From Lepidurus packardi (taxonomy: Eukaryota; Arthropoda; Branchiopoda; Notostraca; Triopsidae): a stretch of DNA of 64,000 bases. Below the pieces are notes generated by a model. The model worked only from the letters and a program-made list of their open reading frames with translations, was not told the origin of the DNA and ran no database searches. Position numbers and translations under genes: made by a program. Within the stretch, counting starts at the first letter, position 1. Each line of letters opens with the position of its first letter. Positions 1 to 64,000 of the stretch are shown here, piece after piece. Location: positions 3,022,375 to 3,086,374 of the forward strand of contig JAKZAN010000002.1 of NCBI GenBank assembly GCA_023053545.1, read 5' to 3'.

Positions 1-362
1 TCATATTAACGTCACAATAAATGTCGTACTGCAGCTTCATTTTCGCATTTTTTTGCTTAATAAATCATTAATTCATTATCATGTTAGGCAATCTTCCCTA
101 AATCTAAATTTGTCGTTTTTTATTTTTATGCTACCACCTAAGGTCCAGTTTCTTTCTATAAAAACACACTTGGTCTGCACTGATTTTGCAGTCAAAGGGA
201 GACAAAATAATCAAACGAGACATTTTCGCGCAATAATCCATCAACACAAAACAAGAGTTTCTTTATATAAATGAGGGGTCGGTGATTGCTTCGAAATGTG
301 TGGCCCAAGTCAGTAAGAAAAACAACAAGAAAGAAAAGGGGATTTTTTTTAGGATCTAAAGC

Positions 363-3300
363 TTACCGTCTATACTTCTGCCATGGTTTTCCGTCTCGTC
401 TATGTTCTTTAAAAGGCGAACCACGCCCACGACTATGTCCGTTATCATTTCCTTGTCTCTTATAGTTATTCGACTGCGAATAAGAATACCTTCCTCGATC
501 CCCTGACCACCTATCACTCCCACTACTACTATATCCATAGGAACCTCGACTAAAACTGCCACCACCGTCGCTTGACTGCCGCCGATCATAACGTTCGTTC
601 TGAGCAGCTTGGAAAGGGTTGTAGCGTGGGCCGTTAGAAGGGGAAGGTGACCGACGAGCTTTCACTTTCTTCAGTCGGCCTTTATCCATTTCCTCGTCTT
701 CATAATCATGCACATGCTTTCTTTTCTCATCACGCCGGTCTCGTTCCATTTCTTTCGCTATCTCATTTTTCCCTCCATCCCACGTTCGCACTACAAAAAA
801 GTAATAAAATGAAATGTCTAAAATTAATAGCTCAAAAATAGGCATAACTAACTAACAACTATAATGAACTAAATAAACCATAACAGTTAAAGTTAAAAAA
901 CTATACCTTAGCAAGCGTGCTCATATCTAATTAAAAATACAGTTAACTAAATCAAAAAAGAAAATTAACCATAACTGAATCAAAATGCTATACAGTAAAG
1001 GAAAATCACTAATATTACAGAAAATTAGGCCAAGTTTCAGGTTATACAAATAAAATGAAAGTTTCCTTAATTATTACCATGACTGCCAAAGCCGCTATGG
1101 GACATTTTTAACAATTCTTGGACTACGGGAGTGTCCTTAGCTCCATCCCAGCTCTGTTTGCTATTGTCTTCGCTTTTATTTTTCACTACCGGTTCATCCC
1201 ATTTCTTAACGGACACTAACTCCGTTGGAAAGTCGGGGATTTCTATAGCTGCCACCTCTACTAAGTTCTCTTTCGTCTTTTCCACCCATTCGGTTGTTTC
1301 GCCGGAGGAAGATGTCGGCGAGGAACTCCTTCTTCGCTTCTTCTTTTCTTCTTTGCTTTTCCTTAAGGAAGGAAACAAGAACAAAAACCAATTAAAACTC
1401 TAATCAAATTGACAGTTCCTCCCTTACTTTTTGTTTTTCTTCTTGGATTTTTTCTTCTTCTTTTCTCGACGCTCTTCATCCAAGTTGGCCTCCTCTGCTT
1501 TTCGCTTTAAAGCCTCACTGCTCTTATTTTCGCTACTTTTCAACTTCAGCTCTTCAGCTTCTTCACTCTTCTTAGGTTTCTGTGTCATATCTTTCACTTT
1601 TTCAGTGATGACTTTAAACTTCTCCGACAAGTAATTCAACGTGCTCGTTTTGGGCTTGGCCACCAGTTCGGTATCACTTTGACTCTTCTCTTCCACCAGT
1701 TTCTTGGTGGGCGTGACCAGCCATTTTTTCTCGGCCGCTTCTTTACTGACGCTGGAACTGGGATGCGCTGCGTCGCTGATTTTCCAATTGGCAGTTGAAT
1801 TGGTGCTTCCATCGCTCTTGACCGACGGGCTTTTCAAGGCCGTGTGCATGACGTCCCAAGAACCACTATGGTTTCGCACCAAACTAGACTGATTCGTGTT
1901 CACGGTCAAAGCTCGCGGTACAAAGTCTAACGTCTTGGGTTTCTGCATAAGTGTCCTCATCACAACCTCACTACTCGTTTCCCCTTTAGCTTTATTATGG
2001 ATATTATTCGCCAAACCATTAGTATGCTCAGGCTCTTGGTTGGGCTTGTCTCCCTTGTCTTTCTTGACGGATTCATCGCTGTCACTGTCATACGGCACCA
2101 AGGAGCCATTCGCGCCGTTCAACTGGCTCGTTGAGGCACTGGAACTCAAGTTGGCTGCCAGTTTGATAGACCCTAGCTGTGGCAACACCGCGGGTGTCGA
2201 ATTAACCAATCTGGAGCCTTGGTGGATCACTAATCGTGGTTTTTGTACTTCAGGTTTAACTACCAGTGCTCTAAAAACGAAACCAAATTTTAAGATCGAT
2301 TTTCCAATTTTGAGAAACTTGAATTTACTTGTCTTTATTGTTGCTGGGAGCAAGAATGAGGGCGGGGCGAGGCTGTAGAACGTTAATCTTCCCATTGCTA
2401 GCCAGAGATTGGACACCTAACCCTTAAAATCGGTCAGAAACGATAAAGGAGCTGAAAAGGCACTAAAAGTAAGCGAATTTACCGTTACGAGAGATGGACG
2501 ATGAAGGAACGCTGTTGTTGTTAACGCTATTTTGAGTGGAATTCACAATTTTACTGGTATAAGGGGACGACAGGCCTTTCACAGGCCCCACTCTTTCATA
2601 AATAAGTACATACGCGCCTGTGGACAGCGCCGCACTGGCTGAAACCACGCGTACCTATCAATAAAACCGATTAGTACTTTACTTAAATGAGACCTATGCA
2701 AAAAAAGGGAATTTAGCTACTTAAAGAAACAAAATGAGTTTCTAACAGGTAACTAGGGCTTAATTATCAAGGGAACAAGTGTTTTTTTTTTTACTCACAG
2801 AGCTGTCGTCGAAGAGATATAATTGGCCATTTGAAGCTTCAGCCATAGCTGTGTAATGCCCACAATTTTGGGAGGGACCCATATGATTGATTAGTGACAC
2901 GAATTTATAAAGCAAAGGCGTATCAGGTGTAGCCGTGCCTGCTCCTGGTGACTGCCCAAAAGAGGCACCTGTAATGTATCTTCCTAGATTCAGCTGTTTG
3001 CCATACTGAATATGCTTAGACACTTTACCCCCAAATACCCCAAATCTGCAAAATAATAAACGTTTTCATTAGTTTTCAATAGCTAGTCAGGTCGCTTTCC
3101 TTCCTCGTTAGATTTTTATAGTCTAACTGAAGGTTAATAAGGGAGCATCACCGTTTAAGTTGAATGCATAATACGTGAGGCGGTCTCTCAATTGAGAACT
3201 TTTTGGTGGCTGGGACTTTGATTTTGCAGCGTTCGCATCTATATGCATTGTCTCCATCCAGTTTTTCGCGCCGGAAATAGTGGGATAAGGCTTCTTCCAG

Positions 3301-4530
3301 GGAGGAACTGTGGGCGATATCCAAGGCAAGGTCTTGAAAGTGCTGAAAAGTCGTGGAGGTATGGCGACATCGCAAACAAACAACTACAAAATGAAATAAG
3401 AAAGTTTAAATTAACCTCAGTTCTTCGGAAAGAACTTCCGTTCTTTGGGAGGAACTTCACCTTCTGTACGTACATAGCCGCCGAAAATCTGATTCAGCGG
3501 CGTGGTTTCTTTGCTTCTTGTATCGAACCTGTATTAGAAATCTTCGATAAAGTTCAAGTTATTTTAGAGAATAGAAGGCACGTTACTTGACGGCACCAAC
3601 AGAGTATAAATATGCTTTTTCCATGCTTTCGATCAAGTAGCGCATAAACTCATGAGCGTCTTCTTGCCGGCCATGTACCATATGTTTGCAAATCACTAAA
3701 ACATCAATTAAATTATTACTTTCCAATTGTAAAATAAGAGAGACGAATTACTTTTGAGTTTACTGTAAACCAGCATGGGTTTAACCACATTCCCGCTCCT
3801 TTCATGGGTTGAGCGGAGCGTTTTGGCCATTGCACAGATCGTACACTGCTGAGAAGCGTTGGCATTTTGCTCACATCGTTGAGAATGACTTTTATCGTTT
3901 AACAACCAATTAACCAAGGAAGGAACGTGAAAAAGGGCCTAAACAATTCACAAAAAATAAGCGTAAATTACAAAACTAAGTTAAAGTTAATAAGTTATAT
4001 GTGTTTGAAAAGAGCGAAAAATGTTACTAATACCTGTAGCGTAGAGTTCATGTAGCAAGTATTGCCCATGTTGACCATGCCAGCCCCTACTGGAACGTTC
4101 TTCCGCCAGCCAACCTCCACATCTTCCCATTTGTACAAAGTTATCTTGGGCTGAGGCAGCATTTCTTCTCCTTTGCACTGTGTGGTGCCGTTTAGCCCTA
4201 GAAATGCACAAAAACAGATTATCAACAACCTAATAGGACAACCAAGACAATACCTAGCTTGGTAGGGCTGCTTTCTTCTGTCTTTTTGGAAGGATTCAGC
4301 AAAATGTACTTGGACTTAAGTTTCTTGAGAACTAAGGCTTGTTGCTTGGGAGCAAGTTCATATTCTAGGTTGGCGTGAAGAACTCGACTAGCTGACGCAG
4401 CTAAGCGATCTTCTAAAGCATCTTGAGAGGTTTCGGCTTCATCTTCATGGAAAAGTGCACGTTTTCCACTCTTGACCCCTAATGATGCCCGCAGTGCTTG
4501 GGCAATGGGGTCTTCTGTTGGCGCTGGCAT
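363..4530 (-). CDS. USP36: Ubiquitin carboxyl-terminal hydrolase 36-like, 11 coding exons, about 1002 aa
   Basis: Exons in transcription order: 4530-4254, 4197-4034, 3938-3752, 3695-3587, 3528-3461, 3383-3152, 3045-2799, 2654-2483, 2268-1428, 1361-1078, 790-363. All phases match and the total is 3009 nt. The USP Cys box ([10 protein letters not shown], catalytic Cys near residue 140), the QEDAHEF motif, zinc-binding CxxC pairs (LRC, CERC) and the His box (NCGHYTAM, His near 409) are all present, so an active deubiquitinase is predicted. The long disordered tail holds Lys-rich runs and two blocks like the human USP36 C terminus (VVQELL, then TWDG). It ends in RR as human USP36 does. USP36 family members act in the nucleolus on ribosome-biogenesis factors and histones. 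Start: MPAPTEDP in the second exon. An upstream exon (donor at 4642/4641, intron to 4586) carries a short uORF that stops after splicing. Divergent from the synaptotagmin gene. Confidence 0.93.
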
Positions 4531-6709
4531 ATGAAATGACTTTGGATTCACGATAAAATTTACTGTCCAACGTTCAACAGACAATCTGATTGGTAAGGTA
4601 AATTAAGAATAATGATTTTATCCAGTTTCGTTGTAACCTACCACATTGTCCTTTTGCGCGCCCAAACCCACGTCTGGCATGACCATGTTTACGCCATAAA
4701 GATAGTGTCTTGTGATGTAAAGCGCACAGAATTGATTAAAAGACTTATTTTTTTCTCTTTTCTTAACGAACACAATCACTAACAGATTAAAGTAACGTTA
4801 AATTACTTGAATTCTATGCTGTAAACCACAATGTAACCATGCACGCATGTCTTGCGGCGAAAGCTGGCCAGATGACCCAAAAATCGAGCGGTGAATCGCT
4901 GGAGGAATAGGCCAAATGGCTCGCAATTCGGTTCCTTATTGGACTGTAGCGGGAAATTTGAACTTGCCAAATAATACGCATTAGGTTTTGCAATGGGTTC
5001 AAACGGTGCAAATAAATAATTAATCGAATTCTATGCAACTTCTGTAGTCAAGCTCATTCTTAATTTACCTTAAATGGAAGAAACGGTAGGAAAATCGATA
5101 AGGTAAGACAATTAATAAATGCTACACTAAATTCAAATTTATTTTATTAGCACATCTCATGAATTTGAACATAGCAATGCACGAAATTAACCCTAAAATG
5201 CATTTTTATTGTATTTTCCCCTTTCTTCTTTTCTTTTATTATAGCTATTTGGTTACTTAACAGAAGAGGTTGCGCAGTGTGGCGCCTGTCTCTTCCCCCA
5301 ATCCGCGCCCCCAAGTCATCGCCAGGTAAAGGTGCTAGGAAAGCCAGTAGTTTCAAGTGGTGACACCCGCTAACATCTCTCGGACCTATAGGCTATACTT
5401 ATCAATAACTTACGGGATCCAGGGGCCAGTCAACCAGTTCAGCGGAACGGACGTATCCAGGATTTAAGATCAGGAACACTGTGCTTCCGTCCTAACCAAG
5501 ACAAGTCCGGCAAACGGGGCGCTCAACAAGTGGGATCGATAAAGTCGTTCCAAGCTCTGCTATATAGTGTGATACAATGTAGAAAGAAGGAACTCGGGTG
5601 CATCTTTGTAGCGTTTAGCTGTCTACTGCCAAGTCCCCCTCCCCTTCTGAAAGCGAAGAAAAAAAGTCTGAGATGTCGTCGTTAGCATAGCTAACAAGCC
5701 CGTTAATCCTTTAGCTGTGAGACCTTGTCAAGACCGTTCCAGGTTTCCCCTCTTCCAATATCAATTTTTCCCCAGTTTCACCTCGCAGCGGGGGATTCCA
5801 GGCCGTGCAACACCTACCTCCCAACACCCCTCGAAAAAAAGTAAAATTGATAATTACAAGCTTATTGCGTTCTTGGTTACAGATCTTATCTTATGCTACA
5901 CGTCCACTACTGGTGTCTATAGAACATTGTAATAACAGATGGCACGTATGTTAGTATGTTACGTAAGATAATTGCAGGAAAAACGTGCATGGAAATATAT
6001 GAAAAATTTTTTTGCATGTCTTCGCCACCTCAACCGAATTCACCCATTTCATAAAGTTGCCTAGGCAAAGACACGCCTCTATCGAGTAAAAGTGACAGAT
6101 TTTCTGATTGGACTTTCAAGCTACACCTTCAATCAATACCCAACCTCTAAGTCCCAGCTAAATGAATTGAGGCCCGCCAGCCCATCAAGCGATTAACGAA
6201 ACGAGCGGACGTGTCAAGGAAACAAATCAATAATGAACAAAGTCAGTAAGAGATACGAACCCAACAACCTACCAAAGACGGTACAATGTCACAGTCCGTA
6301 CCTCATTAATAATCTAAGATTTTGACTCCCCAACTGTCGCTATAACCACGGACTGACAAAAAGTAACAACCGAAACTTGTAGTTAATAATAACATAAACA
6401 TTACGATTATTTACACACAAAAGAAAGCTTAGGGCAAGTAAATTCCTACAATATTTTTCTTACATTTAAAGGCTTCGCAGTTTCCGAATAATCTCCAACT
6501 GAAAATTAATAACGGTCACACATAGAGTGACAAAAAGGAATATGAGCTATCATATTTATAGGCTAAAGACGTACTTAATAATCTTTTCTACCCCAACTTA
6601 ATGCATTTGAAAGTTAAGATTATACCAGCCAACTGTTCAATAATGATAAATAGAGCAAAGCGTCGAAAGTTAAAGCCCATAAATCAGAATCAGGTGATCT
6701 ATCTTACAG
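4531..6709. other. Divergent intergenic region between USP36 and SYT17
   Basis: It contains a probable 5' non-coding exon of USP36 on the minus strand ending at 4642 (donor GTAGGT). That exon is followed by a 56-nt intron (4641-4586), and the next exon starts at 4585. No supportable coding exon lies in the remaining 2 kb. It presumably holds both promoters, but I identify no specific motif. Confidence 0.5.
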
Positions 6710-9343
6710 ATGAACATACTGCGATGGATCTCCAAGATCTGGCACATGTGTTGCTGCTGCGGGGATAACGATTACGACTCCGATTCCCGGGAAGAACGCA
6801 AGCGAGATATTCAATACATTATGCAGGTATACATAAATAAGAGCGTATAATTCTCAGAAAACACTCCCTCAAATGAGCTCCCTTAATGCTCTTAATCCTA
6901 CCTCTACATGATTTGCTTACTCTTTTAACAGGCGTCAGAAGACAGCTCCGATTATTCCTTCGAAGGCTCGGAATCGTTCACATGCAGTCAGGATCCGGTT
7001 TGTAGCTCCGGTAATCATAAAGTGGATCCGTACCAAGCCATTGAGAAACGTCGTTTGCTCACCCGGATCAAAAGCGCACCAGCAGTAGTGTCCTTCCGTC
7101 CGATCGAGTTTTGGACCGGGCTCACTAACTCTCGCGGAGTACAACCTCACGGACTTGCATCACAACGGAGTTCCTACGCTTACAAACTCCAACCGCAGTT
7201 TTACGAGGAAGATAACTACTCCGAGAACTCTGACGCCGGGTTCTTAACCCAACCCCCTCTTGGCGATTTGCATTTCACAATTTCGTAAGTCCACGTCCAC
7301 GCCTTTTCTATATAGGCTTTATTTGCACGACAGGCTTCAACGAAAAGCCTCCTTTAGGACCACATGCAGGCTGGATCGAAGACGACCTTCCATGCATAAT
7401 GCAGTATTTTTTATGGACAAAACTCCTTCAGATTCTCAAATATTGCCCCAAAAGCCCACTCTCAAAAATTTCGTCTATTTCTTTAATAACAAACTTGCAA
7501 ACATATTCTATTATTACGGTCTGTATTTCTGACTTCACAGTTATGATATGGCTCGGAAACAATTGCTGGTCAAGGTAATCCAGGCGAGAGATTTGGTGCG
7601 GCCACTGTACCAAGACCAATCCCGTCAGGATCAATCTCATTCCAATCCTTACGTCAAGCTGTGCTTGTTGCCCGATATCAAGAACTCGCGCCAAACGTCC
7701 GTGAAACGGAAAACCCAACACCCTCTGTATGATGAAGTCTTCTACTTTGATTTGTCCCCTCGCGAAGCTCAACGACGTACACTGTTGCTCAAAGTCAAAG
7801 ACTTTGACAAGTTTACTCGGCACTACGTCTTGGGACAAGTTCTTTTGCCCTTATGCGACATCAACTTCATTAAAGGCGTTCATCTGTGGCGTTCTTTGCT
7901 TCCTTGCCACAAGGTAAAGAACCAAAGCTCACTAGATGTCATTAAGACTTTTTTCGTTCCCCCGTTCTCTTGTCGAACCCACACAGCGTAATGTACAGTA
8001 CAAGTTCTAGATAAAAAAAAAATTTACAGCTTGCTGTATTATTGTTAATATATGTATATTTTTTTACCTTCCTTTTACTTTCCTGTTTAGGATATTCCCG
8101 AGCTTGGAGAGCTATTGCTTTCCTTAAATTACCTGCCTTCTGCTGGTCGTTTGAATGTCGACATTTTACGAGCCAAGCAATTGCTTCAAACGGATTTAGT
8201 TGGTGGCGCAGGTAACTTTCTCAAGGTTATTGCTTTTCGCCTTCACCTTCAAGTGTGCTAAATTATTCCCTTCATTTGTTTTTTTTCCTTTCTGTTCAAA
8301 GTTCCATACGTACGCGTTTCTCTTGTTGTGGCGGGTAAACTTGTGAAATCCAAGAAAACTTCCTACAGAAAAAACACCATTGACCCTGTTTTTGGAGAAA
8401 CGATTAGGTAATGCCAGTTTATGTTCCCGTCCAAGATTTCCCAAAACTCACAAAGACTTCTTTACTCTTATATATTAACCATTAAAGCTTTAACGTCCTG
8501 GCGGTTGAGTTGAACGAAGTTAGTTTGGTCATAAGCGTATGGGATTTCAATGGCGGCATGGCCAAAGACGATTTCATTGGACGGATTGTACTGGGAAAAA
8601 ACGGAACAGGTAAAGTTTGTTTATTGTTTATAACGTATAAAGTCTGGATTAACTTAGCCACATGTTCCTAGCCTGACTAAGTAAATTAACTTAATTGAAC
8701 CTAACAGTGACTACACCGCAAAAATTCTTAAGACATAATCGGCTAAGTGCACACGGTATTAAAGTAATTACATTAACAGACTACGACTGGGTAATCATAG
8801 CCAAAGCGACGAATTTGATTACTTACAAATCTACTGATGCATTAGCTATATGACTACTTACTTAGATATATTAATTACGCGCAAAATCACTTTGAAGTTA
8901 CTTATTCTTTTTACAATCTAAAGTAACTAGCACATGTAATTTCAATGAACAGAGAAAAACAGTGCGTCGATTTGACTCATTTTCTCGCGTCCCAGGAAAC
9001 CTACCGAACGAAGTAAAAAAGAAACCGTACAGTTCCAAAACAAGTCAAACGCACGTAGCTTTAATTTGGGACGGGAACAGCTAATAACGGTAAGCAGCGA
9101 GCTCTAAAAATCGAACGTTTTGTTTCCTCATTTACAGGCGTCCATGAGATAACCCATTGGAGTAATATGCTTCAAGCCGAGCGAACTTCCATTGCTCAGT
9201 GGCACACCCTACGCTCCAAAGAAGAATGTGATCAAGTAAACAAACATTCGCAACAATGAAATCAAAAATGGAGTCTGCTAACTTACCGAATACTTTGGGA
9301 CATTTTTGTTTAGGTTTCTTTGGCTTCTCGTCTGATTCCATAA
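6710..9343 (+). CDS. SYT17: Synaptotagmin-17 (B/K protein)-like tandem C2 protein, 8 exons, 439 aa
   Basis: Exons: 6710-6826, 6932-7284, 7541-7913, 8091-8211, 8302-8407, 8488-8609, 9138-9235, 9314-9343 (1320 nt, all phases agree). There is no transmembrane segment. Instead an N-terminal CCCC cluster near residues 14-17 suggests palmitoylation, as in B/K protein. The linker shares an RPIEFW block with the family. C2A (about 157-285) contains the family blocks SNPYVKLCLLPD and QRRTLLLKV. C2B (about 285-425) contains ELGELLLSLNYLPSAGRLNV and ends in the WHTLRS signature. Calcium ligands look depleted: the last loop-3 Asp in C2A is Tyr, C2B reads VPYV in place of DPYV, and C2B loop 3 reads WDFNG. 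Calcium-independent membrane traffic is therefore the better guess. The last exon is only 30 nt and encodes VSLASRLIP and a stop, matching the VSPAS tail of the family. Confidence 0.94.
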
Positions 9344-10686
9344 ACAAGCCATATTGGATATATATAAATATATATATATATACTTACATATACGTAAGGA
9401 GATGTGTTAAATTTATAACCAAATAAAACACCTAGTCAATTATATATATGAAATCTATCGAGAAAATGAAGAAGAAAATAAACTACTGTTTCTCTTAAAT
9501 CTGGCATCACTTTACTTAGGTTTCCCACCATAACACTTGGCTGTACACTTACTCATTGAACATGTTTGCGTCATAATACGACCGAACAAAAAATAAAAAT
9601 GAACATAACAAAAAAAAGACAAATAAAAGGTCTATAGCTTCTACAAAACCTAAAAAGAGACGAAGAATGGATGAGCCTAAACGAAACAAACTAATCAAAC
9701 TCGTTTAACAGGATGAAAGGCTAACGTTTTTTTTTTTTTTTAGAAATGAGGAATTCAAACAGTCCAAAGTTATTTTTGCTCTTCGCTAAACAATGAAAAC
9801 ACAAGATTATATATATGAAAACAAAATAAATAAAATCCATTTTTATTAACAGCGTAAACGGTTTTAGTTGACTAAGCGTTCTATAATGCCTTAGTTGATC
9901 TACAACGAAATGAAAAGAAAGTAGAAATTTTGGGGCTCGATATAGTTTCCTGCATAGCTTGAAATGAAGATAAAAGTTTGAACACCTGTCCCTCTTCGAA
10001 AGTGGAAGTTTTGCTTCTTTGTACAGAAATGCTGCACTGATTTTCCTGACCAGCAGGGAAAAAAGAAAAGTTTAACTTCTAACAAGCAAAAGACTCCCTT
10101 TTTGCCTTTGTTATTTCCTTTCTGAATATAATGCGTTGAATAACAAAAACTATTACATAAATTAGCATGTAAAAGAGTAACTGAAAATTCTGGTTTGCCT
10201 CCAGGGCATTGCTTTCCTTTGCACTGACGCATTTGCTTTGCCATAAACTCCGGGCCACTAGTGGTCTAAAACGAAAATGTCAGAAAGGTTTTGAGTGACA
10301 GAAAACTTGCGTTATAAACGTGAAAAGCACCGAGACCGAAGAAACGATTCCCACATTAGGCCGAAACTAAACTCACAAACAAGGTTGTGTTTCTTTAACA
10401 TAGAAGCGCGTAAACTTCTTAAAACAAAAATCCTTTGAAATCGTTTGCATAAAATTGCCTTCTTGATGCCCTAAATTAATGAAACTGAAACTGTTTCTTT
10501 CCAGCAAATTCTTGCTACCTTTCTATAACATCTTCTCAGCCAAACACTTAAAACGAACCTAAAACTCCATTCAGCTGCCAAAGACTTGATCTGTAAACCA
10601 ATAAGGTATGATATAGTTGTTGATCTCTTTTAACTGGGGCTGGTCTTTTTTTTTTGCTCAAATTAGTGAAAGAAGCCGTCCTTTTT
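9344..10686. other. Convergent intergenic spacer between SYT17 and PKA-R1
   Basis: AT-rich sequence that must hold the 3' UTRs of both convergent genes. It has a short (TA)n tract at about 9359-9381 and several poly-A/poly-T runs. I see no coding exon; open frames here lack family features. Confidence 0.6.
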
Positions 10687-13600
10687 TTAAACCGATAGGG
10701 AGACATAACTATTATAAAGCTGGATATTCCGCTTCAGGATGTCCGCGCAAGGACCCAAAACACGTTCGAATCGAGCCCGGTCTAATTTAACACACTTCAA
10801 GGGACTTTTGGCGACCACTGTAGCCGCACGAGGTCGATCAAGCAGCAACGCAATCTCGCCTAGAGTATTCAACACAAAACATTTCATTAGTCCTTGTAAT
10901 GCACAACTTCCTTTCATAAAGATGAAGTAAAAGCCTAAGACCCACGCCACGAGATAAAATAGGCCCAAATGTAAACAATAAATACGTTTTTAGCAGAAAT
11001 TTTAGCTGAAGCAGAATGTAAAGCTTGTTTCCTTGGAACAAGTAATTTTCTATTGTAGGAGGTTTAATAATGATGCTATTACTTATTATTGTTGACCTTA
11101 AGACTTCGTAATAATTCTAAACTTTTAACAATTACACAACCGTTATTTTTAGCTTATCAACCTTCGCAATGTGACACTACGTGATTGAAACGTAAGAATA
11201 CTTCATAAAGCTGACAAAATTCCGACGATTTTTGCTCTGAAAAGACTTAAGACTTGAAATTGTAGCTAATGTATACAATTTGTTTATAATGAATGTCGCA
11301 ACAATTAATATAATATTGTAGATACAGAATTTTAATTAAACCTTAGTCATTGTAAGAACTTTCATAGTAACAGTGTCGCAACAATAGAAATGATTTCATT
11401 ACACCTGAATAATACTGAAAACTTTAGACTTAACAGTAATACTAATACTAACACTAATAATAACAACCATTCGAAATAACTTAGCAAAAAGTCGACTAAC
11501 AATCGACTACAAAAAGAAACATCGATTGGAACGAAAATTCGACAAAAACCTACAGAAAAATCCTTGGAACTGGAAAATTATCTATAGAAGCGTTTTTCTA
11601 TCACTCTGATAGGCTAACACTAAAGCTTTTAGGTCTGTAAGAATTTCTACGAATTTCAACGAGCTCCTTTAAAGGTTTTCATAGTAATAGCATTAATACA
11701 CGTAACTGATTTACATTAAATACAATACTATAATAAAAACAAAACTAACCATAATAGAAACCATTCCACAATAAGGAAAATCGCCACAATTGTTATTGTT
11801 CTTATAATAACAACCGTCATAACAATTCTAAAGATAAGATTTCATTACCATTAACAAAGAATCGCAATATTAGATATCAATAAGAAAGAATATTCGACCA
11901 AACAAAAGTAAAGTCCATATGCTAAGAATAAGAGCTATAGAAACCCTTCTTATACTTTGATAGGCTAAAGATAAAACTTAAATTGCGTTCTTTTAGCAAA
12001 CTAATTGACCTATATTCCACAAACATTTTTATATCGTTTTCTGACTGTAAAGTATAGGTCTTACCAAAGTAATCAGAAGGCCCCAAATGGCCAACTTCGA
12101 CCGGAGGCTCATTATCTGAACTGCCTGCGCGTTGTTGCAACACTACCGCTGCTCCGCTGACTATAATGAAAAAGTCATGGCCAGGTTCACCCTGTCGGAC
12201 AATAGCTTCGCCTTCATCAAAGGAGGCTGGCTCCAAGGCATCTGCAACCGTCAGGCGTTCCCATTTTTCCAAGCTCTCCAAAATGGAAACTTTGGAGAGA
12301 AATTCCTCGTACATCTTCCTCTTGCGAATGATGGATCCCATCAAAATACGTCGGTAAGAATCGCGGTCCAAGCCCCATAACTTAACTTCGGTTTTGGCCC
12401 GAATCGTGGCTGCACGTGGCGTTCCATAGATCAATGCCAATTCGCCAAAACTTCCTCCAGCACTAATTGTGCTTACCATTTCCCCATTGACAAAAACCTA
12501 AACCAACAAAAAAAAGCATCCATAATTACAAACTTTCTCCCTCCAAACTTGCTCTCTTTTTTCCTTTCATTCGAGAGAAAACTCGTTTGAAAGGAGAGAA
12601 ATTGAAAAACTTCGATTTTTCTCCTTGTTTTCTTTCTTTTACCTCAACTTCACCCTGATCAATAACGTAGAAATTGTCCCCTTCATCCCCTTGTTGAATG
12701 ATAGTCTCGCCAGGGACGGCGGTGCAAGGAAACATGGCATCGAAGATATCTGAACGCTCTGATTCGTCCAAATGGTTGAAGAGAACGTTACAAGCAATAG
12801 CTTTGGCCAACGCTTCCATTGCGTTGTAGTCCTTCGGAACTACTTTCTTGACATATGAAGTAGCTTCTTCTTCTGTCATGGTTTCGCCGGAAATACCTCC
12901 TCGACGAGGACGCGCTGGTACTGCGCCGCCCGTCACCAAAGGCGATTCTTCTGTCTCTTCCGGCGACAGCGTGGCTTTTTGTTTAGCATCTTTGGCCACT
13001 TCCTGAAAAGGTGACGAAAAGAACAAAATCATAAAGTTTTTCTTTTTAGACATCATTAGAAGCGAATCATGTGTCAATAAAATCTATGCTTTCTGCTTTG
13101 GCTGTATAATTTCAAGTCAAACTCGATCTAAAATTGCTCATTCCGCAAGTTCGCTTCTCTATTTCTTTCTCAAGTAATTAGCTCATAATGAGAAACAAGA
13201 CACCCTTTGTCTAATAGGTTATCCACTTTATCGACGTTATGCTGTTAACGACAAGCTGCTGTTTCCGTGCACAAAATACGATGTTAAGGAAACGTTTCAT
13301 TTCTCTTTGACTGTACGTCTAATCTAACGACATTTCCTGGAAGTTAGGAGAGTTTCATCAATCTAATAAGTTAGCGTCGCGTCGGAATAATCCGGTAACT
13401 ATAAACATGCTCTTCAAATGTCAAATGTGTTTACCGCTGTTCAGTTTTATTCATTCATTTCTCTTTGAATTTTTCAAGAAGTATTCCAAAAGATAAGATA
13501 AAATCGCAGTTAGCGCATCATCAACTTGGGAAGGGGCGCTACTTCTAATCCTCGTGAGTTTTATCAAAGAGTACTGACATGACATTTTAGGTGTCAAGAA

Positions 13601-16600
13601 AAGCTTACGTTTTATGACTAATATTTTATTGATATTTTTTACTTTTGCCGCATTTGTGGAGTACTATTCCACTGAAGAGAATTTAGGAACACGTGCACGT
13701 AGTTGGAACGAAGCGTCATCTAGTGGTGCCAAAATCAACTAACACAGTAAAAAGTTTTCCAAGCCACACGAAACAATCAAGACTACTCTATGTACTGTAT
13801 CCAGTTTGCTAGTCTAGTGTTGGAAATATTACTACAATTATAATAACAGTAATTGCGCGATATATATGTCATAGACCTCAGAAGCCGATACACCTGATGC
13901 GGTAAGAATAGGAGCTACCGAAGCCTATCCTAATGTACTAGGCTAATGTTATTATTTTAGCTGCTTCCTTTAGCGAAACCAATCCATTTCAAGATCAATA
14001 AAATTCTTCTGGTATCTCCGTCTCTTGGGCACAGTTTAATTTTTCCCGAGAATAAAAACAAGACTAACACGAACTCCCATCAGCGATAACAGCCTCGTCA
14101 AACGTCAAGATTACCCCCACTAGCAAATTGGCTGGGCTTTTCCTAAATGTCTTTCTGTCCAACAAAGAAAGCAAGTAAATTTAAACATTTGGCTCTCGCA
14201 ACGACAATCCTTAGCAATGAAGCTCAAAAGAAGAGACAATGAAAAGGGGAAGAGGTTCATAAAAATAACAGAATGACGTCAGAAAGCGAACGTCACCACG
14301 TTTGTTGGGGAAAAGGAAAACTTCCACCCCTTCAAGAACTTGAACCAAACTGTCCAACGGTAGCAAGTCTGTGAGCAAAAAGAGTAAGCTTGGGTTACTA
14401 TCAATCGATGAAAACGTTCGATGTCACCATTTTCGCCGACAGCAGCTCTCAAATCTCTCCCAATGCAATTCTCTCTCTTTCTCTGTTATTAGCATAGCAA
14501 TTTCTGTGAACAAAAATCTCCAAAAGTCTCTTAAAACGACGAAGACGACGCCAGCGGATGTCTAAAACAAAGTCTTGGGAACCCTTGCAGGCGAATCTTA
14601 AAGTAGCGTATCCATATTCATGTGGACTCTTGGGACCCGCCTCCATGTCAATACGAAGCAGTGCTTTCACTTGATACACCGTTGGATGCTTTTTCTTCTA
14701 TTACTACTCACTAATTACGTATCCACAAGGGAACCTAAGTGAAATCCTGACGTTGGAGTTGATCAACAACTTGAATGTATTCGAATTTAAACGTATTACT
14801 ACTTGAATATGGGCACTGTCCTTAAAAGGGCGTGGTCGATAACGACGTCCGATATATGCTGCATAAAATCAAAGCTAGACGAACTATAGGGCTTTGCAAT
14901 TAATGGATGACCTATATTGGAACAAAAGGGCGGGAAAAGGTCAAGGGCAAAAAGACGAAAGCCCTAAATGGGCACGCAAGTAATTGACTTTTCACGTCAC
15001 GTGACTTGGGAACTCATATTAGTGCCTCTGCTTTTTACTTGCAGCTTGAGAACCTCCTCAAGGAATACGAAATACAACCGCATGAGCTTCTTTTTAACAC
15101 CACTTCGGATATATGACCTGAATAAACTAAGCTATCCCAGAAACAAAGAACCCTGTTATCACGCAATGCTACAAGCTACAAGCCAATAACTGAACGCAGA
15201 AAGACTAAAAACGGAGATCCAAAAAAAACGTCTATGAGACTTTTCAATCCCGATATCCACCGGTAGTCATACTATGTCCAATAAATCTGAAGTCACTCAA
15301 CACTATATTTTCTTCTGGAAGATCTCTCCTAAAATATAAAATTGTAAAATTGTGGAAATTGATTTTCGGCAACTTTCAAGAACCGTTTAGGAGCTATTTG
15401 CGTGCCATATCGATATACAGTTCATTTGTTACTTGAAGCACAAAATATGCAATGGTTTACAAAGGAAAAACTTGTGCTGTGTTAAAGCCTACACTTTATT
15501 TGATATTAAGTAAAGCAAAGGGGAAAATACGCATTCTAACTTGAATGATGTCATACGAATATTTGTAACCGATGTAAATCTGATATCGATCGTTAAAACG
15601 TTGAGATTACTTAAGTTCACATCCTTTTTTGCTTGTTTGTGACGTCAAAAGATTCGTAATCAGACCCTCCTCTCAAGTACGAAGGCATTCACCCCCCCCC
15701 AAATCTAATCCCCTGATTTTCGCAAGTTTTAAACTTGCCTTTTAATTCGCAACTTGTTATCATTTAAATTTTTAAGCGCTCTTGAAACTAAAGTTTGGAA
15801 TTAACTTTTAAACAAACTTTTAACTCATTTAAAATATCGCACTTCTACGACAAATATATTGCAATTTTTTATTAAAATTTCCTTTTTAGAACGCCAATTT
15901 AAAAAATTCGATGTACATTTTTAAGTCTGCTGATTTATGTTGTAGAGTGCTTCCGAATTCTGTCTTTATAAAGTAAAACAATAGCATTGAGCAACTTAGT
16001 TACTTGTAATTTAATGTTTACTAGAAAGCAGCCTACATTTTTTAAAAATAACTTTCCACACAATACCTCTGTATCCAATCTTTCTCTCATCGTCGAAACT
16101 TGTCTATGCAAATCTGCAAAATTCCTAAATTAGGTAAACACTAGTCTCCCAGACTATAAGTTCATACTAAAACACAACAAGGTCCACTACAAAGCTATCT
16201 CACAGTGCTTATTTAAGGTAAGTCCAATCGCTGAACGACCCTAACAATGAAACTTTAACAGTTCAGCAGACGACACAGTACAACACGAACGACACACGCC
16301 ACGTCAGAACGGGAAAAAACAAAACAGAACCTAAACGAAGATGGTCTACACAATCTGTTCCTTGTTCTCGGCAAGTGGAAACCGCCGATTTCCCATACAA
16401 ACACACCCAATGTATGGATACTTGTTAAAGAAACCGACCAATCTTTAAAAACAAGACGTTACCCACACACATCCGATCCCGTCAATGCGTTTCACGAGAC
16501 TGCGGAACGTCGACGGACCGTTGGAGAAGCCAATGCGAGGCTTTTAAGATTCATATGTACGCTGAAATAATAATCTCTATCCACGACAAGCACGTCACAG

Positions 16601-19600
16601 TTCAATACGACTTGCTATTCTAATAAAAAAAGGTCCTAGTTCCCTTGTTTTGTTCTCATTTAAACGTTCTAGCTTCGTTCTGAAGAAATGCATATTCATC
16701 TAGACTATAGGAACTTCCAAGAACGAAAAAGGGCAGTAGTTCTGTAACTGCACATTTAAGTACATGAAACATTCACTAACCCAAAGGGGGACGATAAGGA
16801 AAATATAGAAAAGAAAATCTATAAGGCTAATGTAACCGCAACGCGAAAAACGTGCAAGAGATTCTTGTTGTAGAAAATTGTATAAGATATCTTGCGGAGA
16901 CATTGAGTAAATAAAAAAAAAAGGTTACCAGGGGCACTGCAATGCGTTTCTATGGCGGAAATGTTTTCGGAAACACGAACACGCAGCCTAAAGTTAATAT
17001 ATAAAGTTTTGGCAACAATAACGGTTGATTGGAACCTCGATGATTTCGGTGAACTTTTTCATTGCCATGGTCATATTACATCCTCACAGAAACGTTTAAC
17101 AACCTTCTTATGGCGCTTCCCATGTTAAATCGATAGCGAAACGCCAGAGAGAATGAGTGATTCCGTTTATGTGATGGCCTCTTCACGTTCTTTTAACTAC
17201 TTTCGTTTTTTCCTTATAAGCGTGCGTGACCATTCACGGTAAAAGATCCATAATTGAAATCGTTATATATCGTTAATAACTTTATAAATCTTTTAGAAAT
17301 TAGAAAGTAATAGCTGAATTCCTTCCAAAAAAATTTCGTTTGTAAGCAGTTTAGACAAATCTAGAAACGCAGGTTTATGTTCATACAATCGATTATAATC
17401 ATGTTTGAACAAATACGTTTGCATAAAAGTTTACGTTTTGAACCATTAATTGGCCTTTTCACACAACGTTTTAGGAGCTTTACAAAGTTCTTGCTCATTA
17501 ATAATAAACCCAAAAAGCTGAAAGGTTTACTCGACAGCTATTGAACCTCTCATGCAACTAATATCGCTTATAGTCCAGCCTGTCAAGCTTTTACCACTGC
17601 TAGACCAGCCCACCACGCCCCTTTCATTTCTATTTTGCCCTAGAACAGACAACGCCTGAGCTGCTCCCCTCTCTCTCTCACTCCCTGATAATTTCTATTC
17701 AAGGAACGTCCATTGTCAGATGCAAATTCATTCAATAAAACTGCTAGCTCATGTGCCAAGATTTGTGCCTAGTCTCCAGGCAACACACGGTTAATAAAAA
17801 CCATCGCCAAGGCCAACCAGTACCGCACAGCATCCAACTAGAAAGATGCAAATGTGTACAAAAAACCGCTCCCTAATATGGCCATCAGGCTAAATTGCAG
17901 TTGAAACACTTAAAACGGGGTGTGGATGACCTTTCCAACATGGAAACCTACGAAAACGACGAAGGATACAATAGAAAAGAAAACAATGCTATCGACACAT
18001 CACACATCAAGGAAAATTAAAGTCATTCTTTCAACTGACACAAAAGCACCGATTTCTTTCTTTACACACGAAAGAGTGACAAATTAAGTAGCCCTTTTTT
18101 TCGCGCAGAACTATAACCTCAACTTTCCTTATCAACTTATCCAAAAAAATCCCCATAAACAAATCTCCCTTTTCCTGTCTTGTTCTTCAAGCCATGAGAT
18201 AAGTTCAAGAAACGCCACTCGCATGCATTCTATCTTGCTTTTTCGATTATGTTCTCTTTTCCAGAGTTCTTTCTCTTCCCCTGTGTCAAGTCTGTCTCAT
18301 ACTAGCACACATCCTTTGGAACCACTTTGCTTTGATCTATGAGACCCAGATTCTGCCAACCTCGACCGCTTCGAATAATCCATCTGTTTAACGACTAAAG
18401 GTAATCTAGGATAGTCAACCTTTTCTTTTTTCTTGTTTTCTTCTTCGCAAATGCTGGAAATGTTCGAAGCTCAGATCTACCTAAAGCTCAGATAGCATTT
18501 CAAATATCCTTAATGAGGTTTTATGTTGGTGTTTACCATTTGTAATGTATTATGTATACCTGACTTGGTGTAATATGCGATGTGGCAACGCTAGACACGG
18601 CATTTTTCTTATTCTTGTCAGAACTATGCGAGCTAGATGCATTTGATGTCTCGGATGATGGAACTGGGGAGCCCGCTTTGTTTTTCGACGTGTTTTTAGA
18701 CACTGAGCCTGACGAAGTTATCTCGATACTTTGCTTATTACCCATTTCGATAAACTTTTTCGTCCGTTTGCTAGCTTTTTACTTCTTCTGTTTAAACGAA
18801 GAGTTCACTTAGTTTGTTTCGCTCTAACTGTTTCTTTGATGTGTTTGTCCTAAGGGAAGTTTATGGCGCAGTCAACACAACGAACACAACTCGGACACCA
18901 AATATGAAGTTTTGAATGGAAGCTGGCTAGATGTGACCGTGTATGATAGAGGACGTATATGCAAGACGTTCGATTGAAAACTGGCAGTCGAATGGGAATC
19001 TTGCAGCTTTCCGGTTTATTTAACCTTTCGGGGAGGGCCGAGTCGTTATCGGTCAGGTGGCCTGTATACAGCCTTTTATCAGTGAAATTTAACTCCGATG
19101 TTTATCAGCAAAAAAAAAAAAATGAACGAGATTGCAACCAGTGTCTACAAAAGATTTCCTCAAGGCGGATGTTTTTGTAGTGTCTGTTAATTCCAATAAA
19201 AATGAACGTCAGATTTGATTTTCTACGCATTCATTTTGTTTCGCTGTTTTTTTTTGTTAGAAGAGGTTCTCTTTCGTTGAATATCGATAGTTAAGGCTGC
19301 TAATTGCCCAAGTGACTAGAGAGAAAAACATACCGGCGAATTTGGATGAAAAGGAAAAGCAGACGAGAGAAAGAGAGAGAGAGAAAGAGAAGAGGGGGGA
19401 GGGAGGCAAAGTGCTGGAGAGTTATTTTCAGATACAAGAAACCCCAATGAGGAAACAGGACTATGGAATGTTCATAAATAAAATAAGGTCCCAGCTCGTT
19501 CAACACGAATATGCCGAAGAAGCGATTTGTGCCAGCAGAACACAAGGAATAAAACTTCTCTGCAAATTGCGAAAGAATTTGCGTTTCTCGTTTCTCACGA

Positions 19601-20098
19601 GATAAGGGCCAAGAACTTTGTTTGTCAACAAGGCGATGAGCCAATTTTGTTTATCATCTTACGCTTAATCTAATTAGAAGAAAAACCATAATATAAATAT
19701 GTTCAAACAGTCCAGAAGTTTTGTCAGTTGAAATCTTACAAACCCAAATGTCCTATATAAGCTAAGTTCCTGGATTGTTTGTGGTAATATCGCCATCTTT
19801 ACTGATCAGTCCAAGCCTTAAAGGTAAAAGTTAAGATCAACAGTGTAGTTATTGTACTGTTGATCAAGTATTCTGTTGGGAGACTGGAGAAAGTAACAGA
19901 AATCAAAACAGCTGTGTATGAAATGCTACTTACTCGTTCCAATTTTTGGAAATATTCGCGGAGGAAAGACACGGGATTATCCGGTCGGCTAACACATAAT
20001 TGCACGATGCAGTCTTTGAGAATTTGCTGGATATTATGGCGCTGAACATAAGCTTCACATTCACGAAGGCTTTGCTCTTCATCCAAGTTGGCCGCCAT
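10687..20098 (-). CDS. PKA-R1 (PRKAR1): cAMP-dependent protein kinase type I regulatory subunit, 4 coding exons, 376 aa
   Basis: Exons: 20098-19934, 13002-12643, 12497-12065, 10859-10687 (1131 nt, phases 0/0/1). Residues 1-55 form the type I dimerization/docking domain (Cxx[16 protein letters not shown]), which binds A-kinase anchors. RRGGIS near residues 88-93 is the pseudosubstrate that occupies the catalytic cleft. The two cyclic-nucleotide-binding domains keep their phosphate-binding cassettes, [14 protein letters not shown] (about 192-205) and [14 protein letters not shown] (about 319-332), each with the essential Glu and Arg. The length matches mammalian RI-alpha (about 381 aa). The first intron is almost 7 kb and holds a candidate alternative first exon (18560-18745). 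The 5' end is divergent from the RhoGDI gene, about 0.7 kb between start codons. The product holds PKA inactive until cAMP binds. Confidence 0.95.
11041..12064 (-). other. PKA-R1: PKA-R1 intron 3 (part), AT-rich, no feature seen
   Basis: The intron between the last two coding exons runs 12064-10860. This AT-rich part has short runs of AAT and TAA trinucleotides (for example around 11440-11465). I see no coding or structured element. Confidence 0.6.
13003..18559 (-). other. PKA-R1: Large PKA-R1 intron (part), no gene recognised
   Basis: 5.5 kb of intron between the second coding exon and the alternative first exon. I looked for coding exons on both strands and found only short frames without family features, such as one at 14449-14679. 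A poly-C run lies near 15692-15701. Because the alternative first exon lies just upstream on the minus strand, its splicing and enhancer elements may sit here, but I cannot point to one. Confidence 0.5.
18560..18745 (-). CDS. PKA-R1 (alternative N terminus): Candidate alternative first coding exon of PKA-R1 with N-myristoylation signal
   Basis: A 186-nt open exon on the same strand as PKA-R1, inside its first intron. It begins MGNKQS and ends TPSQ immediately before a GTATAC donor in phase 0. The PKA-R1 second exon (13002) also begins in phase 0, so the two join cleanly as [11 protein letters not shown]. Gly2 with Ser6 fits the N-myristoyltransferase consensus. The remaining 60 residues are Ser/Lys/Asn-rich and probably disordered. 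The resulting isoform of about 383 aa would keep the pseudosubstrate and both cAMP domains but lose the dimerization/docking domain. Seen: the ORF, donor and phase. Inferred: the splicing and lipidation. It could also be a chance ORF. Confidence 0.55.
18746..19933 (-). other. PKA-R1: PKA-R1 intron 1 upstream part, with GA microsatellite
   Basis: Intronic sequence between the two alternative first exons. If the MGNKQS exon is used, its promoter should lie in the higher-coordinate half of this stretch. A purine-rich (GA)n tract occupies about 19360-19405. I see nothing else. Confidence 0.5.
19360..19405 (+). repeat. GA-rich microsatellite
   Basis: Nearly uninterrupted GAGA/GAAA purine tract within PKA-R1 intron 1, read directly from the sequence. 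Confidence 0.8.
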
Positions 20099-20529
20099 CT
20101 TTATACACTACTGGTCGGCCGAAATTGTTAAGTCTCTCTGGGCGGTCAGGGGGGGGGGCTGTGCTGTGCGATCTTTTCGGGGCTTAGAGGCAACGCCTAT
20201 TTCTCCCTTCAAGGGAAAAATGAACAACCAACTTGGCTTAAAGAAATCCGCGCGTTTAAGCAAACAATGTTTCAGAGAGGAAAGATGCTCGATAAATTTG
20301 AAGGGAACCGAAAAATTAAGTTTAATAGAAATGTTGTCTATTTATATCCGATAGCTAGCCTCTCGAATAAATTTCCCTACGGTATATTACAAGTCTGAAG
20401 TCAGACAGCGTATGCCATCTATTGACAAGGTACTCAAACCCTTGCTTAGTTTCTTGAGTAGATCAAGTTTGTTCAGTTGGAAGAAAGAAGGCTCGGCGTG
20501 GTTTCTTGGCAGTTATTGTATTTTAATCG

Positions 20530-20757
20530 GTAAGTTTTAAAACTGGTAAAATAGTATAGAGTGTGGGATCAGAAATTGAGTCTGATTAAGTGGGTTTAAA
20601 AAGAGAAACTTTTTGTTTGTGAGACTTAATTAAGGAATTTTGGGTGGAGGTAGGCAAACAAAATTGAGCGTTTGGTTTGTTATCAGTTTCTCAGTTCCGG
20701 CCCACTCGATAAGGTTGAACTCCCTTAAACTGACCATAGTTTGCCTCTCTGTTGTAG
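20530..20757 (+). other. ARHGDIA-like: Probable 5' UTR intron of RhoGDI
   Basis: A GTAAGT donor at 20530 and a pyrimidine-rich CTCTGTTGTAG acceptor ending at 20757 lie just ahead of the start codon at 20778. This leaves a 20-nt leader before the ATG. The ORF that begins upstream within this stretch reads through the acceptor but shows no homology, so I treat it as untranslated. Confidence 0.5.
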
Positions 20758-20777
20758 AGTTGTCGAGACTTTTGGAA

Positions 20778-21614
20778 ATGTCAGAAGAAAAAGAGCAAGA
20801 AACTGTGACCCCAGCAGAAGAGCAGGAAGAATTAGACGCCACTTATTGCCCTCCACCTCAGAAATCTTTGGATGAGATCTTAGCTACCGACCAAGAAGAT
20901 GAAAGTCTTCGCAAGTACAAAGAAGCGTTACTCGGTATTGCTACCTCCGCCAAGATTGTCGTAGGTAAGCGAACCTAAGTGACTCACCGTCGATCAATTA
21001 AGTCTTGTCTCCGCCTTCAGCGCTAATTACCTTTCGACTTAACATAGATCCTGCGGATGCCCGACATGTTTTGGTCCGTAGATTGGCTTTACTTAGTGAA
21101 GGCGCCCCTGTTATGGAATTGGACCTTACTGGTGATTTAAGCCAGCTCAAGAAACAAGTATTGCTTCCCGACATCATTCGTTTAAGTCTGACAGCTTTTA
21201 TCACGTTTTTCTCCCTTTTCTAGACGTTTACTATCAAAGAGGGTGTGTCCTATCGTATTCGCATTGATTTCCACGTCCAACATGAGATCGTCCATGGCTT
21301 AAAATACGTCCAAAAGACTTATCGGTCTGGAATCCAAGGTAGTTAAAGAAAGAAAAAAGTCCTGTTGAGGTTCTGTTTATAATTCTTTTTTTTTTTTGGT
21401 TTTGCAATTCGCAGTGGATAAAATGAGTCATATGGTAGGGAGCTACGCACCTAAACTGGAGCTCCAGTCCTACACTACTCCGTCTGAAGACTCTCCTTCG
21501 GGTCTTTTAGCCCGTGGCCACTACAATGTAACTTCCCTTTTCACAGACGACGACAAGAACGAGCATTTGAAATGGGAGTGGTCTTTTGAAATCAAGAAAG
21601 ATTGGTCCAAGTGA
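20778..21614 (+). CDS. ARHGDIA-like (RhoGDI): Rho GDP-dissociation inhibitor, 4 exons, 212 aa
   Basis: Exons: 20778-20964, 21021-21157, 21224-21338, 21415-21614 (639 nt). The first about 70 residues are acidic and hold the flexible N-terminal arm (LDEILATDQEDESLRKYKEALLG) that binds the switch regions of Rho GTPases. The rest is the immunoglobulin-like beta-sandwich that sequesters the geranylgeranyl tail. Family blocks include FTIKEGVSYRI, HEIVHGLKYVQKTY, DKMSHMVGSYAP, and the C-terminal HLKWEWSFEIKKDW. The length matches vertebrate RhoGDI (about 204 aa). The protein extracts Rho/Rac/Cdc42 from membranes and holds them soluble and GDP-bound. Start choice: MSEEKEQE is the first Met after a probable UTR splice acceptor. 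Convergent with ELAC2, 467 bp between stop codons. Confidence 0.96.
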
Positions 21615-22041
21615 GTTATCATTGGCAAGAAGCAACTTTCAAGAGAACTCGTTTCATGAAAAATTGTTTTTTTTATGTGTTTTGAAAAATGAAAAAAAAA
21701 ATGATCATGCTAATTGATGGAGACATATGCAAATTTGCTGCCTTGCCTTGCTTTTCTGTTGTGCTCGGTCTTTCGCCTTTTTGCTCCACTTTTGTACGGC
21801 CAAAAAACTATTCCAACCAGTCCAGCATTGCTAAAGGTTGATTTTTCCTTTTTTAAAGCGTTTTTTTTATTTCAATAGGTGCTATGCAAATGTTCGCTAA
21901 CCAACAACTTATTTCTTAATGCAATTTCTGAGTTTTTTCCCTAATTAGGTTATCTTAAAAAAATCGTTTTCCCTAGTCATGTGCCAGACTTTCTTATCTA
22001 TCCTTGTTTCTTGCGCAAGCTCATCTCCCTCTCTCAAACCT

Positions 22042-22047
22042 AATAAA
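22042..22047 (+). terminator. Candidate polyadenylation signal of RhoGDI
   Basis: A canonical AATAAA on the plus strand, 428 nt after the RhoGDI stop and 35 nt before the ELAC2 stop region. If used, the two convergent transcripts would be separated by only tens of bases or overlap. Other A-rich sites exist, so this is tentative. Confidence 0.4.
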
Positions 22048-22081
22048 TTCGGTATGAAATGACTGCGCATTTATTATTCGG

Positions 22082-25000
22082 TCAGATCGGGCCTGGCTTA
22101 CCGCCAGTAATAAGTTGGGTGTCTTTCAACTGCGCGTTTTGCGTCCGTAAGAGACGTTTAGCCATTTTGTGCTCCATTTCTTCGTAATGCTCGGCGAACA
22201 TGAGCTTCAACGTTGGCAGAAATAACGGCAGGCAGTTAAGATCACAAGGTCGAACCTAAAAAAAAATCACAGAGATAAGTTTTAATGATCAATTCTTGTA
22301 TAATGAGACGAACTAAAAATGTTACCGCCATGTTATCGAAAGCAATTCCCACGTTTCGGCCAAAGGCTTCCGAGAAAACGGGGACTTTGGCATAGCGCTG
22401 GCTGAAATGAGTGAGTAGCGTGAACTTGGCGCTCATTTTCTTGCCCATTTCAATGGCTTGTGAAGTCGTGCTGTGCGTTTTAAGTAAGGCTTCGGTTTCT
22501 AAACCGTCTTCCATGGTACTCTCATGAATAAGCAAATCGCAATCGCGACCTAAAAACAAATATACAAATTTAAACGTTACTAGAGGACAACTTGACAACT
22601 CAAAGGTACCAAAACCGTATATAGACATTTTGGCTGACTCTTGTACTTTAAATATTCTAAGAAGGATGAACTTAATCTTAAGTGTTGCTAAACTACCACT
22701 CAAGAGTTATGAACATGTAAAGTTTACGTCGTGAAGTAGCGAAAGAGACATGGCGTGGCTTACGAGCACTCGGTAACCATGGCCACTGTCTCTCTCGCCA
22801 TGTCACACAGCCACGTGACTCAAAAAAAAATGTTCTTAAAAAACTTTGCTATTATTTCGAGCGTGATGGACTGAAAACCTACCAATAGTGACAAGGTCTT
22901 CGCAGGGCATCGTATCACCGGAGTAAACCATTTTGAAGCCATTAGCGAAGTTTAAGGCTATTCCAAATGCGTTGGGACAGTGTTTGACAAAGGTGGTGAT
23001 CACACGGGCGTTCAAACAAGCATAAGTGGCCTCGCAAGCGTCTTTTTCTTGAGCTGCCAGCTTCGTATTTGGAACTAATTCGAAGTCTGAAAGCAGCGGT
23101 TCAAAATTACGGTGATATAACGAGAGCCAATGGGTTATCTGATGAGGAGCTATCAAGAGCAGCTTTTTAGCGTTAAAGGCTGGGCCACTGTGGGCTAAAG
23201 CTGCTTTTCGAGCTTGTAGTAAGCCAATAAGGCCGATATGATGATCGGCGTGGAGATGAGATACGTAAATGGCATCCAAATTCGACATCACGTGACTGAC
23301 TCTAGGTCCAAAGTAACGTACCAATTGCCCATAAGTGCCTTCCCCACAATCCAACAGCAAAAACCGGTCTAGACTGAAAAAATAAAAATCGCTAATTAAT
23401 AAACAAAAATAGTAATTGTAGGTTTAAAAAGGCGGAAATGATAAAAATAAAGTAATTTTTGAACAACGCATTTAGAGATTGCGAGAATAATTCGACGTTT
23501 TAGCGCAATGAAGGCTTATCGCTTTGGCTTAGGTGGCTGAGACTTACCTATGTTCCACTAAGATGGCGCTAGTATTCCTTGTTTTGTTCGGAATACAAGA
23601 GCCCGTGCCCATGAAGATAATCCGCGGGTATTCTCTCTCATCTGAAGGTTTTACGTCTTTCAAATCTTGCTGAAGCCTTTCCAGCGCCTCAGAAAAGCCT
23701 GAAACGGCTCTGGATTCTTCCACGTATTGTTTCGGGTTTAATCCGAACATAGCAGATCTGGAACGCAAATGTAGAATTATAAAATGACTTGCTTTTATAG
23801 TCTTTTACCTGTCAAGGCCCAACTTGGGACGCAAATGATAATTTAGTAACGTTTCGCCAGAGATAAATTTTACATCCAAGTGACTAGTACGGGGAACGGT
23901 TTCACCCAACATTGGAAAGATTTGCGGATGCAGCTCATGGAGCTTATATTGGACTCTATGGACTGCCTCACTACCTAAGCCCCGCCCACATTGGTTCGTC
24001 CCATGATCGTCTACGCTAGATTCGCCCAAAAAGAGATGAATGGTGGAATCAGGAAATTTTGCCATCCAAGATTGGTAAATTGGGGTTTGGACTATGGCTG
24101 CCGGTGTGAAATGGGCTACAATTTCAGCTTCTTGATTGTTACTATCTGGGGAACTCGACTGGTACTTTGTTAATACCGGGTTTGAGCTTAAAGGATCCAA
24201 AAACTCCTCTGAAGGGCAGTCCACCACTACAAAATAAAAGAAAAACTGACTTCAATGGATTAAGAACGTTAGAATTTTGTCATTTTTTTTTTACCAATGA
24301 AAAGAGGGCCAGGATCGTTGGGCGAACACACTTCTGATGATCTGATTAGTTCGCCTGAAGGTAAATTGATATCTTGTCCGTTTTTTAGCAATCCCAGCAA
24401 TGGTCCGGCTGGTATGTTCTTTTCAACGCACTTTTCAAACAATAGCATGCCTGGTTTGGGCTGAATCTTGCAAACGTACGCAATACTGACGTCAGCGGAC
24501 GCAAAAGGCACGCCTCCATTGCTTTGAGTGTCTAATTTAGCTTTCTTTGGGTTTTTCTTCTCGTTGGCGTAGTAATCAACTTCATCTCCCGAGTCGGAAG
24601 ACGACTGTTGCAGTTCTGGGCTCGTTTTTGAAGTCATTGGCTTCCACAATGGGACGTACGTCACGGTCATAACAGTATCTTCGAACCTGGAATCGTTAGC
24701 GGCATTTACGGCACTGATTTCGAGATCTTTGAGTATGATAAACCGTCTGGCAGACTCAAAGAGGCTTAACTAAAAAGACACTTGTAAGGTTTTTCTAAGC
24801 AGAAACAGAGTAATTTAAATCTAATGTACTATTCGTGGAGCACCATGAAGGTGGATATGGGGAACTCCTACGTCTTGGATTGTCAAGGCAACACCGGGTA
24901 AGCCACCCATGTTCTTCCAACTGGTGTGGGTGATGAAAATATGCTCCAACCTGGCTAGTTTCATCTTGTGTTCATGGGCAAGACGTTGAGCACCTTCTCC

Positions 25001-25438
25001 GCAATTGAATAAATATCTTAAAAAATTATAAATTGGTTAATTAACCTAGGAACGTTTTAAACGTGTTCAAAATCACCTGGACTGGTCTGTGAAAACGTAC
25101 AAAGAACGAGGAGCTCCATGTGCACCACTTCCCAGAACTTGCAAAGTTATGGTACCTGGAATATACTTGGAAACTTGCTGTTTCTTGGACTGTCTTTTAG
25201 CCTGTAACTCTCCCACGTGTTTTGATTCTTTGGGCATTTTCAGAAGGAAGTCATTTAATTTAGTTTTCTTATATTCAGCTAAAGAAGCCTGAATTGTAGA
25301 AAACAACTGCCTGGGGACTGGAGGAATGGCGAAATCGAAATTTTTTATGGGGTTTAGGAGGATAAATCTAAAAAATTTAAGTTTGCAGTTAAGGTTAAGG
25401 GTCATGAAGAGGACAGATAACTGAATTTTATTACACAT
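22082..25438 (-). CDS. ELAC2: Long-form tRNase Z (zinc phosphodiesterase ELAC2), 8 exons, about 846 aa
   Basis: Exons: 25438-25077, 25016-24830, 24769-24295, 24226-23809, 23757-23548, 23373-22883, 22549-22326, 22255-22082 (2541 nt, phases agree). This enzyme cuts the 3' trailer from pre-tRNA. Long forms are two fused metallo-beta-lactamase halves. The N-terminal half keeps [11 protein letters not shown] but has HTSWKNM where the zinc motif would be, as expected for the inactive half. The C-terminal half has [12 protein letters not shown], the zinc motif HLHADH (near 590-595), [18 protein letters not shown] and LTHFSQRY, so it should be catalytic. The tail is Glu/Lys-rich. Start: the first Met gives a basic, Ser/Leu-rich N terminus that could be a mitochondrial presequence; an internal Met (KMPKESKH) could give a nuclear form. 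An upstream first exon spliced at the TTTTTTAG near 25369 is an alternative. The 5' end is therefore less certain. Confidence 0.93.
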
Positions 25439-26590
25439 TAACTATACTACCTGAGGTGCCAAAGGAGTTTACAAAAAAGTAAAGAGTAAAGTTATTTCAA
25501 AGAAAAAGTAAATTATCTTGTAGAGTACGGCACAGAAATATTAACCTGTGGTTATTGCCACGTAAAAAGTCAACTGTGTCGAATTCGCTTTTCTTTCGGT
25601 GAATTTTGCTGGCACATAATTCAACTAAACAAGCATGGTTGGCTCGACGCTAATGTCGACTCAAGTACATGGAGGTGGGGCTTAAAAGTCCAGTCTCGGA
25701 CTAACGAAAGAATGTTTTTCCTCTTTAGCAGAAATTGATTTCCTTTGGCTTCAAAATATGCTATAGCATATTAAGCATATAGCATATAGCATAAGCATAT
25801 AGCATATAGCTAATAAGCTATAGCTTCATCCATTTAATTTGTAAGGGTTTACCAACGCAATTGCTGTATGAACTGTAAACCAGTTTGCAGCCTATATCTC
25901 AATGTATAAACCAGCATTTCGTTCTAAAGTGTTAACGAGATTAGCTTACGAAGTTTAAACACTCTTGTCCAGATTTACTAAGTGCATGACGTACTTCGTA
26001 TACCCGGAAAAGCAAAACTAATTGACCTTGTCATATGTTCACTTTTACCATTTATGCTAACAAGCACCTTTTCCTTTTCAATACACATTCCTATCTAGAC
26101 GACACTTCGTAAGTTTGCAGTGTAGTTACGAAATCAACTTTAGCGTCTGTAGCAAAAAAGTGGAAATTTTACAATAGCACTATATGGGAAATTGTATCAA
26201 GTAAGTATTAATTAATATTGATATCGTAATGGAAACTATCTAGTATATCCGTTTATTTCCGAATCATTTAGATTTAGATTACATAATTAAATTTAACTTC
26301 TACTTCTTACACTTGCCACTTTGGCGTTGAAATCGTTAAATAGTATCAAAACTCAACCTAGGACAGTGTGTCTACCTCCTGCGCTCTTTTCATTGTTGCC
26401 AACTTGTCAGTGTATTTACGTCTACGTCAGCATGTGTTTGAGAATTTTAAGTCGCTAGAAAAGGAAGTACAATTAATTAGATCATAATTACGAAAGTTAG
26501 AATACGTGTATGAAACTTCCTCAAATCATGTAAACTTTTGTTTGTGCAGGAAAACGGATTGCCAACGTTCTTAAGAAACGTTCTCGAATC
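25439..26590. other. Divergent intergenic region between ELAC2 and QSOX
   Basis: AT-rich, with an AGCATAT simple repeat (25757-25825). No coding exon is supportable. It should contain both promoters; ELAC2 may also have an upstream exon here. Confidence 0.5.
25757..25825 (+). repeat. AGCATAT/AGCTATA simple-sequence tract
   Basis: About ten imperfect units of 7 nt (AGCATAT, sometimes AGCATA or AGCTATA) read directly from the sequence, between ELAC2 and QSOX. The tract is close to self-complementary and could form hairpins. Confidence 0.85.
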
Positions 26591-28984
26591 ATGGCCAGTG
26601 TTAAAACGATATTATTTTGCCTTCCAACATTACCAATCTTGTTTTGCTTAATCACTCCACAATCCTCAGCGTTATCATTGTCTTTGGGTCACGTCGAAAT
26701 TAATTTCGCGTCCCTTTATAACGAGTCAGACAAAATCGTCTTGTTAAATTCCACAAATTTCAAATCGACCATCACAAATAAGCAGAATGCTTGGTTCGTC
26801 GAGTTTTATTCTAGCTGGTGCGGCCATTGCATCAATTTCGCTCCTACATGGAAGGATTTAGCCAAAGATGTATATGGTAAATCATTTTTAAATACCGTAA
26901 ATCTTTTAAACCGCCTGAAATGACTTAACTAACTCTTCACATGCTAGTAATTTAATGAACAGTTCAGGTGTGTATAATTAACAAATAAAGAAAAATTGTA
27001 TAAAAAGGAAAAAATCCCCAGTTCCAGAACCTTTAAAAAATCCAAATTATATAATTACCCTTTCATATGTGCCTGGTTAAAAAGAAATCACAAAAAAAAT
27101 CCTAAAAAAATGGATCCAAAAAGCTTCTAAAAATCTTCAAACGCTCTAGACTCTATTTACAGACTAAACAAAAAGTTCCCAAGCCTCGTAAACGTCCAAA
27201 AATAACGTAGTTAATCCTTCATGTATTCATACTTAATCAGAAAATGAAGTGAAAATAGCAAGAAAAAATTGAACGAAATCTCTTGAGTTTAAAATGGTTT
27301 CTACTCTTTACACATAGGTTGGAAGAACGTTATCCAAGTAGCAGCTATAGACTGCGCATTAGAAGAAAACAACTCAATTTGCCGCGATTATGAAGTCATG
27401 GCTTATCCTTCGTTGAAATTCTTCCCTCCTTACGTCAATGACACATTTTTGGGTGTTTTGTGGTCAGGACCTAAGCCTAAGACAAAAGAAGGCTTAATGG
27501 AGGGCATGGTCGATTTCATGGAAGAAAATGTGACGAGCATTCTCCAACCATTAGACGAATTAGATGATTTGGAAGATTTATGGGCGAAGTTTGGAACAGA
27601 TAATTTACTACTCATCTTTGAAGAGCCGGCTAGCGGGTATTGGTCCAGAGAAGCCATTCTGGACTTATCAGCGAGCATCAATGTACCGCCTATACGGCGG
27701 GTGAGTTCCCATCACGAAAAGCTTGTAAAAACCTTCCAGGTGCCCAAATTCCCATCACTTGTCCTTGCCCGGCGCAATGGACGTCATCAAATCTTTCCTC
27801 TCGAGTCCCCCGATCGTTCTAGCCTCGAACACGTGATCCGAGAAGTTCTAAACCAAGAAAATTCCCTGGAGGAGCATAATTTGATCATGAGTGACTCCCC
27901 AAAAGTGTTGAAAGCATCAGAAATCCCACATTCTAATCCCCAGCGTAAGCTTCACGACACTGTTTTTATGTCTGACCTCGAAAAAGCCATTCACTATTCC
28001 CTAACACATGAAGTAGCCATGCATAAGGTTCTTATTGGCGCCAAATTGGAAGCATTGGTAAATTACGTCGCAATTTTGAAGAAATACTTCCCAGCCCGCT
28101 CACCGTTGCAAAGATTCTTTAACCAGCTCTTAAATTGGTTAGAGCAAAATCCTGATGGCGTTACGGGCAAAGAGTACAAGACTTTCGTTGCAGAATTGAT
28201 TGAAAAGCATTTGAAGGATTGGCCAAAGGAGTTGAGCACCTGGCGAGGTTGCAAAGGATCCCAACCTCAGTTTAGAGGCTACCCGTGCGCCCTCTGGAGC
28301 TTATTCCACACGCTAACGGTAGAAGGAGATTTGGCGCCGGATCCCTTGGAGGTTTTGCAGGGAATAAAAGGTTATGTAGCCACGTTTTTCGGTTGTGCCG
28401 AATGTGCGCATCACTTTCTTGCCATGGCCGAGGAAGACTTGAATTCCGTGACTACTTATGAGGAATCCGTGCTCTGGTTATGGCAAGCTCATAATAAAGC
28501 GAATAAAAGACTAGCGGGAGAACCTAGCGAGGATCTCGAGTTCCCGAAAATTGAATTCCCGTCGCCGCAAAGCTGCACGACTTGCCGCACGACGAGCGGG
28601 CAGTTTGATCGACAGGAAGTGGTCCATTTCTTAAGGACCATGTATGGGCCGAATATTGACTGGACAGGCGTGGATAACACAGAGGAGTTCTACAGGACAA
28701 TCTGGAAGAATAAGCGGTACAATAAGAATAAATTTGGACAGTTGGACCCCAAGGCTGTGACAAAAAACTGGGACACCAAGCAACGCTTTTTTTACCCCGA
28801 AGAGCAAGACAGCAAACGGAGCGGGTTTTGGTTCGGCGGAGCGTTTTCCGGTTTAGATATTAGCTTGTGCATTGTGCTATACGTGGTTTCATGTGTAGTA
28901 CTGATTGCAGTATTTTCCAAAATTATTTTCAGGAGAAAGTACCGCAGGAAGACGTACGCATTTGATCTGTTTGGTAAAGTTTAA
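26591..28984 (+). CDS. QSOX1-like: Quiescin sulfhydryl oxidase, 2 exons, 650 aa
   Basis: Exons 26591-26876 and 27318-28984 (1953 nt, phase 1). It makes disulfides in secretory proteins, passing electrons through FAD to oxygen. The N terminus is a signal peptide (about 1-28). The thioredoxin domain has WCGHC (Cys 77 and 80), followed by a second redox-inactive thioredoxin fold and a helical region. The Erv/ALR FAD-binding domain keeps RGYPCALWSLFHTL, the redox pair CAEC (near 455-458), the heme/FAD-contact HHF and WLWQAHNKAN, and a distal CTTC (near 515-518). A hydrophobic segment near 603-625 followed by RRKYRRKT predicts a type I membrane protein of the Golgi or cell surface. The second exon is unusually long (1667 nt) for this window. 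Divergent from ELAC2. Confidence 0.96.
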
Positions 28985-31900
28985 AATCGTGTTTTAATTA
29001 ATTTCTATATCAGTGAAAGTTAAATGTACTGTTGGCAGGGAGTTGTGTAACAATTATGAAAAAAGCAAACAAGTTTTTTTTAAAAGGAAGCGGGGATCAG
29101 CGGATTTGAGGGGGTTTGTACCAAGTATTTCGGTATTTGGATGCGAACGGTTGTTTTATATACACGGGATTGTTGCCGTATTTGCAGTATTTGAAGGTAC
29201 GCCGATGGTTACCGAAGGAAAAGTATGAGGTCCAGGTAGTTCTATTGTTCTTTGAATTAAGAGAATTTTTGTTAGTTTTATTTACGGAGAGAGTTTTCGT
29301 GGGTTAAGTACTTCGTAAAGTTGTTTGGCTTTGTCGAAGTATCGGGAGTGAATGAAATCAAGGCTTAAATTGCCGGAAATGATCCGGTTTTTGCCGAACA
29401 TCCTTGGCGAACGATTGATACTGTTACTGCCCCGCTCCCTTGGTAACCAAGAGGTGCCCCGCCTCCATAATACTTGTTGTACAGTGAGATTTGATTTGAA
29501 CCACATTCCATTAAAGTTATTTTCTTGAAAAAAACATGCTTTTATTTTGCGTTAAAATTAAGAAACTAGTTTACATATGATTCGGGGGTAGTAATTTGAA
29601 AGCTAAGTGTATGACAAATGCTTGTGAAGATAATATAACATCAATTGGCAGATGTCATTGTGTCTATCAAGTTAAATCAACCCAAAAAAACCTTAAAAGC
29701 GGAGGCAGAAACGTAAGATTTATCTTTTGCAAAAGTACTTTCAAACTGCGCAAAATCGTATACATTTTGTTGTAAGCGCATGCCGCCATGTACGCAACGT
29801 AATTTTAACTTGAAAAGTGTATCAATAGGTGGCGCTAACTGCGTGTTTACGAGTGGACTTGAGTCATAAGCATAACTGTCATCCTGTCAAGCAGAAGTTG
29901 AAGATTAGACAAGAAGAACAACAATAACTTGGTTTGTGCTTTTAGTGTTTTCCTTAGATTGTGAAACTCTGTTTATTTGTTAGCTTGGACACACATTTGC
30001 TCTTCATTGTGGTTTCGACTTGCCGAAGTGTGAGTTATGTGACACAAACCTCCCCGACTGTTATTTTTTTAAGCAAAACAGAGAAGAATTCCTAGTAGCT
30101 TTCTTCCTTTCCCGTCATTACGTTTCTCCTATCCCCTTTCTGCCAGTCGTCCTTCCAAACCGTAAGTTCCGCTTTAATTCCCTTTGGTTTCCTCACCGCA
30201 AAACGCAAAAAAAAACTCTTTTTGTCAGTAATATCTGTCCAGCTTTCACGACACGTGTGGTTTATACGAGAAAGTCGTTCTTAAGCCAGCCAGCCAACCA
30301 AAACTGTGTGAAAAACTCCCTTCGTCGGCTTAATACTCCCGTACGTCTACTTTATCAGTAATTTAAGTTCACTTTCTGTCAGTAAATAACCCAAACGAAG
30401 ACTCTTTTGCCCATAGGGTTCGAAAGCATACAAGTATACTGTCAAGTAAACAAGAGACGTTAATTGGGAATCCAGACTAGGGCGGGGCCGGGCTTTTAAG
30501 GAAGAAAAACAGAAATTTTCACTTTCAATATCCTGAAAACAGTAAACGCATTCATTTTTCTCCCTTCGACGTATTTTAGTAACTGGAAACGGCTTCGTCC
30601 TTATTGCTGTTTCCTGTTGATCAGACACCGTGCCAAAGATAAGTTCATGCAATGTGAATTCTTAGTTTGGGAGAAAATTAGAGCCAGAGCTTTAAACTCG
30701 GCACCAGTCCGCACCCGAGTCTCTAAAACCGCCAAAAAGTTTCACGTTTAATGTTTATTTTTATTGGGTTCCGTAGAGTTAAAGCCGTCTACGCACGTCC
30801 GTGTATGTGATAAACAAGGTCAGTTACAGGTCTAGCTCCAAAGTGTCCTTTTTAGGCTTCTTCATTTCGACTTTCAGGTTTGAAGTTTCTCGTGCGTACT
30901 TTCGTTTCAAAAGAAGCCGAAAAGGATTTTTTAAGGAGCCAAGGGCAAAAAAAACAGGTAAATAGAAAAGAGGTCTTGAAACATGGCAGCAACAAAACAG
31001 CTAAAAAGAGGAGATTTTTAATTATACTAAACATTGTTTGTACTCACATATGATTTTCATACTTTTTTGTTTCTTTGGGAGAATTTTTTCATGCTTTTAC
31101 GTTTCTTACTGAGTTTAATAAAAGAGCCAGAGGAGAGATTCCGTAATAAAAGCAAAGTTTCTCGCCGTTTTGAGAAAATGTTTAAACAAACAAAATATAG
31201 AAATAATACAAAAACAGTAATAAACGAATCTGAAATTATAAGATCAGACGTTTTCGTTCTCCCACAATGTCAATATTTTAGCCTTTCTTCAAGCCAAATT
31301 CCGTGTACTTAAGTAACACACTTTTCGACTAAATTTAATGAGACTAGTGTACTAGTTTGATATAAATCAGTGACAAAAATCAAAGCGAACTATTCCAATA
31401 AGTATTCTGGGTATAGATAACGTACAGTTTTTGCATTGGAAGTTAGAAATGTATTCTTTCCAGTAGACCTACGATGTAAAAAAAAAAAAAATTAATGGGA
31501 GAGTATTGTTTTCTTCGCCACCGTCACAACAATGAAAAGAAAAGGGAATGTAGAATCACTTTTAGTGCAATCACATTATTTTCCAAGTGTCCTCGGAATC
31601 GCGTGACGGATTTTCCCACGATTTGCCGTCAATGGTACGACTTATCGATCTTCATAGTTACAGGGGTGGGGACTCGTAGCTTAACATTACCTTTGACCTG
31701 AAGGGGGTGGTAGGGTAAGCTATAGACTACGACAGTTAATTCTGGGCATGGTGTTCCCAGACCTTGACCACGCCCATATTGCTCCCTTGTGAGCGTATGT
31801 GTGACTACTTGCCATTTGGCATCTGTTGGGGTTAGTTCTATATTTAGACTTTTTTTCCCTTTTTCCGGAGGTCATATTTCTCTTTTTTTCCCCCCTTTTG

Positions 31901-32588
31901 AACATTCGATTTCTTTCAGGGTTTCTTTCCCTCCGAAAATGTTTTACTCTTGTCTTCATGAATTTTTGTAGAAGAAAATGTAAAACGCTTGCAATTGCGT
32001 TTTTCTTCATGCCTAATTCAGTTTTATGCGGTTCTATAATCGTTTACTCGCGTCCCGAATATTAAGTTGAAGGGGAAGGGGCGGAAATGAGATTAGGGAT
32101 TTTTTAGCAATGCAAAGGCAGGTTTTGACATGAACATGCACAGTAAGGAAATTTTTATATTTTTCTCCAACTTGGTTTAGTTTTTTTTCTATAGGTAATT
32201 ATTTTTGTCTAAATTTATTCAGTTTGACATTCTATAGAGAGATTTAGAGAAATTCAGTGAAAGAAGGGCGTTTTTAATGGGTATTAGACCAGAAATGATG
32301 AGCCTGGCCATGCGTAATCTTGATGAACGCCCTTTTGCGTTCGACGTGATCATTTCCGGCTAAAAGATGACACATTTTGGATGATTCTGATGATCTCTTG
32401 GCTTAGTCTGCAGTGCTTCACTTGCATGCACCAATTATGTCATGTTGAGTGACACCATTCCTTGTACCCCTTTTTCTAGGTGAAAAAAATGAGTTAAAAA
32501 CTTCTTCCAAAGTAAAATTTACTCTCATTTATTCATCTTGCACCGGCGCACACCTGGACTACTGATTTTTTTTTGTGGCTAACTCGTC
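28985..32588. other. Intergenic region upstream of RALGPS, no gene recognised
   Basis: 3.6 kb. A reading frame at 29282-29506 (-) shows a passable protein-like composition near its C terminus (GNLSLDFIHSRYFDKAKQLYEVLNP), but I recognise no family and find no convincing exon partner. A G/T-rich degenerate stretch lies at about 29090-29300. 5' non-coding exons of RALGPS may be here. Confidence 0.45.
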
Positions 32589-35500
32589 ATGGCTAAGATG
32601 AAATACTCGGAAATGCCACGTGATTTGTCGGCTGACAGCTTTACTACCTTGTCTTTGGCCTGCGTAAGTCTCGTTTGCATAAATTTCACTTTTTTAATAA
32701 ATCTAGCTTAAACACAATGTTAAAAATGCATAAAAAATAATTAGAAAAAGGATGAATTTAGAGATGTGTTTCCTTTCCTTAGAACAAGACTTTGCTCATT
32801 CAAGTTGTGATGTAAACATTCATAATAAAATCTCAATTAAAAGCAGTTGAATTGGATAACTAAATTAATAAATATAATTAACTTGATCAATAAGAGCACG
32901 CTAATAATATGCAGGCGAGAAGGATGAGAATAACGTGAAACATCTATCCTTAGTCGAATTCGTCATCGCCTTCGTTGTCTCCACCAGAAGGCGAAGTTCA
33001 GGGGAATTTTCAGTGGACTCCAAGTCCGTCTAATTTGCATAAATCAACGCCTGGACAGCCGGGACTCAAAAAGACCCCGTCTTTGTTGAGCAGTGGTAGT
33101 TTTCGGGTCCAATGTTTGGGCCAACGAGCGTCACCTTCGCCGGATGTTTCCCCGTTTCATCAGCCACGCCCCCGGGTTTTGTCTCCGCCTCCCAAGTTAC
33201 CCCACAGTAGCAGCAATAGCAGCGAAGTTGGGGGAGCAGAGCGTAGGCCACAGCATCACGTTGCTTTGCATCAGTAAGTAGGGAGTTTTGAAAGAAGCTA
33301 AACATAGCGTGTCTCCAAAATCGAGGTTTCTCTGTGAACAGAAAAGGAAAGAAATTGTGGCTATTTTTGATAGTTCCCTGCCCAGACCGGCCTCCAAATC
33401 ACACAGTTTACCTGCATCTGCACGGCATTTCGGATTGGCGTGCTGGGAAGGATCAAGTGGGAGCATTGCGAGTGATACAGGGACATCTCCGGCCATGTTT
33501 TTAACCCTTACCCGCATTCCAGCCGAGGATTTGGCGGTGCAGTTAACCTTGTTGGATATTCCCGTGTTCCAGGCCATTAGTCCCGAAGAATTAACCTCGT
33601 GTGGCTGGAATAAACGTAACAAGTTGGAGCTCGCACCAAATGTTGTCGCTTTCACTCGCCGATTCAACCATGTAAGTCTTTTTTCAGCTATTTATTGAGA
33701 GAGAAAGTAATTGTGGTGCTCCAATTTATTGTTTAGTTATATTTACGTTAAGTTTTAGGCTATTAACGCGTAAAAAATATATACATTTACCTTATTAAAA
33801 CTTTTGCCAATTTAAAGTTCTTTGGGGGCCTTTTGGCCCCAAAAATATTATTATTTTGACGTATTTTTGAATTTCCATACTAAAGCATTATTGCTATCAT
33901 TAAGCGTTATGATCGATACTTAAGCATTCATTTTACGTCTGTACCTAAAAAAATCCGATAGTGATATGCTTAGTAACAGTGAGTGGCAGCTCCCGTATAC
34001 CTTAGCTCGGCATAGGCGGTTAACAGGGGGAATTTCGGAAGAACCTTTTGAGAAAACCAGTGCATTTAATGAAACAATTCATTGACAGTAACCTTGAGCT
34101 TGCTAACAAGTAGTGCATAACCAATGCACAATTTTTGTCAATGAGTAATAAACTATGATTAATTAATTAATTTAACTATGAGAAACGTTAGAAACGTATA
34201 CGTATACGTGAGAAACGTATACGTTACCTAAAAATCTGTCCTCTGGTTGTGCACTAGTTGTAATAAAAGAAAACTAGTGTTTTAGTTTGCTTTCGAATCC
34301 GACAAGCCCGTTTTGAGAAATCTTGTTCCGAAAGTTTGGCGACTTGATTGGGGCATTCTGCTGCTACAGCAAACTGTGGTGACAAATTGTACTTTTCAGA
34401 AGCAAAACAAGCATAGGAACTTTGCCGGCAATTAGCTGTCTTTTTCTTTTCTTACTTTCTACGCAAGGCTTTCGCAAAACAATAACAAACATCAGTACCA
34501 TCTGTTACTCTTTCCCATCAATAAGCTAAGGTATACGGAAGCCTTAAAACTTCTAGGGGAGAAATGGGTAAAGGATGTCGATTGTTAGGCACTTTCATGC
34601 AGCTTTTGGGGAGAACAACGACTTTTTATTCAAACTTTTTCGGATGTACTAGTAAGTCCAAAACTAAGAACCCGAAAACCGGAGTTGCTCTACGAATCCG
34701 GGGTAAATGGAACCACCGGAGCCCCGCCTGCCAATGGGAAACAACGGTAGCGTTTTATGTTGGAGGGGATAATCCTTTTTGAGAATTTAGTTTCGGATTC
34801 GATTTAGAACGTTATTAGGGCGAGCTTTAAGGAAGTTTTTAGCGAACAACTACGTAATAAGAGTAGGTTTTGTGTGCGTAATGGTGTTGTGGTGGACCTT
34901 CATGGAATAGCTTTAGAGAGGAGGTTGTGAATTGGTTCTGCGGTGAGTAATCGGAAATGACTAAAATTCGGTTTTGGGTTCACGTAGGTGATCTTTTGGA
35001 CAGTGCAGGAAATTCTGAATGCAGGCAGCGTACGACGCAGGGCGGAAGTAGTGTCTCATTTCATCAAAATTGCCAAAAAGCTTCACGATATCAACAATCT
35101 GCATTCGCAATTCGCCATTTTATCTGCCCTGAAAAGCGCGGCAATCTTTCGGTAAGTTCTCCCTTCCACGTTTTTTCGTTACTCTCTAGCGCTATTAACC
35201 GCCTTTGAAATTGCTTACTTCAAAAGCTTTTAGCACAACGAAGTTTTTAAGACATTTGCTTCACTTTTCAGGCTGAACAAAACGTGGGCAGCAGTTCCGA
35301 AAAAGGACATGCAATTATTCGACAAGCTTTGTGAGCTCTTCTCGGATGATAGCAACTGGGAAAAACTCCGGGAACACATGGATAGTCTACGAATCCCTTG
35401 CGTACCTTACCTAGGTATTAAACAAAAAAATGTTTCAGAAGTTTTAAAAATGGAGAGAAAAGTAAGAAGTTTAAGATGCGATTTCTTCCAATTTCTTTTA

Positions 35501-38224
35501 GGATTGTTCCTGACAGATCTCATCTACATAGACGTCGTTCATCCTCATTCAGGCGGCTTAGAATCCCAACAGCGCCAACTCAAGATGAACAACATCCTCC
35601 GGATCTTGTCTTCGTATCAACAATCTGACTACTCCCAACTTCCTTTCAAGCCCCACCTCCAGCAATACCTCGTGTCCGTACGGTACATCGAAGAACTGCA
35701 AAAATTGGTAGAAGATGACCACTACAAACTGTCGCTCAAGCTGGAACCGCCCGCCAATACGAATACCACTACCCACACGACACATGCCACGCCCCATTCT
35801 TCCTCCTCTTCTTCCAAAGAATCCGTCGTCACCAGCAGCGCAGAGGCCAATGCCATGGCCTCGCTCAATCTCTCTCCTGCGCGTGGCTGTTTACCTTATA
35901 AGAACGGCCAACGTTCCGATGAACGCAGTACCAGTCATTTTGTCCTGGGGCACCGCAAAGCTCGTTCTTTAGGGACAAAGTAAGCGTGTTCTACATTTTG
36001 GCGCCAACTGTTTTCTCGTTTACAAATTTTTTCAGAACACAGTTTTGTAAAAAAAAATTTTAACCTTTTTTTTTAATGAAAATGGAACGTTCTGTTAAGA
36101 CACTGTATGCTAGCATGGGTAGTGTACTATTATTTTAGGAGAAAATACCAAAAAAACGTTGGGTGATTTAGGTTTCGCAGCAGCAGTTTGCCACGTAATC
36201 TGCACCGGAAAAGGGGCGGAGCCACTAACGGGAACCAAGCCTCTTTGTCGTTATGCCTTTGGCCCATGCAGGCAGAGTGAGTTGGACAAGGCAATTCATT
36301 TCTGTCTGTTTTATAATTTTTAAAGCATTTTTTTGTCATGTATTTGACAGCAACTTTTTTGGTTCCATTAATTAGTTTAATTTGTTGGGGTTTATTTTTT
36401 CTCACTTTTTTTCTTTAGAGGGATGTTTTGGTACTTTTTTTTCCTTAGTATCGCTTACTAGGTAAAACCACGTGGTTTATTGCCCTGCCCTTTTCACTTT
36501 GGCTGCTTGGGGGAAGTGTATTTTACGTATTTTGTCCGTTTTTATGTATTTTTTAGTTGCTAACTTGTGTTCGTTGCTTTTATTGGGAAGGTGAATGAGA
36601 ACATGAAGTTGGTGTTTTGGGCAACTTTTCTTAGTTTTTTATTTTATTTGTTAATTGTAGTATTTTCCGGCCGACTTTAAGCAGCATTGAGAGCGGAAAT
36701 CGTGGATCCCTATCAATGGTCCCGAGTGCGCTGAATGGCAGCGAATCTATCGCTAATCAAGGCTTTGATGCGTCGTCGAGGAGTTTATTGGATGGAAGCT
36801 TATTAGATGAGACGTACCGCCCGACTCCGCCCCCTGGAGGACCGCCTCCTTTGTCACTCACCTTGGCTCCTTGTCGCCATTGTGGAAGCGCCGCCTATGC
36901 TAAAGATGTCGCTTCCACGGGAGAAGAAGAGGAGTGTATGCATGTCACTCGCAGAGGGTACATTTATTTTTATTTACAGATTTGATTCTAGACGAATTAT
37001 TAGTTTGGACACAAATATTTTTAGAATTTTCATATCCGTTTATTTATTTATTCTTAGAAATTTGTTCACTTATCCTAATTCTTTCTACACCTAAAAATCA
37101 GTCAACGTTGGACCCGTACCCCTTTACTTTACCTTTCGAACTAATTATTCTTTAAATAAAACTAAGGGATTTTTTTAAATTAGCTCTTATTTGTAATTAT
37201 TTTAGACTTTAGTTTGTCTGGGTTCTGATTTTATGCCTATTAAAAGCAGGATAAGGTTTTTAGATGATGTATTTTTAATTTATAAAGTTTTGTGTATATG
37301 AATTTTTTAGATTTTGTATTATGAACTTGAAGAACCTTTTCTTCCTTTTATATTATAGTGGCTTATATACATGTCTGTTTAAAAAGTTAAATAGGGGATT
37401 AGAGTGTAGCAGATATACACTTTCTTTGTATCAAATTTTTATTGTCCATTTTTTTTTAAAATCATGTCGTTTTTTAATTGCAGGTCGGGAATTTCAGTAG
37501 GTTCGGATGAAGTGCCTTTACCACCGGAGGGTTGTTGTCGTTTGCAAGGAGTTTTGAGGCGGAAAACTGTGTTGAAAGAAGGCCGGAGACCTACGTTCAC
37601 TTCTTGGCAGTGTTTCTGGGTCCAATTATGGGGCACATACCTCATACTCTACCCTCCGAAATCATTACGAGGGTAAGAAAGAACAAGAAAGGATTTTTGA
37701 GGTCCTCTTGTTGCGATTGTTACAGCTTTTGACGGCTTGTTTGTGTGTTACAGGGCAGAAAGATCGGATTTTAGACGAGAACCTACCAAAATGGTTCGTA
37801 TAGTTGGCTGGGCACTGAGTATGGGCGATTCTTGCCGAAAATCAGATAGTTTCCAACTCACAGATCCTATTAAAGGTAACAAAACAATCTAATTACGCTT
37901 CTTGTAACTTTACTTAGCTCTGTTTATTCGTATTATCCTTTCGTTTCATTGAGTTACTCTATTTTGCCTTTTTAATATCATTAATTAATTTTTCATTTGC
38001 TTTAATGCTTCTAATTCTAGTTATTGTGTATTAGTGATATAAAGGAATTCAAAGCAAATAAGTTGTATTAATTTCGTGAATTTTTCGGTTTTAATGTAGG
38101 AAATATATATAAGTTCCGGAGTACAAGCGCGGCCAGTGCTCAAGACTGGTACTCGTACTTGTGCCAAGCTGTCCATGGAGAGACCGAACGTCCTTTGCCT
38201 GCCAACTTGATGTCGTTTGAGTGA
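32589..38224 (+). CDS. RALGPS1/2-like: Ral guanine nucleotide exchange factor with PH domain, 10 exons, 745 aa
   Basis: Exons: 32589-32663, 32954-33273, 33347-33671, 34988-35151, 35272-35414, 35502-35979, 36661-36957, 37484-37672, 37754-37875, 38100-38224 (2238 nt, phases agree). The RasGEF/CDC25 domain (about 185-430) contains [43 protein letters not shown] and [18 protein letters not shown], all as in RALGPS. There is no REM domain, as in that family. A linker carries RHRK-like basic Ser motifs and a proline-rich SH3 ligand ([11 protein letters not shown]). The PH domain (about 615-735) ends the protein and targets it to membranes. The product activates RalA/RalB. An extra Ser/Pro-rich N-terminal segment of about 160 aa precedes the GEF. 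The first 25 residues and the exon 3 acceptor (AAAAG/G at 33346) are the least certain parts. Confidence 0.9.
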
Positions 38225-39810
38225 TGATGTCTTTTTTCTTTTAACTGGGGAAGTGGAGATAAAAGCCGTCGATAAATGGATAAATTCCTTCCAAACCTTC
38301 CCCTTCTCACCCCCACCCCCTCATTTCCCTTAATGCTTATCGACTCGTGGTAGTTCCCAGACTTACGAACCCCCCAAATGGAATCTCTTTTGCCACATTT
38401 CTACCCTTTAGCCTTTACCTCCACCCATGAAAACATGAAACGCTCCAATGGGGCCGTGTGATCTCTTGAGCTCAACAGCCCCCTTTTTACTCTTATCTTG
38501 CATGTACGGGTAGCCAGGGGGGGGAGAGGCGTACCAGGGGTGAAATCTTAGCTAGAATGGGTTTGCACCCCCTGGATTGGAAGTAAGTCGCTCTAAAAAT
38601 TGTTTCGCTGAAGCTTACGTAACTCAATACCTATGGCTTTGTTTCGTTTTCTAGGCATACAAAAGTAGAACTGTTACACCCCAAATCCCTTGGGGCGGGG
38701 GATGTTGGTAAACAAAGCTTGCAAATGGAGTTTTGGGTGAAATTTCTAGTCAGTTGGTTGGTTCGTCTTGATAGGAATGGTTATATATGGTCAACGTTTT
38801 TTGAATACAGCGCATACTCAAAGGAAAACATAATCGTCACATTTCCTGAATTTGAAATACTTTTCTTAATAATCAGAGAACTCTCAATAAAAGTCAGCCA
38901 AGAGCTTTGCTCACGCTGATATTATTTTTTTTAATACTGTACTTTTCTGAGGGGAATACATGTGAAGACATCGCTCTTGAAAAGGAAGATTGAATTAGAA
39001 AATTAAACGAAGATTCAGTTCAATGTTTAACTAGGTTTGACACGTATTATTAGCATAGAATAAACCAAAATAACAAAATAAGTCAGAGGCTGAAACTCCC
39101 CAGGTGACGGTTTTTGTGTTATTTTTTTAGTGATTCCCCGCTGGTGTTGGATCTATACTTTCAATTTCATGCGGGTTTATCACCTCGAACCAAGAGAAGG
39201 GGCAAAAGTGGGCCATTTCGTTGACGAGTGACCTCTTAACCTTATTAAACACTTACGACAACCATTGTGAAAGAACGAAAACTATAGTCTATTCTTGGTA
39301 GCATTGGGCTGGCTTTTTTCCCCATAAAGGAGGGGCTGTTGCTGTTCAAAAGTGACAATCGGGTGTTAAAAGTTGTATCTATTTTAGGAAGTGTTGATGA
39401 GTCATTAGGTAGTTTGTGTTTGGCCTAGTAGTTTGAAAGTTATCGGTTTGGTAGCACTAAGCTGCTAATAAATTTTATCGGTGACGCAATTAGTCCGGAG
39501 ATGGTTTTTGTCCCTTTCGGATATGAGTCTACTCACATGAGTTTGCGTTCCTAGCAGTTCGGGCTGCGCGACAGTCGTTGGGTGCCACTCGGGGCCGGTT
39601 GTTTACAGAGTGTTTCGCCCTGTATATCTTGGGAAGCTCCAAGAGAGAAGTTTAGTTGGTTAACTCTCGTCTGCAGTCTTTGCTGTGCGTTTCTTCCGTG
39701 CATGAGTTCGGATTCACAACTGCTGGAACGTTGCCCACGTTTTGTTTCCTTCTTTAGTTGAGCGAATTGGTATATCGTGGCGATAAACTATGATCTGGTA
39801 GAACGACATT
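38225..39810. other. Spacer between RALGPS and the carboxypeptidase gene
   Basis: It presumably holds the RALGPS 3' UTR (C-rich near 38300-38320, a G-run at 38515-38525) and the carboxypeptidase promoter and 5' UTR. No coding sequence is supportable. Confidence 0.5.
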
Positions 39811-42310
39811 ATGGCGTGTTTGGAGCACCGAGTTAATCCCATGTACGAATTTGGCGCCATTTTCTGCAAAACCATTACAAGCGCGCAAAGTGCAAATTTC
39901 CTTATTGATTTTCTCCTTTTTCTCTTTCTTTTCAGTAGGAAGTGGATTGTGTTTGGGATTATTTTGAGTACTGTTCACGTGTCTGCTCTCAGTACCGAAG
40001 ATTATGATTTAGAAGCCCTGGATTTAATGTTTAATAGCTCGGCGGAACATGCGCATCCGACTTCGTTAGTGAACCTGGACTTTTCTTATCATAATTACAC
40101 GAATATGATGGAATTCTTGCAACGCATTGCAGAAAGATATCCAAAAATTTCCCACTTATATACCATTGGAAAATCAGTGCAAAGTTTGTTCCTTTCTACT
40201 TCACGAGACTTGCTTCTTAGGAATTTTTGGGGCTTTAATTTATACTAATATTAAGTTTCGTCTAAAATTCGTCTAAAATTTAATTTTTAAAGTCTAAATC
40301 AGAAGTTCATTGTCGCAAACTTTAATTTGTCTTTTTAAATGTATTTCTTTAAAATTTTTAACATATGGGATTTTTAACATATTTTTTTATTGAAGAGCTT
40401 CTTGAATTTTTAGTAGAAAATTTGAGTTCCAATTTAGTTATATTAATTGAGATTTTGTCAGATCGTGAGTTGTGGGTTATGGCATTATCTTCTACGCCGG
40501 ATTTGCACGCCCCAGGCAAACCTGAAGTGAAATATGTGGGTAATATCCATGGTAACGAAGCTGTCAGTCGAGAATTGCTGCTTCATCTCATCGTTGTAAG
40601 AAATTTCCAGATTCTTTTTCTTCGAGTTAAGAGATTAACTTGGTTTCATAAGGATGTCTTCTATCTCTAGCATCTGGCGTCGAATTACGGCCACGACGAG
40701 GGTATTACATGGCTCTTAGATAATACGCGAATTCATATTTTGCCCTCGATGAACCCTGACGGCTTTGAACGCGCGGTTGTAGGGCATGTGGGCAAGTGCA
40801 AAGGAGTCATAGGACGGTATGGTTTCTTTTAAATCTTTGGATTCGATTTTTACTGCGCAGTTATTGTGGTTCAACAATATAACTAATACTGTGTGAATAT
40901 GGAGAATAGAGATCAAAACAGTCAAATTTTTCGTCGAATAGGAGTAATTTCCGTGGCTTTGACCTAAACCGCAACTTCCCTGATTATTTCAAGCATAACT
41001 CACGGGAACCTCAACCGGAAATGAACGCTATCAAGAAGTGGGTAACCGATATTCCCTTCGTACTCTCTGCCAGTTTACATGGTGGCGCCTTAGTCGCTTC
41101 TTACCCTTTCGAAAACAGCAAAAATTCGGGTGAGTGGTGTTCTACTTGTGTTCTTTCCGCGCGCGGGAAATTTATATTCAAGCCTTTCGTATTTGAGATT
41201 GTTTCTTTTCATGAAGTGTTCAATATGTACGCAAACTTAAAGTGTGCTTTTATCTGCAGATATTAGTTCAAACGACCCTTCTATAAGCCCAGACGACGAT
41301 GTTTTTCGCAAATTAGCTTCTGTGTATGCCAGTAACCATGGTTCTATGTGGCAAGGGCAGCCTTGTGGTGGAAACCATGCCTTTCTTGACGGCATCGTAA
41401 ACGGCGCAGCCTGGTACAGCATTTTAGGTAAATATTTGTTTTTGCAGCCCATTTCCTTTGATTTGAGTTTATATAAATATAAACGTATAATCATAGGCGG
41501 AATGCAAGATTATAATTACGTTTTCCATGGAACAATGGAAGTTACCGTCGAAGTTTCTTGCTGCAAATTTCCCAATCCATCAGAATTACCCCATTTCTGG
41601 GAAGAAAATCGCAAAGTAAAACTTCACAAAAAGAAACTCCATTTAGTTTGAGAAAATTCAACAATATTGCTTTCTTTCATTAAACCAGCCACTGCTCATG
41701 TACTTGGCTGAAGCATATCGTGGAGTGCGAGGGTTCGTACTGGATGCTAATGGGAAACCAGTACCAAACGCCTCTTTGAAAATCAAAGGTCGTGAAATGG
41801 GTTTCAAATCGACTCAATTGGGCGAATTTTGGCGCATATTATTGCCAGGATCATACATTCTACAAGTAATATCAATTCTCGCATACTATGATTGGACTAC
41901 CACTCAACGCTGGATATTCACAAATACTTTCTTTTAAGGCATTTGGAACAAAATATGAACCAACTGAGGTCAATTTCGTGGTCGTAGAAGAAATGCCAAC
42001 GTATTTAAATGTGACACTGCAGATATTTGGGGTAAGTCTAACCTCAACGTCCGTACCGTCTACTACGGTTACAGTAGAACTGGCTGGTGTGGAGGAAAAG
42101 GAGGAGATTAATCGGGAACCTGGCTTTGGTGACGGTGACAAGCCTGACTCGCTGAATGTGCATGTGGAAAGCGTTTCAAGCACTTTACCCGCTATTACAA
42201 AAGAGGCCAGTATTGTTGTGCGCATGCGACCTCCACTGGCCAATTCGGCAGTCAAGAGGAGCTTAAGGCTGATTTGGGTTTGCCTGGTGGCTTTTGGGTT
42301 TTTGTGGTGA
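39811..42310 (+). CDS. CPM/CPD-like: M14 metallocarboxypeptidase, N/E subfamily (carboxypeptidase M/D-like), 8-9 exons, about 527-558 aa
   Basis: Exons: 39811-40183, 40462-40595, 40671-40816, 40942-41129, 41260-41427, 41497-41615, 41689-41865, 41939-42310. The enzyme removes C-terminal Arg/Lys from peptides. Zinc ligands are HGNE and the His of [21 protein letters not shown] and FDLNRNFPD line the pocket, and the Glu of VEVSCCKFP is the catalytic base, so it should be active. A transthyretin-like domain follows ([22 protein letters not shown]). The C terminus ends in a short hydrophobic run ([15 protein letters not shown]) with nothing after it, typical of a GPI signal as in CPM. The signal peptide is better if a 93-nt intron (39843-39935, in frame) is removed, giving [22 protein letters not shown]. 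Both forms are open. Convergent with DUSP12, 211 bp apart. Confidence 0.92.
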
Positions 42311-42521
42311 TGGCAAATTCGATCCGTTAAGAAACTTTTCGAAAAACGCACAATTTTTCCAGGATCTTGACTCCAATGGACTCTATCGGTCAGCTAGTGA
42401 AGCGAAGGCCATGCCCCAAACGCCGTCTTGGGTTCTAATGATGGATTTATGCGTGGGATTGGCTTTGTATTGGATGTGACGTTGTTTTTAGATAAGAAGA
42501 GGGGATTTCTTTAAACATTTC

Positions 42522-43840
42522 TCATAGAAAATCCACTCGTGATACTTGTAAATAGAAGCCAGGGACAATCCGGGCCGCGCATGCGCATTTGCAACCTTAA
42601 AAAAAAAATTTAATGTAAACAAAATAAAATAAAATTTCTTAATAATATTTTATTGGTAAAAAAAAAAAGTTAAACCTTGTAGCCAATTATAGGCTCCTAT
42701 TTTAGCGGAGCACTTTGGACAATGAAGTTTGCCTTGAATTTCGAAGTATGGGTACGTCATCCACGCAATTGGTTCCACGAAATAGGATAATTTGCATAAT
42801 GCCGCCGAATCAGCGTTCATTGCTGCGTCAACCCATTTTGAATCGCTCCAATCCGGGGTTTCTTTTGAACAGTGACTGATTAGGTTCGATTTTGAAGCCA
42901 AAGTTCGTCTAAAAATTAACAATTTTGAGGGTTGTAAGCGAAATTTGGGTTTAAGAAGTTACCTGCATTGTCTACAGCGCAACACTGGACCACTTTGTGG
43001 GAAATTGAAGGGATCCGGCTGGATTACTGTGCTGTAGAGGTGAAAGGTACGATCTAACTAACAGCTTTAATAAAATGTTACAAATACTGAAGCGAGATTG
43101 TGTACATTTTTGGAAGTGGTTGAAAGCGGCTTGCAGGCGGTAGAGTTTAGCGGGCACGTGGGCGTGGTTTAACTCAAATCCGAGTTTTTCGAAGAGAAGG
43201 AGTTGGTTAAGAAAGCCTGAGTTTGGATGGATGCTAGGTCTTTTGTCTTTTAAGCGAATCAGAGCGTCTGCGACAGGCAGTTTGTGCTTTTTCATCAAAT
43301 ATGCTACTGCGACTGTTGCGCTACGCGATACGCCATGGAAACTAGTAAAATAAAGCAAACACGCACGATCAGTAAGGGCCAGCTCTGCCCGGAAGGCGAA
43401 CATCCATCCATGACAAGTCCTTGAATGAATTTTTGATTAAAAATAAAGGTACCAGTGAACCAGAACCGAGCCGTTTTCTTCTTTAATCGCGGTTGTTATG
43501 AATTCTAAGCAATCGTCTAAGTGGCTCAGTAAGTCTTCAGTTGCAAGATCGTAAACTAAGCAAAAAAAAAAAATGAAGTTACGCATATGCATTAAGGTTA
43601 CTTTTAAAAGCTAATTTGAAATATACCGTGGACAAATTTCATGCGAAAATATTTGTTTTCCTCACAACAAGGTAACGCATGAGTTTCAAGCGTTAAAATG
43701 TGTGTTATTTTGGAGTCTTTAAGTTTGGCAGCATTCAACGCATCGTCCCTACTACCTATAAGCTAAAATTAAACATTCGCGTTAAAAATTATTCTTGCTT
43801 TATTCGTACCTATATAACAGTTATCGTCGAATTTATGCAT
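42522..43840 (-). CDS. DUSP12: Dual specificity phosphatase 12-like, 7 exons, 289 aa
   Basis: Exons: 43840-43810, 43755-43627, 43555-43453, 43341-43106, 43026-42963, 42908-42676, 42595-42522 (870 nt, all phases agree). The phosphatase domain (about 1-155) has the active site HCFHGVSRSAT (Cys 88, Arg 94). The Cys codon is split by an intron (TG/T). Canonical DUSP12 reads HCHAGVSRS, so two loop residues differ. The C-terminal zinc-binding domain carries VLRCRQCRRTL, then KLHCPKCSAKIGAYNW and a final CKCAC...RVDFL block, matching the family's tail. DUSP12 binds zinc and has been linked to ribosome biogenesis and stress responses. The protein is shorter than human (340 aa), mainly between the domains. 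Several exons are too short to be seen as open frames and were placed from phase and homology. Confidence 0.9.
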
Positions 43841-45767
43841 GTCGCTTGAAAAACCTTTCAGTATTTGTTTACGTTTGTTTCCTGCGATTCCTCATGTGTT
43901 AGGCGCCAATTTCAAATAAGCCCATAAGAAGTGATAATAAGGGTATACAGAGTGCTACTAATACGCGAAATGCGAAGGGGGTAAGTCTAAAATGCGAAAC
44001 CGTAGCTGCGTAAGATTACTAGAATACGAAACAAGCTGCGAAACGCCATAATACTAGTTCACTAACTAAGGCATATTAATTTTAAATAGTTTACTAACTA
44101 ACCTAAGAGTTGAAACATTATTATTTTGAAACGGAAAAAGAAGTGTTGATAAATTATGAGTGTTTCAGAATAAATAATACCTATAATATAATCGTCATAT
44201 TAAAAATATACAAAACAGTTAAAAAGTACGCGGTAACAAAAAATCACATACAGTGAAAACCCTTTAACACGAAACCACTTAGCACGAAAACCCGCTTAGC
44301 ACCAAAATGTTAACATAAAATGGTATTCCTGTCCGGACAAAAAGCTATGCTATTCCGTACATTTGTTTCCTATTAACACGAAACAAAACCGCTTAGCATG
44401 GAAAATTTTCACGTCTCGAAAGAACGACAAGATAGTTTTGTTGCGATAAAATATTTTTTTACGACAAAATCCTTTTGTCTTCTTACCAACCGTCTCCCTC
44501 TGCCAATGGGAAGGGTTGTATAGCCTTAGCAACATCCCTGACTTCAGTTCAAATTTTTGTCTTTCTCGCCAAAACAGTCTGTGGGCAATCAAAACATTAC
44601 ATTTTATTTAGTTTGTTAAAATGCTTTAAAATTTATTATATATACTTTAACATGTATAAACTATGAACGTCCGAATATAAACTTGAATATTGACTTTGTT
44701 ATGACAGTCTTTTTATTAACTAGGTTTCTTGCATATATCTGTTTTAAGTGTAAGTGTTAAAACGTATCTCTGGAGAGTACCGAATGCGGACGCTGTTAGG
44801 ATTAATTAGTGCATACAATTAAGTATTTCGGCGGTATAGAGAGGGTGACCAGTTGTTTCAGATGCCAGAAGTTAGTCCGGCATGGAGAGAAGAAATACGG
44901 AAATAAAAAGGCCAGTTTGGACATGTTTTTTACAATCTCAGCAATACGTTCGTAAATTAAAGAAAGAAAAAAGGTTTGAATGGATAAAAAAAATTCTTTG
45001 CTGTTTATAGGTTATTCGCTTCATTCCCTTTTCGATACATTTATATGTTCTCGAAAGCGGTAAAGGAAAGGAGGTACAAATAGGGAAGGCGCAGAAAAGG
45101 TAATGAAGGAAACTAACTTGTGTTAGACTGGACGCGTAGCGTTATTCCTGCTTGACTTAGTGGAACAAAAATACATAAACTGCATGCAATGGAGAGATAA
45201 CATGCAAGTTACATTCCAGTCACGGAATAAAGATAATGAGCTAAGGCATTAGCAATTAAGCGAAGACAAAAAGGGTGTCCTGTCATTCAGAGGGTAAACG
45301 TAAAGAAAAATCCATGTTCGCATGGCAAAGAAAGGCTTAAAAGGAATACACCTATAGCCTTGGCGTGCTATTACAACGTAAAGATTAGGTCATTACGGAG
45401 GAGTGAAATTTAAAATCTTGCGCCTGAGATTTGATTCCGAGGTAATAATTACATTTGAAAATACTTTCCTTTTCTGGATATTTTTTTCTTAAATATACAT
45501 ATAATTTCGAATAAGTTAGGAAAACCCATGCTAATTATGTTTAGTTACAAATTAAAAAAAGTACAAGTTAAAAAAGTAAGCGTTTAGCAGGCGAAAAATT
45601 CACCTCTGAAAGTTCAACAGAAATGTCATGACAAGTTCGATACTAATGATTCGATTACCTTGTACTACAGCCTTGCAATACCTTGCAGGTAGCAAGGTAA
45701 TCATGCTCCAGGGTTCAGTGCAATGCGACGGCCATACCGAATGGCAGTTGAAACAAGAGTGTCCACC
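43841..45767. other. Spacer with a pogo/Tigger-like terminal motif
   Basis: AT-rich, about 1.9 kb, no coding sequence recognised. The only structured item is the CAGTGAAAACC...TTAACACG block near 44251-44430, listed separately. Confidence 0.5.
44251..44430. mobile_element. Possible pogo/Tigger-type terminal inverted repeat fragment
   Basis: The sequence TACAGTGAAAACC followed by TTAACACGAAACC, CTTAGCACGAAAACC and CTTAGCACC repeats the layout of pogo/Tigger (Tc1/mariner superfamily) ends: CAGTGAAACC followed by iterated 'TAACACGAA' units, flanked by TA. A second cluster (ATTAACACGAAAC, CGCTTAGCATGG) lies at about 44373-44401. I did not find a matching opposite terminus or transposase, so this is a fragment or MITE end at most. 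Confidence 0.4.
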
Positions 45768-46586
45768 ATGAAGCTTCTCCTGCTTTCTGTCGTAGTGTAT
45801 TGCTTCCTGCTTGGGATCCACAGTTACGGTATTACGACTTGGTCCGTTTGTCCTGTGGCTCACAAGAGCTTCAAGATTCTAACCACGACACATGCATTTT
45901 CGCCAGCGTTATGTGTCGCACATTGTAATAATTATTTAGAAACCTGTCATGCCGTCATGTTCAGAAGTACGATGCATCAATTCTAAATATCTTAAAAGAA
46001 CGTTGCAATAATAAAAAAAAAACTCCATTTAGGTACCTGGCCAACCTGTACTTTAGTATTCAATAACACCAAGGATGACCATGATCTTGATTGGAAATCG
46101 ACAAACGGAACATTCTACGTGAAGAACTATAGCTCTTGTCAAGTCACAGCCATGGGGTCAACTTTACTATCTGACAACATGTATAGTATTGGTCAAGCAA
46201 ACGCCACAAGTTTTTACCCCAACGGAACGTTTGCACCGTCCAGGGGAATAGAGGCACACAACAACTTGCCTTACAAAAGCAACCAAGCCCTCAATACCAT
46301 ACCTGAATGGTGGTACGATCTGCAAAAAACGTGCTTCATTGATAAGCTTAAATTTAGGGAGCAAGTGAGCGGAAATCAAAGTGTAATGGTATATGTACTG
46401 CCCACTCTATCTAGTCCACGAAACGCGAGATACCTGTGTAACCAGCAACTACTTGATATTGGAGTTGACAAAGATTGTAATTTAATTTGTACTCAGTTAT
46501 CAATGGGGAGATATCTTCTCTTTACGAGAGCCACTCCGGGTTTTCTAATAATATCACACATAGAGGTTTCGGGGCTGTGTCTCTGA
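45768..46586 (+). CDS. Secreted PAN/apple plus lectin-like (F5/8 C or fucolectin-type) protein, 2 exons, 250 aa
   Basis: Exons 45768-45966 and 46033-46586 (753 nt, 66-nt intron, phase 1). A strong signal peptide (MKLLLLSVVVYCFLLGIHSYG) is followed by a short Cys-rich PAN/apple-like segment (CPVAHKSF, CVAHC, CHAVMF, WPTCTLVFN). The C-terminal about 150 residues have WWYDLQ, a central MVYVL strand, CTQLSMGRYLLF and an end of the type IEVSGLCL. This is the pattern of F5/8 type C or fucolectin-like carbohydrate-binding domains. An extracellular glycan-binding or immune role is plausible but inferred. Upstream in-frame Mets at 45723 and 45741 exist; the third Met best starts the signal peptide. 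I recognise no named orthologue. Confidence 0.75.
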
Positions 46587-47380
46587 AGACAACATAAAAA
46601 TTTTATTGTTACTCAATATTGCCTGTCGTGAGCTTTAATACTACTAAAAAAAACACGGTAGTGTAGGTACTACGGTGCACAGGTTGTTGCATGTGACATA
46701 ATAAAATTGAATATCGTGCTTTGACACAACCGGGAAAACCGTGTAGCGTGGTGTATATAGTGCTGTTGTTATCACCTCGTCTTTGGCACTTGACTCTGCC
46801 CTCTCACCTTGGCTTCCTAACCTTTGCCTAACCTTCTAGGGGATGGACCCCTCTTAGGTCAGCCTCTCGGTATGGTCATTCCGCAATATATTTACAATCT
46901 TTTTCTCATGGACGAGAAGGTTTATGCAGGTGTTACATGTAAATCCAATAAAATCAATAAATAAGCCCAATGCCGTATAAAAGTAGGCCTCTCAGCTCCT
47001 CAGTAAGTACGTAAAGAAATATGTAATGTCCATAAAAATTTTATAGGCATGATTTCTTCTTATTGACTGGCAAGCTCGGTTTCAACGAAGCAAAGAAACC
47101 AATGGTTGAAATCAATATAACATCAGAAGTACAATTTAATATTATTCGGAAGTCAGTCAGGTGTCATAAAGTTGTCCAACGTCAAGTAACTAACTGCGCC
47201 CTTCGTGAACCCATAAAAAAGGTGTTCTTTAGGCATTTTCAGTGAAAAATATGCCGGAGTGTGGTCTGTTTAAGCGGCCACTGCGGCTAAACTATGAGTT
47301 AAAAATAAGTTATAAAAATAGATTTGAAATCAAGAGATAATCCTTCTTTTTGTGGTATGTGTATAAACTTTTTCTAGGCC
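46587..47380. other. Spacer, no feature
   Basis: AT-rich spacer between the PAN protein gene and the gag-like relic. A 60-aa frame at 47063-47245 has no family signature. Confidence 0.5.
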
Positions 47381-48550
47381 GGCCAGCGCTCTTCCATAAT
47401 CTGTCGTTGCAGCAGCCTGAGACAATCTGGTCCTTCCTCCTTCGGTCCTCAGCTCGTCTTGTAACGAGCCCAAGAAGCCAGCGGTGCGGACGACGCGTTC
47501 ATTTTGTCCTTTCCGAATACTGCAGTTTTAGCTATGGCAGCTACGCAAGCCATAGCACCTCTTTCTTCGCCTTCACTAGATTTGGAAGAAGTGGCACAAC
47601 CAACGTCGACGCCTCCATCAACGAAGTCTTTAAGGAGTCTTCGCGTTCACCTAGCAGTTCACAGAAGTCCGCTCAGCCAGGTCATCGGCTAGGCCGACTC
47701 AATCCATTGCGCCCACCAACGAAGATTCATCCGCACCTTCAACGTCTCGGCTTCCAAATCATCTCTCATGAGCCGACGCTTTCATGAGCCGACCAGCGCT
47801 CTCCCATATTTTTCTGTTGCAGCAGCCTTCGACAGATCAATCTGCAACCACGAGACATCGCGTCGTTCCGCAAGTGCTGACCGAAGCAGCGCCGAGTTTG
47901 ACAAAGACTTCATCAATTCAATCGTAAATAGGCGAGCTGCGCGAGCTTATATCGCAGATGTCCAGATCGAACGCAACATCACAAAAGCTAGCCTGGCCCA
48001 TTTGTTTAATTCCGGGGGAACTCCGCTCCAATCGGCAGCCGCCAGTCTCTGCTCCAATATTCATACGTTGAGCGTCACCTAGGATACCATTTTGAAGGCA
48101 CGGTCCACAACGGCCATCAAGGTCCAATTGAGAAACATGGCAAGCATTTGGAGTAAGCTATCGCCAGTTGCTTCAAAATAATCTGGATTCCGCAGTTCGA
48201 GCCAACGCGGACGCCCTTCCAGCAGCAGTAGGTTTCGTGGCCTTCAAGATCGAAAATTGGGTCGCGTCCCAAGCGGCGGTCGCAGGTTCCCATATCGACC
48301 CCCCACTGGAGTCGCAACCTCGCCATCCAGATTGCCGCCAGTCCTTTCTTTAGATCCTGGGTGCGAGGGCCAGGTGAGATTTGTCGCGCGTTCAATCGCG
48401 ATAACTGCTCTGCTGCTTGCGGCTACAGGCATGAATGTTGGGAATGTAAAGGTACTAGCCACAGGTCACGCAGATGCCACGTAAGTGTAGGAAAAGATCG
48501 GCTTCCAGGTTCAGCCCGCCGCGCTCCCGCAAGCAGCCAAAAAACTGAGT
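47381..48550 (+). pseudogene. Degenerate retroelement gag-like relic with zinc-knuckle-like motif
   Basis: A GC-richer block in which overlapping plus-strand frames each carry a piece of a Ser/Ala/Arg-rich protein, broken by stops and frame shifts. The parts are an N-terminal piece (47504-47692), a helical piece with DKDFINSIVNRRAARAYIADVQ (47768-48079), and a Cys/His piece near 48375-48480 (CRAFNRDNCSAACGYRHECWECKG) spaced like the gag zinc motif of some LTR/DIRS-type elements. A diverged direct repeat (about 45 nt, 47381-47424 and 47791-47835) lies inside. No polymerase domain follows. The element class is uncertain; an exonized or host-derived relic is possible. Confidence 0.45.
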
Positions 48551-49799
48551 AACGACACCGAGCAGCCTCCATCCTTTGTTAACGCAGCCATTTCGGCGAA
48601 TGCTTGTGTAATTAAACTGTCGTAATTCCCTCGGTTCTGATTAGCGAACGCGTAAAGTTGCTTGGCGTGGGTTAGACACGAAGCCGAGTAGGTGGCGTTG
48701 ACGCTTGTGAGCGCAATAGAACCCGTGGCCAAAGCTGCTGCCGTTTCTCTTGCCAAATCTGAGCCTGTAACATAAACAGCAGGTCTTAGTGTACCCGAAC
48801 TTGGGATTGCCAAGTTCTAACCTGGATGGCTAGCGTCGATAAACCAAGCTGGGCGAGATATGGCCATTTGTTCGTGTCTTCCCAGTAGGCGTGGTCTGCA
48901 TACCATCACCCACTTGTCCGTACAGTTTACTAGGCACTACGTGCGCTTTAATGAAGTAATCTGTGCCCCATTTCACCGCTTCTCTCATTTTAGCCAATTG
49001 ACCTTAAGTAATCGTAACATAATAACCCTCAATCTATTCTACTTAGTAAATTCCTAATTGGACTCTGATTATATGTATGCCTACCTGTATTTCTTGGAGT
49101 ACCGTACACGACTGAGGGTCACTGCCATAGCCAGATCCTTTTATAGTACAGGGCGAACATGATTACGTGCATTGAGTTCGAATTATGTCAATAGAGATGT
49201 AGAAGAACTGTATGGTTTTCCATTTCCCTTTTTTTCTAGCCTTATAAATATAAATACACCGTGCTTATCTCACTGATCAAAAATCTTTAAACAGGGAATA
49301 ATTTCCTGTGTCAGTAATTACAGCTCTAAGAAGTTTAAATAGTGAGTGACAACTAATGCATAGAGCTAATTTCCAAACACTTGGCACATGCATTCGGAGA
49401 CGAAAACACCTGTAATAAAATACATACGCAGGTGAATAAGCATATGGATCGTAAAAGATAATTAAGAGGAATATAGTGAAGGTAAATACATCCAATTTGC
49501 CATAACATTGACAGAACATCTGAAAAGAAATTCAAAGCACTGTTGAAGAAAACACGTGGACAGTATATAGAACGTTTATTATTTCTTGAAATATTTCACT
49601 GTTATGTGTTGGGCAAGAATGAAAACCGAGCCCGCATAAGTTCAGTGTTGCGCAACACTGAATCCACCCGAGCTGGCACAGCTCTCAGCCGATTGTTGCC
49701 GCACGTACTCTTGACATTTGCTGTCTGCTTTTGCTGAAGGAAAGACCTTATAACCCGACAGTCCATTTTTCATTGTTGCTGACATCTTAGCTTTACAAC
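48551..49799. other. Spacer upstream of the disordered-protein gene
   Basis: The first 300 nt hold an Ala/Ser-rich minus-strand frame (48511-48813) that may be more of the degenerate retroelement. The rest is AT-rich and presumably the promoter region of the gene starting at 49800. It contains a perfect 22-bp palindrome at 49641-49662. Confidence 0.45.
49641..49662. promoter_or_regulatory. Perfect 22-bp palindrome upstream of the disordered-protein gene
   Basis: Half-site TTCAGTGTTGC is followed directly by its exact reverse complement, with no spacer, about 140 bp before the ATG at 49800. Position and symmetry suggest a dimeric transcription-factor site. It could equally be the trace of an inserted fold-back. 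Confidence 0.35.
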
Positions 49800-50859
49800 A
49801 TGGCTAGTGCTCCTCCCTCGTCTTCTTTGAATCCTGCAGAGCAAGCAGCCATTGAAATTGTCGTGAAAACAACAACATTGAACAGCAACAATGCTACAGA
49901 AGCTGTACAAAAAGCAGCTACATTGTCATTACGTAATGGTCCCTCGCCTAGATCACCTTCGCCTGCTACAGTGGCGAGAGCATATTGGAAAGAGCAAGAG
50001 CTAAAAGCGCAGACGTCAGGTAATTTCATTGTTGCTCAATATGTTTTATCTGCTCATTCATCTGTTTATAATACGTATCGTATAAACAGGGTTGTCCTTA
50101 ACGCCATTGTCGCCTCGTAAGTCTTCTCCTTCTCCTGGCACTTACCGTAGGATTGGCTTGGCTCCAAATTCGCCAACAAAGTCTGCTCATGCGGTACCTG
50201 CAACGAAGTCACCTACTAGTGTGTTGTCCGAAAGATCACCTAAGTTTCCTGCTCAAGTTAAGTCCGATGTATTGGTCAAGAAAGTCGAGCCGAAGCCAAA
50301 ATATACGATAGCTAATAAAGAAGAAAATCCTGCTAATATTAATTCAACGCCTATGCAGCCCGTTGTAAATTCTGTTGTTGATCCACCAAAGGAGGTGAAA
50401 GAAGAACTGCCCTTGCCATCAGAAGAACCGCAAACTATTGCAGAGGATCTCTCATCGCAGATGGAAACGACGCCAGACAAACCTAAAGATATGCCCGTGG
50501 AACAAGTTATCAAGCTAAATGAACCAGATGGTGAATTAGGGGAAGCCCTGCAGACTTTGTCTTTGGATGAACCTCTGCCTGCATACCCTGATTTTGCGGA
50601 TGAAATTGCAATCACTGCTGTTGTGGACCCTGACAAGATTCAAGCGAACGAAGTCACTGAAGTCATTGAAATCAAGAGCGAAGTCACGGGAGACATGATC
50701 CAAACGAACGATGTCGTTGAAATCATTGTACCCGAAATAAAGAATGAGGAAATTGTAGAAGCCAATGCAGTAGAACGAGAGCCCGGTGAGCTCACGGAAT
50801 TGATTTTGGAAGAAACTGTGGTTGGAGACCTCGACGCCACTGTATTGGTAACCGATTAG
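49800..50859 (+). CDS. Intrinsically disordered SP-rich acidic protein of unknown function, 2 exons, 329 aa
   Basis: Exons 49800-50019 and 50090-50859 (990 nt, 70-nt intron, phase 1). I do not recognise a family. Residues 1-73 are Ala/Ser-rich with a possible helix (NPAEQAAIEIVVKTTTLNS). The middle is rich in proline-directed sites (SPRSPSP, TPLSPRKS, SPTK), some fitting CDK consensus S/T-P-x-K/R. The last about 200 residues are strongly acidic with repeated Val/Ile-Glu phrases: IQANEVTEVIEIKSE and IQTNDVVEIIVPEIKNE form an imperfect internal repeat. There is no signal peptide, membrane segment or Cys. The frame stays open for 770 nt with codon use unlike spacer DNA, so a real gene is likely. 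Start: first Met in a long frame, after a TATAA at 49750. Confidence 0.7.
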
Positions 50860-53040
50860 TAATGTATTGGGTTGCTATGCTTTTCACCCTGTTGAAGCTT
50901 CTTGAATATACGGTGAAATCTGTGTAAACGGAATGTCAATTGCAGCTGATTTTTCATAAAGTTCTGGTTTGCCTGATTTTCATGTACTCCGTTAACAGTT
51001 TACCGGTTATCTTGATTTAACGTTAACTGAACCTATTTGATATTGGAATTGGGATCTATAAGCTACAATAGAACTGAAGTCGTAAATTTCAGTTGTAATA
51101 TCCTATCGAAAAATCTCAATACAATACACAGATTTCTTCATGTTTGCTTTAGACTTTTTCAGTTTTAGATGCCACTAATTCTTCGAATGTTGTCTATTCT
51201 ATTGCAGTTTATTTTTCTCGGCGTCGTCCATGATTACATTGACAGTACCAATCGGTAAAAGCCGTAACTAAACACCCATCTGACCACGACACATGCTTAG
51301 AAATCGCTTGTCTGGATGTCGTTTCGTTTTCGTTAAGGGAGCGTGAACATCCGCGAGACCGATAGTTTGAAGAGATAAATCCGTATATTCTCAAATCCTA
51401 TTTATTCACAACAAGCGTGCTAATATCCCTACGATTTCTCAATAGTTGTAAAGTCTAGATTAAAAAATCTAAATAAAAAGATTGAAATAAGAAACAGTGC
51501 TTCAACCGAGAAGTGTGTGAATGTGCATAAGGATTATAAACGAGGAGGACTCGGAAAAATTTCGAGTAAAACATGAGTGGCGAAAAATGCAACAGGTTCT
51601 CCAGTTTCAGAACCCAGAGGTAAAAATGACACTATTGTGTATTATGGTTGCAAAACGTTCTCCGGAAAAAGCGTGACAACCGGGTGTCACCCGAGTTACG
51701 AATTGGTACTTGGATTGGAAACTTGCATTTTCTTTCACTCCACTTTCACACCATAAATCAGCGTTTATATTTTCTCATTTTTGGCGACTGAAATATTATT
51801 GGGTATTAATTTTGAAGCCGTACATTTTACTTGTTGATTTCTTTTGTTTTAAAAACTTTGTCTCCTGCTTACATTCAAAGTCAAACATTAAAAAAACATT
51901 CAAGTCAACATGTAAAAGCGCAAAAACACGCGTAAAAACCATAGTAAGAATACACATACAAGAATCATAAGAATCAACAATCACTTTACATAATTCATCG
52001 TCATACAAGCCAACCATATACCCATAGAATGCTCATACACATAATAGACAGTTCATTAAACTTTTAAAATACATAAAGTCATAAATTTTCTTCTTCACAA
52101 TCCGCCTGGCGCAACAGCACTTTTGGGCATCCTATTTGCCTGTAATGGCAAATTAACTGTAACGAAACGAAAAGCGAAAAGACGAGTCCACAAAAAATGA
52201 ATCACTGAGACTCTTAATCAAGACTATTTTTGTTCTGGAATGTTACTGCTGTGGGAAATGCGTTGAAGAATAAGACACAGGGATCTTTGGATACTGGCTA
52301 AACAAACTTTATTTGCTAAACTTAAGATATACGCCGATTGGTTCACAGAATAAAGAAAAAAAAAGGTACATGAGGTACTGCTCACTATAACTTGTTCACT
52401 ATTGTTCCTTCAAGCGTGGTGTTACGCTCTCGACTGTCTGCTCTGAACCCCCTTTTGAAAGGCCAGGAAAGTTCCACTGGGGAATGGCGAAAAGCTAGTG
52501 CAGGGGTAACAGGTATCACAACAAAGTGAAAGTTACAAACATTCAATTCCTGGAAAACTATAGAAAACAGGCAGGCACTCGCACCATTCTACCCTTACGA
52601 GTTACATACGATTTCTCAACAACTGCAATGAAATTTTGCGAGTTTAACGGACTGACCAGCGGGGGTGCTCACTGCCCACTCACTTTGGGCTACAGCTACC
52701 AGTTTTGAGTGCTGGTTCCCCGTTGTTGAGAGGAAGAAACCCATCTTTAGGGAGAGGTACCCTTCGTGAGTAGTAAGTACTAATTTTAGCATGTCGTTAT
52801 ATACCTGTTTTAGGTACCTTTTTTTTAACAGTGTACAAACTAGCACCAATCACAAAAGAGGTAGGTTAGGCTTAATGAAAAGTTGGCGCGGAAAACACAT
52901 TTTATAGCTAATTATACATAGTCTTATAGCTATATCCATTGTATATTTTAACCGAAATAAGGAAAAAGTAGTAGGGGTAAAGCGCTACGTCAGTGTCTGG
53001 AAACTTCGGATTGACGTGGTCGAGGTGCTCAAGTTTTATG
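50860..53040. other. Spacer, with one possible orphan exon
   Basis: 2.2 kb of AT-rich DNA. A short frame at 51521-51619 (ATG to a GTAAAA donor, MCIRIINEEDSEKFR...) looks like a first coding exon, but I find no partner exon. Nothing else is supportable. Confidence 0.4.
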
Positions 53041-53098
53041 ATTAACAAAACGAGCTGGCTTCCCAAGTAGCACATGTTGGTCGAAAAATGGTTGAAGT

Positions 53099-53630
53099 GA
53101 CGTCGGCGACGTCAAATTCTGACGTCACTTGAGTTACGTCAAATCGCCTAAAAATTTGACGTCTTATCGACAACTCCCGAACGTCGAAATTTGACGTCTA
53201 AACTCTCGTCGCTGGCAGGTAGAAGTGACGTTGAAAGTAGTCGTCACTCTGCGACGTCAAATACCCTAGAAATTCGACGTCACGTACACTTCTTTTGGAC
53301 GTCGAATTTGATGTCGAAATTGACGTCGTTGGGAGGTTGAGGTGACGTTGCACAGAGCCAGCATTCATGAGCTGGTTCTGGCTATATAGCTTGCAGGTTG
53401 AGGCGACGTCGCAAAGAGCCTATTTCTGCGCCCCGGTTAGGTAAAATGCCTGGTCTTGGGAGAATTTCTATTTGGTGACTCTAGACCTAGAGTCACCAAA
53501 TAGAAATTCTAGATCTAGAGTCACCAAATAGAAATTCTCCCAGGACCAGATATTTTATCCGGGGCAAAACAGGCTCTTTTTCGACGTCGCCTCGACCTGC
53601 AAGCGACGTCAATATAGGCGATCAAATTCG
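53099..53630. repeat. GACGTC-rich repeat block
   Basis: About a dozen perfect GACGTC hexamers plus several ACGTC variants in about 0.5 kb, including one full TGACGTCA (53120-53127). The second half of the block is a long inverted repeat (listed separately). No coding potential. Confidence 0.7.
53390..53603. repeat. Large imperfect inverted repeat (fold-back), arms about 90-95 nt
   Basis: The left arm 53390-53486 (CTTGCAGGTTGAGGCGACGT ... TTTGGTGACTCTAGA) is matched by the reverse complement of the right arm at about 53512-53603, at roughly 85-90 percent by eye. Between them is an extra copy of the inner part of the right arm (GAGTCACCAAATAGAAATTC at 53490-53509). The structure suggests a fold-back MITE or a hairpin-forming element with an internal duplication. 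Confidence 0.75.
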
Positions 53631-53635
53631 ACTTA

Positions 53636-53657
53636 AAGTATGAGTCGACTCATACTT
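53636..53657. repeat. Perfect 22-bp palindrome
   Basis: AAGTATGAGTC is followed directly by GACTCATACTT. It lies immediately right of the fold-back and may be a terminal feature of the same element. Confidence 0.7.
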
Positions 53658-54129
53658 AAAGCCGACGCTTTCTGAAATGGGCATTCTTTAATAAAAATAA
53701 ATGTTGAACTGCTGTTTAAATTTAAGAGGGATAATTTAGAAGAATTCTCATGGTCGCCCTTACGTATCATTTTATTTCGGTGGAGTCATACGTAAAAATT
53801 GACCATTAAATCTTGTACAAGTTTTAATTAATATATGACATAAAACTAAGTTGTCTGTTCCGTTTATTTTTATTGCATATATATAATAACCAGACGACAG
53901 GTGAGCTGTCAACTAGGCTTTGGAAGTATCCGTATGAAACGTCTGATATTTTTGTCTACGTGAGTTGTTACCAGGATGTGTAGTACACGGTAGATGGATG
54001 CAAGGTAGACAGATGTACACGGTAGATGGCAATGACGTTAGTTCAAATTGGTATGAAGCGGGAATAGAAGAACAAACAGGAGCAGGGGCACATGAAGCTA
54101 TTGGTACCACTCACCGCTTGGCGGCGCTG

Positions 54130-54304
54130 ATTATTTTACTCAAAAAGTGAAACAAATAAACTCTGCACGATATTACAGCTAAAAATGGCTTTCGAGCCGG
54201 AATGGATTATTTTACTCGAAAAGTGAAAAAAATGGCTCTCGAGCCGGCATGGATTGTTTTACTCGAAAAGTGAAACAAAAAATGGCTCTCGAGCCGGCAT
54301 GGCC
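54130..54304 (+). repeat. Short tandem repeat, unit about 47-50 nt, about 3.5 copies
   Basis: Units beginning AATGGCTCTCGAGCCGG at 54184, 54231 and 54281, each followed (in the first two) by ATGGATT.TTTTACTCGAAA and AGTGAAA. A partial copy of the latter part starts at about 54132. CTCGAG within GGCTCTCGAGCC is palindromic. Confidence 0.8.
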
Positions 54305-55581
54305 AAGCCCCCTTGGCAGCTGTTTAAGCCGCTATGACGTCATATGAAAAGTAACCGGGAGACGTCATAGCAGAATAAACCTGTCCATGACGTAATATGA
54401 AAATAATTGATTGTTTTGCATCTGTTTAACGTATTTGTTTGTCAATGAGTTGAATTGATTTATCGATGATATACATCTATATTCATGGGTGTTATATTGT
54501 CTTATTTTTGTATTTTTTCGTAATAAAGTTATTTGATCGTTTGCTCATCAGCCCATAGAATTTATGTGCGTAGTTTTCACACTAGCGAAATAAAGAAGTA
54601 TAACTAAATGAACTTTTGCATGACTTATACAGAAAAACTAGTGGTAGTTGTCGTTGCTGAAAAGTATGGGAAATGACGAGTCAAGGAAGTCAAAACGTTG
54701 TTGCTCCCAGAGAGATACGAACACCGGCATAGAACGCAAAGGGTCTTCTACCAAGTTTGCTCCTCGCCTGTCATAAGCGCTTCAGATTTATGAGCTTTGA
54801 GGAACAACTCGGACGCTCGGCGAGGACCTCAGTGTTACCGTGAGATGAGTAAAAGTTGTCGAAACTCACCCTATGTAGAAGTTTGCTGGAGACGGAGGGA
54901 AATAAAAACGTTACATATTGGTCGACTACAAGACTAGGCTCCGCTTCAAGCCTTATGTACTCCTTTTTGCAGGAAAAAAAAAAACAGCACAAGAAATGAA
55001 GTGAAAATGTAATAAGTTTGTAATAGTTTTGTAATAAAAATTACCTCACTCAGCTTACCATGCGTTTACTTCATGAAATCCCTTAATATTTTCTTAAAAT
55101 TGTTACACATATTTCTATTTAGTCGTTGATTGGGGTTTTTGGGAAACATTCCTTCCGTACACAAGAAGTTTTCTTACGGATCTTATGGTTCGAATTAGCA
55201 AAAGGTACGACTAGTTATCTGGGCAAGAAGTAAAGTTATAGTCCGACAAGGATTTGAGAAACTGACACAATGAAATACAAATGGCCATGGAAGTCCCGAA
55301 TCTCTAGTTAGTATCAACGTAATTCAGACAACACCTCTAGGAGCAAAATACTAAATGCAATAGTTTTATTCTACAATGCAGTTCAGCTTTTGCCTCTAAA
55401 AATGGGTCCCCCTGGAACCCGATGTCTCTTGGAACAAAACGTTTCGTTTGGCCGTAGCTACGAATTTGTTAAGTTCACTTTGACATCTTTACTTCTTCAC
55501 ATCATCTCTTCGTACATCCAATATGAACAGGTCAAATAATAATAACGCGAAAAACATAAGAGAACAAAAAGTGAAACGTGC
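54305..55581. other. Spacer 3' of the OTU-MULE ORF
   Basis: AT-rich, no coding exon recognised. If the large ORF belongs to an autonomous transposon, one terminus should lie here; I could not identify an inverted terminal repeat by eye. Confidence 0.45.
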
Positions 55582-58500
55582 TTATATCTTTTTTAGGCAA
55601 GGTTGACACAGGTATAGTAAATCTTCTAGATCATCAGGCAACAAATCTAAAAGCTTTAAATGAGGCTGCACCTTATTGGCACAGTAAGCATGATGCCACG
55701 TCCCGCATTCACTACAAGCAACCCAATTGTCTACACCAAACTCACTAGTAGGAGCATTTCTTTGCAAGCATAAATAACAGAATTGAGCAACCGTACTTCT
55801 CAGGACAGAGCCAGGATCTGCAAACCCATACTTTTCATAAACATCAGCTCCTTTGCTATTGTACGGTTTCCGAGTTGAATAAAATTCTCTTTGGGGTATG
55901 AGCCTGGAATTAGGACCAACTTTTATAACAGACTGGAATGTCTTTTGAATGATGGCTTCATCAGGCCTTTTGCCTATCATAGCTACACTGTGCAGAGCAG
56001 AATCCATTTCTAAAAGCTGCTGATAAGTAAGACCTCGTTGAAGCGACCTTGCAACACAGGCCATGTTGTCCGTGATTCGTTTTTCTAATGCCGAACGGGT
56101 TTCTCTTCCCTTGGCTAGTCTCTTGTTTGGACTATTATAACTTTCCTTACAATCTACAATAGCTGCATTTTTAACGTGGGAGTGCCGCAAATGGTCAGGC
56201 AAATCGGGTACAACTTTGTGGATATGTTTGCACACATACCAGTTTTCATAAAAATCGTAGCAATCGCAATTAAAAACATGTCTGCAAGCTCCGCAATAAC
56301 CGCATTTATTAATACAAGCGCAAAGTGTGTCAGAAAACCTAGTGACGGTGTAGTACCTATCCTCCGACTGACTAGAATTCACTGTCCAGCATTTGTTTTC
56401 CTCTAAAACTGTTACATCTTCGTCCTTAATTTCCCTCGATTCCTTATGTCTCCTGTTAGTTTCGATGATGGTATTGGTACTTAGGCCTCTTTCGGTCAAC
56501 ATGGATTCTTTATGTTCCCTAATTTCTACATGATCATGCATAATCTCAAGTAAACGGTCAAGTCTTCTGTTGAACTTTCCATCCAAAAATACGTACTTCA
56601 AATCCCGGTGAAAAGACTCTACTACCATATTAGTTCTCACTGGCAAATTGTGACAGTTGAAACCCGCCCACTCATTGACTCGGGGCGCATAGTAGTCAAG
56701 AAAATACTTCGCAAAAAGAGGAAGATGTTCTTCCGCGTAGGTTATAAAACACGTAAGCTTATTCGCAAATTTACTTTCGTCTCTCTCGCGACTCACCACC
56801 CTAAGTAAGCTAAAAATTTGACAGGTTATAACCTGAGAATCTTCTTCATGACTAGTGACGGAATCGCGAAGCTGTTCCAGTCTTTTCTTCCAAGCCCTTT
56901 CCACATGCCAAATGCAAATTCTCCTCGTAGTAGATGAAGTGTCAAAGACATCTTTCCAAGCTAGCCAAAACTGATCAGCCATATCGCTCATAAACTCCGT
57001 TGTTCTAATTTCACCGACTTTTTCTTTAAGTTTCATAAAAAAGAGACGATATACTTCCCTATGTTCCCTGTCACTTATTAGAAAAGCAACAGGATATCCA
57101 GCCCGAGCTTTATTCAAAACCATAACCGTTGTCAAGACAAACTGGTACTGATTAACCTGATACGTGCTGTCTATGCAAATACACTGGCTGCCGTACTCAA
57201 GTAATGCTTTCATTTGCGGTTCATACATGATGCCAAGCGCAAAGTTGGCCACCTGCAATTGACTTTCTTCGTCTATAATGCCCTGGTTCTTATAAAAAAA
57301 TACTGGATTATCTAGCCTCACTGCCATCTCTTCAACCCACAAATCAACGCTTTCGTGATCTACAGAGTGTTTCCGGAAGGGATTTGGAATTTTGTTTTCG
57401 GCATTATGAAGATCCTTCATAGTAATAGCATTATCACGACAAGGAGGCTCATCTAAATTCTCTCTCAAAATGCTTTGTATGATTTTACGTTTGGAGATAC
57501 CGACAGTAAGTTTCTGTGCTATTACCTCTTGGGTTTCTTTGTGCAGACGGCATCTACCAGCAAGACGATCATGAGGCACATGTGACCGACAGAACGTTAC
57601 CTCACAATTACCTGACAAATGACTGATGCGACAAGTGATAAAACCAATACAAGACACTCCTGTACGACACGAGCCTAGACGTTTGAGGGCACGTTTACCC
57701 ATGCTACGATTTTTGTAAGAAAAGGACCGATTACACATATAAGTCGTCGTAGTGAAGCTTGTGTGACGACGAGCTCCCCTTCGGCTAACGAAAGAAACTC
57801 CGTCAGCTTTTTCTAACTCTGTTTTCCAGAGTTCAAAAGTATTTCTGTCATGAAATGTGCTGCTTTCAATTTTACAATGGAAGCTATGCTTAATCCTAAC
57901 ATGTGCAACGTATTCTACCAGCTTATTCACTGCTAAGCCACAATACCAACAAATTATCCGTTTAGTGTTCTGTTTTACTGTTCGTGAATCAAATTTTCGA
58001 TCACCCGAATCGCTATCTTCGGAAAATATGACAGCACTGTCACTGGCGTCTTGTTCGGAGTCCTGGGATTTCGTTTCCTTACTATCATCGGATTCAGCCC
58101 TGCTTAATAGTGGCTCAACTTCTTCTTCTATCTCAAGTTCTTCTGCTATATCAGGTACTGGGTCGGACTGCGAAGAACCTGACTTTTCTTCAGGAAGTAA
58201 TGAGACAGAGACTATTCTCTCGTTCGAAGTTTTACTGCTAACAGGACCTTTAATTTCTGTTTTTAAAGAACTATGTACCACCTTAATATGACGGTCAAGC
58301 GTAAACTTCCTAGCAAACCTTTTTCCACACTTACTGCAAACATTCTTTGCTTCTTTAAGCATGTTGCATCTTGCCAAACGTACGTGACGCTCTAAGTTAG
58401 ATACCCTCGTGAACTCGGCTTTGCATTTTTTGCACCTTAACTCAGCTTGATTCTGTTGTTGTTCAATTTGAGAATCAACAGAACATGTGAGAATATCACT

Positions 58501-59646
58501 GACTGACCTACGTTTAGGCAAACTAGAATCTCCTTTACGTTTTGTTTCGGTATTCCTTTCTTTACTGTTGGGATTCTCGAAATCACTGTCCGACTCTTGC
58601 TTTATTTCTCCAACAGGTCTAGCAACGACCAGATCAATAACGCTAACTTCATCTGACTTATTTGCTGTTTTACTTTTTGTCCTCGACAATTTAGCACCTT
58701 TGCGACTAGCTGCAATTTTGAAACTGCGATCTGCAAACTGACCAGAATACGGACTAGAACTGACCACCTTTGGGCAAAGGGGTACAAAATGTTTCGGCTG
58801 CCAACTACACGCAAGAACTGACCGCCCTTCTTTCTTCTGCAAATGTGCTTCCACGTTTCCACCACACCATAAAATTCGGAGAATTTCTGGGCTGTTGCAA
58901 CCAATAGGGACAAAATTCATATTGAAATGCAAGGCAGGGTGATGCGTACTACTTGAGGGAACATCGACAACTGGATAAACTGACTCTACGGTCCTATGAC
59001 AAACATTGGCCAAGGCAGCGAAAGACACTAATGACGCGTATTGCCCTGACTTTGCCTGCTCCATCGCATAAATAACTATAGTCTTTTGCGCGTTCCCGAT
59101 ATCAGTGTTTGGGAACTCCAGACCAGGAAACAGAAAGCGCGTCATATAAATGCCAGTAAAATTCACCATGTTAGCAATTTGGTTGTCACTGACATAACCA
59201 AGACCTGGATCTGAATAAAGCTGACTATTTGTCATTAATTCAACGACAATTCGACAACGAATCTCATCGGCATGATCTTCATTACCAAACAATATCAGCG
59301 AAGCTGAATTATAAAAGCAATTCCCATTTCCTTGACTTTTCAAAGCAGTAAATCCATCACGGAAGCGACTTGGAATGATTTCACAAGCAGATTCATCATT
59401 ACCAACATAGCACAGAGATTCTGGCAGTGCCAAAATAGTTGGCAGTTCAATTCCTCTAAACTCTTCCCTACACTCCAAACACAATGGCTCGAAACTACTC
59501 AAGTTTTCTTGACTAATCAAGATTTTTTCGAGAGAAATATTAGAAAACGCAGCAGCAGGTAAATCTGCTGTTTTTCGCAAATTTCCTAGACATTCCCTAA
59601 ATCTCTGAAGCCTCCCAATCCCTCTGAAGCCTAAAACAGAAACCAT
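55582..59646 (-). mobile_element. Intact OTU / C2H2 / MULE transposase / SWIM / PHD mosaic ORF, 1354 aa
   Basis: One uninterrupted frame, no introns. Residues about 95-290 form an OTU-type cysteine protease domain (GNGNCFYNS, Cys 110; late His in KHFVPL, about 286). The usual Asp before GNC is Asn. Two C2H2 fingers follow (405-427, 437-458), then an acidic linker and a Cys/His cluster (CRTGVSC...CRSH.PH). The MULE transposase core (about 820-1000) has CIDSTYQVNQ, MSDMADQFWLAW, a CIWHVERAWKKRL block and NMVVESFHRDLK, supplying the D, D and E of the catalytic triad. A SWIM finger (about 1109-1143, CDC...CKHIH) and a C-terminal PHD-like finger (about 1290-1354, CYLC...CSECGTWHHAYC...CQPC) finish it. 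Seen: motifs and order. Known: MULEs with OTU and SWIM modules occur in eukaryotes. Inferred: an autonomous or recently active Mutator-like element, or a domesticated gene. Confidence 0.88.
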
Positions 59647-60013
59647 TTTTGTCTACTTTTAATGTCTTAGACTCAAGACAGCAAGCTAAAGCGGGAAAAA
59701 AAGAAGCGAAAAGGAGTGAAAACAAAACAAACAATGGAAGAAAAACCAAGCAAACATGCAGAAAAAGAGCAAATAATGAAGGAGAAATAAGAAAACAACG
59801 TACCCGACGTAACAAGGGAAGAAAGCGTGACACAAGAATAATGCTGTTGAAGCAAGAATGTTGAAGTAACAATGTTCGCAAGCTTTGGAAGTCGCAAGCA
59901 AAGTGAGTCATGGATACCGGGATGACACTCAAGTTGGGACCAGCACCACCGCGCCGCAGGGAGTTTGGAGAGAAAGACAAACATGAAAATCCCATGGTAG
60001 AAGAAAAAATTTG

Positions 60014-60190
60014 CCCACGGAGAGTTTGACCCCTCTCCTCCATGGTGGAACCATGTGCGTTTGCGCACTACACCACTTCTTCAGATATACGTTGTAGGCG
60101 CGCGTTACATTAAAAACAATAATCCTTTCATAGTTGGAGTCAACCAGCAGGACTGCTGCACCTCCGGTGGTACCACTTACACATTTCGAG
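60014..60190 (-). repeat. tRNA-derived SINE-like unit, copy A (most diverged)
   Basis: On the minus strand the leader GGTACCACCGGAGGTGC is followed by an A-box-like GTGGTGTAGTGCGC and a B-box-like GGGGTCAAACTC, then CCGTGGGC. The B box departs from GGTTCGANTCC more than in the other copies. Confidence 0.55.
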
Positions 60191-60348
60191 TAACTCTTCT
60201 TAAAACATAACAAGTAAAACACAGAATAACTGAGGTGCAGAATAATGTAAAATAATGTAAAATAAGAAAAAATTAAAGATACAGAATAATTTAAAACGAA
60301 ATAGCTAAGAAAAAATGTCTCGTACCATAGTACAAGAAAAAAATAATT

Positions 60349-60530
60349 GCCCACGGAGAGAATCGAACCCTCTCCACCATCGTATCAGTAGTTAAATGGT
60401 AAAGTATTAGTATGCAAGACTAATAGTATTATAATTGCATACTAATAGACATGCGCCCGCCCGTACATTATAAGCAAAAATCCTTGCACTAATTGAGTAA
60501 ACTCATAACGATACCGCACCTACAGAACAA
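60349..60530 (-). repeat. tRNA-derived SINE-like unit, copy B (rearranged A box)
   Basis: An intact B box (GGGTTCGATTC) and CCGTGGGCA end are preceded by a different, AT-rich segment (60400-60450) where the A box would be. The leader (GTTATGAGTTTACTCAATT...) is retained. Confidence 0.6.
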
Positions 60531-60659
60531 GTAAAACACATAATAATTTAAATGCATAATAATTTAAAATAATTAGAAATAAAGAATAATTGAAGATACA
60601 GAAAAATTTAAAACGAAATAGTTCAAAAATAAATTCTTGTACCATAGTACAAGAAAAAA

Positions 60660-60972
60660 ACCTGCCCATGAAGGGAATCGAACCCTCTCCACCGTTGTGT
60701 CAGTAGTTGCCCCTGCCCACTAGACCAATTCCTCCATACTGTCAGACATGCGCCCATAGATTGTATTCGAAAATCCTTACACTTTTTGAGTAAACTCATA
60801 ACGCTACGGCACCTCCGGTGGTACCACTTACACATTAACTCCTTACACTTTTTGAGTAAACTCATAACGCTACGGCACCTCCGGTGGTACCACTTACACA
60901 TTAACTCCTTACACTTTTTGAGTAAACTCATAACGCTACGGCACCTCCGGTGGTACCACTTACACATTAACT
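60660..60972 (-). repeat. tRNA-derived SINE-like unit, copy C, with 3 x 66 bp leader
   Basis: Minus-strand order: three tandem leaders, then the tRNA-like part with A box TGGTCTAGTGGG (60727-60716) and B box GGTTCGATTCC (60684-60674), 31 nt apart, as expected for an internal Pol III promoter. It then reads CTTCATGGGCAGG and the hairpin CTTGTAC/GTACAAG (60653-60636). The best preserved copy. Confidence 0.7.
60775..60972. repeat. Perfect tandem repeat, 3 copies of 66 bp
   Basis: Copies at 60775-60840, 60841-60906 and 60907-60972, beginning CCTTACACTTTTTGAG and ending CACATTAACT. I see no mismatch between them except at the very start and end. The unit contains CACCTCCGGTGG, a near-palindrome. 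Confidence 0.9.
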
Positions 60973-61230
60973 CAGACGGTACCTCCGTTAATACAGAATA
61001 ATTTTTCACATAATAAGTGAAAAGGAATTACGTGTACCATAGTAAAAGGAGAAAACATTGCACATAATTAAACATAACATAATTTAAAACAGAACAAGTA
61101 AAACACATAATAATTTCAATGCAGGATAATTTGAAATAATTAGAAACACAGAATAATTGAAGATACAGAATAAAAAGTAAAACACATAATAATTTAAATG
61201 CAGGATAATTTAAAATAATAAAAGAAAAAA

Positions 61231-61400
61231 CCTGCTCATGAAGGGAGTCGAACCCTCTCCACCGTTGTATCAGTAGTTGCCTCTGCCCACTACACCAATT
61301 CTTCCATACTACTATACATGCGTCCGTACATTATACGCAAAAATCCTTACACTTTTTGAGTAAACTCATAACGCCACCGCGGCTCCGGTGGTACCAATAG
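61231..61400 (-). repeat. tRNA-derived SINE-like unit, copy D
   Basis: Leader once, A box TGGTGTAGTGGG and B box GGTTCGACTCCC. It ends about 34 bp before the start codon of the TNP2-like ORF, so its Pol III direction is away from that ORF. Confidence 0.65.
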
Positions 61401-61433
61401 CAACACTGTTCCGAAACGACGGGCAGTTGCGAA

Positions 61434-63587
61434 ATGCAACCGTCAAGTCATGAACTTAAGCCTTATTTTGAACAGTTACTGCATCAAGGCGAAAGTCACC
61501 CGTCACATGGACCATCGACAGTGCCTTGTTTACAAACCGTGACAAGTCTTAAGCTTGCTTGCGAGCAGGGCTGTGCCACCTTGTCTGATAGCTACTTCCC
61601 ACATACCGAGGATACCAACGCGGAGGTATTTGTTGAGCTCGAATTCGAACATAGTGAAGTAGATGACGATGATTCGGACGAGTGTGACGAGTATAGTGAA
61701 CTTTGCTTTCGAGAAGTTTTTGGACAAACTCCTGTTGGAGAATGTGAAATTGAAGATGAAAGTGACAGTGAAAAACCATCTGAAGAACAGTTGGTGACCT
61801 TAAAACTTGCCAACTGGGCAAGAGAATGTGGTGTACCTCGTACACATGTAAGCAAGTTACTTAAGACACTGCGAGAAGTTCCAAGCTTGACATTTTTGCC
61901 TGCCGATTATAGATCTTTATTGAAAACAATCCGCCGAGTTGAGATTGCAGAGCTCGCGCCAGGGAAGTATTACGATTTTAAGCTGATACCTGGATTGACT
62001 CGCGCTATGAAGATGCTTCCGTCTTCTGATATTCCAGCGACGCTTCTCCTTCATGTCAACGTGGATGGTCTACCGATGGCGAAAAGCTCAAGTGACTGTT
62101 TTTGGCCCATTTTAGTGAAGGTTTTCAATGTACCTATCTTAAAACCTTTCGTATGTGGCTTGTACTCAGGACAAGGAAAGTCCAGTAATTTTAATGATTT
62201 TCTTACACCTTTCGTCGAGGAAGCATGCCTTTTGGAAAGGGAGGGGTTTTGCTTTGAGGGTTTAAAAATAAGGGTTAAAGTCCACGCTTTTATTTGTGAC
62301 GCTCCCGCGTCTGCCTTGGTTAAAGGGGTCACGTCACATGGAGGTTATTCCTCATGTCAAAAATGTATCACAACAGGGGTGTACATAAAAGAGAAGCCAG
62401 TTAATGGGAGGGTTATACTTGAAGATCTTAACGCGCAAAAAAGGACAGATGCCTCGTTCCGTGCGCGTTTAGAGGCAGATCCAAGTAAACCACATCACAA
62501 TCGCGACATTAATGTAGTGGAGGACTTAAGCACGGACATGATTTTAGGTTTCCCACGTGAATCCCTTCACTTGCTTGACTTAGGGATTACGAAAAGGTTA
62601 CTTTGTTTTTTAACACGAAGCGTTAGTAGTCCAGCTAACCTTCCCAAGAAATCCATCAATGAACTTACGGCTCGCCTAAAGTCTATACAACCTCATGTTC
62701 CAGTAGAATTTTCGAGAAAACCCAGAGGACTAGATGAGTTGAAGCGCTGGAAAGCGACAGAGTTTAGAATGTTTAGAGATTACATAGCTGTGGCTGTCTT
62801 TAAAGATGTTATCCCCGAAAATCTCTACCGCCATTTTTTGTCCTTCTCGGTCGGTGTTAGATTACTTTCGCGTCACGAGACCAGCCGCATGCCAGGAACT
62901 TTCGCTTTTTGTCGAGATTTGTTTAAAAAATTCATAGAAGAATCTTCAGTGCTTTACGGCAGGCATGTTTTGTCTTACAACAGTCACGGCCTGATTCATC
63001 TTGTAGATGACGTGGAAAATTTTGGCCCCATTCCCCTTTGGAGTGGATACTGGGCCGAGAATTATCTACAAGTGATAAAAAATTTAGTAAAGACCAAAAT
63101 GTCTATGCTTGAGCAAGTTGTTAAACGACTGCATGAGCTTGAAAGTCACGGTGTCAAGAAAATAGTGCCAGTTAAAAGTCCAGTCCTTCTACAAATGCAT
63201 TCCAGTGGGCCTGTATGGCCACCGGGTAACCAAGGACAACAGTTCGGGAAGGTTGTATGCGATCGTTTTGAGTTGCACCGAAAAGAACCGAATAATGTCG
63301 TATTCTTGAAAGACACATCAGTTTTCTGCGTAGAAAATATTATAAAAAGACCCGACGAAAGAATTTTTATTATTGGAAGGAATTTTACTTCGTGTAGTGA
63401 TTGCTTTGAATTTCCTGTTCCCTCTCAAAGCATCGATACCTTGTTGGTCAGTCATTTATCTAATCAATTGAAATGCTACCCACTCGAAGCTGTTAAATGG
63501 AAAGGATTCAAACTTCCTTTTTTCGGACGAGACGGTTCGTGGATTGTTTCTCCACTTTCATATGAGTTTAGGGTTTTTTTTTCATAA
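61434..63587 (+). mobile_element. Intact TNP2-like (CACTA/EnSpm-type) transposase ORF, 717 aa
   Basis: A single open frame without introns. The N terminus has an acidic region (DDDDSDECDEYSE). The core carries LLLHVNVDGLPMAKSSSDCFWPILVKV, VCGLYSGQGKSSNFNDFL, a Cys/His segment (SHGGYSSCQKC), PRESLHLLDLGITKRLL and a C-terminal HGLIHLVDDVENFGPIPLWSGYWAEN block. This layout is familiar from TNP2-like transposases of CACTA/EnSpm elements found in cnidarians, aphids and other invertebrates. Catalytic acidic residues are plausible in DGLP and LDLG. Identification is by block pattern only, so the superfamily is likely rather than certain. No terminal repeats were found in the 400 nt that follow. Confidence 0.75.
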
Positions 63588-64000
63588 TGTATGTTGTGCA
63601 TTTTAGTTTGTTTTTATAGACGAACTACGAAGTCGCCGCCGTAGCGACACATTATCATCTTCAGCGTTATTTCTAAAAATAACTAATTATATACATTTAT
63701 GATTAGCAAACGTTGGATAGCTAAAATCTGCTATTTGTGCTTATGTGAGGAATTTGTGGAGCACATTCTGATTAAAGTGCTCATGAGATGATCTGTCCCC
63801 AAAACCCAATACTTCTATTGATTGGGATATTTTTGCTGCGTAATTTTTCCGATAATCTTTTACTCCCTGTATAAAAAGTCCGGCATTCTAGAATTATGTG
63901 CTCAACTTTTTGCTCTTTCTGTGTTAGGATTTGCTCTTTATTTTCCTAGGTTCCGTGAATTGCTCTTTCTGGGTTACATGAATTTTGGCTTCCGCTCTAA
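63588..64000. other. Right flank of the TNP2-like ORF, no gene
   Basis: AT-rich. It has a small inverted pair (CCCAATACTTC/GATTGGG, 63806-63826) and three imperfect TTGCTCTTT(C/A)T phrases near 63910-63970. The window ends before any terminal inverted repeat can be recognised. Confidence 0.4.

Follow-up and report, generated by a model that had tools for sequence, protein, structure and literature searches.

A candidate alternative first exon in a PKA type I regulatory subunit gene would exchange the dimerization/docking domain for a tail with a predicted N-myristoylation signal

Introduction

The specificity of PKA in animals is usually attributed to AKAPs, which bind the dimerization/docking (D/D) domain of the regulatory (R) subunit. 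Transcripts of Drosophila Pka-R1 with other N termini were reportedly described by Kalderon and Rubin in 1988.

In excerpts of two reviews, C. elegans is described as having one R gene, kin-2, which gives rise to isoforms with or without the D/D domain (Pastok 2013, via PMC9692727 and PMC3771449); one C. elegans review raises the possibility, in the portion available, that the D/D-less KIN-2 isoforms have other, unknown functions (PMC9692727/PMC3771449). For decapods, extracts of Head et al. (2025; PMC12608923) report that in some RI and RII sequences a D/D domain could not be identified, and recommend exploring whether these dimerize or bind AKAPs. A second decapod RI, PKA-RID1, is listed there for five species, with records that include XP_053629376.1, XP_069981583.1, PX409860 and PX409861; RI1 and RID1 of C. 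maenas are 85.2% identical, a value that a shared core joined to a different N terminus would give. PKA-RID1 is probably the D/D-less form, encoded by the same gene as RI1.

Parts of PMC6152992 describe PKAr1 of Toxoplasma gondii, an R subunit with apparently no docking domain, by which PKAc1 is brought to the cell periphery, probably through acylation at G2, C5 and C7. The first 15 residues of PKAr1 are enough to place GFP there, an effect that G2A severely impairs. PKA-R of Plasmodium, as described in an extract of PMC4850634, has no dimerization bundle and ran as a monomer. In mammals, smAKAP (C2orf88), a small protein that is both myristoylated and palmitoylated, places RI at the plasma membrane (PMC13025221, in part).

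Here we describe a PKA type I regulatory subunit (RI) gene, PKA-R1, and a candidate alternative first exon, beginning MGNKQS, within its first intron. A sequence-only reading of the same DNA had proposed that this exon replaces the D/D domain with a predicted myristoylated tail.

Materials and methods

The window, i.e. the whole 64,000-nucleotide stretch of DNA that was analysed, lies within a contig of 13.5 Mb; the eukaryote assembly to which this belongs totals 108.6 Mb. The frame scan used as its background 178,866 bases of mostly non-coding sequence, taken from the window and from twenty 10-kb stretches; long frames were masked, and both strands were scanned. Peptide composition was compared with 1,446 open 62-residue segments in all six frames, coding or not, drawn from twenty 10-kb stretches and from the window without 10.6–20.2 kb, and with simulated frames. 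Codon-usage and synonymous-only scores were trained on eight long open frames of the same genome.

Results

The PKA-R1 gene and its surroundings

PKA-R1 lies on the minus strand, from 20098 to 10687, and its coding exons E1 to E4 (Table 1) encode a canonical product of 376 residues. The D/D domain of this isoform is recognised by Pfam (RIIa, PF02197, 57.3 bits, in the open reading frame 19799–20107), and both RI disulphide cysteines are presumably present in E1. The phase-0 acceptor of E2 reads TTTTCAG/GAA at 13002. Assignment to type I is supported by the RRGGI pseudosubstrate, which has the RRx[G/A] form given as the RI motif in an extract of PMC12608923, by tandem cAMP-binding domains (Pfam cNMP_binding), and by an RI (4din_B) being the nearest solved relative.

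Table 1. Features of the PKA-R1 locus, in coordinates of the window
Feature	Position	Strand	Description
E1, canonical first coding exon	19934..20098	-	RI D/D domain, ends FQKLER; donor CGA/GTAAGT, phase 0
Putative 5′ leader/promoter region of the alternative exon	18746..19227	-	482 ATG-free bases
Candidate alternative first coding exon	18560..18745	-	MGNKQS...TPSQ, 62 codons, 186 bases; donor CAG/GTATAC, phase 0
E2	12643..13002	-	EVAKDAKQK... linker, pseudosubstrate, start of cAMP-binding domain A; Pfam cNMP_binding
RRGGI type-I pseudosubstrate	12892..12906	-	In E2, common to both isoforms
E3	12065..12497	-	Remainder of cAMP domain A and most of B
E4	10687..10859	-	End of cAMP domain B, ...NSYVSLSV, stop TAA

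Within the genome, no match other than PKA-R1 had RI-like identity. Contig C4 carries another R gene, with RIIa and cAMP-domain matches; it is probably of type II, a type that was not found among the Nematoda sampled according to a portion of PMC12608923. Other R-like matches were mainly on small contigs; many contain in-frame TAA or TAG and look foreign. Matches to PKA-R and kinase on many small contigs of the assembly (G000), for example C111, C118, C159, C161, C201 and C289, have in-frame TAA/TAG and few TGA, a pattern of stops as in some ciliate nuclear codes, and the assembly may thus include ciliate contigs. Numerous pieces of COX1 on contigs of the same assembly, some of chromosome size and some smaller (C1, C2, C4, C5, C6, C21 and C38), contain TGA codons and look like nuclear insertions of mitochondrial DNA. 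One such COI-like insertion, translated with code 5, contains a single stop and has an arthropod-like appearance, whereas a second did not read sensibly. COX1 frames free of stops on C52, C214 and C43 are perhaps bacterial.

Within the window, the first part of a Rho GDI gene (20634–20978, plus strand) stands head to head with the PKA-R1 D/D exon, such that the promoter region may be common to both. Further away are a β-lactamase-fold gene (22836–25441, minus strand; Pfam match on 22836–23423, with outer limits set by eye), which looks like a long-form RNase Z, and a QSOX sulfhydryl oxidase gene (26534–28984, plus strand; Pfam match on 27293–28984, with outer limits set in the same way). A 1,356-codon open frame (55585–59652, minus strand), in which a MULE transposase domain is accompanied by a C2H2 zinc finger, is probably a DNA transposon-derived gene; a 728-codon open frame (61401–63584, plus strand) has no Pfam match at E 0.001.

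Structure of the alternative first exon and the predicted isoform

The positions of the D/D exon and of E2 place the alternative exon inside intron 1 (6,932 bases, a figure that includes the first base of exon 2), on the strand of the gene. The limits given for the MGNKQS exon in the sequence-only reading (18745–18560) proved exact and its peptide length of 62 residues correct, the 186-base ATG frame being open and followed by GT. The proposed fit of a phase-0 donor to exon 2 also holds, with phase 0 common to the alternative donor, the D/D-exon donor and the E2 acceptor. That the swap would remove the D/D domain agrees with the Pfam results: the alternative tail has no match, the canonical exon carries RIIa.

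The predicted isoform has 383 residues, and retains RRGGI and both cAMP domains without the D/D domain; its core aligns to RI-beta (4din_B) over residues 70–383, i.e. to the end, with an E value of 2.2e-150. L, F, W, Y, C and R are all absent from the tail, in which 24 of 62 residues are S or T; K/R number seven and D/E three, and the net charge is about +4. Searching the genome with the exon peptide gave a single match. Antisense to the exon, an 82-codon open frame occupies 18564–18812 on the plus strand.

Evidence for and against a genuine exon

To judge from the DNA, the alternative first exon is very probably real and is also, with a confidence only a little lower, likely to be spliced to exon 2. 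When intron 1 was scanned for ATG frames that run for 30 codons or more into a phase-0 donor scoring 4 bits or higher, it was the only one found. In the background, eight frames reached both 62 codons and a donor score of 5 bits, and none of them has the myristoylation motif; as the thresholds were fixed at the observed values, these figures are post hoc.

The eight background frames correspond to 0.155 expected per strand of 6.93 kb before the motif is required, which lends some support to the view that the MGNKQS frame arose by chance in intron 1 and was never an exon. The donor, the weakest in the gene (5.1 vs 6.4–7.1 bits with a generic matrix), also favours chance, as does codon usage being uninformative. 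The full codon-usage score of the exon is 2.9, a value not exceeded by 44% of 295 held-out coding segments and equalled or surpassed by 33 of 215 open non-coding frames; its synonymous score is -0.89, which 94 of the 215 open non-coding frames reach. Within the 186 bases, the MGNKQS frame is outscored by two others (4.2 and 4.5). Codon usage was set aside as coding evidence, since it separates coding from non-coding too poorly to decide 62 codons. The GC content by codon position (0.34, 0.55, 0.44) is unlike that of exons 1 to 3, perhaps owing to the richness in serine. No relatives were recovered by tblastn from genome_contigs (194 pattern matches) or viral_contigs (20); both collections are the wrong place to look for animal DNA, and this result, which might otherwise favour a chance frame, is therefore no evidence against conservation.

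We nonetheless regard a chance frame as improbable, given several features that are partly independent and all point the same way. In addition to the exon being the sole candidate in the intron and to the motif itself, the alternative ATG has G at both -3 and +4, and the nearest ATG upstream starts 485 bases before it; a gap of at least 482 bases precedes 6 of 5,880 background ATGs (0.10%). Composition argues in the same direction. None of the 1,446 sample segments is free of L, F, W, Y and C, and one has a single such residue; the other open segments on the minus strand of intron 1 (163, overlapping) each have at least 15. None of 3,000 simulated frames of local composition lacks all five (the minimum is two), nor does any of 3,000 with the dinucleotide content of the exon, although this set of residues was picked after the peptide was seen and the ranks are therefore stronger than a planned test would yield. 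The TOP-IDP disorder score of the tail is reached by 22 of the 1,446 segments, and by 8 and 24 of the 3,000 frames simulated with local composition and with the exon's own dinucleotides, respectively. GC content is 0.44 in the exon, 0.40 upstream and 0.35 downstream. Hydropathy was discarded as coding evidence, being unremarkable: it is equal or lower in 108 of the 1,446 segments, and in 476 (local composition) and 584 (own dinucleotides) of the 3,000 simulated frames.

The exon could alternatively be part of a small nested gene that lies within intron 1 and is not spliced to exon 2. A 6.9-kb intron is roomy enough for this, and DNA alone does not force the join to 13002. Against such a gene, none of the ten frames submitted to Pfam, out of 18 minus-strand frames of at least 50 codons between 18470 and 13451, gave a match at E 0.1, no other open segment on the minus strand of intron 1 has a similar composition, the phase fits exon 2, and alternative RI N termini are known elsewhere; we hold a nested gene to be very improbable.

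As regards the start of the transcript, a promoter of its own within intron 1 most likely drives the alternative first exon. This proposal draws mainly on the ATG-free leader, as no TATA match was found upstream of the alternative ATG and the initiator TCAKTY has one exact match (at 19125, 380 bases upstream) and four looser ones. The ATG of the D/D exon is likewise preceded by an ATG-free stretch, of 316 bases. No splice acceptor above 3 bits lies between 19200 and 18740. A cassette exon between the D/D exon and exon 2 is accordingly not favoured, and the opening of the reading frame only at 18778, after a stop, also counts against it; an upstream non-coding exon spliced to the leader near the ATG would lack a good acceptor, and an own promoter is preferred.

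The N-myristoylation signal

N-myristoylation signals have S, T, A, G, C or N at position 6 and no P at position 7, and a basic residue is often found after S6. The MGxxxS signal claimed for the exon was upheld, in that MGNKQSI has a PROSITE-like start (Met-Gly, a permitted residue at position 3, S6, and no P at 7), found at 39 of 4,210 background ATGs. Counting against it, positions 7 and 8 hold I and E and no basic residue. The genome contains an NMT gene (PF01233, 142.1 bits, G000:C6:9851898-9852248). It also contains a PKA catalytic gene, whose exon 1, MGNAATTKKGDPSEN, is followed by a GTGAGT donor and has an MGN start, of the MGNxxxxK form by which PKA-C1 is defined in an extract of PMC12608923.

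There is no cysteine for palmitoylation among the 62 tail residues. With no cysteine close by and about +4 of net charge, one myristate generally anchors only weakly. The sequence-only reading had the isoform ‘directly membrane-attached’, which was an overstatement for a tail of this composition, and for Toxoplasma PKAr1 a portion of PMC6152992 reports that mutation of either G2 or both cysteines abrogates peripheral localisation.

These properties bear on the possibility that the exon is genuine and a D/D-less isoform is made, but that its N terminus provides no lipid anchor, or none of practical use. Such an RI would be monomeric and soluble; it would buffer cAMP or free catalytic subunit, and its serine-rich tail would serve as a disordered linker or as a platform for phosphorylation. 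The lack of cysteine, the S/T content and the modest excess of K/R over D/E fit this description, as do published D/D-less RI isoforms for which excerpts state no lipid signal (PMC12608923 and the C. elegans kin-2 reviews). It is less easily reconciled with a start of a kind seen at so few background ATGs, with the presence of NMT, and with the same kind of start on the cognate catalytic subunit, and we judge a soluble RI unlikely.

Discussion

The reading that we favour, and consider fairly probable, is that a genuine alternative first exon yields a myristoylated, monomeric, D/D-less RI, which is brought to membranes by its own lipid tail without an AKAP. The scheme that we infer, as to promoter, transcript, myristoylation, monomeric state and membrane location, begins with transcription from within intron 1 and splicing to exon 2, which would give the 383-residue isoform. 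Glycine 2 would most likely be myristoylated during translation by the animal's N-myristoyltransferase. With the D/D domain lost, the isoform should be a monomer and should not be bound by AKAPs through the usual helix; with the pseudosubstrate retained, one catalytic subunit should still bind via RRGGI, to be released upon cAMP binding. The lipid tail, rather than an AKAP, would bring the isoform to membranes, with the serine-rich and probably disordered tail as a tether. Because the catalytic subunit also has an MGN start, a 1:1 R:C complex would carry two myristates, which may supply useful membrane affinity since the tail alone offers one lipid, no cysteine and modest positive charge; the two myristates of the pair are thus the more likely source of that affinity. 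A rise in cAMP would free the kinase at the membrane, where the tethered RI would recapture it.

The novelty claimed for this isoform stands in part. Among the matches listed in the open-access literature, we found no animal PKA R subunit described as myristoylated, and the sole acylated PKA R subunit among those matches was apicomplexan; nor was a myristoylated animal R subunit mentioned in the extracts of PMC1769443, PMC5282578, PMC12851583, PMC3784516, PMC13410359 and PMC11542917. D/D-less RI, by contrast, has already been reported from C. elegans and decapods, as excerpts of PMC12608923, PMC9692727 and PMC3771449 indicate, which also bears out the earlier remark that alternative RI N termini occur in some invertebrates. 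The new part would therefore be the N-myristoylation signal on an animal RI: each component has precedent, and it is their combination in one animal RI isoform that was not found.

If the favoured reading is correct, an R subunit without a D/D domain but with its own lipid signal places the kinase AKAP-free, and a mode of placement proposed for Toxoplasma becomes a first-exon choice in an animal. The lipid signal could also explain the role of D/D-less RI isoforms in worms and crustaceans. As a more speculative extension, which we advance tentatively and consider somewhat doubtful, invertebrate D/D-less RI isoforms in general might be lipid-anchored R subunits, with the choice of first exon deciding whether a single RI gene supplies dimers anchored by AKAPs or myristoylated monomers that need no AKAP, the latter in a doubly lipidated 1:1 holoenzyme at membranes.

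Set beside the known systems, the predicted isoform shares with the decapod D/D-less RI (probably PKA-RID1) an RI core without a D/D domain, but in the decapod study, so far as its excerpted text goes, G2 and myristoylation are discussed for catalytic subunits only (PMC12608923). The C. elegans kin-2 gene is similar in providing both D/D-containing and D/D-less isoforms from a single R gene; it differs in that the available parts of the reviews mention no lipid signal for KIN-2, the myristoylated isoform there being the catalytic N′1 (PMC9692727, PMC3771449). Toxoplasma PKAr1 is also an apparently D/D-less R subunit with an N-terminal acylation signal of its own, whereas it is apicomplexan, relies on dual acylation involving cysteines 5 and 7, and is not described as an alternative isoform in the portion of the paper covered here (PMC6152992). 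Of the G2, C5 and C7 of the Toxoplasma type, the tail described here has G2 and neither cysteine, and since the cysteines are absent we do not class it as an acylated R subunit of that type; the predicted isoform may work in a like manner despite this. As to smAKAP, a lipid signal likewise puts RI at the membrane, but there, in the excerpt of PMC13025221, the signal is carried by a separate protein that binds the D/D domain of RI, whereas here it would be fused to RI itself, with the D/D domain gone.
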